Notes under the pieces: model-generated
The model's input: only the letters and a program-made list of their open reading frames with translations
Told to the model about the DNA's origin: nothing
Database searches by the model: none
From: Granulicella cerasi
GTDB lineage: Bacteria; Acidobacteriota; Terriglobia; Terriglobales; Acidobacteriaceae
NCBI RefSeq assembly: GCF_025685575.1
Contig: NZ_JAGSYD010000003.1
Span: 372,001 to 436,000, forward strand
DNA: 64,000 nt
Direction of reading: 5' to 3'
Made by a program: the position numbers and the translations under genes
Part shown: piece after piece, positions 1 to 64,000 of the stretch
How positions within the stretch are numbered: position 1 is the stretch's first letter
Layout: the number at the start of each line of letters is the position of its first letter

Positions 1-1
1 T

Positions 2-118
2 GAGCACCGCTACGCCACGGCCATCGCTCCTCTGCTCGATGACGAGAAGCTGCCCGTACGCCTCACCGCAGCGGCAGGCTACATCAACTGCAACGCAGCC
101 GGTGGTGCGAAGAAGTAA
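2..118 (+). CDS. C-terminal end of a HEAT-repeat-like protein (partial)
   Basis: Open frame entering from the left edge and stopping with TAA at 116-118; only 38 codons are visible. The residues read like one helix pair of a HEAT or PBS-lyase HEAT-like repeat (aspartate pair, then a Lys-Leu-Pro-Val-Arg stretch followed by Ala-rich helix), a pattern common in repeat proteins that test unit by unit conservation of 'PVR' turns. No catalytic motif is visible. Function cannot be assigned from this fragment. Confidence 0.5.
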   Translation, partial: EHRYATAIAPLLDDEKLPVRLTAAAGYINCNAAGGAKK

Positions 119-138
119 AGCCAGAGCATCCAGCAACC

Positions 139-172
139 AAGACCTCACTGACAGCAAGACCTCATTGACAGC
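139..172 (+). repeat. tandem 17-bp direct repeat, two copies
   Basis: Two adjacent 17-bp units (139-155 and 156-172) differ at one base (CTCACTGAC versus CTCATTGAC). They sit between the upstream stop codon and sdaA. Probably a small local duplication; no known binding motif recognised. Confidence 0.6.
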
Positions 173-200
173 TCATTGCCAAGCTTGAGGAGATACTTCT

Positions 201-241
201 AACGCTCGCGCCTACAATAAAGGCCGCGAGCGTTTTCTTTT
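201..241 (+). terminator. hairpin plus T-rich tract directly before the sdaA start
   Basis: A 10-bp stem pairs 201-210 (AACGCTCGCG) with 225-234, followed by TTCTTTT that runs straight into the sdaA ATG at 242. It has the form of an intrinsic terminator for the upstream gene. The only good Shine-Dalgarno-like sequence (GAGGAG, 187-192) lies on the far side of this hairpin. A TACAAT hexamer at 213-218 inside the loop could instead be a -10 box giving a very short leader. Confidence 0.55.
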
Positions 242-1741
242 ATGCAGACCAGCCTCTTCGAGCTTTTCAAAATCGGTATCGGCCCCTCGTCCTCTCACAC
301 CGTAGGACCGATGCGCGCTGCCGTGCGTTTTGGCCGCGACCTCAACGCGCAGGGACTACTGCCACGAACGCAACGCGTCTGCGTGGAGCTCTACGGCTCG
401 CTCGCGCTCACCGGTATCGGCCACGCCACCGACCGTGCAGCGCTGCTCGGTCTTCTCGGTGAATCACCAGACACCGTCGCGCTCGCGCAGATCGACACGA
501 TGCTCGCGCGCATCCAGGTGGAGCACCGCCTGAATCTGCTTGGCGTCGCTGACATCGACTTCAATCCCGCGACCGATCTGCTGTGGCATCGCGATCAGAT
601 GTATCCCGATGCCAGCAATCCTGCGCATCCCAACGGCATGAAGCTTACCGCTTTCGACGCCGCAGGCAGCATACTGCTCAGCGAGACGTTCTACTCCGTC
701 GGAGGCGGCTTTATCCTTTCAGCCGACGAGTTCGCGAACCAGGCGACGAAGCAGGAGCGCTCCGTGCCGTATCCGTTCTCCTCGGCGGACGAACTGCTCC
801 GTCTCTCCGAAGAGCATCAGCTCTCGATCGCTGAGGTTGTGCTCGCAAACGAGATCTCGCTGCTCGCTGATCCGACGATCACGCGCCGCATCGATCGCAT
901 CGTCTCACCTGCGCGTCCCGACAACGAAGCCCCCATCGACCTCGCCGCGCTCACACCCCGCGAGCAGATCGAGGCCGCGGTGCTCACATTGTGGCAAGCG
1001 ATGGCCGACTGCATCGAGCGCGGCATCCACACCGAAGGAACGCTGCCGGGTGGTCTCAACGTTCGCCGTCGTGCCCCCGGACTCGCCGCCCGTCTCGCGC
1101 GCCTCGAAAGCGAAGGCATGCCGCGCGACCCGCTCGCACCGCTCGACTCCGTCACACTTGTCGCGATGGCGGTCAATGAAGAGAACGCCGCCGGTGGCCG
1201 CGTCGTCACCGCGCCCACCAACGGAGCCGCGGGCGTGATCCCTGCGATCGCGCATTACTACCTGCACTTCGCGAGCGGAGACATCACCGAAGCCGAGAAG
1301 CGCGCAGGCCTGCTGCGTTACTTCTTCACTGCAGCAGCGATCGGCATTCTGTACAAAGAGAACGCCTCGATCTCCGGCGCAGAAGTCGGTTGTCAGGGCG
1401 AAGTCGGCGTCGCATGTTCGATGGCTGCAGGCGGACTCGTCGCTGCACTCGGCGGCAACAATGCTGCCGTCGAACACGCTGCAGAGATCGCGATGGAGCA
1501 CAACCTCGGCATGACCTGCGACCCCATCGGCGGTCTCGTGCAGATCCCTTGCATCGAACGCAATGGCATGGGCGCGGTGAAAGCCGTGAACGCGGCGCGC
1601 CTCGCGCTGCATGATCCCGGCCCGCACAAACTCTCGCTCGATCAAGTCATCGACACGATGTATCGCACCGGCATGGACATGCAGTCGCGCTACAAAGAGA
1701 CTTCGCTTGCAGGCCTCGCGTTGAACATCATCGAGTGCTGA
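242..1741 (+). CDS. sdaA: L-serine ammonia-lyase, iron-sulfur-dependent, single-chain
   Basis: Converts L-serine to pyruvate and ammonia in the cytoplasm. At 499 aa it is the single-chain form: a beta domain at about residues 1-150 (opening [19 protein letters not shown], typical of the family) joined to the alpha/catalytic domain at about 230-499. Cysteines near residues 384, 392, 426 and 437 (in the CQGEVGVAC and [12 protein letters not shown] motifs) are candidates for the 4Fe-4S ligands. The start at 242 matches the family N-terminus, and no upstream in-frame start exists before a TAA at 218, yet there is no adjacent ribosome-binding site. It stands alone, with a hairpin immediately upstream. 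Confidence 0.95.
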
Positions 1742-1884
1742 TCGACGAAGCGGAGCGTGATGCGGCGCGCATCATTCAACACTCACTCGCGTTCGCATGA
1801 TGCCACCGCATGAGCCTCACAATGTGACGTGCACGATCTCTCAACATGAAGAGAAAAATCTCGCAAACAATTTGTACTTTTCGC

Positions 1885-1913
1885 TTGACTCTGTCTCACG
1901 CAAAATCTATACC
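1885..1913 (+). promoter_or_regulatory. strong sigma70-type promoter with no annotated gene behind it
   Basis: TTGACT at 1885-1890, a 17-bp spacer, then TATACC at 1908-1913. This is the best consensus-like promoter noticed in the window. Predicted start of transcription is near 1920. The next protein gene (rsmE, 2135) is beyond an intrinsic terminator at 2019-2057, so the promoter appears to drive a short RNA. Confidence 0.6.
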
Positions 1914-1919
1914 TTCGTT

Positions 1920-2057
1920 AGTTGCTTCATTCATCATGAATGCGACGTCGATGTCCGCATCGAGTAATGGGAGCGCAGGCAAACGCAACCAGGCAAAGCA
2001 ACACCCAAAGGCAACACATTCAGGGAGCGCATACGATGCGCTCCCTGAAGTGTTTTT
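1920..2057 (+). ncRNA. candidate small RNA (about 138 nt) or attenuated leader
   Basis: Bounded by a consensus-like promoter (1885-1913) and a perfect intrinsic terminator (2019-2057). Inside are a dyad with arms CATTCAT and ATGAATG (1928-1942), a small CGATG/CATCG hairpin, then an A/C-rich single-stranded-looking stretch (about 1975-2018) of the kind often used for base pairing. An ATG at 1936 opens a frame that only ends at 2343, inside rsmE in the wrong frame, so it is not a convincing gene. It could be a free sRNA or a terminated leader of rsmE. No Rfam family recognised. Confidence 0.45.
2019..2057 (+). terminator. intrinsic terminator
   Basis: A 14-bp perfect stem (2019-2032 with 2036-2049) closed by a 3-nt loop, followed by GTG and five T residues (2053-2057). 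It ends the transcript expected from the promoter at 1885-1913. It is about 280 nt past the sdaA stop, so it could also catch sdaA read-through. Confidence 0.8.
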
Positions 2058-2122
2058 AGCCAGTGTTCATGCACCTTTTGCGCGCACCGCTCTCAACACT
2101 CGCATCCACGCCTCGCATCTCG

Positions 2123-2128
2123 TATCTT
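2123..2128 (+). promoter_or_regulatory. -10-like hexamer for leaderless rsmE
   Basis: TATCTT ends exactly 6 nt before the preferred rsmE ATG at 2135. No Shine-Dalgarno is visible. The same geometry recurs at several other genes here. No convincing -35 is seen. Confidence 0.35.
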
Positions 2129-2134
2129 CATTAC

Positions 2135-2866
2135 ATGACTCGTCGTCGCTTCATCGCAGACATCTTCACCGACACCACCGCATCGCTCACCGGCGAGCAA
2201 GCGCATCATCTTGCACGCGTGTTGCGCGCGCAGAGCGGCCAGCAATACGACGTCGTCGCCAACGGCTTCCTGCATCGCGCGACCATCACGCGCGTCTCCG
2301 ACGAGGAAGTCACCTTCGACCTCGGCGAACAACTCGAGACTGACTCCGCATTGCCCGTGCATCTGCTGCTCGCCATCATCAAGTTCGATCATTATGAGTG
2401 GGGCCTCGAGAAGCTCACCGAACTCGGCGCCGCGCGCATCACGCCCGTCATCGCGCGCCGCACGGAGAAGCATCTCGCTGCATCGGCATCGAAGCGTGTC
2501 GAGCGCTGGCGGCGCATCGTGCTTGAATCGGCAAAGCAATCACGCCGCTCCGATCTCGTTGAGATCGACGAGCCGATGCCTCTCGCACAAGCGCTCAAGC
2601 TCGTCGACGCACCGCACAAACTTCTGCTCGCCGAAACCGAAGAAGACAACACACTGGCGAACGCACTGAAGCCTCAACACGAAGGCCCCGACGCCGAACA
2701 CAATCGCGCACTCGCTTTCGCCGTTGGCCCCGAAGGCGGATGGACACAGGATGAGATGAAGCTCTTCACCGACAACGAGTGGAAGCCCATCACACTCGGC
2801 CCGCGCATCCTCCGCGCCGAGACCGCAGCGATCGCCGCACTCAGCGTCTGCAACGCGCTGCTGTAG
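2135..2866 (+). CDS. rsmE: 16S rRNA (uracil(1498)-N(3))-methyltransferase RsmE
   Basis: SAM-dependent methyltransferase of the SPOUT class that methylates N3 of U1498 in helix 44 of 16S rRNA. An N-terminal PUA-like domain (about residues 1-75, with LTGEQAHHLARVLRAQ) precedes the trefoil-knot SPOUT domain (about 80-243), whose C-terminal AVGPEGGWTQDE and LGPRILRAETAAIAAL motifs form the SAM pocket. The start at 2135 (MTRRRFIAD) is preferred over an in-frame ATG at 2063, because RsmE proteins begin close to this point and a -10-like TATCTT lies 6 nt upstream. Length is normal (243 aa). It runs convergently towards dnaJ with a shared terminator between. Confidence 0.92.
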   Translation: MTRRRFIADIFTDTTASLTGEQAHHLARVLRAQSGQQYDVVANGFLHRATITRVSDEEVTFDLGEQLETDSALPVHLLLAIIKFDHYEWGLEKLTELGAARITPVIARRTEKHLAASASKRVERWRRIVLESAKQSRRSDLVEIDEPMPLAQALKLVDAPHKLLLAETEEDNTLANALKPQHEGPDAEHNRALAFAVGPEGGWTQDEMKLFTDNEWKPITLGPRILRAETAAIAALSVCNALL

Positions 2867-2969
2867 TTATCTGAACTCTGGCAACTGGACGACTGCCCCT
2901 CTGCTGTGGACCACGAATCGCCTGACACACTGACATACTCGACAACTGACACATTGAATGGACCATAAG

Positions 2970-3000
2970 AAAAGAGGCCGCATCAGCGGCCTCTTTTTTT
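2970..3000. terminator. bidirectional intrinsic terminator between rsmE and dnaJ
   Basis: AAGAGGCCGC pairs with GCGGCCTCTT around a 4-nt loop, with an A-run on the left and a T-run on the right. It can therefore end transcription of rsmE (plus) and of the hrcA-grpE-dnaJ string (minus). Confidence 0.85.
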
Positions 3001-3017
3001 CTGCAAATGTCCTCACT

Positions 3018-4157
3018 TTACGAGAACATCTCCTTCATCTTGTCGAACAAGCCGCGCGAGTGCGGCGCGTTGTCCACGGCGAGCGTCTCGCTCAACTGCT
3101 TCATGAGCGCTTTCTGCTCCTTCGACAGCTTCGACGGCGTCTGCACGCGTACCTCGACGATCAGGTCGCCCTTGCCGTGCTGATTCAGGTGGGGCACCCC
3201 CTTGCCACGCAAGCGGAATTCCTTGCCACTCTGCGTGCCTTCAGGCACCTTGATCGTCTCTGCACCATGCAGCGTTTCGATCTCAAGCTCCGTGCCGAGC
3301 GCCGCTTGCGGGAAGCTGATCGGCATCACGCAGTGCAGGTCATCGCCATCGCGCTCGAAGAACTTGTGCTCGCGAATGTCGAGCATCACATAGAAGTCGC
3401 CGTTGGGGCCGCCGAAGCGACCTGCATCGCCTTCGCCACCGTAGCGAATGCGCGTGTCGCCTTCAACACCTGCTGGCACCTTCACCTTGATGGTGTGCTC
3501 CGCTGCCGTGCGGCCTTCGCCGCGGCAGGTCTTGCAAGGGTTCTTGATGACCGAACCTGTGCCCGAGCAAACCGGGCATGCACGCGCCACGGAGAAGAAG
3601 CCCTGCTGCGAACGTACCTGGCCGCGACCGCCGCACTGCTGGCATGTTTCGGGCTGCGAGCCCGCCTGCGCGCCGCTGCCTTTGCAGTCGCCGCAAGCAT
3701 CAGCGCGGCGAATCTTCACTTCCTTTTCCGCACCAAAGACAGCCTCTTCAAACTCAAGCGTCAGCTCATAGCTGATGTCGCGTCCACGCTGCGCGCGCGA
3801 TGCTCGACCACGGCCGCCCATGTTGAACATCTCGCCGAACAAGTCGCCGAAGATGTCGTTCAGGTCGCCCTGCTGGAAGCCACCGCCGCCGAACGGTCCG
3901 CCCGCACCGGGGCCGCCGTTGCCGACGCCAGCGTGGCCGTAGCGGTCGTACGCGGCGCGCTTGTCGGCGTCGCTCAGCACGCCGTACGCTTCGCTGCACT
4001 CCTTGAACTTTTCTTCCGCGGCCTTGTCGCCGGGATTGCGGTCTGGGTGCCACTTCATCGCGAGCTTACGGTAAGAGGTCTTAATCTCCCCTTCGCTCGC
4101 CGTGCGCTCGACTTCAAGAATCTCGTAGTAATCAGCCTTCATCGTCGCTGCTGCCAT
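3018..4157 (-). CDS. dnaJ: molecular chaperone DnaJ
   Basis: Hsp40 co-chaperone that stimulates the DnaK ATPase and holds unfolded clients. It has the full class A layout: J domain at about residues 6-70 with the HPD tripeptide ([10 protein letters not shown]), a Gly/Phe-rich linker (about 75-115), four CxxCxGxG zinc-finger repeats (about 150-225: [32 protein letters not shown]) and a C-terminal client-binding region. Length 379 aa is normal. ATG at 4142 (MKADYYEIL) is an alternative start that also fits the family. It is the last gene of the string thioesterase-mrp-hrcA-grpE-dnaJ, 30 bp after grpE. No dnaK is present in the window. Confidence 0.97.
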
Positions 4158-4181
4158 CTCTGATCTCTAATCTCTGTTCTC
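4156..4181. repeat. 26-bp intergenic repeat, copy 1
   Basis: A pyrimidine-rich 26-mer built of ATCTCTGAT/TCTAATCTC-like 8-mers lies between grpE and dnaJ and touches the dnaJ start. A second copy with two mismatches is at 6819-6844, upstream of mrp. On the coding (minus) strand it is purine-rich (GAGAT units), so it may help ribosome loading. Confidence 0.6.
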
Positions 4182-4187
4182 TTGCGT

Positions 4188-4739
4188 TTACGCTTCGTGC
4201 TGCGCGGAGTTCGTCGCGATCTTCACCAGCGCCGGACGCAGCAACTTGTCACGCAGCTTGTAGCCGCGGCGAATCTCTTCGATCACCTGATGGTCTGGCA
4301 CGTCAGCGCGTTCTTCCGAACCCAACGCCTCATGCACACGCGGATCGAACTCCGCACCGACAGCCTCAACCGCCTGCACGTTCAGGTTGCGCAGCGCTTC
4401 TTCCATCTGCTTCAGGATCAACTCCACGCCCACGCGCAACTGCTCGGCCGAGCCCTGGGCCTTCAGCGCGAGCTGAAAGTTATCCATCACTCCAAGGAAC
4501 GGCTCCACTGTCGCCTGCACGGCGTAGTCGCGCGCATCCTGGCGCTCCTTCACCTCGCGCTTGCGCGCATTGTCGAACTCCGCCTGCAGACGCGCCAGAC
4601 GGTCCTTCAACGCATCACGCTCACCGCGTGCCTGCTCCAACTCCGCGCCCGCGTCCATCGGAATTACTTCACCTTCGAGCGGAGCTTCGTTCTGTTCTTC
4701 GTTGGCCGTGTAGTTCTCGTTCAGTTCCTGTTCACTCAT
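4188..4739 (-). CDS. grpE: nucleotide exchange factor GrpE
   Basis: Releases ADP from DnaK. An acidic disordered N-terminus (residues 1-35) leads into the long coiled-coil helix (about 38-95, rich in Glu/Lys/Arg heptads) and the C-terminal beta-wing domain, with the conserved pattern ALRNLNVQAVEAVGAEFDPRVHEAL and the closing segment on hydrophobic-charge alternation ending in VKIA. ATG at 4739 is preferred because AAGGAAG precedes it by about 6 nt; an upstream in-frame ATG at 4805 would add 22 residues. It lies between hrcA and dnaJ in the usual heat-shock gene order. Confidence 0.94.
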   Translation of the reverse strand: MSEQELNENYTANEEQNEAPLEGEVIPMDAGAELEQARGERDALKDRLARLQAEFDNARKREVKERQDARDYAVQATVEPFLGVMDNFQLALKAQGSAEQLRVGVELILKQMEEALRNLNVQAVEAVGAEFDPRVHEALGSEERADVPDHQVIEEIRRGYKLRDKLLRPALVKIATNSAQHEA

Positions 4740-4814
4740 CGTCGTCTTCCTTTGTTCCGTTTGCGCTTCCGCAGCAAACCAGTCTCTGATTCGCTTCATC
4801 GTCATGCGCTCTTT

Positions 4815-5900
4815 CTAAAGTCCTGTTGCATCTTCGCGACCGAGGTCCAGTACGCGATCAAAAAGGTTCGCGATGTAGCCCACCGCATTCATCGTGCTCT
4901 CGTAGTGCATACGCTTGCTGCCGAGCACGCCCACCGTGGCCAGACTATCTCCGACGCGCGCTGGCGCAGCGATCAACACAAGCCCTGCCATCTCCGGCGC
5001 CGTGCGCTCGAGGTCGAAGACCACGCGCACATTCTCCTGCCGCGAATCGACATACGCATTGAGCAGCTCGACCAGCCGCTCCTTGGCTTCGAGCGCGCCG
5101 AGCATCGCACGCAACCGTTCGCGATCTTCATCCGCACCCACTAGATTCGCAACGCCTTCGACAAACACCAGCGGCGTGCCTTCCACCGCGGGCAGCGCCT
5201 GCGACCAAAGCTCCTGCGCCGACGCCAGCATCTGCTGATACGCGGACCGCTCACGGTTCACGCGACGCGACAACTCCGCGCGCACCGCGTCGAGCGTCCA
5301 TCCGCGGAAGTGTTCGTTGAGGAAGTTCGAAGCAATCTCCAACTCCGACATCGTCAGGTCGCGCTCCACCGCCAACATGCGATCGCGCACCATGCCACCG
5401 CGCGTCACGAGCACCGCCAACACGCGCTTTGAGGCCAGCCGCGAGAAGTGCACATGCTCCAGCATGTCGGTCGCCGGAGGCGCGCCGATCGCGAGGCCCA
5501 CACCGCTCGAAAGCATCGCCAGCACCTGCGAGGTGCGCTCCAGCAAGGCATCGCCACCCGCAATACCGACGAAGCTCGAATCAATGCGCGAGTGTAGTTC
5601 CGCACGCGTCGGTCCGGGCAGGTTCGCCGCCGATCCGCGATGCAGCGCCTCCACATACATGCGGAACGCCGACGCCGAAGGCACACGACCCGCCGATGTA
5701 TGCGGCTGTTCGAGCAATCCTGCATCGACCAGCGCAGCCATCTCGTTGCGAATCGTCGCCGGACTGGCGGCGGCCGAAGCGATCGCGCTCGAACGCGCAA
5801 TCGACCCCGAACTCACAGGCTCGCCTGTGGCGATGTAGCTTTCTACAATCGCCATCAGCACATCGCGCTGTCTCGCCGTCAATGTCGGTTCGTTCGCCAT
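4815..5900 (-). CDS. hrcA: heat-inducible transcription repressor HrcA
   Basis: Repressor that binds CIRCE operators of class I heat-shock genes and is kept active by GroE. The N-terminal winged helix (about residues 5-90) includes the hallmark SYIATGEPVSSGSIA and SPATIRNEMAALVDAGLLEQPHTSAGRVPS motifs. A GAF-like domain and dimerisation region follow, and a conserved ending includes GVLGSKRMHYESTMNAVGYIANLFDRVL. ATG at 5900 gives the typical start; a GTG at 5924 in frame would add 8 residues. Upstream of grpE-dnaJ, so the three are probably co-transcribed. I did not find a CIRCE element (TTAGCACTC-N9-GAGTGCTAA) in this window. Confidence 0.93.
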   Translation of the reverse strand: MANEPTLTARQRDVLMAIVESYIATGEPVSSGSIARSSAIASAAASPATIRNEMAALVDAGLLEQPHTSAGRVPSASAFRMYVEALHRGSAANLPGPTRAELHSRIDSSFVGIAGGDALLERTSQVLAMLSSGVGLAIGAPPATDMLEHVHFSRLASKRVLAVLVTRGGMVRDRMLAVERDLTMSELEIASNFLNEHFRGWTLDAVRAELSRRVNRERSAYQQMLASAQELWSQALPAVEGTPLVFVEGVANLVGADEDRERLRAMLGALEAKERLVELLNAYVDSRQENVRVVFDLERTAPEMAGLVLIAAPARVGDSLATVGVLGSKRMHYESTMNAVGYIANLFDRVLDLGREDATGL

Positions 5901-5953
5901 CGCAACCTGATTAGATATCCGCACCGCCGCAAACGTCGCAACGGCGCCTTTGC

Positions 5954-6787
5954 TTAAAGAATCTCGAGCACGTCCTCAGACTGCGCCGCCGCTTCCTTCG
6001 CGCGCAACGCTACCTGCGCTGCAATCGCGCGGAACTCCTGCCCACGCTCGGAGTCTTCACCCGCCAGCGCTGCCGGCAAACCACGATCGCCGCTCTCACG
6101 TACCTGCGGATCAAGATCCACGGAGCCGAGGAACGGCAGGCCGAACTGCTTGGCCGTCTGCTCCGTCGAGCCCGCGCCGAAGACATCGATCACCGTACCG
6201 TCGGGAAGCACCATGCGGCTCATGTTCTCCACCAGTCCCAGCACTTCCACATTCACCTGGTGGAACATCTCGAGCGCCTTGCGGGCGTCTTCGAGAGCCA
6301 CCGACGAGCCCGTGCTCACCACGACAGCGCCGGTCAACGGCACCGTCTGCACCAGCGAGATCACGACATCGCCCGTGCCCGGAGGCAGATCGACGAGCAG
6401 GAAGTCCAACTCGCCCCACTGCACCTGCTGCAGGAACTGGCGGATGACGCCATGCAACATCGGTCCGCGCATCACCATCGGCTTGTCGCCCGGCGAGATC
6501 AGTCCGATCGACATGAACTTCACGCCATGCGCCGTCAGCGGTTCAATCATGTTGCCCGGCAGGATCGCAGGCTGACGCGTCAGGCCAAGCATCGTCGGCA
6601 CATTCGGCCCGTAGATGTCTGCGTCGATCAGGCCGACCTTGTAACCCAGCTTCGCAAGGCTCACTGCGGTGTTCACGGCCACGGTGGTCTTCCCCACGCC
6701 GCCCTTGCCCGAACCAATCGCCACTACATGCGCTACACCCGCCAGCGGCTGCGGCCCCTGCGGCATTCCCTGTCCACTATGTCCCAT
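5954..6787 (-). CDS. Mrp/NBP35 family iron-sulfur carrier ATPase
   Basis: P-loop ATPase of the Mrp/ApbC family, thought to carry and insert 4Fe-4S clusters. The deviant Walker A GSGKGGVGKTT sits near residue 27, followed by LIDADIYGPNVPTMLG. Other family motifs are MRGPMLHGVIRQFLQQVQWGELDFLLVDLPPGTGD and VENMSRMVLPDG. The paired Cys-x-x-Cys seen in many Mrp proteins is absent from the usual place near the C-terminus, and the N-terminal MIP18/DUF59 domain of longer Mrp proteins is missing. Start at 6787 (MGHSGQ) follows an AGAAAGAGAG stretch. It lies between the thioesterase and hrcA on the same strand. Confidence 0.88.
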   Translation of the reverse strand: MGHSGQGMPQGPQPLAGVAHVVAIGSGKGGVGKTTVAVNTAVSLAKLGYKVGLIDADIYGPNVPTMLGLTRQPAILPGNMIEPLTAHGVKFMSIGLISPGDKPMVMRGPMLHGVIRQFLQQVQWGELDFLLVDLPPGTGDVVISLVQTVPLTGAVVVSTGSSVALEDARKALEMFHQVNVEVLGLVENMSRMVLPDGTVIDVFGAGSTEQTAKQFGLPFLGSVDLDPQVRESGDRGLPAALAGEDSERGQEFRAIAAQVALRAKEAAAQSEDVLEIL

Positions 6788-6818
6788 AACTCTCTTTCTA
6801 CCTCGGCGCACAGCGCCA

Positions 6819-6844
6819 ATCTCTGATTTCTAATCTCTGATCTC
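6819..6844. repeat. 26-bp intergenic repeat, copy 2
   Basis: Same pyrimidine-rich 26-mer as at 4156-4181 with two differences, here between the thioesterase stop and the mrp start. Both copies are in the same orientation and in intergenic gaps of one co-directional gene string. Confidence 0.6.
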
Positions 6845-6850
6845 GAAGGC

Positions 6851-7375
6851 TTAAACGTGCCACTCCGGCGGCAACGTCGCGCGCAGTTCCTTCTTGCGCA
6901 TCGTCTCGCTCGAACGCATCTCGCGACGCTTCAGCGCGTCTTCATAGCGACGCTTCTGGTGCTCCGTCTCCGGCACGACCTGCGGCACTTCGAGCTTGCC
7001 GCCGAGCACATCTACCGCAACATACGTCAGGTAGGCGGTCGCCACATGACGCATGCGGCCGTTGCCGAGCACATCCTCAACCATCGCTTTCACGCCGACT
7101 TCCATGCTCGTCTTGAACGCGCGGTTCACGCTCGCCTTCAGGATCAGCAACTCGCCCACCTTGACCGGCGAGACGAAGTCGAGCGTATCCATGCTCGCCG
7201 TCACCGTCACCGCACCCGCATGGCGCACACTCGCCACGGCGCCGACGAGGTCAATGAACTGCATCAGACGACCGCCGAAGAGATTGCCCAGCGGATTCAC
7301 ATCATTCGGGAAAACGATCTCATTGCGCTCGGCCATCGACTCGGCCACAGTGCGCGAAATCACACGTTCGCTCAT
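6851..7375 (-). CDS. acyl-CoA thioesterase, hot-dog fold (YciA/ACOT type)
   Basis: Cytoplasmic acyl-CoA hydrolase of the hot-dog superfamily. Residues 20-45 hold the family signature FPNDVNPLGNLFGGRLMQFID (the Asn/Asp and Gly-Gly of the active-site helix), and a second part is DTLDFVSPVKVGELLILKASVNRAFKTSMEVGVK. Length 174 aa with a charged C-terminal tail is usual for a single-domain hexameric enzyme. ATG at 7375 is chosen because TAGAAT lies 7 nt upstream, the leaderless geometry seen elsewhere here; ATG at 7384 is possible. Divergent from the TPR gene at 7488. Chain-length preference cannot be read from the sequence. Confidence 0.88.
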   Translation of the reverse strand: MSERVISRTVAESMAERNEIVFPNDVNPLGNLFGGRLMQFIDLVGAVASVRHAGAVTVTASMDTLDFVSPVKVGELLILKASVNRAFKTSMEVGVKAMVEDVLGNGRMRHVATAYLTYVAVDVLGGKLEVPQVVPETEHQKRRYEDALKRREMRSSETMRKKELRATLPPEWHV

Positions 7376-7475
7376 ACATTTCATTCTAAATGGAGCGTCA
7401 AATCCCCACTCACAACCCTGAACCGCAACCAAAGTTCGAATCGAACCAACGCCCGCAAATTCCCCGCCGCGTCTT

Positions 7476-7481
7476 TACAAT
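7476..7481 (+). promoter_or_regulatory. -10-like hexamer for leaderless TPR gene
   Basis: TACAAT ends 6 nt before the ATG at 7488. No Shine-Dalgarno separates them, so the transcript is expected to begin at or next to the start codon. No clear -35. Confidence 0.4.
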
Positions 7482-7487
7482 CACTCC

Positions 7488-7796
7488 ATGGACCGTATCG
7501 CAGCCCTCTCCGAAATCGTGCAGATGAACCCCGCCGACAGCTTTGCCCGCTACGGCCTCGCCATGGCCTATGCCGCCGAGGGCCGTAACGACGAAGCGCT
7601 CGCCGAGTACACCCAGACCACCGAGCACAACGCTGACTACGTTCCTGCTTATCAGATGTCCGCTCAGCTTCTGCTGAAGCTCGGCCGCACCGCTGAGGCG
7701 AAGGCCCGCGTCGAAGCCGGCCTGGCCGCCGCAGAGCGCACCCACAACGCCCACGCGCAGAGCGAACTCGGAGCGATGCTCGACGAACTCAGCTAG
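7488..7796 (+). CDS. small tetratricopeptide-repeat protein
   Basis: 102 aa, essentially two and a half TPR units. Residues about 15-48 (ADSFARYGLAMAYAAEGRNDEALAEYTQ) and about 49-85 (ADYVPAYQMSAQLLLKLGRTAEAKARVEAG) show the W/L-G-Y-A-F-A-P spacing of TPR helices. No signal peptide or membrane segment, so probably a cytoplasmic protein-protein adaptor; the partner is unknown. Its stop overlaps by 4 nt the end of the convergent MscS gene (7793). Leaderless-type -10 at 7476. Confidence 0.85.
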   Translation: MDRIAALSEIVQMNPADSFARYGLAMAYAAEGRNDEALAEYTQTTEHNADYVPAYQMSAQLLLKLGRTAEAKARVEAGLAAAERTHNAHAQSELGAMLDELS

Positions 7797-8878
7797 TTCG
7801 ATAAAGCAGCAGCGTCCGCAGCCTTCTCCGCGTCCGACCGCACACGCATCGTCGGGAACGCCTCCGGAAACCGCTCGCGCACGAACGCGATCATCTTCTC
7901 GCGCACATCGCAGCGCAGGTCGAAGTTCTTGCTCGAGTCCGTCGAACTCATCAGGCAGCGAAGCTCCATCGTGCGCTCGCTCAGGTTCGTCACCTGCAAC
8001 CCCAGCACCTTGCCGTCCCATAGCGGCGACGCCCTCACCACGCGTTCCAACTCCTCGCGCAGCGCATCGACCGATACCGTGTAATCCACGTAGAGAAACG
8101 CCGTGCCCATGATGTCCGAACTCTCGCGCGTCCAGTTCTGAAACGTGTTTTCGATGAAGTAGCTCAACGGCACGATCAGTCGCCGCAGGTCCCAGATCTT
8201 CACCACGACATACGTCGTCGTGATCTCTTCGATGCGCCCCCACTCACCTTGCACGATCACCACATCGTCCAGACGAATCGGCTCGGTCATCGCAATCTGC
8301 ATGCCAGCGAGGAAGTTCGACGCCGTGGACTTCGCCGCCGTCGCCAGCAGCAACGAAGCCACACCGGCAGACGCCAGCAAACCGGATCCATACTGCCAGA
8401 TGCGCGGATTCTTGAAGGTCCACAGCAGCGCTCCCGCCGTCAGCACAATGACCAGGCCGATGGCCGTGCGCCGAAACACCTGAAACTGCGTATGCATCCG
8501 CCGCGCGCGCACATTGTTCTGCGCATTCAGATCGAACTTCCGCAGGAATAGCCGTTCCAACACATAGACGCAACCCACCGCGAACCAGCCCACCGAAACA
8601 ACCGTCGCCATCAGCAGCCCGTGGTGAATCGACGCCTCAATTTTGTCCGGCATCGCTGGGAGCAACGGCAGCGTGATCGAAACGCACGATAAAAGGAAGA
8701 TCACACGCGCTGGTCGCCCAAGGTGCGTCTGTATCCCCAGCCCCAGGCCAACGCTCTGCGCTTCCTTGCGACGCAACAGCCGAAACAACACATAATGCAC
8801 GACGTTCGCCAGCACGATCGCTGCGCAAAAAACGAACAGCACAAGAAACCAGCGGTGCTGGAAGTGGATTCCGAGCAT
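7793..8878 (-). CDS. MscS-family mechanosensitive ion channel
   Basis: Inner-membrane channel that opens under membrane tension. Hydrophobic helices lie at about residues 10-35, 58-75, 85-110 and 135-155. The pore-lining helix with Gly/Ala packing (GSGLLASAGVASLLLATAAKSTASNFLAGMQIAM, about 165-200) runs into the beta domain with EPIRLDDVVIVQGEWGRIEEITTTYVVVKIWDLRRLIVPLSYF, the classic MscS signature. C-terminal alpha/beta domain is present. ATG at 8878 has GGGAGGT about 5 nt upstream; a GTG at 8884 is possible. 361 aa, intermediate between small MscS and MscK-like forms. Confidence 0.92.
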   Translation of the reverse strand: MLGIHFQHRWFLVLFVFCAAIVLANVVHYVLFRLLRRKEAQSVGLGLGIQTHLGRPARVIFLLSCVSITLPLLPAMPDKIEASIHHGLLMATVVSVGWFAVGCVYVLERLFLRKFDLNAQNNVRARRMHTQFQVFRRTAIGLVIVLTAGALLWTFKNPRIWQYGSGLLASAGVASLLLATAAKSTASNFLAGMQIAMTEPIRLDDVVIVQGEWGRIEEITTTYVVVKIWDLRRLIVPLSYFIENTFQNWTRESSDIMGTAFLYVDYTVSVDALREELERVVRASPLWDGKVLGLQVTNLSERTMELRCLMSSTDSSKNFDLRCDVREKMIAFVRERFPEAFPTMRVRSDAEKAADAAALSN

Positions 8879-9010
8879 CCACACCTCCCAAATTCATTGT
8901 TGTGTTTGGCCCCTGAAACACGCCGCCGGTCGCGCGCAACGCCCGCTCCTCTGCTTAGAGCCGAGAACCGCGCTATCGGCTGCCTGCGACCTTCGCCCGC
9001 GCGCGACATC

Positions 9011-9016
9011 TATACT
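9011..9016 (+). promoter_or_regulatory. -10-like hexamer for leaderless moxR-like gene
   Basis: TATACT ends 7 nt before the ATG at 9024. No ribosome-binding site lies between. No clear -35 at 17 bp. Confidence 0.4.
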
Positions 9017-9023
9017 TGTACCT

Positions 9024-10589
<1,566 letters not shown>

Positions 10590-10610
10590 ACCGCAAGCAA
10601 GTAACGACGA

Positions 10611-10637
10611 GAGGCTCCTACGGGAGCCTCTTCTCTT
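10611..10637 (+). terminator. intrinsic terminator after the AAA+ gene
   Basis: GAGGCTCC (10611-10618) pairs with GGAGCCTC (10623-10630) around TACG, then TTCTCTTT. Confidence 0.8.
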
Positions 10638-10715
10638 TGTCTCAATTCTGGCACTCTGTTGCGTCACTCAAAGCTCGCCACCCAGAACTCATCACTCGAA
10701 TCAGCACCACAGGCG

Positions 10716-10721
10716 TATGCT
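10716..10721 (+). promoter_or_regulatory. -10-like hexamer for leaderless alginate lyase gene
   Basis: TATGCT ends 6 nt (TCCCCC) before the ATG at 10728. No Shine-Dalgarno. Confidence 0.35.
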
Positions 10722-10727
10722 TCCCCC

Positions 10728-11801
10728 ATGCGCCTCGCCGTTGCCACAGCACTTCTTCTCGCGACCACCACCGCCCACGCGCTCGACACCAAAGCCTCGC
10801 TCGTCGATGTGCCAAAGCAGTCCGCGATCATTGCGAAGAACGCCGCGCTTGCGCCCGTGCTCGCCAAGCTCTACCGCTGCTCTGCATCAACGCTCATCCC
10901 CGCACCCACCGGCCGCATGGAGATCCCACGCCACTACCTCAACGGCTCCAGCGGCCCCGTCAACCCCGCCGAGCATGAAGCTACCGAACTCTACGTCCAC
11001 TTCGAAACCCGCGTCACCGCTGGCGCAAACCGCTTCCTCGCCACCGGCGACGATGCCGAAGCTCAATGCGCGATCGCACAGCTAGACGCATGGGCCAAAG
11101 GCAATACACTCACCGACTACGATCCGCGCGAGAGTTCGCAAGCCTGGTATCAGTCCGAGTGGACGCTCGCCTCCGCCGGCGTCGCGATGACCGTGCTCGT
11201 CAACGATCCGAAGCTCGATCCCGCCGCCACCGCGCGCATCATTGCATGGCTCGACAAAGCCGCGCACAAGCTCATCGATTTCGAGCGCCCCGGCCGCGAC
11301 ACGAACAACCATCACTACTGGCGTGCGCAGGCCGCGACCTCCATCGGCATCCTCGCCAACGATCGCAAGCTCTATAGCTTCGGCATCGACGCCTACAAGA
11401 ACGCCATCGCCGAGATCGACCAGCGCGGCGCGTTCCCGCAGGAGATGGCGCGCCACGAGAACGCGATCCACTACCAAGCCTTCGCGCTGCAACCGTTGCT
11501 CATCATCGCGCAACTCGCATCACGCCAAGGCGATGATCTCTTCACCTACTCCGCGCATGGCCGCACAGTGCGCGATGCCATCGTCTTTCTCGGCAAGGCC
11601 GTAGACGATCCCACGCTCGTCAAGCCGTACACCGACGACGTGCAGAAGCTCGACATCAAGCCGGGCGATATGAGTGCCACCGCCTTCTTCGTGCAGCGAT
11701 TTGGCACCGCAGGCTTGCCACCTGCTATCGCGCACGCAGCCACCACGCCGTCGTTCGTCACACGCGTCGGCGGCAACCTCCAACTTTTCACCGCAAAGTA
11801 G
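10728..11801 (+). CDS. secreted alginate lyase, PL5 (AlgL) family
   Basis: Predicted periplasmic/secreted lyase cleaving mannuronate-rich polyuronates by beta-elimination. A signal peptide (MRLAVATALLLATTTAHA) covers residues 1-18. The alpha/alpha barrel shows the PL5 active-site string DTNNHHYWRAQAA near residue 195 (Asn-His, as in AlgL NNHSYW) and GAFPQEMARHENAIHYQAFALQPLLIIA near 245 (candidate catalytic Tyr, and Arg). Length 357 aa fits AlgL. Start at 10728 is set by the signal peptide; an earlier in-frame start at 10659 would bury it. The usual AlgL neighbours (alginate synthesis genes) are not here, so a scavenging role is equally possible. Substrate is inferred from family only. Confidence 0.85.
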   Translation: MRLAVATALLLATTTAHALDTKASLVDVPKQSAIIAKNAALAPVLAKLYRCSASTLIPAPTGRMEIPRHYLNGSSGPVNPAEHEATELYVHFETRVTAGANRFLATGDDAEAQCAIAQLDAWAKGNTLTDYDPRESSQAWYQSEWTLASAGVAMTVLVNDPKLDPAATARIIAWLDKAAHKLIDFERPGRDTNNHHYWRAQAATSIGILANDRKLYSFGIDAYKNAIAEIDQRGAFPQEMARHENAIHYQAFALQPLLIIAQLASRQGDDLFTYSAHGRTVRDAIVFLGKAVDDPTLVKPYTDDVQKLDIKPGDMSATAFFVQRFGTAGLPPAIAHAATTPSFVTRVGGNLQLFTAK

Positions 11802-11881
11802 GTACGCCACGCTCTGGGGCAAGGACGACGTCAACCGCGACGCAAGCATCGCTAGTCTTCCGCGCAAAAAGGTGAAGCGGC

Positions 11882-12646
11882 TTATCGCCGCTTCGCCACC
11901 CACTCTACTGCGTGCTTCACCATGTCTTCATGACCCGGCGTCTGCTCGGGGTGCGGTGAGATCACGAACACGCGACCGCTGCCGAACTGCCCACTCGCCA
12001 TCGCTGTGGTGCCGACCATCACGCCATGCGGCGCGCCCTTCAGCGCCACTTCGCTGTCGAACTGCGCGACCATCGTGTACGGCGGCAAGTCCTTCGCATC
12101 ATCCGGCGCCAGCAGCGGCCCCTGGTGATACATCACGATTGGCTTGTTCTTCGTCTGGCCATCCTGCTCCATGCCCACGCGCGAATAGCCAAGCTCTACA
12201 TCACCACGACCACGCGCCCAGTGTTCACGATCCACCACACGCGCGTTCAATATCTTCAGCTGATAATCCTTGTCCGACGCCGCGAGGTACGCGCCTGCGC
12301 AGATGCCCAGGTAACCACCGCCATTGCGCACGAACTCGCGAATCGCTTCGCGGCCTTCAGGCTGCAACTGCTCGGCCTGCGACTTCGATCCGCCGCCGCC
12401 CTGCACGATCACGTCAAAGTCCTTCAACGCACCCGCACGAATCTGTTCAGCGGTCACGTTCGCAAGCTGAAAGTGAATCGTGTCATCCCCGAAGACGCGT
12501 GCGAAATCACGCGGTGTACGTGGGCTCCCCTTGTCGTCGTAGACCGCTACGCGGATCGGTTTGGTCTCCGGCTTTGCGGCCTCCTGCGCCATAGACACGG
12601 TCGTAAAAGCGCTCAGCGCAAACAGTACGCCCCTGGTCCAATTCAT
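11882..12646 (-). CDS. exported BPL_N-domain protein (class I glutamine-amidotransferase-like fold)
   Basis: 254 aa with an N-terminal signal peptide (MNWTRGVLFALSAFTTVSMA). The remaining body is the Rossmann-like domain found at the N-terminus of some biotin-protein ligases. It contains VIVQGGGGSKSQ (about residue 80), FVRNGGGYLGICAGAYLA (about 108-125, with a Cys at the nucleophile elbow) and a distal His in FVISPHPEQTPGHEDMV. Its catalytic role outside the cytoplasm is unknown; the Cys/His pair suggests hydrolase-like chemistry, but this is inference. Divergent from the methyltransferase across a 122-bp gap. Confidence 0.75.
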   Translation of the reverse strand: MNWTRGVLFALSAFTTVSMAQEAAKPETKPIRVAVYDDKGSPRTPRDFARVFGDDTIHFQLANVTAEQIRAGALKDFDVIVQGGGGSKSQAEQLQPEGREAIREFVRNGGGYLGICAGAYLAASDKDYQLKILNARVVDREHWARGRGDVELGYSRVGMEQDGQTKNKPIVMYHQGPLLAPDDAKDLPPYTMVAQFDSEVALKGAPHGVMVGTTAMASGQFGSGRVFVISPHPEQTPGHEDMVKHAVEWVAKRR

Positions 12647-12756
12647 CGACACACACCATCCTTGCTTCGGTTGATTGCCTCCTACTGTACGCGTAAGCGC
12701 TGCGGATGCGCTCATTGATACTGCTTATACTCACACCGCTATCCATACCGAACTCT

Positions 12757-12762
12757 TATACT
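12757..12762 (+). promoter_or_regulatory. -10-like hexamer for leaderless methyltransferase gene
   Basis: TATACT ends exactly 6 nt before the ATG at 12769; no Shine-Dalgarno. Confidence 0.4.
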
Positions 12763-12768
12763 CGCCTC

Positions 12769-13443
12769 ATGGAACAGAATCGCTCATTCGACGTCTTCGA
12801 AGCCACAGCCGCCAACTACGATCGCGAGCGTATGAAGCTTATTCCCGGCCACCAGCGCCTGTACGCCGCCGCGCTCTCGCTGATCCCGCCCGCTGCGAAG
12901 ACCATCGTGGATCTCGGCGCCGGCACCGGTCTTTTCTCCGCGATGGTGCACCGCGCGTTGCCGAACGCACAGCTCCACATGATCGACTTCTCGCCGCGCA
13001 TGCTTGAGCAAGCCCGCGAACGTCTCGGCGATGCCGACAACCTGCGCTACATCACCGCAGACTATAGCGCCGATCCGCTACCTTCGTCCGCTTGCGCCGT
13101 CGTCTCCTCCATGTCGATCCACCACCTTGACGACGAGGCGAAGCAGAGGCTCTTCGCGCGCATTTACGAGACGCTCAAGCCCCATGGCGTCTTCATAAAC
13201 GTCGACCACATCGCCGGCCACACGCCGGAGCTGGAAGCGATCTACCAGCAACGCTGGCTCACGGCCATCCGTGCCGAAGGCGCCACCGAGCAGCAGGTCA
13301 GCGACTCGCTGTATCGCCAGCAGGAAGACCGTCGCGTCTCCATTGCCACACAGCTTCAGTGGATGCGTGACGCAGGCTTTGCGCATGTAGACTGCTGGCA
13401 CAAGGACAACTCCTTCGCGGTGCTATGCGGTACACGTCTCTAA
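12769..13443 (+). CDS. class I SAM-dependent methyltransferase
   Basis: 224 aa Rossmann-fold methyltransferase. Motif I is TIVDLGAGTGLFSAMV (about residues 44-59); motif II is LHMIDFSPRMLEQARERLG, whose Asp binds the SAM ribose; a later SSMSIHHLDDEAKQRLFARIYETLKPHGVFINVDH segment matches the UbiE/Methyltransf_25 group. Substrate unknown. Start at 12769 (MEQNRSFDVFE) is preferred: it gives the usual short N-terminal helix and has TATACT 6 nt upstream. Its 3' end overlaps the next gene by 19 nt, suggesting translational coupling. Confidence 0.85.
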   Translation: MEQNRSFDVFEATAANYDRERMKLIPGHQRLYAAALSLIPPAAKTIVDLGAGTGLFSAMVHRALPNAQLHMIDFSPRMLEQARERLGDADNLRYITADYSADPLPSSACAVVSSMSIHHLDDEAKQRLFARIYETLKPHGVFINVDHIAGHTPELEAIYQQRWLTAIRAEGATEQQVSDSLYRQQEDRRVSIATQLQWMRDAGFAHVDCWHKDNSFAVLCGTRL

Positions 13444-14060
13444 AGTTCATCCTCTGCGGTGCGCTGCTGATGCCCTTGGCCAGCAGCGCGCAACAGCCAC
13501 TTGCTCAAGGGCTGGGACGGCATGAGGGCACGGATGCCGAAAGCGGCATTCGTTATGTGCGCATATCCATGAACGGCGCGTTGACGAAACCGACAGATCC
13601 GCCCATCACCACACATCCGGCCGCTGAGCCCAACGAGCAGCTGCCGACGCTCGTCGGCGAATGCTCCGTAACGCCGCAGGGTAAGGCGCACTTCGATCTG
13701 TTCCTCAATGCGGGCGGTGTTGCAGATCCCGGCTTCGTCCCGCCGTGGAAACCGACCGCCGCACATCCTGTCCAGCCGCCTCCGCAAAAGACCATGCTGA
13801 CGCTCGAATTTCTGGGCTATCGCAAGGTGAAGCCAGTTGCCCGACAGTTCGAGAAGCTACGCAGCGCTCCCGGCGAGTTCCGCTACCTGAGTCCGGGCAT
13901 ACACTCGGCGAACCTCGAAGAGATCAACTTTTACTTCCTCTACCTGAGGGCTCTGCCCACGCTGCGCGCCTCCAACCAGGACTTCGCCGTGGACTTTGCC
14001 GTCACCGACTGGCTGAACCAGCTTGCCAAAGAGCCGCTGTGCGGTAACTTTCATTTCTAG
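13425..14060 (+). CDS. exported protein of unknown function
   Basis: 211 aa starting with a signal peptide (MRYTSLKFILCGALLMPLASSAQ, about residues 1-23), so periplasmic or secreted. No catalytic motif recognised. The mature part is Pro-rich around residues 55-70 and 105-125, and has two Cys (in the GECSV segment and near the C-terminus, in LCGNFHF) that could form a disulfide. It overlaps the methyltransferase gene by 19 nt and is probably co-transcribed with it. I do not recognise the family. Confidence 0.7.
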   Translation: MRYTSLKFILCGALLMPLASSAQQPLAQGLGRHEGTDAESGIRYVRISMNGALTKPTDPPITTHPAAEPNEQLPTLVGECSVTPQGKAHFDLFLNAGGVADPGFVPPWKPTAAHPVQPPPQKTMLTLEFLGYRKVKPVARQFEKLRSAPGEFRYLSPGIHSANLEEINFYFLYLRALPTLRASNQDFAVDFAVTDWLNQLAKEPLCGNFHF

Positions 14061-14206
14061 AGCATGTTGCATCGCGCAAAGACAGATTTCATCGCGTAGA
14101 TTTTTCGGAAATCATTCATCACTCTTTGCTTGACGATCCACTCTGTGCGGGAGGAAGCTTGTGCGTCTTCCTAACAGCAACTTCCCCTGTACCGAGGTTT
14201 CACTTC

Positions 14207-16732
14207 ATGCGTCTTTCCCTGCGCTCTCTCCTGCCGCTGGCACTTACAGCGACCGCTATCACTCTCACCGGCTGCTCTCTTGGCTCTATGCAACAGTCCG
14301 GCTCGCTCAGCACGCAGAGCGGCTCGATCCAGCTGACAGGCAGCGCCCACGGTGGCCAGCAGCCTATCTATAACGCAGTGGTGCGCCTCTACTCCGTAGG
14401 CTCGGGCGGTTACGGCACAGGGTCCACGCTGCTCGCGACCTCGGCGAACTCGGATAGCGCAGGCGGCTTCTCCTTCACGAAGCTCACGACCACAGGTGGC
14501 GTGATCAGCTCCGGTGCAACGCCAAGCTGGCAGTGCCCCGCTTCGGGCGATCCGCTGATCTACATCACCGCCGTCGGCGGCAACACGCAGGGAACGGGAA
14601 CGACCTCGACTAACAACGCCGCCTCGGTCATGATGGCTGCCATCGGCGCCTGCTCGACGGTGAGCGCCAACACCTTCGTCTCCTTGAACGAGGTCAGCAC
14701 GGTCGGCAGCGTCTTCGCACTCGGCCAGTACATCAACCCCGGCAGCAACACCACGCCGGGCAGCTTTACCGTAGGCGCACCGAGCGGCACGCAAGCCCAG
14801 CTTGGCCTGAAGAACGCTGCAGCCAGCATCGGTAACCTCGTCAACATCGCGGGCGGCCAGGCGATCACCTCGCAGACCTTTGGCTCTACCGGCGGCGTCG
14901 GCACCGGCACCGTCAGCGTGACGGCTACGCCTGAGTCCGCGAAGATCAACACGATCGCGAACATCCTCGCTGCGTGCATCAACACCACCAGCGCCAGCAG
15001 CGTGCAGTGCGTCGACCTCTTCAACAACGCACTCCCTGCGCAGCAGGCCAGCTACACCAGCCAGCCTTCGGCGACCTTCACCACGGCCATCGACACGCTG
15101 CAGGCCGCGTACTACATGGCGACTAACCCAGCGAGCCTCGGCACCTTTGTCTCCTGCGGCACGAACCCCTCGGCCACCACGACGATGGGCTGCCTCTACA
15201 GCCTCTCTTCGAGCACCCCGCCGTTCCAACCCGTTGTCTCCGCGCAGCCTTCGGACTGGACTCTCGGCGTCACTTACACCGCGAGCGGCTCTTGCTCCGC
15301 AGGTGGAGCCTTCTTCGCCGGCCCCACGAAGACCTCCATCGATGCGAGCGGCAATATCTGGATCATCAACGCAGTCTCGGCCGTGTCCGCCAGTGGCATC
15401 TATGCCAACCTGGTCGAGCTTTCGCCGACCGGCTCGCCGCTGCTCTGCCTTGGCTCGTCCACCAACGGCCGTGGTCTTACGATTGACCCCACCGGCAACG
15501 TCTGGGCGAGCTTCAACACGACCAACGGCATCTACGAGCTCCCCGCTGGCGGCTCTGCACTGGTGAACTGGAGCACCACCGCATCCAACGGCACAGCTTA
15601 CGCACCGTACACCATCACCTCCGACGGTGTAGGCAACATCTACTTCACGAACATCGGAACCGGCGGCCAGCTCTTGCAGTTCGCGGCTCCGATGACGAAC
15701 ACCACACCGTACGCGGCAACCCTGCAGACCGCCGGAACCAGCGGCTTCAACAGCACGACCAGCACGACGACGAACTACAGCGCCATCGACCCGCAGAACC
15801 GCGTCTGGGTTCAGCAGAGCACGACTACGGCGACGTATCAGAGCACCTACACGGCCAGCAGCAACACCGCGACCGTCAGCTCTTACGCGGTTTCCTACAC
15901 CGGCGGCCAGTACGCCACGGTCACCTTCCAGGCGCCGAACACCTTCACCGCAGGACAGCGCGTGGTGCTCTCAGGCCTCTCCACCTCCGGTGCCACCAGC
16001 GCTGGCTTGAACTCGGCTCTGCTCGTACTGCCCGGCGTCACCTCCACGAGCTTCCAGGCGCTCATCCCCTACACCGCGTCGATCGCCTCCACGACCGACA
16101 CCGGCGTAGCCACAGCGCAGACCTACGGCTTCTTCAAATACACGCCTCCGACGACCGCCTACGGCCTGGCGCTGGACTCCAATAATTACGCCTACACCGG
16201 TACTACCTGCTGCGGCACCAGCACCACGTCCTATAAGGAACTGGTCAAGATCACCCCGACCGGCAGCACCAGCACGTCGGTTTCGGCTTCGACACAGTAC
16301 CTCGGCGGTATGAACGGCATCCGCTCAGTCGCCCTCGACGGCGCCGCAAACGTCTGGGTCGGCAACGAGTTCTCCTCCACCGGCACCCAGACCTCGCTGG
16401 TGAACTTCCCCATCTCCGAGATCGCCACCGCAGGCAGCGGCACCACCGCGACCTTCACGGCGCTTTCGCCCACCGGCACCACCCTCGCAGCCAGCGCCTG
16501 CACGACCAGCGTCGGCTGCCCCACCGGCGGTGGCTTCATCAAGAATGACTTCCAGGAAGTCCGCGACATCGGCATCGATCCCTCCGGCAACGTCTGGGTG
16601 CTCAACACCGGCACGGAAGTCTCCGCGTACGCCGGCACCACCGTCACCGAGATCGTCGGTGCCGCAGTTCCGACCGTCACCCCGCTTTCCGTGGCCGCCG
16701 CTACGGGCAAGCTGGCCTCCAAACCCCAGTAA
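14207..16732 (+). CDS. large Ser/Thr/Gly-rich lipoprotein with beta-propeller-like repeats, copy A
   Basis: 841 aa. The N-terminus MRLSLRSLLPLALTATAITLTGC ends in a lipobox (LTGC), so the mature protein should be lipid-anchored. Residues about 35-90 resemble a carboxypeptidase-regulatory-like fold (AHGGQQPIYNAVVRLYSVG ... GGFSF). The C-terminal half has repeated GNIW-, GNVW- and GNIYF-containing strands (for example DASGNIWIINAV, DPTGNVWASF, DPSGNVWVLNTG), as in NHL/SMP-30-type propeller blades. ATG at 14207 follows GAGGT by 8 nt; in-frame codons from 14126 lack a signal. Related to the lipoprotein at 18305; they flank the VWA gene. Role unknown, probably cell-surface. Confidence 0.8.
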   Translation: MRLSLRSLLPLALTATAITLTGCSLGSMQQSGSLSTQSGSIQLTGSAHGGQQPIYNAVVRLYSVGSGGYGTGSTLLATSANSDSAGGFSFTKLTTTGGVISSGATPSWQCPASGDPLIYITAVGGNTQGTGTTSTNNAASVMMAAIGACSTVSANTFVSLNEVSTVGSVFALGQYINPGSNTTPGSFTVGAPSGTQAQLGLKNAAASIGNLVNIAGGQAITSQTFGSTGGVGTGTVSVTATPESAKINTIANILAACINTTSASSVQCVDLFNNALPAQQASYTSQPSATFTTAIDTLQAAYYMATNPASLGTFVSCGTNPSATTTMGCLYSLSSSTPPFQPVVSAQPSDWTLGVTYTASGSCSAGGAFFAGPTKTSIDASGNIWIINAVSAVSASGIYANLVELSPTGSPLLCLGSSTNGRGLTIDPTGNVWASFNTTNGIYELPAGGSALVNWSTTASNGTAYAPYTITSDGVGNIYFTNIGTGGQLLQFAAPMTNTTPYAATLQTAGTSGFNSTTSTTTNYSAIDPQNRVWVQQSTTTATYQSTYTASSNTATVSSYAVSYTGGQYATVTFQAPNTFTAGQRVVLSGLSTSGATSAGLNSALLVLPGVTSTSFQALIPYTASIASTTDTGVATAQTYGFFKYTPPTTAYGLALDSNNYAYTGTTCCGTSTTSYKELVKITPTGSTSTSVSASTQYLGGMNGIRSVALDGAANVWVGNEFSSTGTQTSLVNFPISEIATAGSGTTATFTALSPTGTTLAASACTTSVGCPTGGGFIKNDFQEVRDIGIDPSGNVWVLNTGTEVSAYAGTTVTEIVGAAVPTVTPLSVAAATGKLASKPQ

Positions 16733-16748
16733 CCTCAGACCTCGCACA

Positions 16749-16779
16749 CGAAACCCCGCTTCGGCGGGGTTTCGCTTTT
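16749..16779 (+). terminator. intrinsic terminator after lipoprotein A
   Basis: CGAAACCCCGC pairs with GCGGGGTTTCG around a TTCG tetraloop, then CTTTT. Confidence 0.9.
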
Positions 16780-16844
16780 GCCGTGCGCATCGCATCTGCG
16801 GCACCGACATCTATATGCTTAACAACAGAGGGAGCCGCCACGCC

Positions 16845-18071
<1,227 letters not shown>

Positions 18072-18096
18072 TCGTTCTCCATTGAAATCCGAAAAG

Positions 18097-18168
18097 GCTC
18101 TCATAGGGTCGCTGGACAGCGAACTACATCGCGCGGCGACTCAATAAAATGAGAGCTTTTTTATTTTT
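18097..18168 (+). terminator. branched (three-helix) RNA element ending in a T-tract
   Basis: A closing stem GCTCTCAT (18097-18104) / ATGAGAGC (18149-18156) encloses two hairpins: TCGCT/AGCGA (18109-18122) and TCGC/GCGA (18129-18139). Directly after comes TTTTTTATTTTT (18157-18168). It ends the VWA transcript, but the branched fold is unusual for a simple terminator, so it may be a ligand- or protein-sensing element ahead of the lipoprotein gene. Confidence 0.55.
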
Positions 18169-18304
18169 CAGGATTTATTTCCGGCGTAAGGCGATATCTT
18201 ACTCGCAACAAGCATCATATTTGTCACCAAGCATTTTTGTTCGCCGATGGATTTTCTGTCGGTGTGTCTGGGCTATTCAGAATTTTTCTCCTCAGGGGAC
18301 CGTA

Positions 18305-20380
18305 ATGACCTCTCTCTTGTCTCGTTCGCGTGTGCTGATGTTGGCTGGTCTAGCCGCATCGGCGTCTGTACTTCTCTCTGGCTGCGGCATGGGCAGCTCC
18401 ACCACCGCTTCGAACTCCATCGCGAACGTGAGCGGCACCGTGCACGGCGGCCCGCAAGGCGACGCCAATGCGAGCATCACGCTGTACGCAACGACCACGG
18501 CAGCCTACGGCACCGGCGGAACCGTCCTCGCATCCACGACGACAGATCAATTCGGCTTCTTCAATTTCGGCAACTCCGCTGCGGTTTGCCCCACGGGCCA
18601 GCAGGCCTACATCGTCGTGACCGGCGGTAACCCCGGCCTCGGCGCAGGCCAGAGCAACCCGAACATCACGCTGATGGCCGCTCTCGGCGACTGCTCCGGC
18701 ATCTCGACGGCAACCAGCATCTACATCAACGAAGCGACGACCGTTGCCGCTGGCTACGCGCTCAGCAACTTCATGAGCGTGGATACCGCAGGCGTTCACG
18801 TCTCTGCTCCGTCGACCAACAATGCACAGACCGGCACGTGCGTGGTCAACTCGACCACGGGCCTTTCGACCTGCACCGCAGCGGGTCTCCGTCACGCGTT
18901 CATGAACGCGCTGAACCTTGTGAACTCGGTTTCCGCCGATGGCTCGAGCACCCCGACAGGCATGGCTTACACCACCATTCCGGGCAACACGTCGTCGACG
19001 GTTCCGACGCTGCTGATCAACACCCTCAGCAACATTCTGATGTCCTGCGTAAACTCGACCGGTGGCGCGGCTGGAGACAGCACGAACTGCGGCAAGCTCT
19101 TCACCGCAACGACCCCTCCGACGACCTCGGCTGTTTCGCCGGTGACCCCGACGAACACGCTGCAGGCTGTTCTCAACCTTGCCAAGTACCCGACGCTTAC
19201 TCCGGCAAACGTCTCGGCAACCTTTGCTCTGGCCAGCGGCTTCACCTACTACACGCCTAGCCTCGCAACGGTTCCCTCGGACTACTCGATGGCGATCGCC
19301 TACCAGGGTCCCGTAAGCGGCACCACCTATCAGTACGGCTTCTACACCGTAACGGACATCAACGACACCACCTACACGATGGCACAGACGGCAAGCAGCG
19401 GCGCAGGTAACACGCGCATCGATGCGTTGAGCCCCTACGGCGGCGCGAGCTACCAGGGTCCGATCATCTCTGCTATCGGTTGTGCAGCAGCCTCGCCTTG
19501 CGAAGCAGGCGTGGATACGGTTGGCAACATCTGGCTGGCGAACACGGTCTCCACCGCGAGCAACGTTTACCAGATCAGCACCTCCAATGGTTCGCTGGTG
19601 AACACCACCGCTGTCAGCACGGCAGCCAACTCTGCGGCCGTCGATAAGTACAACAACGTTTACGTCACCTCCGCTCTCGTGACCGGCCCCAATGTCTTCA
19701 TGAAGGCTGCTGGCTCCTCCACGTTTGCGGCTGTCGCATCGGAAACTCAGGCGACCCCCGAGTACATCACGGTGGCGGCTGACGGCAGCGTGTGGAACGC
19801 CAACTACAACACCTCGAACGTGCAGGCTTCTTACATTCAGAACACCTCCACCGGCGCCACCCCGACGCTCGCTTCGCCGGTACTGGCAACGGGCGGCGCC
19901 ACCAGCTCGGCTTACGGCATCTCCTTTGACGCTGCCGGCAACACGTGGGTAAATGGCTTGTCGACGCTCTACTCGATCGTTCCCGGTCAGACCACCGCAG
20001 CTGGCGTCTACGCCATCTCGGGCATCGGCGGAAGCGGTACGGGCGCGACAAAGGCTGCAACCAGCGCACGCTTCCATGCGCAGGACGGCGATGGCAACAT
20101 CTTCCTTCCTGACAACGGCCAGAACGTGGTCTACCAGTACTTCCCCGGAACGCACAGCTTCGTGTACCTGGTTCCATGCACCGGCAACACCGGCACGGCC
20201 TGTCTCACGGCAGGTCAGCGTGTAGCGGCTTCGCGTAACGCTGAAGTCGATGCCACGGGCAGCATCTGGATTTCGAACCCCAGCGCAACCGTTGCGAACG
20301 GCAACATCGTTCAGATCATCGGCACCGCAGCTCCGGCATGGGGTCAGCGTTCGTACCAGAAGATCGGTTCGCGTCCCTAA
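18305..20380 (+). CDS. large Ser/Thr/Gly-rich lipoprotein with beta-propeller-like repeats, copy B
   Basis: 691 aa. The signal peptide MTSLLSRSRVLMLAGLAASASVLLSGC ends in a lipobox (LSGC). It shares with copy A an early segment (VSGTVHGGPQGDANASITLYATTT then YGTGGTVLAST and a GFFNFG turn) and later propeller-like strands (GVDTVGNIWLANTV, DAAGNTWVNGLS, DATGSIWISNPS). AGGGGA precedes the ATG at 18305 by about 6 nt; the longer frame from 18149 begins inside the upstream terminator and is rejected. Probably exported and surface-exposed; the function is unknown. A strong terminator follows. Confidence 0.8.
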   Translation: MTSLLSRSRVLMLAGLAASASVLLSGCGMGSSTTASNSIANVSGTVHGGPQGDANASITLYATTTAAYGTGGTVLASTTTDQFGFFNFGNSAAVCPTGQQAYIVVTGGNPGLGAGQSNPNITLMAALGDCSGISTATSIYINEATTVAAGYALSNFMSVDTAGVHVSAPSTNNAQTGTCVVNSTTGLSTCTAAGLRHAFMNALNLVNSVSADGSSTPTGMAYTTIPGNTSSTVPTLLINTLSNILMSCVNSTGGAAGDSTNCGKLFTATTPPTTSAVSPVTPTNTLQAVLNLAKYPTLTPANVSATFALASGFTYYTPSLATVPSDYSMAIAYQGPVSGTTYQYGFYTVTDINDTTYTMAQTASSGAGNTRIDALSPYGGASYQGPIISAIGCAAASPCEAGVDTVGNIWLANTVSTASNVYQISTSNGSLVNTTAVSTAANSAAVDKYNNVYVTSALVTGPNVFMKAAGSSTFAAVASETQATPEYITVAADGSVWNANYNTSNVQASYIQNTSTGATPTLASPVLATGGATSSAYGISFDAAGNTWVNGLSTLYSIVPGQTTAAGVYAISGIGGSGTGATKAATSARFHAQDGDGNIFLPDNGQNVVYQYFPGTHSFVYLVPCTGNTGTACLTAGQRVAASRNAEVDATGSIWISNPSATVANGNIVQIIGTAAPAWGQRSYQKIGSRP

Positions 20381-20395
20381 CTCTCAACCAGCAAC

Positions 20396-20433
20396 AAAGA
20401 GAAACGCCCTGCTTCGGCAGGGCGTTTCTCTTT
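20396..20433. terminator. bidirectional intrinsic terminator
   Basis: A 17-bp perfect stem (20396-20412 with 20417-20433) with a TTCG loop, A-rich on the left and T-rich on the right. It serves the lipoprotein gene (plus) and the trehalose/NUDIX string (minus). Confidence 0.9.
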
Positions 20434-20464
20434 GCATTTCTGCGTCAGGGTTTGGAACATGAAT

Positions 20465-21025
20465 CTAACCACGTTGCTCGCGCCACAAACGATACATCCC
20501 CCAGGCAGCGATCGAGCAGTTATCCATCACGCGACCGTCGAGAATCATTGCCTCGAAGTCGCTGACAGCAACGCGATGTACCGTCATGTCCCACTCCTCG
20601 GCGTCACGATCGGTCTCGCCCGGCACGAGCTCTTCGGCCAGATACACCGAGTGCAACTGCCGCATCGCGCCATAGGCGATCCAGTTCTTACCGATGAGCG
20701 TCATGCGCCCGGCTGACATCCCGGTCTCCTCGCGCAGTTCCCCTCGGGCAAGCTCCTCGGGGTCGATATCATCGGACTCCCAACCCCCTTGCGGCAACTC
20801 GAAGAACGAGGCTCCTACCGTGTAGCGGTACTGATGAACCAGCCACACATAGTCGCCATCCGCCGCATGCTCGATAGGCACGACGATGCAGGCCTGAGGC
20901 TTGTCCATCACGCCATAGATGCCGCGTGTGCCGTCAGGCCGTTCCGTCACATCCTCGCGCACCGTACACCAAGGGTTGCGATACACCTCACGACTGCTAA
21001 TCGTCTTCAGCAAAGCGGCCTCCAC
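20465..21025 (-). CDS. NUDIX hydrolase, ADP-ribose pyrophosphatase-like
   Basis: 186 aa cytoplasmic hydrolase of nucleoside-diphosphate derivatives. The Nudix box lies near residues 82-104 (GWESDDIDPEELARGELREETGM): the EExG core is intact but Gly replaces the usual first Arg of REUxEExGU. The preceding LVHQYRY and FELPQG motifs are typical of the ADP-ribose/ADP-sugar group (NudF-like). Start is GTG at 21025, 12 nt after the treZ stop, so it belongs to the treY-treZ transcript. Its place there would suit clearing ADP-sugars linked to glycogen synthesis, but this is inference. Confidence 0.85.
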   Translation of the reverse strand: MEAALLKTISSREVYRNPWCTVREDVTERPDGTRGIYGVMDKPQACIVVPIEHAADGDYVWLVHQYRYTVGASFFELPQGGWESDDIDPEELARGELREETGMSAGRMTLIGKNWIAYGAMRQLHSVYLAEELVPGETDRDAEEWDMTVHRVAVSDFEAMILDGRVMDNCSIAAWGMYRLWREQRG

Positions 21026-21037
21026 GAGACAAGTATC

Positions 21038-22816
21038 TCAGGCCGGACGCGCTGCAACCTCGCGGTCTTCCACTTCTTCCGTCGAAGACTGCAGTACGAT
21101 CAGTGACATCGGCGGGAGCACGATCCATCCGTTGTCCACAGCCAGTCCCTCGCGAGAGCTCAGCGCAAGATCTTCACCATCCAGCAACTGCAGATTCCAC
21201 GGAGCGTTGCCCATGTTCACCATGATGCGAAACTCATCGCGCTGCATCATCAGCCAGAGGTTGACATCATCGGAGGAAACCCGCAGCCGATGCATATTGC
21301 CGTCGTTCAGGCAGACCGACGAGCGACGCAGCGCGATCAGCGACTTCGTCCACGCGAGCATCTCGGCATGTTTTCCTTCGCCAATCTCCTGCCAGCGCAG
21401 CTTGGAGTCGTTGAACGTGCTCATATCTTCAGGGTTCGGCACATCGCCGCCATAGCCGAAGTCGGCAAACTCGTTCTTGCGACCTTCTGCAACTGCGCGG
21501 CGCATGTCTTCATCTTCGTGGTCTGCGAAGTAGAGGAACGGCGCACTCGTCGCCCACTCTTCCCCCATGAAGAGCATCGGGATGTACGGCGCCATCAGCA
21601 CGATACCGATGGCAACCTTTGCAGCGTCCATGCCGATGAGGTGCTCAATGCGCTCACCGAACGCACGGTTCCCCACCTGATCATGATTTTGATCGAAGTG
21701 CACGAAGTGGTGCGCACTCAGTGCCTCTACCGGGCGCCCATGACGACGCTGACGATAGCCCGAGTATCCACCGTCGTACACAAACGCATGCTTTAAGGCC
21801 TTGTGCAGATCTGCCATCGAGCCAAAGTCGCTGTAGTAGCCTGCTTCCTTTGGGTTCTGGTAGAGCAGCGTGAAGAGCGAGTGATGGAAGTCATCGCTCC
21901 ATTGCGAGTCCATGCCGTAACCGTGTGCTTCCTTCGGACGGATGATCTTCGGATCATTCAAGTCGCTCTCTGCGATCAGGTAGAACTCGCGGCCCAGCGT
22001 CGCACCGAGACGTTCAACTTCCTCGGATACCTGCTCCAGAAAGTGCTCCGCAGAGTGATCGATGAAGGCATGAACAGCGTCCAGACGAAGGCCATCGATG
22101 TGGTAATCCTTCAGCCACATGAGCGCGTTATCGCAGAAGAAGCGCCGCACTTCATCCGAGCCTGCGCCGTCAAGATTCACCGCGTCTCCCCACGGAGTGC
22201 GATGGCGATCCGTCAAATAAGGCGCGAACTTCGTCGTGTAGTTGCCTACCGGGCCGAAGTGGTTATAGACGACATCCATGATCACGCTGAGGCCCTTTGC
22301 GTGTGCGGCGTCAACGAAGCGCTTCAGCCCATCGGGGCCGCCGTAAGACTCCTGCACGGCAAACAACGAGACACCGTCATAACCCCAGCCGCGATCTCCT
22401 GCGAACTGGTTCACGGGCAACAGCTCGAGATGGGTCACACCGAGATCGGCGAGGTAATCAAGATGCTTGATGGCTCCTGCAAAGGTGCCTTCTTCGCTAA
22501 AGGTTCCAATGTGCATCTCGTAGATGATCGCGCCAGACTTCGGCGATCCGCGCCACAACTGATCGTGCCACTCAAAACGGCTGTGATCGTACAGCTCCGA
22601 CATGCCGTGCACGCCGTCTGGCTGACGCAGCGCTCGCGGATCAGGATATGGAGTCGTGTCGTCATCGATCAGATACGCGTATCGATCACCGCAATTGCAG
22701 TCCACTTCAAGCGTCCACCAACCACGACGATTCTGCCCCTGCATGGGAAGCGTCTGATCCCCAACGCGCACAGACATCTTCTGCGCCTTCGGCGCCCATA
22801 CTCCAAACTTATGCAT
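21038..22816 (-). CDS. treZ: malto-oligosyltrehalose trehalohydrolase TreZ
   Basis: GH13 enzyme that releases free trehalose from maltooligosyl-trehalose made by TreY. An N-terminal carbohydrate-binding beta-sandwich (about residues 1-95) precedes the (beta/alpha)8 barrel: IYEMHIGTFSEEGTF, ELLPVNQFAGDRGWGYDGVSLFAVQESYGGP, then VYNHFGPVGNY. The nucleophile Asp is in GLRLDAVHAFID, the acid/base Glu in FYLIAESDLND, and the stabiliser Asp in HFDQNHDQVGNRAFGERI. Length 592 aa is normal. ATG at 22816 has GGAGA 6 nt upstream. It begins 16 bp after treY and is followed by the NUDIX gene. Confidence 0.96.
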   Translation of the reverse strand: MHKFGVWAPKAQKMSVRVGDQTLPMQGQNRRGWWTLEVDCNCGDRYAYLIDDDTTPYPDPRALRQPDGVHGMSELYDHSRFEWHDQLWRGSPKSGAIIYEMHIGTFSEEGTFAGAIKHLDYLADLGVTHLELLPVNQFAGDRGWGYDGVSLFAVQESYGGPDGLKRFVDAAHAKGLSVIMDVVYNHFGPVGNYTTKFAPYLTDRHRTPWGDAVNLDGAGSDEVRRFFCDNALMWLKDYHIDGLRLDAVHAFIDHSAEHFLEQVSEEVERLGATLGREFYLIAESDLNDPKIIRPKEAHGYGMDSQWSDDFHHSLFTLLYQNPKEAGYYSDFGSMADLHKALKHAFVYDGGYSGYRQRRHGRPVEALSAHHFVHFDQNHDQVGNRAFGERIEHLIGMDAAKVAIGIVLMAPYIPMLFMGEEWATSAPFLYFADHEDEDMRRAVAEGRKNEFADFGYGGDVPNPEDMSTFNDSKLRWQEIGEGKHAEMLAWTKSLIALRRSSVCLNDGNMHRLRVSSDDVNLWLMMQRDEFRIMVNMGNAPWNLQLLDGEDLALSSREGLAVDNGWIVLPPMSLIVLQSSTEEVEDREVAARPA

Positions 22817-22832
22817 CCAAGGTCTCCTTCGT

Positions 22833-25478
22833 TCAGGCCTTTGATTCTTGCGTCAGCAACGCGACGGGAAACTTCGCGAACATATCTTCCATCCGCACTT
22901 TTGCACGCCAGGACTCATCCGTGAGAAGGTTGCGCCACGAACCTTCCGGCAAGGTCAACGATGTGTCACCCCAGGTACGCGACTGAGCATTACGCAGCGG
23001 AATCGCCGTGATCACATCGCCACCGCGCACAAACGCGAGCACACGTTCCGCTTGCGTCCCGCTCGCTTTCAGGGGCGTGTATTCACCCTCATCCGCGAAA
23101 CTCTCAGGACGCTTCGCGCGCAGATGCAGTGCATGGTGTATCACCCAAAGCTTGGGTAGTCCTTCGTCGATGCGCGCCATCACATCGGATACATCCAGCT
23201 TCGGTAGTTCCTGCAAGAGAGCCTGACGCTGCTTGTAGTCCACAGGACGGCGATTGTCAGGATCGACGAGGGAGAAGTCCCACAGTTCCCCGCCCTGATA
23301 GAGATCCGGAACACCCGGAGCTGTGCACTTCACGAGCGTTTGCGAGAGCGAGTTCACACGGCCGGCAGGTTGCAGCTTATTCACGAAATTCTCTACCGAA
23401 GCCACGAGTTTCGCGTCCGCGAGAAGCTTGTCGATAAACTCCGCGACGGCGTTCTCATACTCCGCGTTGTTGTTGACCCAACTCGTGCGCTGCTTGGCCT
23501 CGCGCATTGCCTTCTGCATGTAGTTGCGCAGACGTTCCGCGTCGATAGGCCAGGCACCCACGAGCGTCTGATAGAGGAACCACTCCGTGCCAGGATCCAC
23601 CTGGGGCGATCGATAAGCCGCAGTTAACTCCTGCCATGTGCGTGCTGCCTGCGCGAACTCGTCGGGTATCTCGCTCAACACCACGAGCCGCGCGCGCACA
23701 TCGTCACTGCGCTTGGTGTCGTGAGTGCTCAACGTCGTCATCGTCGTCGGCGTGGATCGCTGCACTTCCAATTGGTATCCGTGGAATTCATCGAGCGAGA
23801 AGCCCGTGCAGGCAGGGTCGCCGCCCACTTCATTCATCGCGGTCAAACGATTCGAGCAGTAGAAGGCCGTGTCTTCCACGCCTTTCGCCATCACGGGGCT
23901 GGTGTACTGCTGGAATCGATAGACAAACTCCGACTCGTTCTTACCCTCGATCTCGAGCGTCAGAACCGCGCGCATGAAGTCAAACAAGGACGCGTCCACA
24001 TCTTGCCGATTATCCTTCGCGCACTGAATCGCGCTCGCGATCCGCTCGCGATCTTCTTCGATGACTTCCTTGCGGTCCGGAATGACATACGTGCGATACA
24101 CCGAGAAGCACGCAGCCACCTCACGCACCACGCGGCGGCACTCCGCGCGCGTGAAGTCGCGGTACTCGCGGTTCGATTCGCAGATGCGCACGAAGATGTC
24201 GGCGAGCCGGTTGACATCGCTGCCCAGCGCTTCCTGCCCCACGGCGATCTTCTTGTCGTGCGCGACGGTGGGGAACGGCGTCGTATCGCCAGTAAATACG
24301 CTGTAATGCTCACCCAGCTTTTTAAGCCCGTCCGAGTCGATCAGCGTACCCAGCATGAGGTTGAGGAAGTCGTATCCGCTGGTACCTTCGATCGGCCATT
24401 CCGAGCGCATCCACTCGCCGGGCTCGAGAATCTTCTCACCGACGATCCACGCATCCGGCGCATAGGACCGGAGACGCTCGAAGTATTGCTTCGGATCGCG
24501 AAGACCATCGGGATGATCAATGCGCACGCCGTCGAGCACACCGGCCTTCAACCACTTGATGATGAGCGCATGCGTCTCATCGAACACATGTTCGCGCTCA
24601 ACGCGAAGGCCGATCAGCGTATTCACATCGAAGAAGCGGCGATAGCCGAGTTGCTGATCCGCGGCCTTCCAGAAGGCGAGTCGATAGTTCTGCGCGGCAA
24701 GGAACGCGTCGAGATCATCGGCGTTCGCGTTGAACTCCTTCACCGTGCGATCGATCGCCTGGCAGACGTTGTCTTCTTCCGCGCAGAGACGCTCCAGCAA
24801 TTTCAAGAGCACATTGCGATCGCGGTGACGCGCCAGGATGAGACGACGGTCCCAGAACTCAGCTTGCGGCAAACGCGCAAAGCTCGCCGCGAGAAAGTTC
24901 AACATGTCGCTGCGAGCATAGTCGGCTGCGCGCGAAAGCAGCGGAGCCAGCGTTTGCGGCGCGACGGGAAGCTCCTGATCATAGACCATCACCGTGAAGC
25001 TCGCACCCATACGAACAATGCGAATGTCGCCCGACTTCAATACGCGGCCATACTGGTCGCCAAGGATTGGCACCAGAACCTTGTCGCGCAGGCGCTCTTC
25101 CGGCGAGTTCCAGTCCACGTCAAAGAAGCTGGCGTAGCGGCTGTTCGTGCCGTTCTCCAGAACGTCCCACCAATACTTGTTCTGACGGGCGAGACTCATG
25201 TGATTTGGAACGATGTCGAGCACCTGGCCGAGGCCAGCATCCTTCAGCGCGCTGCAGAAGCGCTCATGCCCTTCTTCGCCGCCGACCTCTTCATTCACGC
25301 GTCGATGATCGACAACATCATAGCCATGCATCGAGCCCGGAGCAGCCTGCAGATAAGGCGAGGCATAGAAATGCGATATACCAAGAGCGCGCAGATAATC
25401 AACGATCGCGATGGCATCGTCAAACGTGAAGTCTTTGTGAAACTGCACACGATACGTAGAAGTGGGAACGCGCGCCAA
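22833..25478 (-). CDS. treY: maltooligosyl trehalose synthase TreY
   Basis: GH13 intramolecular transglucosylase that turns the reducing-end alpha-1,4 linkage of a glucan into alpha,alpha-1,1, producing maltooligosyl-trehalose. The opening STYRVQFHKDFTFDDA, YASPYLQAAPGSMHGYDVVDH and LDIVPNHMS are diagnostic; the catalytic Asp is in GVRIDHPDGLRDP and the Glu in WIVGEKILEPGEW. GVEDTAFY and a C-terminal GVPDLYQGGELWDFSLVDPDNRRPVDY complete the family pattern. 881 aa, usual length. The start is a TTG at 25478 with GGAGA 5 nt upstream. Upstream of treZ and downstream of the GH15 gene, all on the minus strand. Confidence 0.96.
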   Translation of the reverse strand: MARVPTSTYRVQFHKDFTFDDAIAIVDYLRALGISHFYASPYLQAAPGSMHGYDVVDHRRVNEEVGGEEGHERFCSALKDAGLGQVLDIVPNHMSLARQNKYWWDVLENGTNSRYASFFDVDWNSPEERLRDKVLVPILGDQYGRVLKSGDIRIVRMGASFTVMVYDQELPVAPQTLAPLLSRAADYARSDMLNFLAASFARLPQAEFWDRRLILARHRDRNVLLKLLERLCAEEDNVCQAIDRTVKEFNANADDLDAFLAAQNYRLAFWKAADQQLGYRRFFDVNTLIGLRVEREHVFDETHALIIKWLKAGVLDGVRIDHPDGLRDPKQYFERLRSYAPDAWIVGEKILEPGEWMRSEWPIEGTSGYDFLNLMLGTLIDSDGLKKLGEHYSVFTGDTTPFPTVAHDKKIAVGQEALGSDVNRLADIFVRICESNREYRDFTRAECRRVVREVAACFSVYRTYVIPDRKEVIEEDRERIASAIQCAKDNRQDVDASLFDFMRAVLTLEIEGKNESEFVYRFQQYTSPVMAKGVEDTAFYCSNRLTAMNEVGGDPACTGFSLDEFHGYQLEVQRSTPTTMTTLSTHDTKRSDDVRARLVVLSEIPDEFAQAARTWQELTAAYRSPQVDPGTEWFLYQTLVGAWPIDAERLRNYMQKAMREAKQRTSWVNNNAEYENAVAEFIDKLLADAKLVASVENFVNKLQPAGRVNSLSQTLVKCTAPGVPDLYQGGELWDFSLVDPDNRRPVDYKQRQALLQELPKLDVSDVMARIDEGLPKLWVIHHALHLRAKRPESFADEGEYTPLKASGTQAERVLAFVRGGDVITAIPLRNAQSRTWGDTSLTLPEGSWRNLLTDESWRAKVRMEDMFAKFPVALLTQESKA

Positions 25479-25594
25479 GGCACTCTCCTAAACAGTTGGT
25501 GCCGCGCATACGCACAGCTTTTGCTGGGAGCTGCATCAATAAGCAGCGAGTCGTTCTCTGTATGACGGCGCGAGAGCCGTCGCGGGTTGCTCCA

Positions 25595-27451
25595 TTACTG
25601 CCGCGACAGCTCCACGTGCAGACTGTTCTCGTCCCACATGCCCTCTACTGCAAAGGCCGCGTGAGCCATCGCAATGTGAGAGAGCGCCTGCGGGAAATTG
25701 CCCAGCATTCGCTTCGCGAGTGGATCGTATTCTTCCGAAAGCAGACCCACGTCATTGCGCAGCGCAATCAATCTCTCGAACATCGCACGCGCTTCCTCTT
25801 TTTCTCCGATGAGGGACTTCGCAATCACCAACCAGAAGCTGCACGCGAGGAACACACCCTCGCCGCCTTCAAGCCCATCGGGAGACTTCTTCACGTCGTA
25901 GCGCTGCACCAGCCCGTTGTGCATGAGGTTCTTCTCAATCGCGCGCACCGTACCCAGGATGCGCGGATCATCGACAGGAAGAAATCCAATGAACGTGATG
26001 CGCAGCAGCGATGCATCCAGCGTGTCACCATCGTAGGTCTGCGTGAACGCGTTGAGCTTCTTGTTGAAGCCGCGCTTGCATATCTCTTCGTGCAGCATCT
26101 CGCGATTTTTGCGCCAGCGCTTCACGTCACCTTTGCCGTCGAAGCGGTCGTGATGCTTGATCGCCAGATCAAGTGCAAGCCACGCCATCATCTTCGAATG
26201 TACGAAGTGCTGGCGCTCGCCACGCACCTCCCAGATGCCGTCGTCCGGCTGGTCCCAGATCTTACAGACGTGATCGATAATCGCAGCCTGCAGCGCCGTC
26301 GCTGGCGTACGAAGGTCTCCCTGAATCAGCGGCAGACGGCTGAGTGCCATCGCCACTTCGCCGAAGACGTCCAGCTGAAATTGTTGCGCAGCTGCGTTGC
26401 CGACGCGTACAGGCGAGGAGTGTTCGTAGCCCGGAAGCCATGTGAGCTCGCGCTCCTGCAGGTCACGCTCCGCGTAAATACTGTAGAGCACCTGCAACTG
26501 ATCAGGGGAGCCAGCCACCGCGCGCAGCAGCCATTCGCGCCAGCAGATGGCCTCTTCCGTGAATCCTGCATTCAGCAGCGTCATCAGCGTGAATGCAGTG
26601 TCGCGCAGCCAGCAGTATCGATAGTCCCAGTTGCGCCCGGTACCTATGCACTCCGGCAGACTTGTCGTCACAGCCGCGACCATGCCGCCCGTAGGCTTGT
26701 ACGTGAGGCTCTTCAGCGTAATCATGCTGCGCTCAACCATCTCGCGGTACTGACCCTGATAAGCCAGAGGCTTGATCCACTCACCCCAGAACGCGCGCGT
26801 ATCGTCTAGCGCCTGCTCGATGTTGATCGCAGGCGGCACCTCTTCATGCGAAGGCGCATACGTCATGCTGAAGCAGACTTTGTCGCCTTCTTTCACCGTG
26901 AATTCACTGACGGTGGAGAGTCCTTCGCCGTGCAGCTCTGCCGTGGCTCCCTTACTGCAAACAGTGCGAACCACCACGAGATTCGGTCCTGCAATCGCGC
27001 GTATCTCACGGTCAAAGTGAGTGACCCAGGGGATGGTGAGACCGTAGTCAAAGCGCAGGCGAAGATCCATCCGCATCTTCACCTTGCCGCGGACGCCACG
27101 AACAATGCGCACGACGTCGGAATACTTCTCGCGCGGTGGCATGAAGTCGATCAGTTCCACCTCGCCCTCTTCGGTGACGAAGCGGGTTACAAGGATCGTC
27201 GTGCCTTGCTCGTACTGACGTGTGCTGGAGACCTCTTTGCGCGACTCCGGGAAGATCTTCCAGAAGCCGTGTTCTGCCGTTCCGAGCAGCGCTGCAAAGC
27301 AGGCAGGGGACGAAAAATGCGGCCAGCAGAGCCAGTCGATCGAGCCTTCCTTGCTGACCATGGCAGCGGTCTGCAGGTCGCCAATGATGGCGTAATCCTC
27401 GATGCGTGCGCCGTGCAACGGCTCAGGCTTCGCTTTACCGAATCCAAACAA
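25595..27451 (-). CDS. glycoside hydrolase family 15 (glucoamylase/trehalase-like)
   Basis: About 618 aa, cytoplasmic (no signal peptide). An N-terminal trehalase-like/glucodextranase-type beta domain (residues 1-220, opening IEDYAIIGDLQTAAMVSKEGSIDWLCWPHFSSPACFAALL) precedes the (alpha/alpha)6 barrel with GTGRNWDYRYCWLRDTAFTLMTLL, WLPGYEHSSPVRVGNAA and LLSEEYDPLAKRMLGNFPQALSHIAM. GH15 members of this form include glucoamylases and some bacterial trehalases, so substrate is open. TTG at 27451 is preferred because AGGGGAGG lies 5 nt upstream; a GTG at 27484 in frame would add 11 residues. First gene of the leftward trehalose operon. Confidence 0.88.
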   Translation of the reverse strand: MFGFGKAKPEPLHGARIEDYAIIGDLQTAAMVSKEGSIDWLCWPHFSSPACFAALLGTAEHGFWKIFPESRKEVSSTRQYEQGTTILVTRFVTEEGEVELIDFMPPREKYSDVVRIVRGVRGKVKMRMDLRLRFDYGLTIPWVTHFDREIRAIAGPNLVVVRTVCSKGATAELHGEGLSTVSEFTVKEGDKVCFSMTYAPSHEEVPPAINIEQALDDTRAFWGEWIKPLAYQGQYREMVERSMITLKSLTYKPTGGMVAAVTTSLPECIGTGRNWDYRYCWLRDTAFTLMTLLNAGFTEEAICWREWLLRAVAGSPDQLQVLYSIYAERDLQERELTWLPGYEHSSPVRVGNAAAQQFQLDVFGEVAMALSRLPLIQGDLRTPATALQAAIIDHVCKIWDQPDDGIWEVRGERQHFVHSKMMAWLALDLAIKHHDRFDGKGDVKRWRKNREMLHEEICKRGFNKKLNAFTQTYDGDTLDASLLRITFIGFLPVDDPRILGTVRAIEKNLMHNGLVQRYDVKKSPDGLEGGEGVFLACSFWLVIAKSLIGEKEEARAMFERLIALRNDVGLLSEEYDPLAKRMLGNFPQALSHIAMAHAAFAVEGMWDENSLHVELSRQ

Positions 27452-27519
27452 GACTGCCTCCCCTGAACCTTGGCCGTACGACACACACGTTCACCGATCT
27501 GCGGTAAAACGGAGGTGCG

Positions 27520-27601
27520 CTCTGGCTACGTTCTTCTGTGGGATGCGCTTTTGCAGCAGAAGGACGCACGCTCCCCACAGAAGCTGCATCCAAAGCCAGA
27601 G
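27520..27601. promoter_or_regulatory. nested inverted repeats in the divergent GH15/glgE control region
   Basis: Outer arms CTCTGGCT (27520-27527) and AGCCAGAG (27594-27601) enclose inner arms TTCTGTGGG (27534-27542) and CCCACAGAA (27574-27582). The arrangement sits midway between two divergent starts (27451 minus, 27631 plus) and ends just before the glgE ribosome site. It may be a regulator site or an mRNA hairpin in the glgE leader. Confidence 0.5.
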
Positions 27602-27630
27602 GATTACTCTGAAGGAAGAGGACGTTGTTG

Positions 27631-29613
27631 ATGAAACCGAGTGAAGGCCGTCGTCGTGTCGTCATTGAAGCCGTAACGCCAAGCGTGAACGCTGGCCGCT
27701 ATGCCGCAAAGCGTGTTGTAGGTGACGTGGTGAAGGTGCAGTGCGCGGCCTTTGCAGACGGGCACGACCACGTCTCAGCGCGTGTGCTCTACAAGCCGGC
27801 GAAGGACAAGAAGTGGCGCTCGGAGCCGCTACGCTCACTGCCGAATGATCTGTGGGAAGGCGAGTTCACCGTCGACAAGATGGGTTCATGGGTCTTCACG
27901 GTCGAAGCCTGGATCGACCACTTCGACACCTGGGTGCATGACCTCGACAAGCGCCTCGGTGCACAGGTCGACTCCCCGCAAGACATTCCGCTGGCGCTGC
28001 GCATCGGCGCCAACCATCTGGAAGCGGCAGCGAAGCGCGCCAAGGGCAAAGATGCTGCCAAGCTCAAGCTCACCGCAGAGCAATTGATCGCATTGGCGGA
28101 ATCGAACCTTCCCTTCTACGAAAATCCGATCAAGCCCGACGTGCTCGCGCTGGCCGCACAGTACCCCGATCTCGCTTACGCAACCACCTTCGAGCCGCAG
28201 CTGCCGCTGTGGGTAGATCGCGAACGCGCGCGCTTCTCGGCCTGGTATGAGCTTTTCCCGCGCTCCTGCTCGCCGATCGAAGGCCGCCACGGAACGCTGA
28301 AGGATGTCGTGGAGCGTCTTCCCGAGATTGCACGCATGGGCTTCGACATCGTGTACATGCCGCCGATTCACCCCATCGGCGTGCAGTATCGCAAGGGCAA
28401 GAACAACTCCGTCACCGCCGAAGAGGGTGATGTAGGCAGTCCCTGGGCCGTGGGTGGCAAGGAAGGCGGACACACCGCAATCCTGCCGGAACTTGGCACG
28501 CTCGATGATTTCGCGGACCTCGTGAGCGCGGCGCAGATGAACGGCCTTGAGGTCGCGCTCGATATCGCCTTCCAGTGCGCGCCCGATCACCCCTGGGTGA
28601 AGGAACATCCAGACTGGTTCATCATCCGCCCGGATGGCACCATCCAGTACGCAGAGAATCCGCCGAAGAAGTATCAGGACATCTATCCGCTCAACTTCGA
28701 GTCGAAGGACTGGAAAGGCTTGTGGGATGCGCTCTACGGCGTCTTCAAGTTCTGGGTGGACCGCGGCGTCAAGGTCTTCCGCGTAGACAATCCGCACACC
28801 AAGGCGCTGCCCTTCTGGGAGTGGTGCATCGCAGAGGTGCTGGCGAAGAACCCGGACGTGATCTTCCTCGCCGAGGCCTTCACGCGTCCGCACGTCATGT
28901 ATTCGCTCGCGAAGGGCGGCTACACGCAGGGCTACACCTACTTCACCTGGCGCAATACGAAGGCCGACCTCGAAGCGTACTTCACGGAGATCTGCAACGA
29001 GCCGGTGCGGGACTTCTTCCGTCCGAACGTGTGGCCGAACACGCCGGACATTCTGCATGAGCAGCTGCAGACCGGCAGCCCCGCGATGTTCAAGCTGCGC
29101 GCGACGCTCGCCGCTACGCTCAGCGCGAACTGGGGCATCTATGGCCCGGCGTACGAACTCTGCGAGGGCCGCCCCGCAAAGCCCTCGCCCGGCAAGACGA
29201 GCAGCGAAGAGTACCTCGACAGCGAGAAGTATCAGCTGCGCTCGTGGGACCGCAGCAACCCGATCTCGATCGCGCCGTACATCCGCAAGCTCAACGAAAT
29301 TCGTCGCGCACATGAATCGCTGCAGCGCAACGAGAACCTCGTCTTCCACACCTCGCCGAACGAGCAGATCATCGCTTATTCGAAGCGCTCGGCGACGGGA
29401 GACGTCATTCTCACCATCGTGAACCTCGACCATCAGCACGAACAGAGCGCGTGGCTCGATCTGAACATGGAAGCGCTGGGACTGCCGTGGAGTGGCGCGT
29501 TTACGGTAGAGGACCTGCTGACCGGTACGCAGTACGACTGGAACAACCAGTGGAACTTCGTGGCGCTGAAGCCCGAGACCGCAGTCGCGCACGTCTTCCG
29601 CATCCGAGGATAG
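27631..29613 (+). CDS. glgE: alpha-1,4-glucan:maltose-1-phosphate maltosyltransferase GlgE
   Basis: GH13_3 enzyme that extends alpha-1,4-glucans using maltose-1-phosphate. An N-terminal beta-sandwich (about residues 15-120; ARVLYKPAKDKKW, LWEGEFTVDKMGSW) is followed by a helical insert and the barrel: FSAWYELFPRSCSP, YMPPIHPIGVQYRKGKNNS, the nucleophile Asp in VKVFRVDNPHTKALPFWEW, and Glu in VIFLAEAFTRPHVMY, then GYTQGYTYFTWRNTK. 660 aa, normal. ATG at 27631 has GAAGGAAGAGG about 9 nt upstream; TTG codons at 27625 and 27628 also open the frame. First gene of the rightward operon; receives maltose-1-phosphate from the maltokinase half of the next gene. Confidence 0.97.
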   Translation: MKPSEGRRRVVIEAVTPSVNAGRYAAKRVVGDVVKVQCAAFADGHDHVSARVLYKPAKDKKWRSEPLRSLPNDLWEGEFTVDKMGSWVFTVEAWIDHFDTWVHDLDKRLGAQVDSPQDIPLALRIGANHLEAAAKRAKGKDAAKLKLTAEQLIALAESNLPFYENPIKPDVLALAAQYPDLAYATTFEPQLPLWVDRERARFSAWYELFPRSCSPIEGRHGTLKDVVERLPEIARMGFDIVYMPPIHPIGVQYRKGKNNSVTAEEGDVGSPWAVGGKEGGHTAILPELGTLDDFADLVSAAQMNGLEVALDIAFQCAPDHPWVKEHPDWFIIRPDGTIQYAENPPKKYQDIYPLNFESKDWKGLWDALYGVFKFWVDRGVKVFRVDNPHTKALPFWEWCIAEVLAKNPDVIFLAEAFTRPHVMYSLAKGGYTQGYTYFTWRNTKADLEAYFTEICNEPVRDFFRPNVWPNTPDILHEQLQTGSPAMFKLRATLAATLSANWGIYGPAYELCEGRPAKPSPGKTSSEEYLDSEKYQLRSWDRSNPISIAPYIRKLNEIRRAHESLQRNENLVFHTSPNEQIIAYSKRSATGDVILTIVNLDHQHEQSAWLDLNMEALGLPWSGAFTVEDLLTGTQYDWNNQWNFVALKPETAVAHVFRIRG

Positions 29614-29620
29614 TCATCGA

Positions 29621-29662
29621 GTTGATTGCCTCGCGAGCCGCGTCGCTCACGAGGCAATCAAC
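29621..29662 (+). repeat. 13-bp perfect hairpin between glgE and treS-pep2
   Basis: GTTGATTGCCTCG (29621-29633) pairs perfectly with 29650-29662, with a further GAG/CTC inside the loop. It begins 8 nt after the glgE stop. There is no T-run after it, so it is more likely a processing or mRNA-stability stem than a terminator. Confidence 0.65.
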
Positions 29663-29748
29663 TTTGGACGAAACCGAATCGACGAACAGCGTTTTGGGCC
29701 CCACACGGCATCCAACCGAAGGAAGCCACGCACGAAAGGCCACCGCGA

Positions 29749-32700
29749 GTGAAAAAGCCCTGCAGCGCCACTGATCCACTTTGGTACAAAGACGCCGTCA
29801 TCTATGAACTGCACGTCCGTGCGTTCTGTGACTCCAACGGCGACGGCATCGGTGACTTCCAGGGGCTCATCTCGAAGCTGGACTACCTGCAGGCGCTCGG
29901 CGTCACATGCCTCTGGTTGCTGCCGTTCTTCCCTTCGCCCCTGCGCGACGATGGCTACGACATTGCTGACTACAACTCGGTCAACCCCAGCTACGGCACC
30001 ATCGAAGATTTTCAGCAGTTCCTCAACGAAGCGCATGACCGCGGCATGCAGGTGATGATCGAGTTGGTCATCAACCACAGCTCCGATCAGCATCCGTGGT
30101 TCCAAGCCGCACGGCTCGCGCCCAAGGGCTCGCCCGAACGCGAGATGTATGTGTGGAGCGATACGGATAAGCTCTACGACGGTGTGCGCATCATCTTCAC
30201 CGACACGGAGAAATCGAACTGGACCTGGGATGAAGTTGCGCAACAGTACTACTGGCATCGTTTTTTCTCTCATCAGCCTGACCTGAACTTCGACAATCCA
30301 CGCGTGATGGACGAAGTCCTCAACGCCATGCGTTTCTGGATGGACATGGGAGTGGACGGTCTTCGCCTCGACGCGATTCCGTACCTCGTGGAGCGCGACG
30401 GCACAAGCTGCGAAAACGTGCCCGAAACGCACGTCAAGATCAAAGAGATTCGCGCCGTCATCGACGCTGAATACGAGAACCGCTTAATCCTCGCCGAAGC
30501 GAATATGTGGCCAGCCGATGTGCGGCCCTACTTCGGCGACAGTGATGAGTGCCACATGGCATTCCACTTCCCCTTGATGCCGCGCATCTACATGGCGCTG
30601 CGCCAGGAAGATCGTCTTCCGATCACCGACATCATGGCGCAGACGCCGGAGATTCCGCCCGACTGTCAGTGGGGCCTGTTCCTGCGCAACCATGATGAGC
30701 TCACGCTCGAGATGGTGACCGACGACGAGCGCGACTACATGAATATGGCGTACGCGTCCGATCCGCGCATGCGCGTGAACGTCGGCATCCGTCGCCGTCT
30801 GGCTCCGCTGGTCGACAACAATCGTCGTCGCATCGAGCTGCTGAACTCGTTGCTCTTCAGCTTCCCCGGCACGCCCATCATGTACTACGGCGATGAGATC
30901 GGGATGGGCGACAACATCTATCTCGGCGATCGCAACGGCGTGCGTACACCGATGCAGTGGAACTCGGATCGCAACGCCGGCTTCTCGAAAGCCGTCCCCG
31001 CGAAGCTCTACTTCCCCGTCATTATGGACCCCATCTGGGGCTATCAGGCGATCAACGTCGAGGCGCAGGAGAGCGACCCTTCTTCGCTGCTGCACTGGAC
31101 GCGCAACATGATTGCGCTGCGAAAACTCTTCCACGTATTCGGCCGTGGCTCCCTCGAATTCCTGCATCCGGAGAACCGCAAGGTGCTTGCCTACGTGCGC
31201 GCCTATGAAGACGAACGCGGATCAGAAACCGTTCTTTGCGTCGCCAACCTCTCGCGCTTTGCACAGCCGGTGCAACTCGACCTCAGCAAGTTTGCAGGCC
31301 GCCAGCCGGTAGAGATGCTCGGCTATGTGCCCTTCCCCACCATTGACGAGTCGCCTTATGCGCTGACGCTCGCACCCTACAGCTTCTTCTGGCTGGAGCT
31401 GCAACCCGCTCCCGCAGCGCGTCCGGCCGCAGCCGTGAAGTATGCGCCGACAGCAGCCGCACCAACGGAAGAAGCGATCACGCTTTCTCAGTTGATCGAG
31501 TCGCCTGAGAGGTTTGCTCTCTCGGAAATGTTGAAGCAATATCTGCCGCAACAACGCTGGTTTGGAAGCAAGTCGCGCGAGGTGCGCGAGGTACGAGTGC
31601 TCACATCCACGCCCGTGCCTCACACCGACGCGCTACTGACAGTGATTGATGTGGTGTATGCGGCGGGCGAAGACGAGCAGTATCAACTTCCGCTGGCGAT
31701 CGCGCGCGGTGGGGAGGCTGAAGCGCTTCAGACGAACACGCCGAAGAACATCATTGGTTCCATCAAGGGCGAGCCTGCGGCGGTGCTCTACGATGCGGTT
31801 GCGAACGCTGCATTCCGTGATTCGTTGCTGCGCATCATCCTCGAATCCTCGCCGTCTACGCGCGAAACATCGGCCCCGGCACAGCATGATCAATCGCATT
31901 CGGTCTCGCTCGATGCCTCACGCTCGGCCTCGCTCGACGCCATGTCGCTGGCGAACGAAGTGTCGCGCCTCGGATCTGCGGAGCAGTCGAACACGTCGAT
32001 CCTCTATGACCAAAAAGCCATTCTGAAGCTATTCCGCCGCGTGCGCGCAGGCGAGAACCCGGATGTGGAGATCACGCGATTCCTCACGGATGTAGCGCAC
32101 TTCCCCAACATCCCGGCGTATCTCGGCGATCTGCATGTGAAGAAAGACCAGACGACGCTGGCCTTCCTGCAAAGCTTCGCCGCGAACGAAGGCGACGGCT
32201 GGCAGTGGGTGCTCGATGCGCTCGGTCGTCATCTTGCATCGGCGGGCGCTGATGAATCGCTCGATGCGATTCGACTGCTTGGAAAGCGCACCGCGGAGAT
32301 GCATCTCGCGCTCGCAACGCCTACGGACGATCCCTCCTTCGCTGCGATTCCTTACAGCGAAAATGCGTTCGCCGAAGATCGCGCGCGCATCACCGCAGAG
32401 GTGACAAAGGCATTCGACGCGCTCGCGGCAAAGCAGCCCACGCTCGAAGGCCGCACGCGCGAGATGGCCGACGCTCTCCTCGCACAGCGCACGAAGTTGG
32501 CCCGCGCCTTGAATGCGCTCACCTTCCAGGCAGGAGCTTTCGGTCAGCGGATCCGCATTCACGGCGACTATCACCTTGGCCAGGTACTTCGCTCGGCGCA
32601 GGATTTTCTGATCGTTGATTTCGAAGGCGAGCCTGCTCGTACACTCGATCAACGTCGCGAGAAACAGTCGCCGCTCAAGGACGTTGCCGGCATGTTGCGT

Positions 32701-32988
32701 TCTTTGAGCTATGCAGCTCATACCGCATTACAGCAACAGCCAAACGCCTCACCGGAAGCCGCCAGGCAGTGGGAGCTCGCCGCTTCGAGCGCGTTCATGC
32801 AGGCGTATGATCTTGCCATTGCAGAGAATGCTACCTTGATTCCCGCGCGTTCTGTCGCTACGCGCCTGCTCGCAGCGTTGCAGCTTGAGAAGGCTTCTTA
32901 CGAGCTTCTGTACGAATTGAATAATCGTCCGGCATGGCTGGCGATCCCGCTCGAGGGCTTGCTGGCTATCGCGGAGGGATGGGAGTAA
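29749..32988 (+). CDS. trehalose synthase-maltokinase fusion (TreS-Pep2)
   Basis: About 1079 aa bifunctional protein. Residues 1 to about 560 are a GH13 trehalose synthase (trehalose to maltose): [29 protein letters not shown], the Asp nucleophile in [13 protein letters not shown], Glu in ILAEANMWP, and [16 protein letters not shown]. After an Ala/Pro-rich linker, residues about 630-1079 are a maltokinase (maltose + ATP to maltose-1-phosphate): [14 protein letters not shown], then the kinase catalytic [10 protein letters not shown] and the metal-binding Asp in [13 protein letters not shown] at 29749 is the likely start (AAAGG upstream); the frame extends to a TTG at 29626 that lies in the intergenic hairpin. 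Supplies GlgE. Confidence 0.95.
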
Positions 32989-33006
32989 TCGAAGACTGAC
33001 GAATCT

Positions 33007-34200
33007 ATGGCGACCGCATCCCTTTCCCCAGAAACGATGAACGACACGACGAGCCGCGCGGCGACGGGCAAGATTCTTGTGTGCCTGCCGATGATGTCTA
33101 CCGAGCAGACCACTGAGATCGTGCACTACCTGCTGCATGCTTTTGACGCGTCGCAACTGGTCTTTGCCGGCGCGCAGGAGAGCAGCGACTACCACTCCGT
33201 CTCTTATGCACCCGCGCGCACTCAGCTTCAATGGGTGCTCGGCGCGAGCGACTATCTCGCAGCCGCAGCGCTGAGCCAGCAGCAACAGGCAACCGCGGTG
33301 CTGCTGCTCGGCACTGACACCACCACGCTGCCTCTTGAAGGTCTGCGCTCGATGGTCGATACCGTCTCCAGCGGCATTGATCTCGTGGTGCCGATGTATC
33401 CGCTCGAACCGCACGACGCGCTGGTAACGAAGGCCATTATTTATCCGCTTACTCGCACGCTGTTCACTACGGACATCGAACTCGCGCTCCCTGCGGATGT
33501 AGCTCTCTCGCCACGCATGCTCGCACGACTCGCGCAGCTCGCGCGGCGCGCACAGAGTGCGGGTACAGAGTCGCTGATCTGGCCCGTGGCCGAGGCTGCG
33601 ATCGCGGGCTATCAGGTGCGCCAGGTAGCGATGCCGCACCGCGTGCTGCCCGGACCTACGGAAGCCGACCTCAACGCGCTCTTGGCTGCCGTTGCGGGAT
33701 CTCTCTTCGCCGACATTGAGGCCAAGGCAAGCTATTGGCAACGCGGCCGCGCGGTGCTCAACGAATCCACTCCGGGCACGACGGCGGACCAGACGTTTCC
33801 GGTGATTGACACAGATGAGATCGCGTCGATGCTCGACGCATTTCAGCTTGCGAGCAACAACCTGACGGAACTGTGGGCCATCGTGCTTCCGCCGCAGTCA
33901 CTGCTGGCCGTGAAGAAGCTCTCTCGTTTGCCGGCAGCAGAGTTCTCCTTCGACGCGAGTCTCTGGGCGCGTGTCGTTTATGACTTCGTTTTGGCCTTCC
34001 ATGCACGCACACTCAACCGCAGTCACCTGCTCGGCGCCATGACTCCGCTGTACCTCGCGTGGGTCGCGTCCTACATTCGCGCCGTAGGTGATGACCGCGA
34101 ACGCGCTGCCCGACAAGCCGAAAATGTCGCCCAGGCTTTCGAGCGCGAGAAGCCGTATCTAGTAGCGCGTTGGCGTTGGCCAGATCGCTTCAACCCATAG
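33007..34200 (+). CDS. glycosyltransferase-2/GT78-like protein with degenerate active site
   Basis: 397 aa, no signal peptide. From memory of a family of GT-A glycosyltransferases common in acidobacteria and cyanobacteria, I align AIIYPLTRTLF (about residue 145) with their IVYPLTRALYG motif, and GTESLIWPVAEAAIAGYQVRQV (about 180-200) with their GTDIWMTTTAIAEGFRV segment. The expected metal-binding VVDSDLR appears here as LLGTDTT, and the GGDFG motif as PADVA, so key acidic and glycine residues are gone. Possibly an inactive or regulatory paralogue. It starts 18 bp after treS-pep2 and is certainly in that operon, so a role in the glucan/trehalose pathway is likely. Not a named gene. Confidence 0.6.
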   Translation: MATASLSPETMNDTTSRAATGKILVCLPMMSTEQTTEIVHYLLHAFDASQLVFAGAQESSDYHSVSYAPARTQLQWVLGASDYLAAAALSQQQQATAVLLLGTDTTTLPLEGLRSMVDTVSSGIDLVVPMYPLEPHDALVTKAIIYPLTRTLFTTDIELALPADVALSPRMLARLAQLARRAQSAGTESLIWPVAEAAIAGYQVRQVAMPHRVLPGPTEADLNALLAAVAGSLFADIEAKASYWQRGRAVLNESTPGTTADQTFPVIDTDEIASMLDAFQLASNNLTELWAIVLPPQSLLAVKKLSRLPAAEFSFDASLWARVVYDFVLAFHARTLNRSHLLGAMTPLYLAWVASYIRAVGDDRERAARQAENVAQAFEREKPYLVARWRWPDRFNP

Positions 34201-34259
34201 CCTAAGCTCATCGCCCCAACGCTGCGCGACCGACGCATTGAATGAAAGGACCGACTCCC

Positions 34260-34997
34260 ATGGGAGAGCAAATCGTTACCGCACTAAGCCAGTCGATGCA
34301 CCGCGCCGTGGTGACGCTGGTAAACTTCCTGCCGGGTATCGCGGCGTTCCTCGTCGCCGTGCTCATCATCGGACTACTAGGCGTCGTAATCGCGATGCTC
34401 GTCAAGCGCGTACTCACCGCGCTGCGCTTCGACGAACGCTTCAGCAGCAGCACAGCCTCTGCCTGGACGCCCTCGACTTCACCGACGCTCATCGTCTCGC
34501 GCACGATCATGTGGCTTTGCCTGTTCATCGGCGTGCTCATTGGCCTCACTGCATTCTCTGAGGCGTTCTCCTCGAACACGAACGTCTCCTATCTGCTGCT
34601 GCCGTACTTCACGCACCTTATCGGCGCGACGATCATCCTCTTCTTCGGCTCGCTGGCGGCGCGCTTCCTCGCCCGCAGCGTTCTTGTCGGCGCAGTGAAC
34701 GCGCAACTGCAATACGCGCGCTTCCTTTCGCTCGGCATCAAGTGGCTCGTGCTGGTGCTTGCCTCCGCAATGGCGCTCGATCATATCGGCGTAGGCGGCT
34801 CAATCATTGATCTGGCCTTCGGCATCCTCTTCGGCGGGATCGTGCTGACACTCTCGCTGGCCATTGGTCTCGGTTCGCGCGACCTCGTCACGCGGTCGAT
34901 CGAAAAGACCATGGAAAAGCCGACGAACCCATCAACGGGAAGCGTATCTCCCATCAACGAATCTGATGCCTCACGCCCACGCCTCCGCCACTTCTAG
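34260..34997 (+). CDS. membrane protein with mechanosensitive-channel TM-helix repeats
   Basis: 245 aa inner-membrane protein with five predicted hydrophobic segments (about residues 20-45, 75-100, 112-135, 155-175 and 180-205). The helices containing GIAAFLVAVLIIGLLGVVIA and ILFGGIVLTLSLAIGLGSRDLV match the conserved TM helix seen in small mechanosensitive-channel-like proteins (PF05552), but the cytoplasmic MscS beta domain is absent. The C-terminal 35 residues are polar and Pro/Ser-rich. ATG at 34260 follows AAAGGA by 9 nt; an ATG at 34242 is in frame. Last gene of the glgE-treS operon: a link to osmotic stress is plausible, since trehalose is an osmolyte. Confidence 0.72.
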   Translation: MGEQIVTALSQSMHRAVVTLVNFLPGIAAFLVAVLIIGLLGVVIAMLVKRVLTALRFDERFSSSTASAWTPSTSPTLIVSRTIMWLCLFIGVLIGLTAFSEAFSSNTNVSYLLLPYFTHLIGATIILFFGSLAARFLARSVLVGAVNAQLQYARFLSLGIKWLVLVLASAMALDHIGVGGSIIDLAFGILFGGIVLTLSLAIGLGSRDLVTRSIEKTMEKPTNPSTGSVSPINESDASRPRLRHF

Positions 34998-35077
34998 CGG
35001 ATAGCGACGGAACCCTTTCCAGCAGCGCACGATTGCGCTATTCTCTTTCGATACCTCCTAGGTTCCGAAGGCTGGAT

Positions 35078-37450
35078 ATGGCAGAGACGACTGGCGGCAT
35101 TGGTGCTTCCCCGATTCGCAAAGAGGGCCGCTCCAAAGTCCTGGGCGAGGCCCGTTACATTGATGATCTTTCGTTGCCCGGCATGTGGTTCGGCGCAACG
35201 GTGCGCTCGACCATCGCGCGCGGACGGATTCGCAAGATCACCTTTGGCATTGGGGTGAACTGGGATGAGTACTGCATCGTTAGCGCGCGTGACATTCCCG
35301 GCGAAAACACCGTCATCCACCTCACTAAGGATCATCCCTGTCTTGCCGATGAGTATGTAAATCATCCGGAGGAGCCGATCCTGCTTCTCGCGCACCCCGA
35401 GAAGCACGCGCTTCTGCACGCGCTCAAAGCGATCCAAATCGACTACGAAGAGTTCCCAGGCGTCTTCACCATTGAAGAGAGCGAGCAGGCTGTAGCCGAC
35501 GGTGACGTGGATCGCATCATCTGGGATGGTTCCAAGTGGAACGCATCGGCAAACTGTTTCAAGACGTACACGATGTACTCCGGCGAAGGCGCTGAGGTGG
35601 AAGCAGGACTCGCGGAAGCCTTCGACAACGCCGACTTCATCGTCACCGGGGAATATCACACCGGCGCGCAGGAGCAGCTCTACATCGAGAACAATGGCGT
35701 GATCGCCGAGTGCTTCCGCGACGCGGATGGGAACGTCGAAAGCGTCTGTGTGCAGGGCTCGATGCAATGCCCCTACTACCTGGTCCACGCACTGACGGAG
35801 GTCTTTCATCTTCCCGAAGAAAAGTGCCGCGTGATCCAGGTGGAAACCGGCGGAGCTTTCGGCGGCAAAGAAGACTTCCCCTCCGTCATCGGCTCTCATG
35901 CCGCGTTGCTCGCCATGAAGAGCGGCCATCCTGTGAAGATTACGTATGATCGCGCGGAGGATATGGCCGCTACCACGAAGCGGCATCCCTCGCGCACGCG
36001 TCTTCGCGTTGCGGTCACGAAGGAAGGCAAGCTGCTCGGTGCAGAGATCGACGTCGCCATCGACGGTGGCGCCTACTCCACACTCTCTCCTGTCGTTCTG
36101 TCGCGTGCGACCATCCACGCGCCTGGCCCCTACAAATGGCCGTTCATTCGCGTGAAATCGAAGGCGATGGCTACGAACATTCCGCCGCATGGAGCCTTTC
36201 GCGGCTTTGGTGCGCCGCAGTCCCTCTTCGGGCTCGAGCGCCACATGGACAAGATCGCAAAGACCATTGGCATCAGCCCTGAAGAGCTTCGCCGTCGCAA
36301 CTTCCTCGGCACCGGCGATTGCACAGCGACCGGCCAGCCGCTCGTCGAAGAAGTCGACATGCAAAAGCTGCTGACGCGCGCGCTCGATGAAGCGGGTTAT
36401 CACGAGAAGATCGCTCGCTATGCAGAGGAGAACAAGACTTCACCGATCAAACGCGGTGTGGGCTTCGCGACCTTCATGCACGGCACAGGCTTCACCGGCT
36501 CTGGCGAGCGCCGCCTTAACTCGCTCGTGCATCTCGACCTGCTGCCGGATGGAACGCCACAGATCCTCGTCTCCTCCACGGAATTCGGCCAAGGCACGAA
36601 CACGATTCTCTGCCAGGCTGCGGCCTCCGCACTGCAGCTTCCGTATGACCAGATCAACATCGCTCGCCCCGACACGAGCGTCGTACCGAACAGCGGCCCT
36701 ACCGTCGCAAGCCGCACCGCAATGATTGTCGGTAAACTCGTGCAGCGTGTGAGTGAGCAGATGTTGCATACGCTGCGCAGCTTCGCGAAGCTGCCTGAGA
36801 ACCACACGCCAGAGCAGTTCCAGCAAGCTGCGCTTGCGTATCTCGCCGAGCATGGCCCGCTGCGCGAAAGCGCACGCTACGAACCACCGACGAAGATCTA
36901 TTGGGACGACGCCCTCTATCGCGGCGACGCATATCCCGGCTACGCCTGGGCCGTCTATGTGGCGGAGGTCGCGCTGGACACCCGCACCTACACCGCGACC
37001 TGCACGCAGTTCGATGCGCTGCAGGAAGTGGGCCGCGTCATGCATCCTGTGCTCGCTAAGGGACAGGTGGAAGGCGGCGTCGCGCAAGGCATCGGCTACG
37101 CGCTGTATGAGAAGTGCGTCTGGAAAAACGGCCGCATGATGAACAATCAGATGACGAACTACATCATGCCGACATCGGCTGATCTGCCGCCGATCTACGT
37201 GCACTTCGAAGAGGTGCCGTCCATCCACGGCCCTAACGGGGCCAAGGGCATCGGCGAACTTCCGATGGATGGCCCCGCGCCTGCAATCCTCAACGCCATC
37301 GAGAACGCTACAGGCGTGAGCTTCAACACCATTCCCCTGTTGCCTGAAGACATTTACGAACGCTACATGTCGCTGGGACATCCACACGGCGGAACCGAAG
37401 ATCTCGACCCTACAACGGACCGCGATACGCGCGTGGAAACCATCGCATGA
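35078..37450 (+). CDS. xanthine dehydrogenase-family molybdopterin-binding subunit (large)
   Basis: 790 aa catalytic subunit of a molybdenum hydroxylase (aldehyde/xanthine/CO dehydrogenase-like). An N-terminal substrate-channel domain starts with RKEGRSKVLGEARYIDDL. Mo-pterin contacts are seen in ETGGAFGGKEDFPSVIGSHAALLA, AFRGFGAPQSLFGLERHMDKIA and EFGQGTNTILCQAAASALQLP, and the catalytic Glu is expected in GAKGIGELPMDGPAPAILNA. It lacks the AYRCSFR loop of CO dehydrogenase, so it is not a true CoxL. Substrate unknown. ATG at 35078; ATGA overlap with the next gene. With the following two genes it forms an L-S-M heterotrimer. Confidence 0.9.
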   Translation: MAETTGGIGASPIRKEGRSKVLGEARYIDDLSLPGMWFGATVRSTIARGRIRKITFGIGVNWDEYCIVSARDIPGENTVIHLTKDHPCLADEYVNHPEEPILLLAHPEKHALLHALKAIQIDYEEFPGVFTIEESEQAVADGDVDRIIWDGSKWNASANCFKTYTMYSGEGAEVEAGLAEAFDNADFIVTGEYHTGAQEQLYIENNGVIAECFRDADGNVESVCVQGSMQCPYYLVHALTEVFHLPEEKCRVIQVETGGAFGGKEDFPSVIGSHAALLAMKSGHPVKITYDRAEDMAATTKRHPSRTRLRVAVTKEGKLLGAEIDVAIDGGAYSTLSPVVLSRATIHAPGPYKWPFIRVKSKAMATNIPPHGAFRGFGAPQSLFGLERHMDKIAKTIGISPEELRRRNFLGTGDCTATGQPLVEEVDMQKLLTRALDEAGYHEKIARYAEENKTSPIKRGVGFATFMHGTGFTGSGERRLNSLVHLDLLPDGTPQILVSSTEFGQGTNTILCQAAASALQLPYDQINIARPDTSVVPNSGPTVASRTAMIVGKLVQRVSEQMLHTLRSFAKLPENHTPEQFQQAALAYLAEHGPLRESARYEPPTKIYWDDALYRGDAYPGYAWAVYVAEVALDTRTYTATCTQFDALQEVGRVMHPVLAKGQVEGGVAQGIGYALYEKCVWKNGRMMNNQMTNYIMPTSADLPPIYVHFEEVPSIHGPNGAKGIGELPMDGPAPAILNAIENATGVSFNTIPLLPEDIYERYMSLGHPHGGTEDLDPTTDRDTRVETIA

Positions 37451-37938
37451 GCCATACGAAGCCATCTTTGATTCAACTCACCATCAACGGCCAGACGCAG
37501 AGCCTAGAAGTGCCGCCGATGAAGCGTCTGCTTGATGTGCTGCGCGAAGACCTGCACCTGACTGGCACGAAAGAAGGCTGCGGCGAAGGCGAGTGCGGTG
37601 CCTGCGCTGTCATGATGAACGGCGAGCTCGTGAACTCCTGCCTGGTGCCTGCATTGCAGGTGCAAGGAGCGCAGCTCCGCACCATCGAAGGCGTGGCCAC
37701 GGATGGACACCTTCATCCGATCCAGCAATGCTTCCTCGAACGCGGCGGAGCGCAGTGCGGCATCTGCACGCCGGGCATGATCCTCGCAACGCAACATCTG
37801 CTCGATAAGCATCCGAATCCGACGATGGAGCAGATTCAGGAAGGCCTCGGCGGTAATCTCTGCCGCTGCACCGGATACATGCGCATCTTCGAAAGCGTGC
37901 AACAGGCAGCGCAGTGCGCGCTCGCGGGCAAGGAGTAA
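37447..37938 (+). CDS. xanthine dehydrogenase-family [2Fe-2S] subunit (small)
   Basis: 163 aa electron-transfer subunit. The plant-ferredoxin-type N-terminal cluster is bound by GCGEGECGACAV plus a later Cys in VNSCLVPAL (residues about 42-62). The C-terminal helical cluster uses CGICTPGMIL and LCRCTGYMRI (about 101-142). All eight expected Cys are present. Starts within the ATGA overlap with the large subunit and ends 3 nt before the FAD subunit. Confidence 0.95.
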   Translation: MSHTKPSLIQLTINGQTQSLEVPPMKRLLDVLREDLHLTGTKEGCGEGECGACAVMMNGELVNSCLVPALQVQGAQLRTIEGVATDGHLHPIQQCFLERGGAQCGICTPGMILATQHLLDKHPNPTMEQIQEGLGGNLCRCTGYMRIFESVQQAAQCALAGKE

Positions 37939-37941
37939 CCG

Positions 37942-38817
37942 ATGCGCTCTGACGTGACGCAGTACGAACTCGCCGCACCGCCAACGCTTGATGCGATCCT
38001 CGCGAAGCTCGCCACAGAGCCCGGGCAGCATATGCCCATCGCTGGAGGCACAGAGTTGATGGTCGCGCTCGGCGTCGGCCGCCTACCGCATCATTCGCTG
38101 CTCTCGCTGCAACACCTCACAGAGTTGCGCTTCATCCGCGAAGAGGCTGACAGCATCGTCCTCGGCGCGAACACGACCTTCACCGACATCCGCCGGAGTG
38201 CGTTGATCGCAGCGAAACTTCCCTTGCTCGCGCAATCCGCCTCGTGGACCGGCGCCATCGCCAACCAGAATCGTGCCACGCTCGGTGGCAACATCGTGAA
38301 CGCTTCCCCTGCCGCGGACAATCCGCCGGTGCTGCTGGTCTATGGCGCAACCATCACGCTCATCAGCCAGAGCGGCACGCGCACACTTCCCTATGCCGAC
38401 TTCCATCTCGGCTACAAGAAGACTGCGTTGCGTCCCGACGAACTCGTACACAGCGTGACGATCCCCGCGCAGCAAGATAGCCATCGACCCTACATTCGCA
38501 AGGTAGGCACGCGCAACGCGCTGGCGATTTCCAAGATCGCACTCGCCGGTCTCGCAAGCGTTGAGAACAACATCCTTCAGGAGATTCGCCTCGGCGCAGC
38601 CTCGTTGGCCGATCGTCCCATTCGCTGCACTGCAGCGGAGTCTGCGCTTGCAGGAGCTTCACTCGCGCCGGACCAACTCGAGGAGACGGTTCGCATCGGA
38701 CGAGCAGCGCTCGCGCTGGAAGCAAAGCCGATCGACGACATCCGCTCCACCGCGCGCTACCGCTCCACAGTGGCAGAGAACCTGCTCGAAGAATTCATTC
38801 GATCACTCGCCGTATAA
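37942..38817 (+). CDS. xanthine dehydrogenase-family FAD-binding subunit (medium)
   Basis: 291 aa subunit passing electrons from the Fe-S centres to FAD. FAD pyrophosphate contacts are in MPIAGGTELMVALGVGRL (residues about 31-50) and ATLGGNIVNASPAADNPPVLL (about 113-133). The C-terminal CO-dehydrogenase flavoprotein domain holds SKIALAGLASV and an ending typical for CoxM-type subunits. Its final 15 bp overlap the convergent mocA gene. Confidence 0.94.
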   Translation: MRSDVTQYELAAPPTLDAILAKLATEPGQHMPIAGGTELMVALGVGRLPHHSLLSLQHLTELRFIREEADSIVLGANTTFTDIRRSALIAAKLPLLAQSASWTGAIANQNRATLGGNIVNASPAADNPPVLLVYGATITLISQSGTRTLPYADFHLGYKKTALRPDELVHSVTIPAQQDSHRPYIRKVGTRNALAISKIALAGLASVENNILQEIRLGAASLADRPIRCTAAESALAGASLAPDQLEETVRIGRAALALEAKPIDDIRSTARYRSTVAENLLEEFIRSLAV

Positions 38818-39372
38818 CGCGCGCGCCCGTTGCAGGTCTTCGGGCGTATCGATATCAAGCGCGAGTCCTTCGTCCTGCACCGCCTCAGCGTTGCGAATCA
38901 GCGCTCGCGCCCCCTGATCGCCATGCAGCGCCAGCAGATCCGTGAAGCGAGTATGCGGAAAATACGCAGGCACGGCAGTTCGCCCTTCATAACGACTGGC
39001 TTTGATGCGGGTGCGATCTTCCACGAGTGCCCTGACGTGCTCCACGGCGAGTCCCACCTGATCGCAGGCGAGTATCACCGCTCCGTCCACAACCAGTCCC
39101 TGCGCAGCGCCCAGGAACTGCACGCCGCAACGGATCGACGCGGCCATGCCCTCGCTTGCATTCGGGTTCACTACGACGCGCACGTTGTCGGCAAGAACGC
39201 CCTCAGCAACCGTCGCGTCCTGCACCACGACTACGACAGGCGACAGTCCTGCGCCCAGCGCAACCTTCACCGTAAGCTGCAGCAAGTTTGCTCCGCCTAC
39301 CGTCACCAACTGCTTTGGCTGACCCAAACGGCGCGAGAAGCCTGCGGCCAAAATCACCGCTGCGACGTTCAT
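38803..39372 (-). CDS. MobA-like NTP transferase, probable molybdenum cofactor cytidylyltransferase
   Basis: 189 aa GT-A-like nucleotidyltransferase that would attach CMP (MocA-type) to Mo-molybdopterin for hydroxylases. The opening VAAVILAAGFSRRLGQPKQLV is the signature, followed by NPNASEGMAASIRCGV and ACDQVGLAVEHVRALV (Asp for metal). ATG at 39372 overlaps the XdhC stop by 4 nt (ATGA), so the two maturation genes are coupled and run towards the structural genes, overlapping the end of the FAD subunit by 15 bp. Confidence 0.88.
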   Translation of the reverse strand: MNVAAVILAAGFSRRLGQPKQLVTVGGANLLQLTVKVALGAGLSPVVVVVQDATVAEGVLADNVRVVVNPNASEGMAASIRCGVQFLGAAQGLVVDGAVILACDQVGLAVEHVRALVEDRTRIKASRYEGRTAVPAYFPHTRFTDLLALHGDQGARALIRNAEAVQDEGLALDIDTPEDLQRARALYGE

Positions 39373-40415
39373 AGAACGCACTGCGTCTGCAGATAGCGAG
39401 ACGCCCCGCCCTTTTCGATTTGCTCTTCCACCATCGCAACACTGAGTCGGCGAGTGAGCGGCAGCTTGCCGTGAAGGCTCGCCTGAATTTCCGCGATCGT
39501 TGCCAACGCCACAGAGTCCGCGCCGTCTCCGCCGAGATCAAGCCCCATCGGCGAGTTCACGGCCTCGCATACACGCTCCAGCGGCCACTGCAGGGATGCT
39601 GCAGCTTCGGCCATCAGCAGCGCGCTTCGATGCCTCGCTCCGAGCAAGCCCAGGTAGCGCGGGGCTGCGGGAAGAATGCGTTCCAGAAAATCGCGGTCCT
39701 GCTCATAGCTATGTGTCATGATCGCGACCGCATCAGACGGGTTCAGCAGCAAGTCGTCAAGCGAGCATCCCACAGATTCCGCTTCAGGGAACCGCGCCCT
39801 CGTCGCCCATTGTGTGCGGCCATCCACCACGCTGATACGCCACCCCATCGAGGCAGCGGTGCTCGCCATTGCCTGTGCGTCATCACCCGCGCCACAAAGA
39901 ATCAAACGCTGTGGGGGCAACAGCATCTCCTCGTACGTTCCTTCCGCAGGGACCGCACCCGCTTCGCCGAAGAGTCGTTCTCCTGCTTCGCTAAAGATCC
40001 AGCGTTGCAGCGGACGATTCTCTATCGGCAACGTCGTGAGAACGCGCCTCGTCTGACCATGCAGACAAGCTTCAAACGCTTCCATGAGCGCGACGCAGGC
40101 CGGTGTGTCGGTCGGTTCCAGAAGAAGGTCGACCGTCCCGCCGCAGCCAAGGCCAAAAGGAATCTCCGCGGTGTCGTCAAACAATGTGGAGTAGCGATCA
40201 ACACAAGCGCCCTGACGAATCTTCCACTGAGCTTTCCGCAACACCTCTGCTTCGAGGCATCCTCCGGAAATGGCACCCGCATATTCGCCATTCGCAGCCA
40301 GCAGCAGCCGTGCGCCAGGCTTGCGATAGCTCGATCCTTCAACGCGCACGAGCGTCACCAGCGCGACAGCGCCGCCCTGCTTCCAAAGCTCGACGATTCG
40401 GATCATTTCGCGCAT
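39369..40415 (-). CDS. XdhC/CoxI family Mo-cofactor maturation protein
   Basis: 348 aa protein thought to insert sulfurated molybdenum cofactor into xanthine-dehydrogenase-type enzymes. N-terminal XdhC_CoxI domain (residues 1-75: VALVTLVRVEGSSYRKPGARLLL, AISGGCLEAEV) and a C-terminal Rossmann domain (about 165-310: LILCGAGDDAQAMASTAASMGWRISVVDGR, MTHSYEQDRDFLERIL, YLGLLGARHRS). Both match the family. Divergent from the tetR gene with a 63-bp gap. Confidence 0.9.
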   Translation of the reverse strand: MREMIRIVELWKQGGAVALVTLVRVEGSSYRKPGARLLLAANGEYAGAISGGCLEAEVLRKAQWKIRQGACVDRYSTLFDDTAEIPFGLGCGGTVDLLLEPTDTPACVALMEAFEACLHGQTRRVLTTLPIENRPLQRWIFSEAGERLFGEAGAVPAEGTYEEMLLPPQRLILCGAGDDAQAMASTAASMGWRISVVDGRTQWATRARFPEAESVGCSLDDLLLNPSDAVAIMTHSYEQDRDFLERILPAAPRYLGLLGARHRSALLMAEAAASLQWPLERVCEAVNSPMGLDLGGDGADSVALATIAEIQASLHGKLPLTRRLSVAMVEEQIEKGGASRYLQTQCVL

Positions 40416-40478
40416 CGTGTCTTTCTTGGATGCTACCGCTCAGCAGAAGCATCACAAAAGCTATACCCTCGATTAAGC

Positions 40479-41057
40479 ATGGCACGAGCGAAGAGTCCAG
40501 AAAAGCGCGCCGCGATCCTCGAGGCCGCCACACATGAAATTGCCGAGATAGGCCTGAGCGCCTCCACGGCTCGTATCGCCAAACGAGCTGGCGTCGCCGA
40601 AGGAACACTCTTCATCTACTTCTCGAATAAAGACGTTCTCTTCAACGAACTTTACGCCGAGCTGAAACGCGAAACCTACACAGCCCTTGGCAGGAATTTC
40701 CCGGTCGGCGGATCGCTCGAAGAGCGCGCCCGGTATGTGTGGAACAGCTATATCGATTGGAACTCTCGCCATCCAGCCAAAGGCAAGGCCTCTTCTCTGC
40801 TCCATCTGTGCGCGGCCATCGAACCAGAAACACGCGAGCTTTCGTCGGGAGCCAAGCCGGAGATCGAGCGCGTCCTCGCAGAACTCCGCAAAGCTCCAGC
40901 GTTTCGGTCGATGCCGAAGTCCTTTGTTTCCTCGTTGATGCGCTCCATGCAGGAAGCCGTCCTCGAGACCATTGCGCTGCATCCGCAGAATCGTAAGAAG
41001 TTGATCGACGCAGGCTTTGCCGCGTTCTGGCGTGCTGTAAACGAACAGACAAAATAA
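40479..41057 (+). CDS. TetR-family transcriptional regulator
   Basis: 192 aa. The N-terminal helix-turn-helix (residues about 8-55: RAAILEAATHEIAEIGLSASTARIAKRAGVAEGTLFIYFSNKDVLFNELY) is typical TetR; the C-terminal ligand domain is not assignable. ATG at 40479 gives the standard short lead into helix 1; the open frame upstream overlaps the divergent gene. TATACC at 40462-40467 may be its -10. It precedes the short-chain dehydrogenase by 52 bp that hold a 20-bp palindrome, so it probably controls that gene. Confidence 0.88.
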   Translation: MARAKSPEKRAAILEAATHEIAEIGLSASTARIAKRAGVAEGTLFIYFSNKDVLFNELYAELKRETYTALGRNFPVGGSLEERARYVWNSYIDWNSRHPAKGKASSLLHLCAAIEPETRELSSGAKPEIERVLAELRKAPAFRSMPKSFVSSLMRSMQEAVLETIALHPQNRKKLIDAGFAAFWRAVNEQTK

Positions 41058-41074
41058 ATGAGCAACCACTCACT

Positions 41075-41094
41075 CATTCATGCGTCTATGAATG
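41075..41094. promoter_or_regulatory. putative TetR operator
   Basis: CATTCAT (41075-41081), a 6-bp spacer, ATGAATG (41088-41094): a perfect 7-bp inverted repeat with even spacing, the size of TetR-family operators. It lies just before the SDR ribosome site (AGGAG, 41096-41100). A weaker pair AATGAG/CTCATT (41057-41062, 41073-41078) overlaps its left side. Confidence 0.6.
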
Positions 41095-41109
41095 CAGGAG
41101 AGAACACTC

Positions 41110-41973
41110 ATGCCTAAAACCTGGCTCATTACCGGCGCTGGCAACGGCCTTGGCCACGATATTGCCGAAGCCGCCCTCGCAAGCGGAGACAACGTTGTTG
41201 CCACCGCTCGCCGCATTCACGAACTCGACTCCCTCGTGCAGCAGTATGGCACTCGCATCCTGCCCTTCACCCTTGAAGTCCGCGACCAGGACGCCGCCAA
41301 GGCTGCCGTACTCGCGGCCGTGGATACCTTCGGCACTCTCGACGTTCTTGTGAACAATGCCGGCTACGGCTTCTTCGCGCCGTTCGAACAGATGACCGAC
41401 GAGCAGTTCAACGGCGTCTTCGACACCTGCTTCTGGGGCGTTGTCTACACCACACGCGCCGCCGTTCCCGTGATGCGCAAGCAACGCAGCGGCCATATTT
41501 TCCAGGTTTCCTCGATTGGAGGTCGCATTGCCATGCCCGGCAACACGCCCTATCACGCAGCGAAATGGGCCGTGGGTGGCCTTAGCGATTCCCTGGGCTT
41601 CGAGGTCGCGCCTTTTGGAGTCAAAGTCTGCACACTAGAACCGGGCGGCATTCGGACGAACTGGGCGCATCGCGCAGGCGAAGGTTCGCCTGAACTACTG
41701 CCTGAGTACGTCGACAGCGTTGGCGCCATCCTGAAATTGCTGGAAGCCGTGCGCGGCAATAGCGAAGGCGATCCCAGGCGCATCGCCGACGTCATCGTAA
41801 AGCTTGCTGCAAGCGACGACGTTCCCGCTCGCCTGATCCTTGGCGTGGATGCAGAGGCACGCGTCAAGCACGTTGAAAAAGCGCGGGCGGCAGAAGCGGT
41901 GAAGTGGGAAGCGACGACACACTCCACGGTCTTCCCCAACGCACCCAAAATTGACTATGGTCTGAAGGACTAA
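41110..41973 (+). CDS. short-chain dehydrogenase/reductase (classical SDR)
   Basis: 287 aa NAD(P)-dependent oxidoreductase. Cofactor motif TGAGNGLG (residues about 8-15), NNAG near 85, catalytic Ser in QVSSIGGR (about 139) and YHAAK (about 152-156), followed by the PGGIRTNW loop. An Arg after the Gly motif region (ATARRIHEL) favours NADP(H). The extended C-terminus resembles those SDRs often paired with TetR regulators in stress or xenobiotic response. ATG at 41110 has AGGAG 9 nt upstream. Substrate unknown. Strong bidirectional terminator follows. Confidence 0.9.
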   Translation: MPKTWLITGAGNGLGHDIAEAALASGDNVVATARRIHELDSLVQQYGTRILPFTLEVRDQDAAKAAVLAAVDTFGTLDVLVNNAGYGFFAPFEQMTDEQFNGVFDTCFWGVVYTTRAAVPVMRKQRSGHIFQVSSIGGRIAMPGNTPYHAAKWAVGGLSDSLGFEVAPFGVKVCTLEPGGIRTNWAHRAGEGSPELLPEYVDSVGAILKLLEAVRGNSEGDPRRIADVIVKLAASDDVPARLILGVDAEARVKHVEKARAAEAVKWEATTHSTVFPNAPKIDYGLKD

Positions 41974-42009
41974 AAAAGCGCCCTTCCTCATGCAGGAAGG
42001 GCGCTTTTT
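41973..42009. terminator. bidirectional intrinsic terminator between SDR and cysH
   Basis: A 16-bp stem (41973-41988 with 41994-42009) with A-run and T-run flanks ends both the SDR gene and the convergent cys operon. Confidence 0.92.
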
Positions 42010-42018
42010 CATTTCTCG

Positions 42019-42735
42019 CTAAGAGGCTTTCTCGCTGAAGGTGTGAATGCCACACTCGAGCTTCTTGCCGCCCCACCGTCCAGAGCGGGGATCAGCGCCA
42101 GCCTCAGGGATCTTCGTACAAGGCTCGCAGCCGATGGAGGTGTAGCCGAGGTCATAGAGCGAAAGCTTCGGGATGCCATGCTCATTCGCATAAGCTTCCA
42201 CTCGCGCCCAATCCCAATCCGCGAGGATGCTGACCTTCTTGAGCATCTTCCCCGTCGGCAGCTTGTGGTCTTCCACCTTCTTCAGGCCCGCGCGCGTGGG
42301 CGACTGCTCACGACGCAACCCCGTAAACCACCATGAGTACGGCTCAAGAGAACGCATCAACGGCTCGACTTTACGCAGGTTGCAGCACTCCGTTGGTTGC
42401 ACGATATGCAGCAGGCCGAACTGGCTCTCATGCTCCGCCAGCGTCTGCTTCGGCATCGCATTGACGAGGTTCAGCCGCCACTCGTTCACGAGCCGATCGC
42501 GATACTCGATCAGTGCCGGGAAGTGATAGCCGGTCTCGAGAAAGATCACCGGCACATCTGCCAGGTGCTTGCGCAGCAGATGCAGGACCACCATGTCTTC
42601 CGCCTGAAAGCTCGAGGTGAGGCACACGTGCTCGCCACCGCTGGCGCGCAGCACCTCTGCGACAAGCTCCTCTGCCGACAACGCCTCTACCGCTGCGTTG
42701 TCCTCCAGCACATTGCTCTCTGCCACACTCGACAT
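42019..42735 (-). CDS. cysH: assimilatory (phospho)adenylyl-sulfate reductase, 4Fe-4S APS type
   Basis: 238 aa. Reduces activated sulfate to sulfite with thioredoxin. The PP-loop-like TSSFQAEDMVVLHLL and ETGYHFPALIEY bind the nucleotide; TGLRREQSPTRA follows. It carries the Cys-Cys (PTECCNLRKV) and Cys-x-x-Cys (GCEPCTK) pairs that ligate a 4Fe-4S cluster in APS reductases, and the redox Cys in the C-terminal ECGIH. PAPS-specific enzymes lack the cluster cysteines, so APS is the likely substrate. ATG at 42735 has AAGGGG about 6-8 nt upstream. Third gene of cysD-cysN-cysH, 21 bp after cysN. Confidence 0.93.
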   Translation of the reverse strand: MSSVAESNVLEDNAAVEALSAEELVAEVLRASGGEHVCLTSSFQAEDMVVLHLLRKHLADVPVIFLETGYHFPALIEYRDRLVNEWRLNLVNAMPKQTLAEHESQFGLLHIVQPTECCNLRKVEPLMRSLEPYSWWFTGLRREQSPTRAGLKKVEDHKLPTGKMLKKVSILADWDWARVEAYANEHGIPKLSLYDLGYTSIGCEPCTKIPEAGADPRSGRWGGKKLECGIHTFSEKAS

Positions 42736-42756
42736 GGTGTGCCCCTTCTCGTTCGC

Positions 42757-44391
42757 CTAGCGAACGAACCGCTCTTCGGCGGCCTCTGCTGATTCGATGA
42801 ATGCATCACCCACAAGGTCGCGAAGCTTTGCAGTCGTGGCTTCGTCCAGCGAGCGCGAAGTGATCGCCACCACGCCAGCCAACTGCAGCGCACGCGCCAC
42901 GGAGACGATAGAAGCCTCGTCGATCAACACATCGTCAATGATCACAGCCTGCTGGTGCTGCGATGCAAGGACTTCAGCAATACGCCTTGCGGCCGCGGCA
43001 TCACCGCGCAGCGCGACGAACGCAAAACCCGTCGCAGCATCGTCGCTGCTCGCTTCCGTGGCTTCGATGATCATCGCCGCGCCCACAGTAGCGTTGCTTA
43101 CAGGGTCGATGAGGATCAGAGAGCCCATGCCGCGCGACTCTGCATAGGCGTCGAAGAACAGCGGCAAGCTGGTCTCGAACTCAACCTCGGCGATGTCGTT
43201 CATCTGCAGCTCGGCCGCGTCGACATGCTCCGTCGTATTGACGTTCACGCGATAGCGAATCGCCTTCACGGTAGCGCGCACCGTGCGTGTCGTGTGCTTG
43301 GCGAGATACGTCTTGCCTACGCGCAGCGGCGTCTCGTGCATCCACACAATCATCGTGCGAAACGCCGTGCTCGCCGACGGCGCAACTTCGTTCTCTGCGA
43401 TCAGCATTTCGCCGCGCGAGAGATCAATCTCGTCCTCGAGCTCGATGGTGATCGAGCGCGGCGACGCGGCGGACTTCAGCTCACCGTCGTACGTCACGAT
43501 GCTCTTCACGCGCGTCGTGCGTCCGCTCGGCAAAGCCTTCACCTTCTGCCCTGCGCGCACTTCTCCACGCTCCACGCGACCAGCAAAGCCGCGGAAGTTC
43601 ATGTCAGGGCGCACGACGAGCTGCACCGGAAAACGCAGCGGTTCTGTGGCTTCGTCAGTCACCTTGAGGGGCACCGTCTCGAGATACTCGAGCAATGTTT
43701 TTCCTGTGTACCAAGGCATGTTGGTGCTCGGGTCAACAACGTTGTCGCCCGCGAGCGCGCTCACCGGAACGATGTCCATGCTCTTGATGCCGAGCTTCGT
43801 CGCCAGCGCAGTGAACTGCTCCTTCACCTGCGCGTAGACCTCTTCCGAGTAGCCGACGAGGTCCATCTTATTCACGGCTGCCACGACGTGCGGAATGCGC
43901 AACAGCGAAGCGATGTAGGTGTGGCGGCGCGACTGCGGCAGCAGGCCACCGGCCTTAGCAAACGCATTCGCGTCGATGAGCACAATCGCCACATCAGCGG
44001 TCGAAGCACCGGTCGCCATGTTGCGCGTGTACTGCTCGTGGCCGGGGGTGTCCGCGATGATGAACTTGCGCTTCGAGGTCGAGAAGTAGCGATACGCCAC
44101 GTCGATTGTGATGCCCTGCTCGCGCTCGGCCTTCAGGCCATCGGTCAACAGCGAAAGATCCACGCGGCCTTCGCCAGCGCGGTTTACGCGGCTCGCGCGG
44201 ATCGTCGCAAGCTGATCTTCGTAGACGCTCTTGGTGTCGTGCAGCAGGCGACCGATCAGCGTCGACTTGCCATCGTCCACCGAGCCAGCAGTAGTGAAGC
44301 GCAGCATCTCCTGGTCGAGATGCGCGTCGAGAAAAGTGCGGAAGCGTTGCTCATGTTGAGCGTCGGTGAGGTTCAACGTAGTCGTCGACAT
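42757..44391 (-). CDS. cysN: sulfate adenylyltransferase subunit 1 (GTPase), with degenerate C-terminal extension
   Basis: 544 aa. GTPase that drives APS formation by CysD. EF-Tu-like G motifs: GSVDDGKSTLIGRLL, DTPGHEQYTRNMATGAS, NKMDLVGYSEE. Domains 2 and 3 end near residue 440 (GSLILIDPVSNATVGAAMI). The remaining 100 residues have no counterpart in a plain CysN (about 475 aa) and are shorter than a CysC APS-kinase domain in CysNC (about 630 aa). Segments FVALRGDAAAARRIAEVL, AVIIDD and SVARALQLAGVVAITSRSLD look like a kinase core that has lost its P-loop. ATG directly abuts the cysD TAA. Confidence 0.94.
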   Translation of the reverse strand: MSTTTLNLTDAQHEQRFRTFLDAHLDQEMLRFTTAGSVDDGKSTLIGRLLHDTKSVYEDQLATIRASRVNRAGEGRVDLSLLTDGLKAEREQGITIDVAYRYFSTSKRKFIIADTPGHEQYTRNMATGASTADVAIVLIDANAFAKAGGLLPQSRRHTYIASLLRIPHVVAAVNKMDLVGYSEEVYAQVKEQFTALATKLGIKSMDIVPVSALAGDNVVDPSTNMPWYTGKTLLEYLETVPLKVTDEATEPLRFPVQLVVRPDMNFRGFAGRVERGEVRAGQKVKALPSGRTTRVKSIVTYDGELKSAASPRSITIELEDEIDLSRGEMLIAENEVAPSASTAFRTMIVWMHETPLRVGKTYLAKHTTRTVRATVKAIRYRVNVNTTEHVDAAELQMNDIAEVEFETSLPLFFDAYAESRGMGSLILIDPVSNATVGAAMIIEATEASSDDAATGFAFVALRGDAAAARRIAEVLASQHQQAVIIDDVLIDEASIVSVARALQLAGVVAITSRSLDEATTAKLRDLVGDAFIESAEAAEERFVR

Positions 44392-45339
44392 TTAGAAGTA
44401 GCCCTCCCGCTTCTTCGTTTCCATGGAGCCTTCTTCGTCGTGGTCAATCGCGCGGTTTTCGCGCTCGGAACGACGGAAGGTGATCAGCTCTTCGATAATC
44501 TTCGGCAGCGTGTCTGCCTCACTGGCGATCGCGCCCGTGCAGGGCGAGCAGCCCAGCGAGCGCATGCGCACCATGCGCTTCTCCACGGTCTCATGCGGTA
44601 ACAAACGCGTCGTGTGATCGACGATCGTCAACGTACCGCCACGCACCACGACATCACGCTCCTGCGCAAAGTACATCGGCACGATCGGAATCTGTTCCGA
44701 GTAGAGATAGAGCCAGATGTCGAGCTCCGTCCAGTTCGAAAGCGGGAACACGCGAATAGACTCACCCTTGCGCAGACGCGAGTTATACAGCGACCACAGC
44801 TCAGGACGCTGGTTCTTCGGGTCCCACTGGCCCGCCCCATCGCGGAACGAGTACACACGCTCTTTCGCGCGCGATTTCTCTTCATCACGACGAGCACCGC
44901 CGAACGCAGCGTCAAAGCCGCCTTCAGCAAGACCATCGAGCAGTGAACGCGTCTTCAAAGCACCGCAGCAGTTCTGCGTGCCGAGCTTCCACGGGCTCGC
45001 GCCGTCGGCAATCGCCTCTTCGTTGCGATGCACGATCAGCTCCGCGCCAATTTCCTTGGTGTACTTGTCGCGGAACTCGATCATCTCCGTGAACTTGTAG
45101 CTGGTGTCGACATGCAGCAGCGGGAAGGGAATCTTGCCAGGGAAGAACGCTTTCTGCGCAAGGCGCAACATGACGCTCGAGTCCTTGCCGATCGAGTACA
45201 GCATGACCGGCTTGGCGAACTCAGCCACGGCCTCGCGGAAGATGTAGAGGCTCTCGGCCTCCAGCGCCTGCAGGTGGTTCAGCCGCTCGTGATAAACCTC
45301 GCGAACCGAATCCGGCAGCGTATCGACGGGTGTAGACAA
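44392..45339 (-). CDS. cysD: sulfate adenylyltransferase subunit 2
   Basis: 315 aa catalytic subunit (PP-loop ATP pyrophosphatase family) making APS from ATP and sulfate with CysN. Signature [22 protein letters not shown] (P-loop-like SGKDSS variant), [62 protein letters not shown] and the CPCTGAI-like [10 protein letters not shown] segment. The start is a TTG at 45339 with GGAGG 8 nt upstream. First structural gene of the cys operon, 132 nt after a Cys-rich leader ORF. Confidence 0.95.
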
Positions 45340-45369
45340 AGGTGGTGCCTCCGAAGAGTGATGTGCGGC

Positions 45370-45473
45370 GATCGACGACCGGCCGAGGCCGAATCAGGGA
45401 TACGTCGCATAGATCTGGATGTGAAAGGGTGTTGCGAGCCTCAGCCGCGTGGGCCGGGTAGGGTCGATCGATC
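45370..45473 (-). promoter_or_regulatory. long-range RNA structure between Cys leader ORF and cysD (candidate attenuator)
   Basis: On the transcript, 45473-45462 (GATCGATCGACC, overlapping the leader stop codon) can pair with 45380-45370 (GGTCGTCGATC, one bulge). Nested inside, 45446-45438 (GGCTGAGGC) can pair with 45389-45381 (GCCTCGGCC, one G-U). The GCCTC of the latter strand can alternatively pair with GAGGC of the cysD ribosome-binding site (45352-45347). These two pairings exclude each other, the form expected of translational attenuation. There is no T-run for intrinsic termination. Confidence 0.5.
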
Positions 45474-45537
45474 AGTGGCAACAACAGGCCGCGGGGGCCT
45501 GGTGACAACACATCGCAATCGCGCGCAAAACTCGCAT
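45472..45537 (-). CDS. cysteine-rich leader peptide upstream of cysD (21 aa)
   Basis: ATG at 45537, TGA at 45474-45472. The peptide has five Cys in 21 residues, in two clusters: Cys10-Cys11 and Cys18-Cys19-Cys20, each followed by His. Codons are TGT-TGT and TGT-TGT-TGC. It sits 132 nt before cysD in the same direction. A promoter (45544-45572) ends 6 nt before its ATG, so the message would be leaderless. Known precedent: polycysteine leaderless short ORFs act as cysteine-responsive attenuators of sulfur genes in mycobacteria. The reading here, that stalling at Cys codons senses Cys-tRNA supply for cysDNH, is inference. Confidence 0.7.
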   Translation of the reverse strand: MRVLRAIAMCCHQAPAACCCH

Positions 45538-45543
45538 GACTTC

Positions 45544-45572
45544 AGTGTAAGCGGCCTCGGCTCAGGCGGCAA
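45544..45572 (-). promoter_or_regulatory. promoter of the cys leader-cysDNH operon
   Basis: On the minus strand TTGCCG (45572-45567), a 17-bp spacer, TACACT (45549-45544), then GAAGTC and the leader ATG. Initiation 7 nt after the -10 falls on the A of the ATG. From here to the ompA-like gene's Shine-Dalgarno (about 45573-45731) I see no other gene. Confidence 0.6.
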
Positions 45573-45741
45573 ATCCTGTCTGACAGCGCAGCTGCGCGAC
45601 GCGTCGGAATTAGGGACGCGTATTCCACAAGCAAATCTTCAACCCCGTGTGGATAAAGCCTTTGCAGATGAACCATTCCAGTAAACTTCCTTCAGTTGTT
45701 TCCACTTTTATGCCGTTTTCCGTTGGATTTCGGGAGGTTCC

Positions 45742-47556
45742 TTGCTGCCCACGTTCCGCCTGCTTGCCCGCCGTTTTGCCGGTGTTGCCACGCTGCTCGT
45801 CTGCGGTATGGTCGCCGCGTCTATCCATGCGCAGGCTGCTAAGTCCGCGACGGACAACAAGGATTCGCGCGTCGATATTTACGGCGGCTACGCCTTCTGG
45901 CACCCTCTGAACTCCGGCATCGACGGCAAGCAGTATCAGGACATGTGGAACCCCAACGCCACCGCGAGCGTCAGCTATTACTTCAACCGCTACGTGGGCG
46001 TGCAGATGGAAGGCTCTTACTTCTCCGGGCAGAACGAGCACAAGCCGTACGATCCGAACTGCACGAAGACCATGTGCGATCAGCTCATCTACACCGCGGA
46101 AGCTGGTCCTGTTCTGCGTTATCCCATCGGGCACTGGGTACCGTTCATTCACGCTCTAGGCGGCGGCGAGCGCACGAATGGCCCCGTCGATCAGCATCTC
46201 TTCTGGGGCTGGGGCGTCACAGGCGGTGCGGGGCTGGATTACGTCTTCCCGTTCTGGAATCAGCGTCTCGCCGTGCGCCCGATCCAGGCGGACTGGCAAT
46301 ACTCGCAGGTCGTCTACGGCCCGCTCGTATTGCCCGCAGGAAACGTCGGTGGCTTCGGAGAGATCTCCGCGCTCAAGCTTTCGGGCGGCATCGTGCTTCG
46401 CTTCGGCGAGATTCATAACCCGCAACCGATTTCCATTGGCTGCAAGGTTGAACCTGGCTCGGTGCTCGCGGGTGAGCCGATCACCGCGACCGCAGAAACC
46501 ATGGGCCTGAACCCCAAGCGCAAGGCCGTCTTCACCTGGAACACCAACGGCGGCCACCTCACCCCCAACGGCCCTACGGCTTCGGTGGACACCACCGGCC
46601 TGCTGCCGGGTGAGTACGTCGTCGGCGCGCGCCTTACGCAAGGCCCGCACGCCTATGAGATCGCGACCTGCGAGGCGCCGTTCACGGTCAAGAAGCTCGT
46701 TGAGCCGACTGCGGTCGCCGCCGCCCCCGATGCCTCAGGACCGCCCACGATCTCCTGCTCGGCCCTGCCAACCAGCGCGCCCTCGGGCACGACCATTGAC
46801 ATCACGGCAACGGCAGGGAGCCCCGGCAATCGTCCGTTGTCCTACTCGTATGCGGCCAGCGCAGGACAGATCACCGGCAACGGCAGCACCGCTCGCCTTA
46901 CCACTGCAGGCATCGGCGACGGCCTCATCACTGTCACCTGCAACGTCGTGGACGATCAGGGCCAGCGTGCCTCTTCGACCGCTGCCGTTCAGATCGCGAT
47001 GCCGATCGTTCCGGTCATCCCGCAGACGCGTCAGCTTTGCTCTATCAGCTTCGAACGCGATCGCCGCCGCCCGGCTCGCGTAGACAACGAAGCCAAGGCG
47101 TGCCTTGATGACATCGCGCTCACGCTCGGCTCGCAGACCGATGCGCATCTCGAGATGGTGGGCAATGCTCGCCCCAACGAGAACCCGCAGGAAGCGGCTG
47201 AGCGCGCTCTGAACGCTCGCCAGTACCTCGTGCAGGAGAAGGGCATCGATCCTTCGCGCATCGAAGTCCGCGTCGGCCAGACCTCTGGCCGCACGCTCGA
47301 CAACGTGCTCGTGCCCACCGGATCCACGTACAACGACGGCAATACGCAGCTCTTCGACGAAGGTCAGATCCATCGCCACGGTGAAGCGTATGGCGTGCAT
47401 CACGGCGCAGTTCGCTCAGGGGTCTCGCGACCGGGCGCAACGCGTGTACATCGCCGCACGGCGGTTCGTCGTTCCACAGCAAGTCGCGCAGTGGCACCTG
47501 CAGCGGCACCCACGACGAACAACAGCGGCTCGCCAGTAATTCCGCCGCTTCAGTAG
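45742..47556 (+). CDS. outer-membrane beta-barrel protein with Ig-like repeats and OmpA-like C-terminal domain
   Basis: 604 aa. Signal peptide in residues 1-33. Residues about 42-220 form an outer-membrane barrel of the opacity/OmpA type (VDIYGGYAFWHPL, ATASVSYYFNRYVGVQMEGSYF, GGAGLDYVFPFWNQRLAVRPIQADW). Two Ig-like segments follow (about 230-320 and 330-420). An OmpA-like domain follows at about 430-520 (NPQEAAERALNARQYLVQEKGIDPSRIEVRVGQ), expected to touch peptidoglycan. The last 75 residues are His/Arg- then Ala/Pro-rich. The start is a TTG at 45742 with GGGAGG 4-5 nt upstream. Confidence 0.85.
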   Translation: MLPTFRLLARRFAGVATLLVCGMVAASIHAQAAKSATDNKDSRVDIYGGYAFWHPLNSGIDGKQYQDMWNPNATASVSYYFNRYVGVQMEGSYFSGQNEHKPYDPNCTKTMCDQLIYTAEAGPVLRYPIGHWVPFIHALGGGERTNGPVDQHLFWGWGVTGGAGLDYVFPFWNQRLAVRPIQADWQYSQVVYGPLVLPAGNVGGFGEISALKLSGGIVLRFGEIHNPQPISIGCKVEPGSVLAGEPITATAETMGLNPKRKAVFTWNTNGGHLTPNGPTASVDTTGLLPGEYVVGARLTQGPHAYEIATCEAPFTVKKLVEPTAVAAAPDASGPPTISCSALPTSAPSGTTIDITATAGSPGNRPLSYSYAASAGQITGNGSTARLTTAGIGDGLITVTCNVVDDQGQRASSTAAVQIAMPIVPVIPQTRQLCSISFERDRRRPARVDNEAKACLDDIALTLGSQTDAHLEMVGNARPNENPQEAAERALNARQYLVQEKGIDPSRIEVRVGQTSGRTLDNVLVPTGSTYNDGNTQLFDEGQIHRHGEAYGVHHGAVRSGVSRPGATRVHRRTAVRRSTASRAVAPAAAPTTNNSGSPVIPPLQ

Positions 47557-47576
47557 CCATCGCTTCTCCGCACAGA

Positions 47577-47605
47577 CAAAGCCCATCCGATCTGGATGGG
47601 CTTTG
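47577..47605 (+). terminator. intrinsic terminator after the OmpA-like gene
   Basis: CAAAGCCCATCC pairs with GGATGGGCTTTG around a 5-nt loop. Confidence 0.8.
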
Positions 47606-47774
47606 ATCGTTGGGTATCTGCGATTGCCTGCCGAAATATCCTCAGCTACGCGCGGCTGCGGCTCCGTACAGCGGCAATCTCTGTTAGACTGAATAAGTCG
47701 TCAAGCGGCAAAGCTGTGTTCTCTCAAGAGCCTGCCCACGCCGCGATTCCCGCTAGACGATATCCGCAAAGGTT

Positions 47775-47851
47775 CGGGGCGTAGCGCAGTCTGGTAGCGC
47801 ACCTGCTTCGGGAGCAGGGGGTCGTTGGTTCGAATCCAATCGCCCCGACCA
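47775..47851 (+). tRNA. tRNA-Pro (anticodon CGG)
   Basis: 77 nt cloverleaf: acceptor CGGGGCG (47775-47781) pairs with CGCCCCG (47841-47847); D arm with GTAGCGCAGTCTGGTAGCGC; anticodon stem CCTGC/GCAGG with loop TTCGGGA, so anticodon CGG (reads CCG); T arm with GGTTCGAATCC; discriminator A and an encoded CCA end. It stands alone, without neighbouring integrase or attachment repeats. The region 47606-47774 upstream holds no gene that I can support. Confidence 0.97.
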
Positions 47852-48007
47852 TCTCACTTTTTACATCTTGATCGCATCGCCTGGCATGAGTGATTGCCAT
47901 GCCTGCATCCCTGCCGGTCGATCTGTCGTCGCGCGCATCCTCGCTTTCGTCGACCATGCCTATCACGTCGGCGCGTCGATGCGTAGCGCTCGTCTTCCTG
48001 CGATGCA

Positions 48008-48067
48008 GCAATGGCTACGCCGGTAGCGTAGCCATTGCAGTTGAAGCGGTTGAAGCGGTTGAAGCGT
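48008..48067. repeat. 12-bp hairpin plus three 9-bp tandem repeats downstream of phoU
   Basis: GCAATGGCTACG (48008-48019) pairs perfectly with 48027-48038 across a 7-nt loop. Next to it three copies of TTGAAGCGG (last one TTGAAGCGT) run from 48041 to 48067, ending at the phoU stop codon. The hairpin probably stabilises or ends the pst-phoU message; there is no T-run. The rest of 47852-48007 shows no supportable gene. Confidence 0.55.
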
Positions 48068-48726
48068 TAGTCCATCGAGCTGTGACGTACGTCCGAACCC
48101 TGCACCCAGAAGATGACATCTTCTGCGATGTTGGTCGCATGATCGCCGACGCGCTCCAGGTTGCGAGCGATGATCAGCACGTTCAGCGCCTGCGGCGTGA
48201 GCTCCGGCTGACGCGTGATGATCTCCGTCAGCGCGCCGTATGCTGCCTTGTTCATCGCGTCGACCTCGTCATCCATCGTCAGCACCGAGCGAGCCATTTC
48301 TGCATCGGCTTCGATGAACGACTGCAGCGATTTGCGCACCATCGCCTGCGCCAGCGAAGCCAGCTTAGGAATGTCTACCGGCAGATCAGGGTTCGCATGG
48401 GCGCCCATCTCCACGGCACGAGCAGCGATATTCACCGCCTGATCGCCCACACGCTCCACGTCTGCATTGATGCGAATGACCGCGAGGATGAAGCGCAGGT
48501 CGATCGCCATCGGCTGCTCGGTGGCGAGCAGTTCATAAGCGAGTTCGTCTATCTCACGCTCCATGCGATTGATCGCCGGCTCGGACTGGAACACCAGGTC
48601 CGCGAGCGAAAAGTCGCGAGTGCGATAGGCTTCCGTGGCGCGCTGAATGGCTTGCTCTGCAAGCCCGGCCATCACGAGCAGCCGTTCCTTCAAGCCATCG
48701 AGATTTTGGTGAAACTTTACGCGCAT
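48067..48726 (-). CDS. phoU: phosphate-signalling protein PhoU
   Basis: 219 aa all-helical protein that connects the Pst transporter to the PhoR kinase and damps the Pho response. It has two three-helix PhoU units; the motifs EREIDELAYELLATEQPMAIDLRFILAVIRINADVERVGDQAVNIA (residues about 50-95) and ALNVLIIARNLERVGDHATNIAEDVIFWVQG (about 175-205) carry the E/DxxxD metal-binding clusters. Its ATG overlaps the pstB stop by one nucleotide (TGATG). Last gene of pstC-A-B-phoU. Confidence 0.96.
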   Translation of the reverse strand: MRVKFHQNLDGLKERLLVMAGLAEQAIQRATEAYRTRDFSLADLVFQSEPAINRMEREIDELAYELLATEQPMAIDLRFILAVIRINADVERVGDQAVNIAARAVEMGAHANPDLPVDIPKLASLAQAMVRKSLQSFIEADAEMARSVLTMDDEVDAMNKAAYGALTEIITRQPELTPQALNVLIIARNLERVGDHATNIAEDVIFWVQGSDVRHSSMD

Positions 48727-49484
48727 CAGCCGAACCTCCCCGTAATGTAATCTTCCGTGCGCTTGTCGCTCGGCTTGGTGAAAATTGTATTCGTTGGCGC
48801 AAACTCAACGAGATGGCCGTTGAGGAAGAAGCCGGTATTTTCCGCCACACGCGCAGCCTGCTGCATGTTGTGCGTCACGATCACGATCGTGTACTCGTCC
48901 TTCAACGTGAAGATCAGATCTTCAATCTTCGAGGTCGAAGCCGGATCGAGAGCGCTGGCCGGCTCGTCCATCAGCAACACTTCCGGATCAACCGCGAGAG
49001 CGCGGGCGATGCACAGACGCTGCTGCTGTCCGCCCGACAACGACGCACCGGACTTGCGCTTCAGGTCGTCCTTGACCTCGTTCCAAAGCGCAGCCTGACG
49101 CAGCGAGCGCTCGACAACTTCGTCCAGCACCTTGCGGTTGCGGAAACCGTTCAGCTTCAAGCCACTCGCCACGTTGTCATAGATCGACATCGTCGGGAAC
49201 GGATTCGGACGCTGGAACACCATGCCTACGCGGCGGCGAATCTCCACCGGCGACGCTTCCTTGTACACATCGACTTCGCCTATGCGGACGTTGCCCTCCA
49301 CGCGGGCGATCGGGTTCGTCTCATGCATGCGGTTCAGGCAGCGCACGAAGGTCGACTTGCCGCAGCCCGAAGGCCCGATCAAAGCCGTCGCCGAGTTCGC
49401 GGGCAGCTCGAGGTTGATTTCATGCAGCGTATGCGTCGAGCCGTACCATGCATTCAGGTTCTCGACTTGAATCCCAACACCCAC
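48726..49484 (-). CDS. pstB: phosphate ABC transporter ATP-binding protein PstB
   Basis: 252 aa ATPase of the high-affinity phosphate importer. Walker [10 protein letters not shown] (residues about 36-44), Q-loop VFQRPNPFP, signature LSGGQQQR, Walker [15 protein letters not shown]-loop VTHNMQQA, and the PstB-type ending [10 protein letters not shown]. The start is taken as GTG at 49484, with GGAGGG 8 nt upstream, which gives the family's normal length; the frame runs open 38 codons further but into pstA. Nearly contiguous with pstA. Confidence 0.96.
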
Positions 49485-49486
49485 AG

Positions 49487-50362
49487 TTAGTGCCCTCCCT
49501 TGAGTTGGCCGCGCGAGGTGACGTAACGCACGAGGCCAACAGAAACCATGATCAACGTAATCAGTACGAGCGAACCGGCCCACGCCAGGCGATGCCAATC
49601 GTCATACGGGCTCATCGCGTACGAGAAAATCTGCAGCGGCAGCGCGGCCATCGGCTGGTTGAGTCCTGAGGGCCAGAACTGCGAGCCGAACGCCGTGAAC
49701 AGCAGCGGTGCGGTCTCGCCGGCGACGCGCGCAAACGCCAACATGCAGCCGGTGATGATGCCCGGAGCCGCAGTACGCAGCGAGATCGACATGACCATGC
49801 GCCAGCGCGGTACGCCCAGACCGTACGCGGCCTCGCGCAGCGCATACGGCACCGTGCGCAGCATCTCTTCGGTGGTGCGCGTCACCGTTGGGACCATCAT
49901 GATCGCCAGCGTGATGCCCGCCGCGAACGCCGAGAAGTGTTTCTGGTGCACGACGATCAGCGAGTAGCCGGCGATGCCCATCACGATGGACGGTACACCG
50001 TTCAGCACGTCTGCGACGAAGCGGATCACCGTCCCCAGCGTCTTCCCTGCGCTGAACTCCGCAAGGTACACGCCACCGGCGATACCCACAGGAATACCCA
50101 GCAGGCTTGCGAGGAGAAGGATGATGCACGAACCCATGATGGAGTTCGCCATACCGCCACCGGTCTCGCCGACGGGCTTCGGAATGTGTGTGAAGAAGGC
50201 GACGTTGAGTGAGCTCGCGCCCTTGTAGATCAGGTACACAAGGATCGCGATGAGTGGTACCAGCACGACGATCGTGCCCAGCACGGAGATGCCGGTGACC
50301 ATCGCGTTCTCGAACGCGCGGCGGTTGACGTTGGCTTTGGAGGCGCGTAGCTGGTTGGCCAT
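49487..50362 (-). CDS. pstA: phosphate ABC transporter permease PstA
   Basis: 291 aa inner-membrane permease with six expected helices. The EAA loop is [41 protein letters not shown], and [16 protein letters not shown] is the PstA/C-conserved segment. ATG at 50362 (MANQLRASK) is 3 nt after the pstC stop. Downstream gene pstB begins within 2 nt of its end. Confidence 0.95.
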
Positions 50363-50364
50363 CG

Positions 50365-51378
50365 TTATTGCCCCTGCACGGCATGGCCGCGCGTCACGGC
50401 CCACACCAGCAGCCGCGCAATCGTATTCACCACAATCGTCACCAGGAAGAGCGCCAGACCAATCTCAATCAACGCCGACAGATAGAGATCGCCCGTGGCC
50501 TCCGTAAATTCATTCGCAATCACGCTGGCCAGCGTATAGCCCGGCGCGAACAGACTGCGAGAGATGTCAGCGTGGTTGCCGATCACCATCGTCACGGCCA
50601 TCGTCTCGCCCAGCGCGCGGCCGAAGCCCAGGATGATGCCGCCAACGATGCCGACGCGCGCATTGCGCAGCACCGCGATGCGAATCATCTCCCAACGAGT
50701 GGCACCGAGCGCCAGCACGCCTTCCTTCTGGCTCACAGGAACCGCCGACATGACTTCGCGGGTAATCGACGAGATCACAGGCAGGATCATGATCGAAAGC
50801 ACGATGCTGGCGGTCAGCAGACCTTCGCCGAAGTTCGAGCCGCTGAACAGACCCGTCCAGCCAAAGAGCTTGACCAGCAGCGGCCCAAGCTTGTCGCGCA
50901 TCAGCGGAACGAGCACAAAGACCGCCCACAGGCCGTAGACCACCGAAGGGATGGCAGCCAGCAACTCGGTCGTAAACGCCACCGGTCCACGCAGCGGGCC
51001 GGGGCAGATTTCCATGATGAAGATCGCCACGCAGAGCGCCAGAGGCACCGCGATGAGCAGCGCGAGGATCGAGGTGACCAGCGTGCCGTAGATGAATGGC
51101 AACGCGCCGAAATCGCCTGCGACCGGGTCCCACGCCGAGCGCAGGAAGAACTTGAAGCCGAACTCGTGCAGAGAAAGCTTCGACTGCTGCACCAGCATAA
51201 CGACGATCAGCGCAACGATGGCAAGGATGCTGAGACCGCAGGCCAGCATGAGGCCGCGGAAGACGCTGTCCCCCACCTTGCCGCTGCTGCGCGCTCGCAG
51301 GAACTCGCGAACCGCCGCAGGAGCACGACCCACCGTCGTGCGACTCTCTTCTCTGGTGCTAATTTCGGCCATCGGCAA
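50365..51378 (-). CDS. pstC: phosphate ABC transporter permease PstC
   Basis: 337 aa inner-membrane permease, partner of PstA. Residues about 40-70 form the first helix. The signature includes FGALPFIYGTLVTSILALLIAVPLALCVAIF, AIPSVVYGLWAVFVLVP and the EAA loop MSAVPVSQKEGVLALGATRWEMIRIAVL. A TTG at 51378 with AGGGGA 8 nt upstream, or the ATG at 51372, is the start. First gene of the pstC-A-B-phoU unit; separated from pstS by a terminator and preceded by a Pho-box-like repeat. Confidence 0.95.
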   Translation of the reverse strand: MPMAEISTREESRTTVGRAPAAVREFLRARSSGKVGDSVFRGLMLACGLSILAIVALIVVMLVQQSKLSLHEFGFKFFLRSAWDPVAGDFGALPFIYGTLVTSILALLIAVPLALCVAIFIMEICPGPLRGPVAFTTELLAAIPSVVYGLWAVFVLVPLMRDKLGPLLVKLFGWTGLFSGSNFGEGLLTASIVLSIMILPVISSITREVMSAVPVSQKEGVLALGATRWEMIRIAVLRNARVGIVGGIILGFGRALGETMAVTMVIGNHADISRSLFAPGYTLASVIANEFTEATGDLYLSALIEIGLALFLVTIVVNTIARLLVWAVTRGHAVQGQ

Positions 51379-51420
51379 AAGGTACGTCCCCTAGAGATAC
51401 CACTTCAACGTAGCAAAGGT

Positions 51421-51460
51421 ATGTGAAGAGACTAGCTGCAAACTGTGAACGGACTGTGAA
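51421..51460 (-). promoter_or_regulatory. Pho-box-like direct repeats upstream of pstC
   Basis: On the coding (minus) strand TTCACAG occurs at 51460-51454 and again at 51449-51443, exactly 11 bp apart with 4-nt spacers. A third related unit TTCACAT (51427-51421) falls on the same 11-bp phase after one degenerate unit. Tandem 7-mers at 11-bp period are the architecture of PhoB/PhoP boxes. The matching -10 is not clear. Confidence 0.6.
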
Positions 51461-51509
51461 CATCGCGCAAGATTTCGAAGTTCAACGACTTACCTGTCAT
51501 GGAAAACGA

Positions 51510-51544
51510 AATCGCCCCGCAGCGGCAAGCGTTGCAGGGCGATT
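51510..51544 (-). terminator. intrinsic terminator after pstS
   Basis: AATCGCCC/GGGCGATT stem with an inner GCAGCG/GCGTTGC helix, followed on the minus strand by TTTCGTTTT. It separates pstS from the pstC unit. Confidence 0.75.
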
Positions 51545-51563
51545 CATTACAGTACGGTGAAAC

Positions 51564-52577
51564 CTACTTGAGGTAGTTGATCGCGCCGGAAACCTTCATC
51601 GCCACCGATGCGGGGAGCGGAGCGTACGACAGGGCCGCAGCTTCCGATTCGCCATGAGCAAGCATCCACTTCAGGAACTCCTTGAGGATCTCGCCCTTCT
51701 TCGCGTCCGACGACTGCAGAGGGATCAGCAGCCAGGTGAACGATGAGATCGGGTAGGACTCTGCACCCGGAGCGTTGGTGATCGAGACGCGGAAGTCATT
51801 CGGCATCGACTTCGCAGCACCCGCAGCCGCAGCGCTCACCGTCGCCGGCGAAGCCTTCACGAACTTGCCTGCGGGGTTCTTCACCACGCCGAAGTTCATG
51901 TTGTTCTGCACCGCGTAGATCAGTTCAACGTAGCCGAACGAGTACGGGCTGTTGCGCACCATGCCGGCAACGCCTTCGTTGCCCTTCTGGCCGATGCCCA
52001 CCTGCCAGTGAACCGAGGTGTTCTTGCCAACCTTCGAGGCGAAGTCAGGCGAAGTCTTCGAGAGGAAGTCGGTAAAGATGTAGGTCGTGCCCGATCCGTC
52101 CGAACGATACACCGGCAGGATCTGGTGGTCGGGGAGGTTCACGCCGGGGTTGATCGCCTTGATGCGGCCATCGTTCCAGTTGGTGATCTTGCCGAGGTAG
52201 ATGTCCGCGATGATGTCGCCCGAGAACTTCAGCTCAGCCGATACACCCGGGATGTTGTACGTCGGAACCACAGCACCGAGCACGGTCGGAATGTGGAAGA
52301 GCTTGACCTTCGCTTCCGACATCTGCTGGTCCGACATCGGACCGTCGGTTGCACCGAAGTCCACGATGCCCTGCGAAGCCTGACGGATGCCAGCGCCCGA
52401 GCCCACAGCCTGATAGTTGATCTGCACGCCGGGGTGCGACGCCGCGTACTCAGCAAACCACTTGGAATAGATCGGATTCGGGAAGGTAGCGCCTGCGCCG
52501 TTCAAATTCTGCGCCGCTGCGCTTACGCTCAAAACTGTGGTCATCGCTGCGACCACGCCCAACATTTTCAGCTTCAT
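51564..52577 (-). CDS. pstS: periplasmic phosphate-binding protein PstS
   Basis: 337 aa substrate-binding protein of the Pst importer. Signal peptide about residues 1-22. The phosphate loop residues are in NGAGATFPNPIYSKWF, AVGSGAGIRQASQGIVDFGATDGPMSD and VYRSDGSGTTYIFTDFLSK. Normal length. ATG at 52577 has AAGGAG about 7 nt upstream. It follows the porin by 112 bp and has its own terminator, so porin-pstS probably form one Pho-controlled unit. Confidence 0.96.
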   Translation of the reverse strand: MKLKMLGVVAAMTTVLSVSAAAQNLNGAGATFPNPIYSKWFAEYAASHPGVQINYQAVGSGAGIRQASQGIVDFGATDGPMSDQQMSEAKVKLFHIPTVLGAVVPTYNIPGVSAELKFSGDIIADIYLGKITNWNDGRIKAINPGVNLPDHQILPVYRSDGSGTTYIFTDFLSKTSPDFASKVGKNTSVHWQVGIGQKGNEGVAGMVRNSPYSFGYVELIYAVQNNMNFGVVKNPAGKFVKASPATVSAAAAGAAKSMPNDFRVSITNAPGAESYPISSFTWLLIPLQSSDAKKGEILKEFLKWMLAHGESEAAALSYAPLPASVAMKVSGAINYLK

Positions 52578-52622
52578 GCAACTCTCCTTGTTGACTCTCT
52601 CGGACTGCCAGGACTACCACCC

Positions 52623-52660
52623 AGCTGCAATGAGCATGCTAGTGCTCGCTCATTGCAGCT
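52623..52660. repeat. 13-bp perfect hairpin between porin and pstS
   Basis: AGCTGCAATGAGC (52623-52635) pairs perfectly with 52648-52660 over a 12-nt loop. No T-run on the minus strand, so it may be an mRNA-processing or stability stem that sets unequal porin and pstS levels. Confidence 0.6.
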
Positions 52661-52688
52661 CGATGAATTTTGATGCATTTACGGCTGT

Positions 52689-54500
52689 TTACGGAATGTA
52701 GTAGCGCATTCCAACGTGGATCATGTTGTCCAGCGCGCGGGGGCCGGTCGGTGCATTCGGAACCGTGGTGCCAGCCACCGAACCCGACCAAAGGTTACGC
52801 TGAATGTACTGGTACGTCATCGAGTACTGCAGGCGGCCGATCTTCGGGCTGTCGACGATGCGATAGGTCCAACCGATCATGCCCTCCTGGATGTAGCGCG
52901 TGAGGCCAGCGCAGTTGGTCGCCGTATCCGTTGCGGCGTTTCCGCCCACTGCGGCAACCGCATAGCAGCCTGCGTTGTTGGCCGACGTCGCGCCGTAACC
53001 GAAGATGTTCGAGCCAATCTGGTACTGCGTGCGCTGGTTGTACTCACCGCCGTAGTAGGTGAAGACATCGAGCTTCTTGGTGGGGTGCGTTTCGAGCGAG
53101 AAGAGACCGCTGTAGTGGCGGATCGGCTCAAGCGTACCGTCGTTCTTCACGGTTACGTCCGAGAGAGTCGCCGAGCTGTAGCGAGCTACGCCCTGTCCAG
53201 CAAGGCCCTGCACTGCGAGCGTCACAAACTTGCCCGGGGTCACACGCACGCTGGCGAAAGCGCCGCCGCCGGTCTTCGTGTCCTTGAGCTGCTTGGTCGT
53301 GTCGTAGGTGTAGGTCGAGCTGTTGCCGCTCGTCAGAGGGTTGTACGTCGTGCGGAAGAAGCGAGCGAGGCCGCCGACTTCGATGTGCGCATGCGGATAA
53401 TCCAACGTACCCTTCACGAGAACGTCAGGTGCGACGTTGTTCGAGTAGCTCGCGGTCGCGTTGTACAAACCGCCACCCACGCCAGCACCCTGGAAGAGAT
53501 AGCCAGCCGGAGCCGTACCGTTCACACCAGCGCTGAGGGTCTGCGCCTGCTCGACCGCGATCGCTGCAGTGAAGAGACCGGTCTTGATGTCACCGAACTG
53601 CTGCTGCAGACGAACACCAGGCTGACGCGTCCAGTTGAAGCCCACCATGTACTGAGGATCGATCGTGTTCGGCAGCTTCTCCGTCGCGTTGTTCGTGCTC
53701 AGGCCCGTCTCCGTGATGAGCGACCACATCTGGCCACCGGTGATGGCGAAGCGGCTTGCCGTTTCAGCCTTGCCCCAGAACTGACGCTGACGCAGCGTGT
53801 AGGAGTTCGACTGGTTGTCATTCGAGGTCGTACCCGACGAGAGGAAGTCGGCTTCGAAGTAGCCCGAGAGCTTGAAGTTGCCCGCGTCGCCCGTGACAAG
53901 AGCGCCGATGCGGCTCTGGCGACCCGAGAAGTTCAACTCGCTCGTGTGGCCTTCGTTCGCACCCGGCAACGGAATCGTGTTGAACGGCGTGTTGATGTCC
54001 GAGTTCACCGAACGCTGACGCCACACACCTTCAAACGCGAAGAAGCCTACCGGCTTGATCGTCACGCCCTTGTAGTGCAGCGCGAGAGGGCTCTCGAGCT
54101 CCTGGCGCATCTGCGCCTGGTTCGCAACCACCGTCTCCTGCAGGCCCTGGTCGGTGGCCTTCATGTCGGTGACGGTCTGCTGGAGCGTGTTCACCTGCTG
54201 CTGCTGCGAGCTTGCGGCTGCCTGCGCTTCGCTGGCCTTCGCGGCTGCATCGGCGGCTGCCTGCTGCGCGCTGGTGGTGTTCTGCGTCGCGGTGCTGAGC
54301 TGCTGATCACGATCAGCAAGCTGGCCCTTCATCGTGTCCAGCTCCTGCTGTTGGCGACGCAGCTGCTCCTGCAACTGCTCGATCTGCGCTGCGGTTGTCG
54401 TCTTCGCAGGCTTCTTCTTCGGATGCTTCGGCTGGCTGGTCTGGGCCACCGCAGCGCTCGTCAGCACAAGTGCCGCGGCCACCTTCACAAGTTGCTTCAT
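52689..54500 (-). CDS. outer-membrane porin, probable phosphate porin (OprP/OprO-like)
   Basis: 603 aa. Signal peptide residues 1-19 (MKQLVKVAAALVLTSAAVA), then a Lys/Pro-rich stretch and a long Gln/Ala-rich coiled coil (about 36-125) that likely trimerises in the periplasm. Residues about 135-603 are alternating beta strands (GVTIKPVGFFAFEGVWRQRS, NFKLSGYFEADFLSSGT, GLFTAAIAVEQ) ending in aromatic strands. ATG at 54500 has GAGAGGAC 4-6 nt upstream. It lies between phoBR and pstS under a Pho-box-like array, so I infer phosphate or polyphosphate uptake; the ion specificity cannot be read from sequence. Confidence 0.82.
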   Translation of the reverse strand: MKQLVKVAAALVLTSAAVAQTSQPKHPKKKPAKTTTAAQIEQLQEQLRRQQQELDTMKGQLADRDQQLSTATQNTTSAQQAAADAAAKASEAQAAASSQQQQVNTLQQTVTDMKATDQGLQETVVANQAQMRQELESPLALHYKGVTIKPVGFFAFEGVWRQRSVNSDINTPFNTIPLPGANEGHTSELNFSGRQSRIGALVTGDAGNFKLSGYFEADFLSSGTTSNDNQSNSYTLRQRQFWGKAETASRFAITGGQMWSLITETGLSTNNATEKLPNTIDPQYMVGFNWTRQPGVRLQQQFGDIKTGLFTAAIAVEQAQTLSAGVNGTAPAGYLFQGAGVGGGLYNATASYSNNVAPDVLVKGTLDYPHAHIEVGGLARFFRTTYNPLTSGNSSTYTYDTTKQLKDTKTGGGAFASVRVTPGKFVTLAVQGLAGQGVARYSSATLSDVTVKNDGTLEPIRHYSGLFSLETHPTKKLDVFTYYGGEYNQRTQYQIGSNIFGYGATSANNAGCYAVAAVGGNAATDTATNCAGLTRYIQEGMIGWTYRIVDSPKIGRLQYSMTYQYIQRNLWSGSVAGTTVPNAPTGPRALDNMIHVGMRYYIP

Positions 54501-54597
54501 GGTCGTCCTCTCAATTTCGGATCTCGTCGCAGGTGTTGCTGTCGTTGACACAGAAGTTTCCTGGGAACTGCGTCTGCTTTGTACTGGATCCGTTGAG

Positions 54598-54654
54598 AGC
54601 ATAGTTACAGGAGACTTTGAACGGCCTGCGAACAACGCATGAACAATCAGCTAA
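54598..54654 (-). promoter_or_regulatory. Pho-box-like array and -10 of the porin-pstS unit
   Basis: On the coding strand four 7-mers lie at exact 11-bp steps: 54654-54648 (TTAGCTG), 54643-54637 (TTCATGC), 54632-54626 (TTCGCAG), 54621-54615 (TTCAAAG). The last is followed after 11 nt by TATGCT (54603-54598). An 11-nt gap between the final box and the -10 is the spacing of PhoB-activated promoters. Confidence 0.62.
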
Positions 54655-54671
54655 CGCGTGATTACAAAACG

Positions 54672-54705
54672 ATGAACGCCCGCAGAAACTTCTGCGGGCG
54701 TTCAT
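54672..54705 (-). terminator. intrinsic terminator after phoR
   Basis: A 16-bp perfect stem (54672-54687 with 54690-54705), followed on the minus strand by CGTTTTG. It isolates phoBR from the porin promoter. Confidence 0.85.
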
Positions 54706-54729
54706 GAATTAAGAAGACTTTGCGGATTG

Positions 54730-56088
54730 TTACGGTGCAGAGAATGAAGCCGCCAGCGGCAGCGTGAAGATAAACGTCGAGCCTGCGCCGAGGTCGCTCT
54801 CCACCCAGATCTTGCCGTTGTGTTCTTCGATGATGTGCTTCGCAATCGCAAGACCAAGGCCCGTTCCGCCAGTCTCACGCGATCGCGCTTTGTCCACGCG
54901 ATAGAAGCGCTCGAAGATGCGCTGCAGATGCTCGCTTCCTATGCCGATGCCGTGATCGCGCACCGCGAATCGCACCATGTCGCCATCCTGCGTTGCGGAA
55001 ACTTCCACCGCCGCAGGATCGCCATTACGAGTGCGCCCGTACCGCGTCGCGTTTTCGATCAGGTTCGAAAGCACCTGCACGATCTGGTCCGAGGAGGCCA
55101 TCACCATCTGCTTGCTGAGTTCGCCTGTAGACAGCTTCGCGCCAGAGTCCACCACCAGACCACGCACCGAAGCGATAGCGTCCTGCACGATTCTGTCCGC
55201 CGCCAGCGGCACAGGGTTGGCGGCATCTTCCCTGTTTTCGACGCGCGCCAGTGCCAGCAGATCTTCGGTGAGGCGCGTCATGCGCGAAGCGTTCTTCAGA
55301 ATGATGTCGAGGAAGCTGCGCGCCATCGGACTGAGCGACTCTTCATGATCGATCAGCGTTTCAACATATCCGCTGATCGAGGTGAGCGGCGTGCGCAGCT
55401 CATGCGAAACATTCGCGATGAACTCACGCTGCGTACGCTCGGCACGCTCGATCGGCGTAGCATCGCGCATCACGATCACCGCACCACCGCCGGAGATCGG
55501 TGCCGCAGTGACATCATGGATGTGACCGGGCAACAGCCCCGAGGTGCGACGCTCGGCCAGCACAGCATCGTCGAGCGCCACGCGCATGCAGAGCAGCACT
55601 TCAGGATCGCGGACCGCGTTCACCAGCGGCTTCCCGCTGCCGACTGCGCCATTCAGCGCTTGTCGTATCGGCTGGTTGGCCCACAGGATGTAGCCGCCGA
55701 TATCGACCGCAACGACCCAGTCGCGCATGGAGTCCAGCATCGTCGCCAGCTTCGTGCGTTCCTCATCCAACAGGTTGACCGCGCGCTCCTGCTTCAAACG
55801 CACGGACTCCATCGAGTGAGCAATGTCTGGAAGTTGTGCGGCGAGTTCGCGATGTTCTACCGAACCTTCAGCCGGAAACGTACGCAGCGCGTGAGCGACA
55901 AGATCGAGCTCATGCTTGCGCTGTTTCACCAGCGCCGTAGCGACGCCGAACATGAAGAAGACCCACACGGCGAAGAACACGCCAGGTCCCCATGCAGGAG
56001 AGTGCGGTAGTTGATCAGCAAGCCCCGCGCCCGCAATGGACGCGGCCGCTGCTAACAAGAAAATGCGTACAGCCCATGAAATTCGCAT
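54730..56088 (-). CDS. phoR: phosphate-regulon sensor histidine kinase PhoR
   Basis: 452 aa membrane kinase. Two N-terminal hydrophobic segments (about residues 5-25 and 33-52) without a large periplasmic sensor, as in PhoR. A PAS-like region (about 105-210: LATMLDSMRDWVVAVDIGGYILWANQPIRQAL) precedes the HisKA dimerisation helix with phospho-acceptor His in FIANVSHELRTPLTSISGYVETL. The ATPase domain has N (NLIENATRYG), G1 (DHGIGIG), F (FERFYRVDKARS) and G2 (GGTGLGLAIAK) boxes. It starts 11 nt after phoB. The missing sensor domain fits signalling through PstSCAB-PhoU. Confidence 0.93.
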   Translation of the reverse strand: MRISWAVRIFLLAAAASIAGAGLADQLPHSPAWGPGVFFAVWVFFMFGVATALVKQRKHELDLVAHALRTFPAEGSVEHRELAAQLPDIAHSMESVRLKQERAVNLLDEERTKLATMLDSMRDWVVAVDIGGYILWANQPIRQALNGAVGSGKPLVNAVRDPEVLLCMRVALDDAVLAERRTSGLLPGHIHDVTAAPISGGGAVIVMRDATPIERAERTQREFIANVSHELRTPLTSISGYVETLIDHEESLSPMARSFLDIILKNASRMTRLTEDLLALARVENREDAANPVPLAADRIVQDAIASVRGLVVDSGAKLSTGELSKQMVMASSDQIVQVLSNLIENATRYGRTRNGDPAAVEVSATQDGDMVRFAVRDHGIGIGSEHLQRIFERFYRVDKARSRETGGTGLGLAIAKHIIEEHNGKIWVESDLGAGSTFIFTLPLAASFSAP

Positions 56089-56099
56089 AGGCCCTCTGC

Positions 56100-56798
56100 C
56101 TAGTTAGCCTTCGGCAGTTCAAAGCGATAACCCGCGCCGCGCATGGTCTTCAAGTAGCGCGGATTTTCCGGATCAGCTTCCACCTTCTCACGCACGCGGC
56201 GAACGTACACGTCCACCGAACGCGGCGTCACAAAGCGTGCATCGCCCCACACAGCATCGAGAAGCTGATCGCGGCTGAAGACACGGCCCGGATGGCGCGC
56301 AAGGTAATCCAGCAAGCGGAACTCCGTTGCGGTCGTCGCCTGCAGCTCACCGTTGACGCGCAACTGCATCGCAGCCTGATCAATCTCAATGGCATCGAAC
56401 TGCAGCACGCTCGGCGACGTTGGACGCTCAAAGCGGCGCAGCACAGCCTTCACGCGCGCCAGCAACTCGCGCGTTCCAAACGGCTTGGTAATGTAGTCAT
56501 CCGCACCCATCTCCAAACCGAGCACGCGGTCGTTCTCGCTTGCGCGCGCCGTCAGGAAAATGATGGGAACGCCAGCCAGCTTTGCGTTCGACCGCAAGCG
56601 GCGGCAGAGGTCCAGGCCATCGCCACCCGGCACCATAATGTCCAGCAGGAACAACGAAGGCGGCTCGCGTTCAGCGTCGGCAGCAACCTGCCCAGGCGTC
56701 GAATACGCCTTTACCGTGTAGCCAGCAGATTCAAGCTGGTACTGCACCAGTCGTTGAATATCGATCTCGTCCTCGAGCACTACAACCGTATGACTCAC
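56100..56798 (-). CDS. phoB: phosphate-regulon response regulator PhoB (OmpR/PhoB family)
   Basis: 232 aa. Receiver domain at about residues 3-115 with acidic pocket (VLEDEIDIQRLV), phospho-Asp in LFLLDIMVPGGDG and the Lys in DDYITKPFGTRELLARV. The winged-helix DNA-binding domain (about 130-230) includes LTATEF-type TATEFRLLDYLARHPGRVFSRDQLLDAVWG and RSVDVYVRRVREKVEADPENPRYLKTMRGAGYRFE. GTG at 56798 is preferred because GAGGA lies 8 nt upstream. Likely activator of the two Pho-box arrays upstream of porin-pstS and pstCAB-phoU. Confidence 0.93.
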   Translation of the reverse strand: MSHTVVVLEDEIDIQRLVQYQLESAGYTVKAYSTPGQVAADAEREPPSLFLLDIMVPGGDGLDLCRRLRSNAKLAGVPIIFLTARASENDRVLGLEMGADDYITKPFGTRELLARVKAVLRRFERPTSPSVLQFDAIEIDQAAMQLRVNGELQATTATEFRLLDYLARHPGRVFSRDQLLDAVWGDARFVTPRSVDVYVRRVREKVEADPENPRYLKTMRGAGYRFELPKAN

Positions 56799-56952
56799 GC
56801 AATCGTCCTCGCACTTCAACTAGCGGAAGTATCGCACCGGCCGTTCGTGAACAATATTGCATTCGAGTGAAAATCCGCGCAAACGCAAAGAAAGCAAAAG
56901 CCGTTCACGATTTCGTAACAATCCCGCTGCAACAGGATTGGTGCATGAAAAA

Positions 56953-56980
56953 GCGGCCCCCACAAGGGAGGCCGCGCACC
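56953..56980 (-). terminator. intrinsic terminator after the large receptor
   Basis: On the minus strand GCGGCC..GGCCGC stem (56953-56975) followed by TTTTT, 25 nt after the stop of the TonB-dependent receptor-like gene and upstream of phoB. Confidence 0.8.
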
Positions 56981-56999
56981 GCGAATGAGCCGATCGCGG

Positions 57000-59900
57000 C
57001 TAAAAATTAAGAGCCAGCGACATCTGAATCTGTCGCGGACTGCCGATGGTGTGTGTCGTCGTACCCACACCGTCGGCACAGTTGTAGAAGTAGTTGTTTG
57101 TGTTCGAAGCTGCCGTTGCACGGCCAGCCGCCGTAGAACAGGTCGCAGCGCTAGGAGCCACGTCCATCGCGTAGCTTCCCGCAGCGCCGGGGAACGAGTT
57201 ATAGTTTGCGTTTTGATAAACCTGATTGCCCGGAATATCAAAGCTCGCCGAGTTCGTCAGGTTGTAAACATCGAGGCTGTAACGTAGCGAGTAGTGGTCC
57301 GTCAGCGACGTCTGCTTCACCAGCGAAGCATCCGCGCGCTTCTGGAACGACTGCCGGAAGATGTTGCGCTGCCCCTTGGTGAAGTTCGTTTCATACGGAT
57401 CGCTCGCCGGAATCGCTCCGCCCATGGCACCCGGTGCAAGCGTCTGCACAACGAAGCATCCCGGCTTCAACGCTTCATCGCCGAATGCGCCGGAAAGGCC
57501 GGTCTTCGCGTTCTTCGGTGTGCAGCCAGGCGCCAGCGGCACTACGGCGTTGATGATGCCGTCGTTCGTCGAGTAGTACATGCTGCCCACCGCACCGGTG
57601 TAGTCGATGACGCTGTACGGCTGCCCACTCTCCAACACCGTCAGCCCCACCAGCGACCACCCGCTTGTCAGCTTGCCCTTCAGATCGCTCGTGCCGAACA
57701 TCGACGGCAGATCAAAGCGGTAGTTGAAGTTGAGCACGTGCGTGCGATCGAAGTCTGAGGTCGCATACGAGTCACGCAGATTGTCTGGATTGTTCCCGTT
57801 GAAGAACAAACCCATGCCGCTATGCTCATCAAGAGCATGAGACCACGTATACGACACGCCCACCTGCAGGCCGTGCGTCAGGCGCTTGTCCACGCGCGCC
57901 TGCAGCGCGTTGTAGCTGTCGATGCCCACCGTGCGATAGGACACCGACTCTGCCGCGTAGCCCACATACGGCACGCGATGGTTTACGTTGCCGCCTTCGT
58001 AGTCAGCGAGGTACGCCGAGCCATCGGGCAGCGTCGCGCCGCTCACCGTGTAGCCGTAGGTGTAGTGCTGGCCGTTGACCGGCGATGAAGGTGAAGCGAT
58101 CTTCGGCTGGTTCAGCGGAATCGGAATGACCTGATGGCGACCAACGTTGCCGACATAGCCAAGCTCAACGGCTACGTCGTTGCGTGGCTGCCACTGCAGA
58201 TTCAGCGTGTAGTTGAAGGTGTACGGTAGCGTGTTGCGACGGTCGTACACACCGAGCGAGATCGGCTGACCTTCATGGATCGCATCACTTGCGTACGGGT
58301 TCTCGATCGAGTAGAGGTTTGGCAGATACTTCGCGAGGTCCGAAGCCTTCGGGTTCTGCGGAGCGGCCTGCTGCACGTTCGTGTACGGATGCGCGAGATT
58401 GCCCGTCGACGCGTTCGCATACTCCGGCGCGCCGTAAGGATCGTTCGCCGCATTGCCGCCGCATGTTGGGATGTAGCCGTTGTAGAGCGTGTTGTTGCGG
58501 CACTGCTGGTTGTTCACAAACGGTAGTTGCTGGTTCACGCCGAACGGACCACCGGTGACCGTACCGATCGCATACCCCGGCGAGAAGTAGCTGTAGAGCT
58601 CGCCACGATCGAAGTACATGCCGAAGCCCGAGCGCACGACCACCTTGTTACGAAACACCGCAGGCTGCCACGCCGCGCCCAGCCGCGGAGCGATGCCCCA
58701 CTGGCGCCCGGTGAGCGTTGTCGGGCTCACACCAGCCGTGCCGTTCGTGTTGTTGCCCGCGATGATGAGGCCAGTGCCCGTGATCGTATCGCTCGTCTGG
58801 TCGTAGCCATAACGCGACGGATCAAAGTTAAACAGGCGACCGTACTTCTCCGTCAGACCGCCGCTCCAGTCATAACGAATTCCTGCGGTGAGCACGAACG
58901 TCGGCGTTACCTGGTACTTGTCCTGGAGGAACAGACCAAGCTGGTTCGCGCGATAGTAGCGCGACGCATCGCCTTGCAGAAACGACGAAACGAAAAACTG
59001 CGTCGCCGCGCCGCCGGGCGTTACAAAGCCTTGCGCAAATGCGCTGAGGTCATCAGTGGCGACCGTTCCCTTGCCCGTGCGGTTGTCGATCGTGTTGAGT
59101 TGCGTGTAGCTGTACTCGCTGCCGAAGTTCACCGTGTGCTTGCCCAGCAACCAGCTCGCGCTCGCCGTGGGGTTCACGCGGTTCTGATAGATGCCGAGCA
59201 GCGAGCCCTGCCCCGCCGCGTTCGGCCCGATGTTAAGAATGCTCGCCGCGGTGATGCCGTTGTTGGACGCTGCATTGCCAAGCACGCCGACGATCGAGAC
59301 TCCCGGGAAGTAGTTCGAGCCAAAGGTATCGATCGACGCTGTTGCGCCGCCCACTGTCGGAATCGAAGAAGGTCCAAACGGCTGCTCGTTGTCCGTGTAC
59401 ATGCGCTCGCGCAGCCAGCCTACCGAGACCTGCGTGCTGAGATTCGGCTTCACCAGATACGTGTTCGTGACCGAAGCAAGCTGCGCCCCCGACTCAAGAT
59501 GCTGCGTGAAGCCGGGCACATCAGAGAACGCATAAGGCGCGCGTGTGGGATCGTTCTGATAGAAGAACTTGAACGCCACAGTGTCCTTCGCCGTCGCATT
59601 CCAATCAACGTCTGCCACCGCAGTGTCCGCGTTGAAGCGCGCCGTTCCCGGCAGGAAAGCGTTGTACGGATGCCCCACGCTGATCGCGCCGGTCGTCTGG
59701 TTCGGGACCAGCCACTTGCCACTCTCGCCAGCCACCGACGGCACGTTGAACAGTGCCAGAGCCGTCGAGTCGATATTGCTCGCTGCAAGGCCTGTGCCGA
59801 ATTGAGCGTTCACGAGGTTCGCAAAGCTGCCCGCATCGCGCGTCGTATCGCTCAGGCCATACGGCACCTGCAGGAATGACGCGCCAAGCTGCCCGTCCGA

Positions 59901-60962
59901 TACGTGCAAATGCTGAAAGCCGACGAAGCCAAAGAGCTTGTTCTTCACGATCGGTCCGCCGAGCGTTCCACCAAGCACCCAGCGATGCAACTGCGGCTTG
60001 CGATACGCCTCGTCGATCGCAGGATCGTTCTTGAAGAAGAACGGCGCAGCGTTCAGCCAATCCGTCATGCGACGCCCATAGGCGCGGCCGTGAAACTGGT
60101 TTGTGCCGGACGCCGTCAACGCGTCAATATGCGCGCCGCTCGTGCTGCCCTGCTGCGCGTCATACATCGACGCGTTCACGCGCACCTCGGTGAGGAACTC
60201 CGGCGCTGGCGTGGGCAGAGAGTTGCCGATCGACAGATACACCGATGCGGTCGTCTGCACCACACCACCGCCACCGGAAAGATTGATCACGCCGGTCGAG
60301 CTCGTGAGGCGCGTGGAGTTCTGCGCGCTCGTACTCTTGCCATTAAAGAGCGTCGATGCATCCACGCCGTTGATCGTGAAGCTGTTCGACGTATCGCGCT
60401 GACCGTTCGCCCAGATCGGCATGTTGCCAAGGCCATCGCTCGCCCCTGAACCACTCGGCAGCTCCGAGTTCACGCCCGGCGTCAACACAGCCATCCCCGT
60501 GAACGAGCCCGTCGGCTGCGGAATATTCGCAATCTGCTCGCGGTCGAGCACGTATCCGTTCGTAGTATCCGTCGCGTTGAGCAGCGGGTTCGCATCCACC
60601 TGCACAGCCGTCGAGACCTCGCCCAGACTGAGGTTTGCGGGCAGCGTAATGGTGCGGTTCGACTGCACTTCAACGCTTGCGATACGAAGCGTCGCAAAAC
60701 CCTCGCGCTTCACCGTAACGGCGTAGCGACCGATCGGCAGATCGGGCAGCGTGTATGCGCCCGCAGCGCTCGTCATCGCCGAACGCGTCAACTGCGTTCC
60801 CTGCGCTACAGCCTTCACCTCAGCGCCAGCCACCACTGCGCCACTTTGGTCCGTCACTGTGCCGACGATGGCACCTGTTGTTTGCTGAGCAGCAAGAGAG
60901 CTCGCGCAGACACACGTCGACGCTACGAGCGAATACGCGAAACCGCGCATGAAAAACGACAC
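57000..60962 (-). CDS. TonB-dependent-receptor-like outer-membrane protein with carboxypeptidase-regulatory domain (Oar-like)
   Basis: 1320 aa. Signal peptide about residues 1-25 (cleavage after SLAA). Residues 28-115 are a carboxypeptidase-regulatory-like beta-sandwich (GAIVGTVTDQSGAVVAGAEVKAV, GAYTLPDLPIGRYAVTVKREGF). A plug domain follows (NIPQPTGSFTGMAVLTPGVNS, SFTINGVDASTLF), then a very long barrel with many aromatic strands, ending in QIQMSLALNF with the C-terminal Phe of outer-membrane proteins. The architecture is that of Oar proteins expanded in acidobacteria, probably for uptake of plant or microbial polymers; no canonical TonB box is evident. GTG at 60962 has GGAGG 6 nt upstream. 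Confidence 0.9.
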   Translation of the reverse strand: MSFFMRGFAYSLVASTCVCASSLAAQQTTGAIVGTVTDQSGAVVAGAEVKAVAQGTQLTRSAMTSAAGAYTLPDLPIGRYAVTVKREGFATLRIASVEVQSNRTITLPANLSLGEVSTAVQVDANPLLNATDTTNGYVLDREQIANIPQPTGSFTGMAVLTPGVNSELPSGSGASDGLGNMPIWANGQRDTSNSFTINGVDASTLFNGKSTSAQNSTRLTSSTGVINLSGGGGVVQTTASVYLSIGNSLPTPAPEFLTEVRVNASMYDAQQGSTSGAHIDALTASGTNQFHGRAYGRRMTDWLNAAPFFFKNDPAIDEAYRKPQLHRWVLGGTLGGPIVKNKLFGFVGFQHLHVSDGQLGASFLQVPYGLSDTTRDAGSFANLVNAQFGTGLAASNIDSTALALFNVPSVAGESGKWLVPNQTTGAISVGHPYNAFLPGTARFNADTAVADVDWNATAKDTVAFKFFYQNDPTRAPYAFSDVPGFTQHLESGAQLASVTNTYLVKPNLSTQVSVGWLRERMYTDNEQPFGPSSIPTVGGATASIDTFGSNYFPGVSIVGVLGNAASNNGITAASILNIGPNAAGQGSLLGIYQNRVNPTASASWLLGKHTVNFGSEYSYTQLNTIDNRTGKGTVATDDLSAFAQGFVTPGGAATQFFVSSFLQGDASRYYRANQLGLFLQDKYQVTPTFVLTAGIRYDWSGGLTEKYGRLFNFDPSRYGYDQTSDTITGTGLIIAGNNTNGTAGVSPTTLTGRQWGIAPRLGAAWQPAVFRNKVVVRSGFGMYFDRGELYSYFSPGYAIGTVTGGPFGVNQQLPFVNNQQCRNNTLYNGYIPTCGGNAANDPYGAPEYANASTGNLAHPYTNVQQAAPQNPKASDLAKYLPNLYSIENPYASDAIHEGQPISLGVYDRRNTLPYTFNYTLNLQWQPRNDVAVELGYVGNVGRHQVIPIPLNQPKIASPSSPVNGQHYTYGYTVSGATLPDGSAYLADYEGGNVNHRVPYVGYAAESVSYRTVGIDSYNALQARVDKRLTHGLQVGVSYTWSHALDEHSGMGLFFNGNNPDNLRDSYATSDFDRTHVLNFNYRFDLPSMFGTSDLKGKLTSGWSLVGLTVLESGQPYSVIDYTGAVGSMYYSTNDGIINAVVPLAPGCTPKNAKTGLSGAFGDEALKPGCFVVQTLAPGAMGGAIPASDPYETNFTKGQRNIFRQSFQKRADASLVKQTSLTDHYSLRYSLDVYNLTNSASFDIPGNQVYQNANYNSFPGAAGSYAMDVAPSAATCSTAAGRATAASNTNNYFYNCADGVGTTTHTIGSPRQIQMSLALNF

Positions 60963-61192
60963 CGAATTCCTCCATCCTGAGAACGGATTTGGCTCTCAGC
61001 GCGCTGGCGTGTCCTCCGTTACTTGCGGGGTCGCTCGTCGTGCTAAGTCGTGAAACCAGGTCCGTCTGCTCGCCGAAGCGCATGCAGCTGCCACTCTGCT
61101 TCACAGGCCGTTGCGGTGCTGCCCCACCGCACGTCCGTTGTCCTTGGTGTCTCTAGGGTATCGAAGTATCCGGGAAAATCAAAGCTTTCCTG
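60963..61192 (-). other. 230-nt leader/intergenic region before the Oar-like gene
   Basis: Between the pyrB stop and the receptor start. On the transcript it could form GCGGTG/CACCGC (61113-61130) and CTGAGA/TCTCAG (60976-60998) hairpins; the second lies directly before the ribosome site. A weak TTGATT-like promoter may lie near 61180. I do not recognise a known riboswitch and see no open reading frame of note. Confidence 0.3.
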
Positions 61193-62125
61193 TTACTCGA
61201 GCAGATAAGCCAGCAGCGCCATACGCACGTACAGACCGTTCTTCGCCTGCTTGAAGTACGCCGCACGCAAATTGCGATCAACACCGGCCGGAAGCTCTTC
61301 CAGCCGCGGCAATGCATGAAGAATGATCGCTTCCTCCTTGAGCTGATCGGCAATCTCTTCGGTCAACACATACACCGACTTCACCGCTTCATATTCTTCT
61401 ACCGAAGCAAACCGCTCCTGCTGCACGCGCGTCATGTAGACGACGTCCGCCTCGCCCAACGTAGTCACGCTGAACTCTTCGGTCTCATGCAGCACCACTC
61501 CACGCTCCTGCAACTCCGCGCAGATCTCCTGCGGCAAGCGCAGCGACGGCGGCGCAATCAACGTCACATGTAAGCCAGGAAACAAGCTCAAAAGCGGCAG
61601 CAACGAGTGCACCGTGCGGCCGTTCTTCAGGTCGCCCACCACGGCAACACGCAGCCCATGCAGACGATGAAGCTCCTTGCGAATCGTGTACGTATCCAGC
61701 AGCGCCTGCGTCGGATGCTCGCCCGCACCGTCGCCTGCGTTGATCACCGGCACAGGCGAGTTGCTCGCCGCCTCCCGCACAGCGCCTTTCTGGAAGTGAC
61801 GCATCACGATCACGTCCGCATAGCCGCCGATGATGCGAGCCGTATCCGAGATCGACTCTCCCTTGGCCGATGACGAGTTATCGACCGCATTCTCCGCCGT
61901 CAACACGCCACCGCCGAGGCGCTGCATTGCGGCTTCAAACGAGAAGCGCGTGCGCGTTGAAGGCTCATAGAACATCGAAGCCATGATGCGCCCGCTCAGC
62001 CGCATACGCTGCTTGCGTTCCACCTCGTCGCGCTCGAACTCCCACGCGGTTTCGAAGAGGTCCTGCAACAACACCACGTCCATCAACTGCTTGACGCTCA
62101 ACACATGCTGAAGCTTCTCAGCCAT
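61193..62125 (-). CDS. pyrB: aspartate carbamoyltransferase catalytic subunit
   Basis: 310 aa; second step of UMP synthesis, carbamoyl phosphate + aspartate to carbamoyl-aspartate. Carbamoyl-phosphate site SMFYEPSTRTRFSFEAAMQRLGG (residues about 49-71), HPTQALLDTYTI (about 130-141), DLKNGRTVHSL and the aspartate loop in VVYMTRVQQERF. No regulatory PyrI subunit is nearby. ATG at 62125 overlaps the pyrC end by 8 nt, so translation is probably coupled. Last gene of pyrF-pyrC-pyrB. Confidence 0.96.
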   Translation of the reverse strand: MAEKLQHVLSVKQLMDVVLLQDLFETAWEFERDEVERKQRMRLSGRIMASMFYEPSTRTRFSFEAAMQRLGGGVLTAENAVDNSSSAKGESISDTARIIGGYADVIVMRHFQKGAVREAASNSPVPVINAGDGAGEHPTQALLDTYTIRKELHRLHGLRVAVVGDLKNGRTVHSLLPLLSLFPGLHVTLIAPPSLRLPQEICAELQERGVVLHETEEFSVTTLGEADVVYMTRVQQERFASVEEYEAVKSVYVLTEEIADQLKEEAIILHALPRLEELPAGVDRNLRAAYFKQAKNGLYVRMALLAYLLE

Positions 62126-63356
62126 TCGCAAACACCTTTCCGCGCAGCACCGTCGCGCGCACGCTGCCGGGGAACGTGAATCCCTCAAACGGGCTCCACG
62201 CACACTTCGTCTTCACACTCTCGCGCGTCACCGCGTAAGGCGTCTTCAAATCAAGCACCGTCAGCGAACCCGTGTACCCCGGCGCAAGCTGACCAAATCC
62301 CTCGCCCAATTCCTTCGGCAGAAACTCGCGCACAAAGCGCCCGGGGTTCGATGCAAACACACGGCAGATCGTCTGCGCATCGTAGTTGTGTTCGGCCATC
62401 AACCACGTCGCAAACGCACCAAGCGTATCGAGGTGCGGCACACCGCTGTGGCCCACCAGCTTCTCTTCATGCGTGTGCGGCGCATGGTCCGTCGCCACGT
62501 AATCGATGTCGCCACGACGCAGCGCTTCAATCATCGCAAGCCGATCTTCCGGCGCACGCAGCGGAGGATTCATCTGCAGCCAAATGTGGTTCTCCGGCGT
62601 GATGTGCGAGATATCGAAGAAGAGATGATGCGGCGTAACCTCAGCCGTCACGCGCACACCGCGCTGCTTCGCCGCAAGAATCATCGGCAGCCCATCGCGC
62701 GTGGAGTAATGGCAAAGCTTGCCTTGCAACTCGTACTGCTCAATCAATCGCAACGCCAACGCCGTTGCCGAAACCTCCGCCTTCGCCGGCCGACGCTCTT
62801 CATGCGTCGGCTCGTTGCGATGCTCGTCCATGATGATTGGGTCTTCGCAATGGAAACTCACGTTCTTGCCGCGATAGCGCGCAATCGCCTGCTCAAGCTC
62901 CTCCGCATTCGTGAAGAAGAGATCGCCTACCGAAGGCCCCATGAACGCCTTATACGGCACATGCCGCGTGAGCGGTTGCGTCGTCGGGCCGATGCCCGCA
63001 TAGAGCGTCACATGCACATCGCTCTTCCGCGTCAGCTCGCGCTTCTGCTCCCAAAGCTCATCATTCACCGGCGCGATCACGTTGTTCGGCATGTCCGCGA
63101 CCTGCACCACTCCACCGTGTACCGCAGCTGCAGACGCCGTCGTGAAGTCTTCCTTGTACATCTGCTTGCCGCTCGCATCTTCGCGCGCGTGGATGTGAAT
63201 ATCGCCGAAGCCCGGGAAGATCAAGCACCCCGTCGTGTCGATATCGCTCTCGCCGCGCATTTCTTCTACTGCCGTGATGAGGCCCGTCGCATCATCGATG
63301 ACGACCGCGCCCTGCCAAACCCTCTCTTCCGAAACCAGCGTGCCTTCAACGCGCAT
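62118..63356 (-). CDS. pyrC: dihydroorotase (class I)
   Basis: 412 aa amidohydrolase closing carbamoyl-aspartate to dihydroorotate. Metal ligands: HIHARED (HxH, residues about 54-58), His in FHCEDPII, His in LCHYSTRDG, and the catalytic Asp in YVATDHAPHTHEEK. The NPGRF and GYTGSLTVLDLKTPYAVT segments are typical of the long class I family. ATG at 63356 overlaps the pyrF stop (63346) by 11 nt and its own stop overlaps pyrB. Confidence 0.94.
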   Translation of the reverse strand: MRVEGTLVSEERVWQGAVVIDDATGLITAVEEMRGESDIDTTGCLIFPGFGDIHIHAREDASGKQMYKEDFTTASAAAVHGGVVQVADMPNNVIAPVNDELWEQKRELTRKSDVHVTLYAGIGPTTQPLTRHVPYKAFMGPSVGDLFFTNAEELEQAIARYRGKNVSFHCEDPIIMDEHRNEPTHEERRPAKAEVSATALALRLIEQYELQGKLCHYSTRDGLPMILAAKQRGVRVTAEVTPHHLFFDISHITPENHIWLQMNPPLRAPEDRLAMIEALRRGDIDYVATDHAPHTHEEKLVGHSGVPHLDTLGAFATWLMAEHNYDAQTICRVFASNPGRFVREFLPKELGEGFGQLAPGYTGSLTVLDLKTPYAVTRESVKTKCAWSPFEGFTFPGSVRATVLRGKVFANG

Positions 63357-64000
63357 GCGTCACCTTCCGAGCTTCTTCAATCTCTTCGTACACAGACGTT
63401 GCGGCAGCATGCGGATCTTGCGCAAAGATGATGCCGCGCGAACTCGCGATCATCAGCCCACCACCGCGCGCATCCAGCCCTGCATCGACAACAGCCTTCA
63501 CATCGCCACCCTGCGCGCCGATGCCCGGCACCAGCAGCGGCAACTCCGGCGCGACTGCGCGGATCGCACGCATCTCATCCGGCCACGTCGCGCCCACAAC
63601 CAACGCACAGTTGCCGCGCGTGTTCCACGTCTCCGCCACCTGCCGCGCCATGTGCTTCCACAGCGGATCACCGTTCACCACCAGGTCCTGCAACTCGCCG
63701 GCTCCGGGGTTCGACGTGCGGCAGAGCACGATCGACAACTTGTCTTCGCGATCGAGAAAAGGCGAAAGCGCCTCGCTGCCGAGATACGGATGCAGCGTGA
63801 TCGCATCGAAGCCCATCGCATCAAAGACCGACTCGACATATCCGCGGTTCGTGTTGCCAATGTCCGCACGCTTCGCATCGCAGATCGTCACCGCATCCGG
63901 CGCCACCGCGCGCAGATACTCCACCGTCTGCTCCATCTCACGCACGCCCTGCGCGCCACGAGCCTCATAGAACGCCGCGTTCAGCTTGTACGATCCCGCA
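63346..64000 (-). CDS. pyrF: orotidine 5'-phosphate decarboxylase (subfamily 2), 5' end outside the window
   Basis: Final step of UMP synthesis. 217 codons are visible; the frame is open to the right edge (first whole codon at 63999). The catalytic Asp-x-Lys-x-x-Asp motif is TICDAKRADIGNT; the C-terminal part has LVVGATWPDEMRAIR, LLVPGIGAQGGDVKAVVDAG and a phosphate-gripping segment with ASSRGIIFA. This is the longer subfamily 2 form. Frame continues upstream of the GTG at 63945, so that codon is not the true start. Confidence 0.95.
   Translation of the reverse strand, partial: AGSYKLNAAFYEARGAQGVREMEQTVEYLRAVAPDAVTICDAKRADIGNTNRGYVESVFDAMGFDAITLHPYLGSEALSPFLDREDKLSIVLCRTSNPGAGELQDLVVNGDPLWKHMARQVAETWNTRGNCALVVGATWPDEMRAIRAVAPELPLLVPGIGAQGGDVKAVVDAGLDARGGGLMIASSRGIIFAQDPHAAATSVYEEIEEARKVTHAR

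Follow-up and report, generated by a model that had tools for sequence, protein, structure and literature searches.

The window, by which we mean the whole stretch of 64,000 nucleotides analysed here, carries a cysD-cysN-cysH operon on its minus strand, preceded by a short Cys-rich ORF with a promoter close to its start (Table 1). An earlier note on this DNA had described a 21-codon ORF with five Cys codons and a promoter ending 6 nt before the ATG, and on direct reading all of this, coordinates included, proved to be right. The ATG lies at 45537-45535 and the TGA at 45474-45472, and the Cys residues occupy positions 10, 11, 18, 19 and 20 of MRVLRAIAMCCHQAPAACCCH. The Cys codons thus form contiguous runs near the leader stop, CC at 10-11 and CCC at 18-20 of 21, with cysD-cysN-cysH following. 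Both of the complementarities attributed to GCCTC, to a strand of an inner stem and to the cysD Shine-Dalgarno GGAGGC, are also present in the sequence, and GCCTCGGCC (45389-45381, holding GCCTC at 45389-45385) can pair with GGCTGAGGC (45446-45438) over 9 bp, one of them G-U.

Table 1. Leader features and operon genes of the cysD region in the window
Feature	Position	Strand	Basis or remark
-35 element TTGCCG	45567-45572	-	direct reading; identical hexamer in relative L030, TTGCCC in relative L003
-10 element TACACT, 17-nt spacer, 6 nt to ATG	45544-45549	-	direct reading; spacing recurs in other leaders
Poly-Cys leader ORF, 21 codons + TGA, MRVLRAIAMCCHQAPAACCCH, putatively leaderless	45472-45537	-	
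C-rich tract, C 0.43 / G 0.20, 60 nt past leader stop; candidate Rho-loading region	45412-45471	-	
Inner stem of 9 bp, 5' strand GGCTGAGGC	45438-45446	-	direct reading; possible pairs 5/9 in relative L002, 4/9 in L030
Inner stem, 3' strand GCCTCGGCC; its GCCTC also complementary to Shine-Dalgarno	45381-45389	-	
cysD Shine-Dalgarno GGAGGC	45347-45352	-	predicted occluded by local CGGAGG/CCTTTG pairing, start codon included
cysD, sulfate adenylyltransferase subunit CysD	44392-45339	-	NCBIfam TIGR02039 above cut-off; TTG start 45339
cysN, sulfate adenylyltransferase subunit CysN	42757-44391	-	NCBIfam NF003478 and TIGR02034 above cut-off
cysH, phosphoadenylyl-sulfate reductase family	42019-42735	-	NCBIfam NF002537 above cut-off

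Folded alone, the whole 208-nt leader RNA of the window is of unremarkable stability (z -0.73). When 4227 Rfam families were compared with positions 45200-45800 none matched at E 1, and six other loci gave no match at gathering score; neither the window peptide nor ten others matched an NCBIfam model in a search that had no positive control and in which short peptides score poorly. The intergenic region that holds the cysD promoter also borders a divergent gene (45742-47556, plus strand), whose translation resembles an outer-membrane protein and is OmpA-like towards its C-terminus.

Cysteine-rich leaders ahead of cysD in Acidobacteria

CysD matches were found in 38 of 61 genomes, the window's own genome counted, and, at E 1e-80, in 234 of the 399 genomes searched across the class. 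Upstream DNA was inspected at 30 loci of the 61-genome search, at 80 of the class search, hand-picked among the score-ranked matches listed, and at 47 of the best 80 loci from a scan of named genomes. After removal of 5 duplicates and 2 loci with short upstream sequence, 141 loci left 134 non-duplicate regions of 350 nt, in which ATG or GTG ORFs of 8-45 codons were counted. A short ORF with at least five Cys was present in 62 of these 134 acidobacterial regions, compared with 1 on the reverse strand and a mean of 2.1 (maximum 7) in 100 dinucleotide shuffles, the loci being related by descent and the counts therefore not independent events. An earlier and overlapping set gave 21 of 59 against 0.85 expected, after removal of two duplicates, of the records L061, L062 and L064, which are non-acidobacterial or distant, and of every locus having less than 300 nt upstream. 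By group, the ORF was found in 34 of 43 regions from other genera of the window's own family, 11 of 25 from its own genus, 10 of 34 named and other loci, 7 of 13 from a family designated f7, and none of 19 from a family designated f6, in which no region reached as many as four Cys. Family f6 is probably Bryobacteraceae, since its locus L171 is a duplicate of L038, a record named as Candidatus Sulfopaludibacter.

The leader peptides diverge between groups yet keep their Cys clusters, as in MKGVYCCCQCFSCCCC, MVMHRTPACLTCCSCCCQACSCGCACCR, MVVFVSCACCCCRMLPCPCPRCCR and MASTLCTFACRIECRCCYDISACRRGCKHCR, and the Cys content rises to 11 in 28 residues. In alignment columns picked as mostly Cys, TGT and TGC replace each other synonymously in 2 of 7, in 4 of 8 and in 5 of 8. 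One subgroup (L027, L055, L059, L063 and L065) has a conserved LSNIFDGC, or close variants of it, after a Cys pair upstream of cysD, and no terminator was found in the four members scanned, L063 being left out. Short ORFs with at least three Cys were absent from all 13 loci of other phyla among the 47 named loci inspected. For genomes without a strong CysD match, such a leader stood in front of none of 11 sat genes, and two ORFs with at least four Cys lay inside sat itself. In the window's own genome no leader-like poly-Cys ORF was found just in front of the sulfite reductase gene or of nine PALP-family (cysK-like) matches, and ORFs with at least three Cys at these loci occurred only inside or beside other long ORFs. 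Among the matches listed in the open-licence literature we found no paper on Cys leader peptides in Acidobacteria, and such work may be in print elsewhere.

Promoter geometry was analysed in 79 leaders picked by a content of at least four Cys alone, ignoring promoters; two of them (L130 and L135) were judged spurious picks, and the L015 pick uses an upstream start, the likely leader there being an 18-codon ORF. A TANNNT box ends 7-11 nt before the candidate start in 45 of the 79, against 1-17 in other five-base windows. The peak lies at single gaps of 6 and 7 nt, with 10 and 23 matches respectively, and in 30 of the 79 no TANNNT ends 4-10 nt before a start. This spacing, which recurs across leaders, supports a transcript start at or next to the leader start codon. 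The proposal of the earlier note, a leaderless poly-Cys leader sensed by the ribosome before cysD, is in this respect supported by the comparison, through the recurring Cys ORFs, the promoter spacing and the terminators described below. Judged on sequence comparison, cysteine-responsive attenuation as a class in Acidobacteria is well supported.

In the window's own genus a Cys-containing ORF occurs at the leaderless spacing in 20 of 25 genomes; four more (L022-L025) have poly-Cys ORFs but lack the TANNNT box, and L028 is the one genome in which no Cys-containing leader ORF was found. The nearest relative, L002, whose CysD is 93% identical, keeps the leaderless ORF and promoter with two non-adjacent Cys codons (MRRFEGITARCPRLVQAGC); at about 90% CysD identity, L030 has 5 Cys and L003 has 7. 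Ten further genomes of the genus (L010-L019) have a leaderless ORF with an R[IV][AT]RC motif, some 210-250 nt ahead of where the cysD match begins. Nine of these ORFs hold 1-2 Cys and the other, L012, reads on to four, and the meaning of the sensor may have changed in this group. No convincing consensus structure for the terminator-less type emerged from aligned leaders, of which three came from the own genus, seven from the MLPCPC group and ten from the R[IV][AT]RC group. The conservation among relatives that the earlier note had proposed as a check is therefore seen for the class, in 62 of 134 cysD regions, and weakly in the closest species, where L002 keeps the ORF and promoter with two Cys alone. 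With just two Cys codons in the nearest relative, the window instance is less certain than the class, and is itself likely. In L030 (G009:C4) the CysD matches fall in several pieces in different frames, and either cysD or the assembly may be disrupted at this locus.

Terminators and the output step

After exclusion of L052, in which the ORF is too near cysD, 78 leaders could be scanned for terminators, and 37 of them have a hairpin of -10 kcal/mol or below with a U-tract between the ORF and cysD, compared with 1.4 in shuffles. The terminator ends 50-97 nt, mostly 55-75 nt, past the ORF stop. A curated set, again of 37, drops L130 (where the hairpin belongs before another, shorter ORF) and adds L142 (-9.0); it comprises 11 of 11 leaders in f7, 14 of 39 in other genera of the window's own family, 4 of 13 in its own genus and 8 of 16 among the rest. 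Of the named records, Granulicella sp. dw_53 (L049) and Acidobacterium sp. S8 (L053) each have a leader with a terminator, and in Terriglobus albidus DSM 26559 (L034), whose leader holds 3 Cys, none was found in the 70 nt directly ahead of the cysD match. In folds predicted with the ribosome on the Cys cluster, at least five of the first nine nucleotides of the terminator 5' arm pair into the leader ORF in 26 of the 37, the mean number of such bases being 5.54 against 2.12 with shuffled upstream sequence, and the folding energy lies more than 1.5 sd below shuffles in 19 of the 37. When the ribosome is placed at the stop, it hides the antiterminator partners and the energy amounts to 0 to -6, a difference that comes in part from the shorter RNA. 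On these models the terminator leaders are built like classical transcription attenuators that respond to cysteine, and as far as can be told this terminator-bearing acidobacterial form is new within amino-acid attenuation. The f7 leaders L158-L170 are terminator-type, and their antiterminator strand consists of the 3' leader codons.

No intrinsic terminator was found between the window ORF and its operon. The last Cys of the window leader lies one residue from the stop, and the median distance is likewise 1 in terminator-less leaders (n=38) against 7 in terminator leaders, L020, L052, L130 and L135 being omitted from this comparison. Over the 60 nt past the stop, terminator-less leaders have a C minus G of +0.175, compared with -0.031 upstream of their own promoters, and in f6 cysD upstream DNA the value is about 0. 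Because the Cys codons adjoin the stop, so that a ribosome stalled on them would mask the first part of the C-rich tract, our leading guess for the window output, to which we give a little less than even confidence, is Rho-dependent termination. The C-rich tract of the window is predicted to pair strongly with about 45389-45369, and Rho loading would be hindered by this pairing.

Taken with its surroundings, the ORF at 45537-45472 is likely to act as the sensor in an attenuator of cysDNH that works through the ribosome. Transcription would begin at or beside the leader ATG, as the promoter position suggests, and translation would then be leaderless. When Cys-tRNA is plentiful, the ribosome would pass the CC and CCC codons and depart, and cysDNH expression would be cut; when Cys-tRNA is scarce it would stall on the Cys codons and cysDNH would be expressed. 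For roughly one in two acidobacterial leaders with four or more Cys, and for a second leader of the window's own genome, the cut would be made by an intrinsic terminator, and on stalling the 5' arm of that terminator is predicted to be captured by leader-ORF RNA beyond the ribosome. In the window it could be made by Rho at the C-rich tract, which a ribosome stalled near the stop would shield.

Rival readings and known systems

It is possible that the same sensor has a translational output, a stalled ribosome causing GGCTGAGGC to pair with GCCTCGGCC and so freeing the cysD Shine-Dalgarno, which GCCTC would otherwise block. The complementary segments exist in the window and the Shine-Dalgarno is predicted to be occluded; by eye, two genomes of the same genus (L011 and L018) also have CCTTTGC opposite GCAAAGG at the Shine-Dalgarno, and PMC9031893 and PMC13236596 report that mycobacterial poly-Cys leaders act on downstream translation. 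However, accessibility of the window Shine-Dalgarno stays at 0.03-0.15 whatever the ribosome position, in equilibrium folds that make a weak test, and the site is covered in the fold by the local CCTTTG and not by GCCTC. Of the 9 pairs of the stem, moreover, 5 are still possible at the aligned positions of L002 and 4 at those of L030. A simulation that took in 40 leaders, 31 of them with a usable Shine-Dalgarno site, gave no systematic effect, with mean accessibility 0.24 at Cys and 0.26 at the stop; placing the ribosome at Cys raised it in 5 leaders and lowered it in 3. Of the cysteine sensor proposed in the earlier note, the stall-sensing leader class is supported, and the particular fold change that was to open cysD, by a switch of GCCTC between inner stem and Shine-Dalgarno, is not, the predicted fold being unaltered by ribosome position. 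Occlusion of the cysD ribosome site comes second to Rho as the window output, conceivable and yet rather doubtful.

The window ORF could be a decayed or chance member of the class, in a lineage that once had the leader and has since lost Cys regulation; the two Cys of the nearest relative, the low Cys number (1-2) of all but one of the L010-L019 ORFs and the ordinary fold of the whole leader would fit this. We regard it as quite unlikely, given the five Cys in two clusters and the intact promoter spacing of the window leader, and the 5 and 7 Cys of L030 and L003. Very unlikely, in our judgement, is an action of the peptide itself, as an arresting nascent chain or through some conserved sequence other than the row of Cys codons. 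Subgroups do have non-Cys motifs, namely R[IV][AT]RC, LSNIFDGC with its close variants, and LPCPC, but no motif common to all subgroups was seen, and the 3' codons of terminator-type leaders hold the antiterminator strand, which could explain the conservation of motifs. As for a functional Cys-rich small protein, binding metal or acting in redox binding and merely sharing the operon, a peptide with up to 11 Cys in 28 residues might suggest it; yet sequence, length and Cys count all vary greatly from one group of peptides to another, none of the 11 peptides tested has an NCBIfam match, and a terminator separates the ORF from the operon in 37 of 78 leaders, and we hold this reading to be extremely improbable.

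Poly-Cys leaderless short ORFs of mycobacteria were reportedly described by Canestrari et al. in 2020. They are treated in PMC9031893, PMC9094748 and PMC13236596. Mycobacteria and Acidobacteria have in common a short ORF with a Cys run before cysteine-pathway genes and the presence of several leaders per genome, and would also share the leaderless start and the sensing of Cys supply by ribosome speed. The acidobacterial leaders differ in belonging to another phylum, in having no NCBIfam match and in that 37 of 78 have an intrinsic terminator, with the antiterminator strand in the ORF; the ribosome-site switch is also unsupported in the window, by a folding test that is weak. By analogy, then, the window leader would work like the mycobacterial poly-Cys attenuators and is yet set apart from membership in their class, because neither the ribosome-site switch nor the sequence family was found, by two tests that are both weak.

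Classical attenuators of the trp and his type consist of a leader peptide, an antiterminator and a terminator with a U-tract. The same anatomy is found in the 37 of 78 acidobacterial leaders and in the second leader of the window's genome, but here the signal would be Cys and the start is putatively leaderless, and the window's own leader has no terminator. In the leader of the E. coli tna operon, a ribosome held near the stop shields a Rho-loading site, and the signal is a bound ligand. The signal in the window would instead be a shortage of Cys-tRNA, and Rho action there is a proposal only. Seliverstov et al. (2005) described leader peptides with Cys runs for cys operons of Mycobacterium and P. 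acnes and for cbs of B. longum, and in that paper (PMC1262725) no terminator is seen in the actinobacterial leaders, Rho is proposed, and E. coli tna is named as an analogy. The window leader shares their anatomy, with a Cys run near the stop and no terminator. The Rho-site motifs of the actinobacterial leaders are there called not conserved (PMC1262725), whereas the C-rich, G-poor tract of the acidobacterial leaders is a feature of the group.

A second leader in the same genome

A search of the window's own genome with a poly-Cys pattern gave 40 matches, against 19 for a reversed control pattern, and 20 stretches were inspected. Among them was a second leader, MKQNLTTVANACCMCCCMPRCCAGVCLL, with 8 Cys (L191:1159-1245, plus strand; G000:C3 at about 111,164), which lies ahead of a gene of the YeiH family (PF03601), with a 47-codon ORF in between as judged by eye. 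It begins 10 nt after TTGACA-N17-TAGGCT, and an intrinsic terminator, made of a CCCACGC/GCGTGGG hairpin with TTTTGTATTT, comes after it. With the ribosome on the first Cys pair, the antiterminator fold upstream of the terminator loop is predicted at -35.7 kcal/mol; moving the ribosome to the last Cys gives -5.1, and to the stop -2.4. Counterparts stand before the same gene in ten other genomes of the genus, with seven columns that are Cys in 7-11 of the 11 leaders, and terminators occur in 5 of the 11 compared with 0.25 in shuffles. Over 30 PF03601 loci, an upstream ORF with at least four Cys was present in 17 (11 of them the conserved MKQ-type leader) and absent from 13.

YeiH drives sulfite resistance in Salmonella (PMC12880088), and for this reason joint control of the YeiH gene and the sulfite-producing pathway would be sensible. 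The second leader suggests that the YeiH-family transporter belongs to the cysteine-starvation response in these bacteria. A wider view, which we hold to be evenly poised between right and wrong, is that the Acidobacteriota own a regulon based on cysteine sensing by the ribosome, in which leaderless poly-Cys leaders of fast-evolving sequence and similar geometry would control the sulfate-reduction operon and the YeiH-family transporter. Their outputs would be interchangeable (an intrinsic terminator, probably Rho, and probably masking of the ribosome site), and output and Cys number would switch between close relatives. One leader class would in this way gain a probable signal, target pathway, anatomy and taxonomic spread. 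The joining of one kind of sensor to different outputs among related species, with two types in one genome, might further be seen as a natural experiment, and acidobacterial leaders could make output change in leader attenuators directly testable.

Two other loci gave minor observations. On the minus strand of L201, in the window's own genome, the run CACCCCMACC is part of an ORF, at 1148-1294 of the reverse complement, that lies about 65 nt before a long ORF and may be either a coding overlap or a leader. In L222-L224, which belong to the same genus, a different conserved leader-like peptide, of the MSTPISSFAALPSPARTRCCCTGHSCLR type, is found about 390 nt upstream of the PF03601 match.
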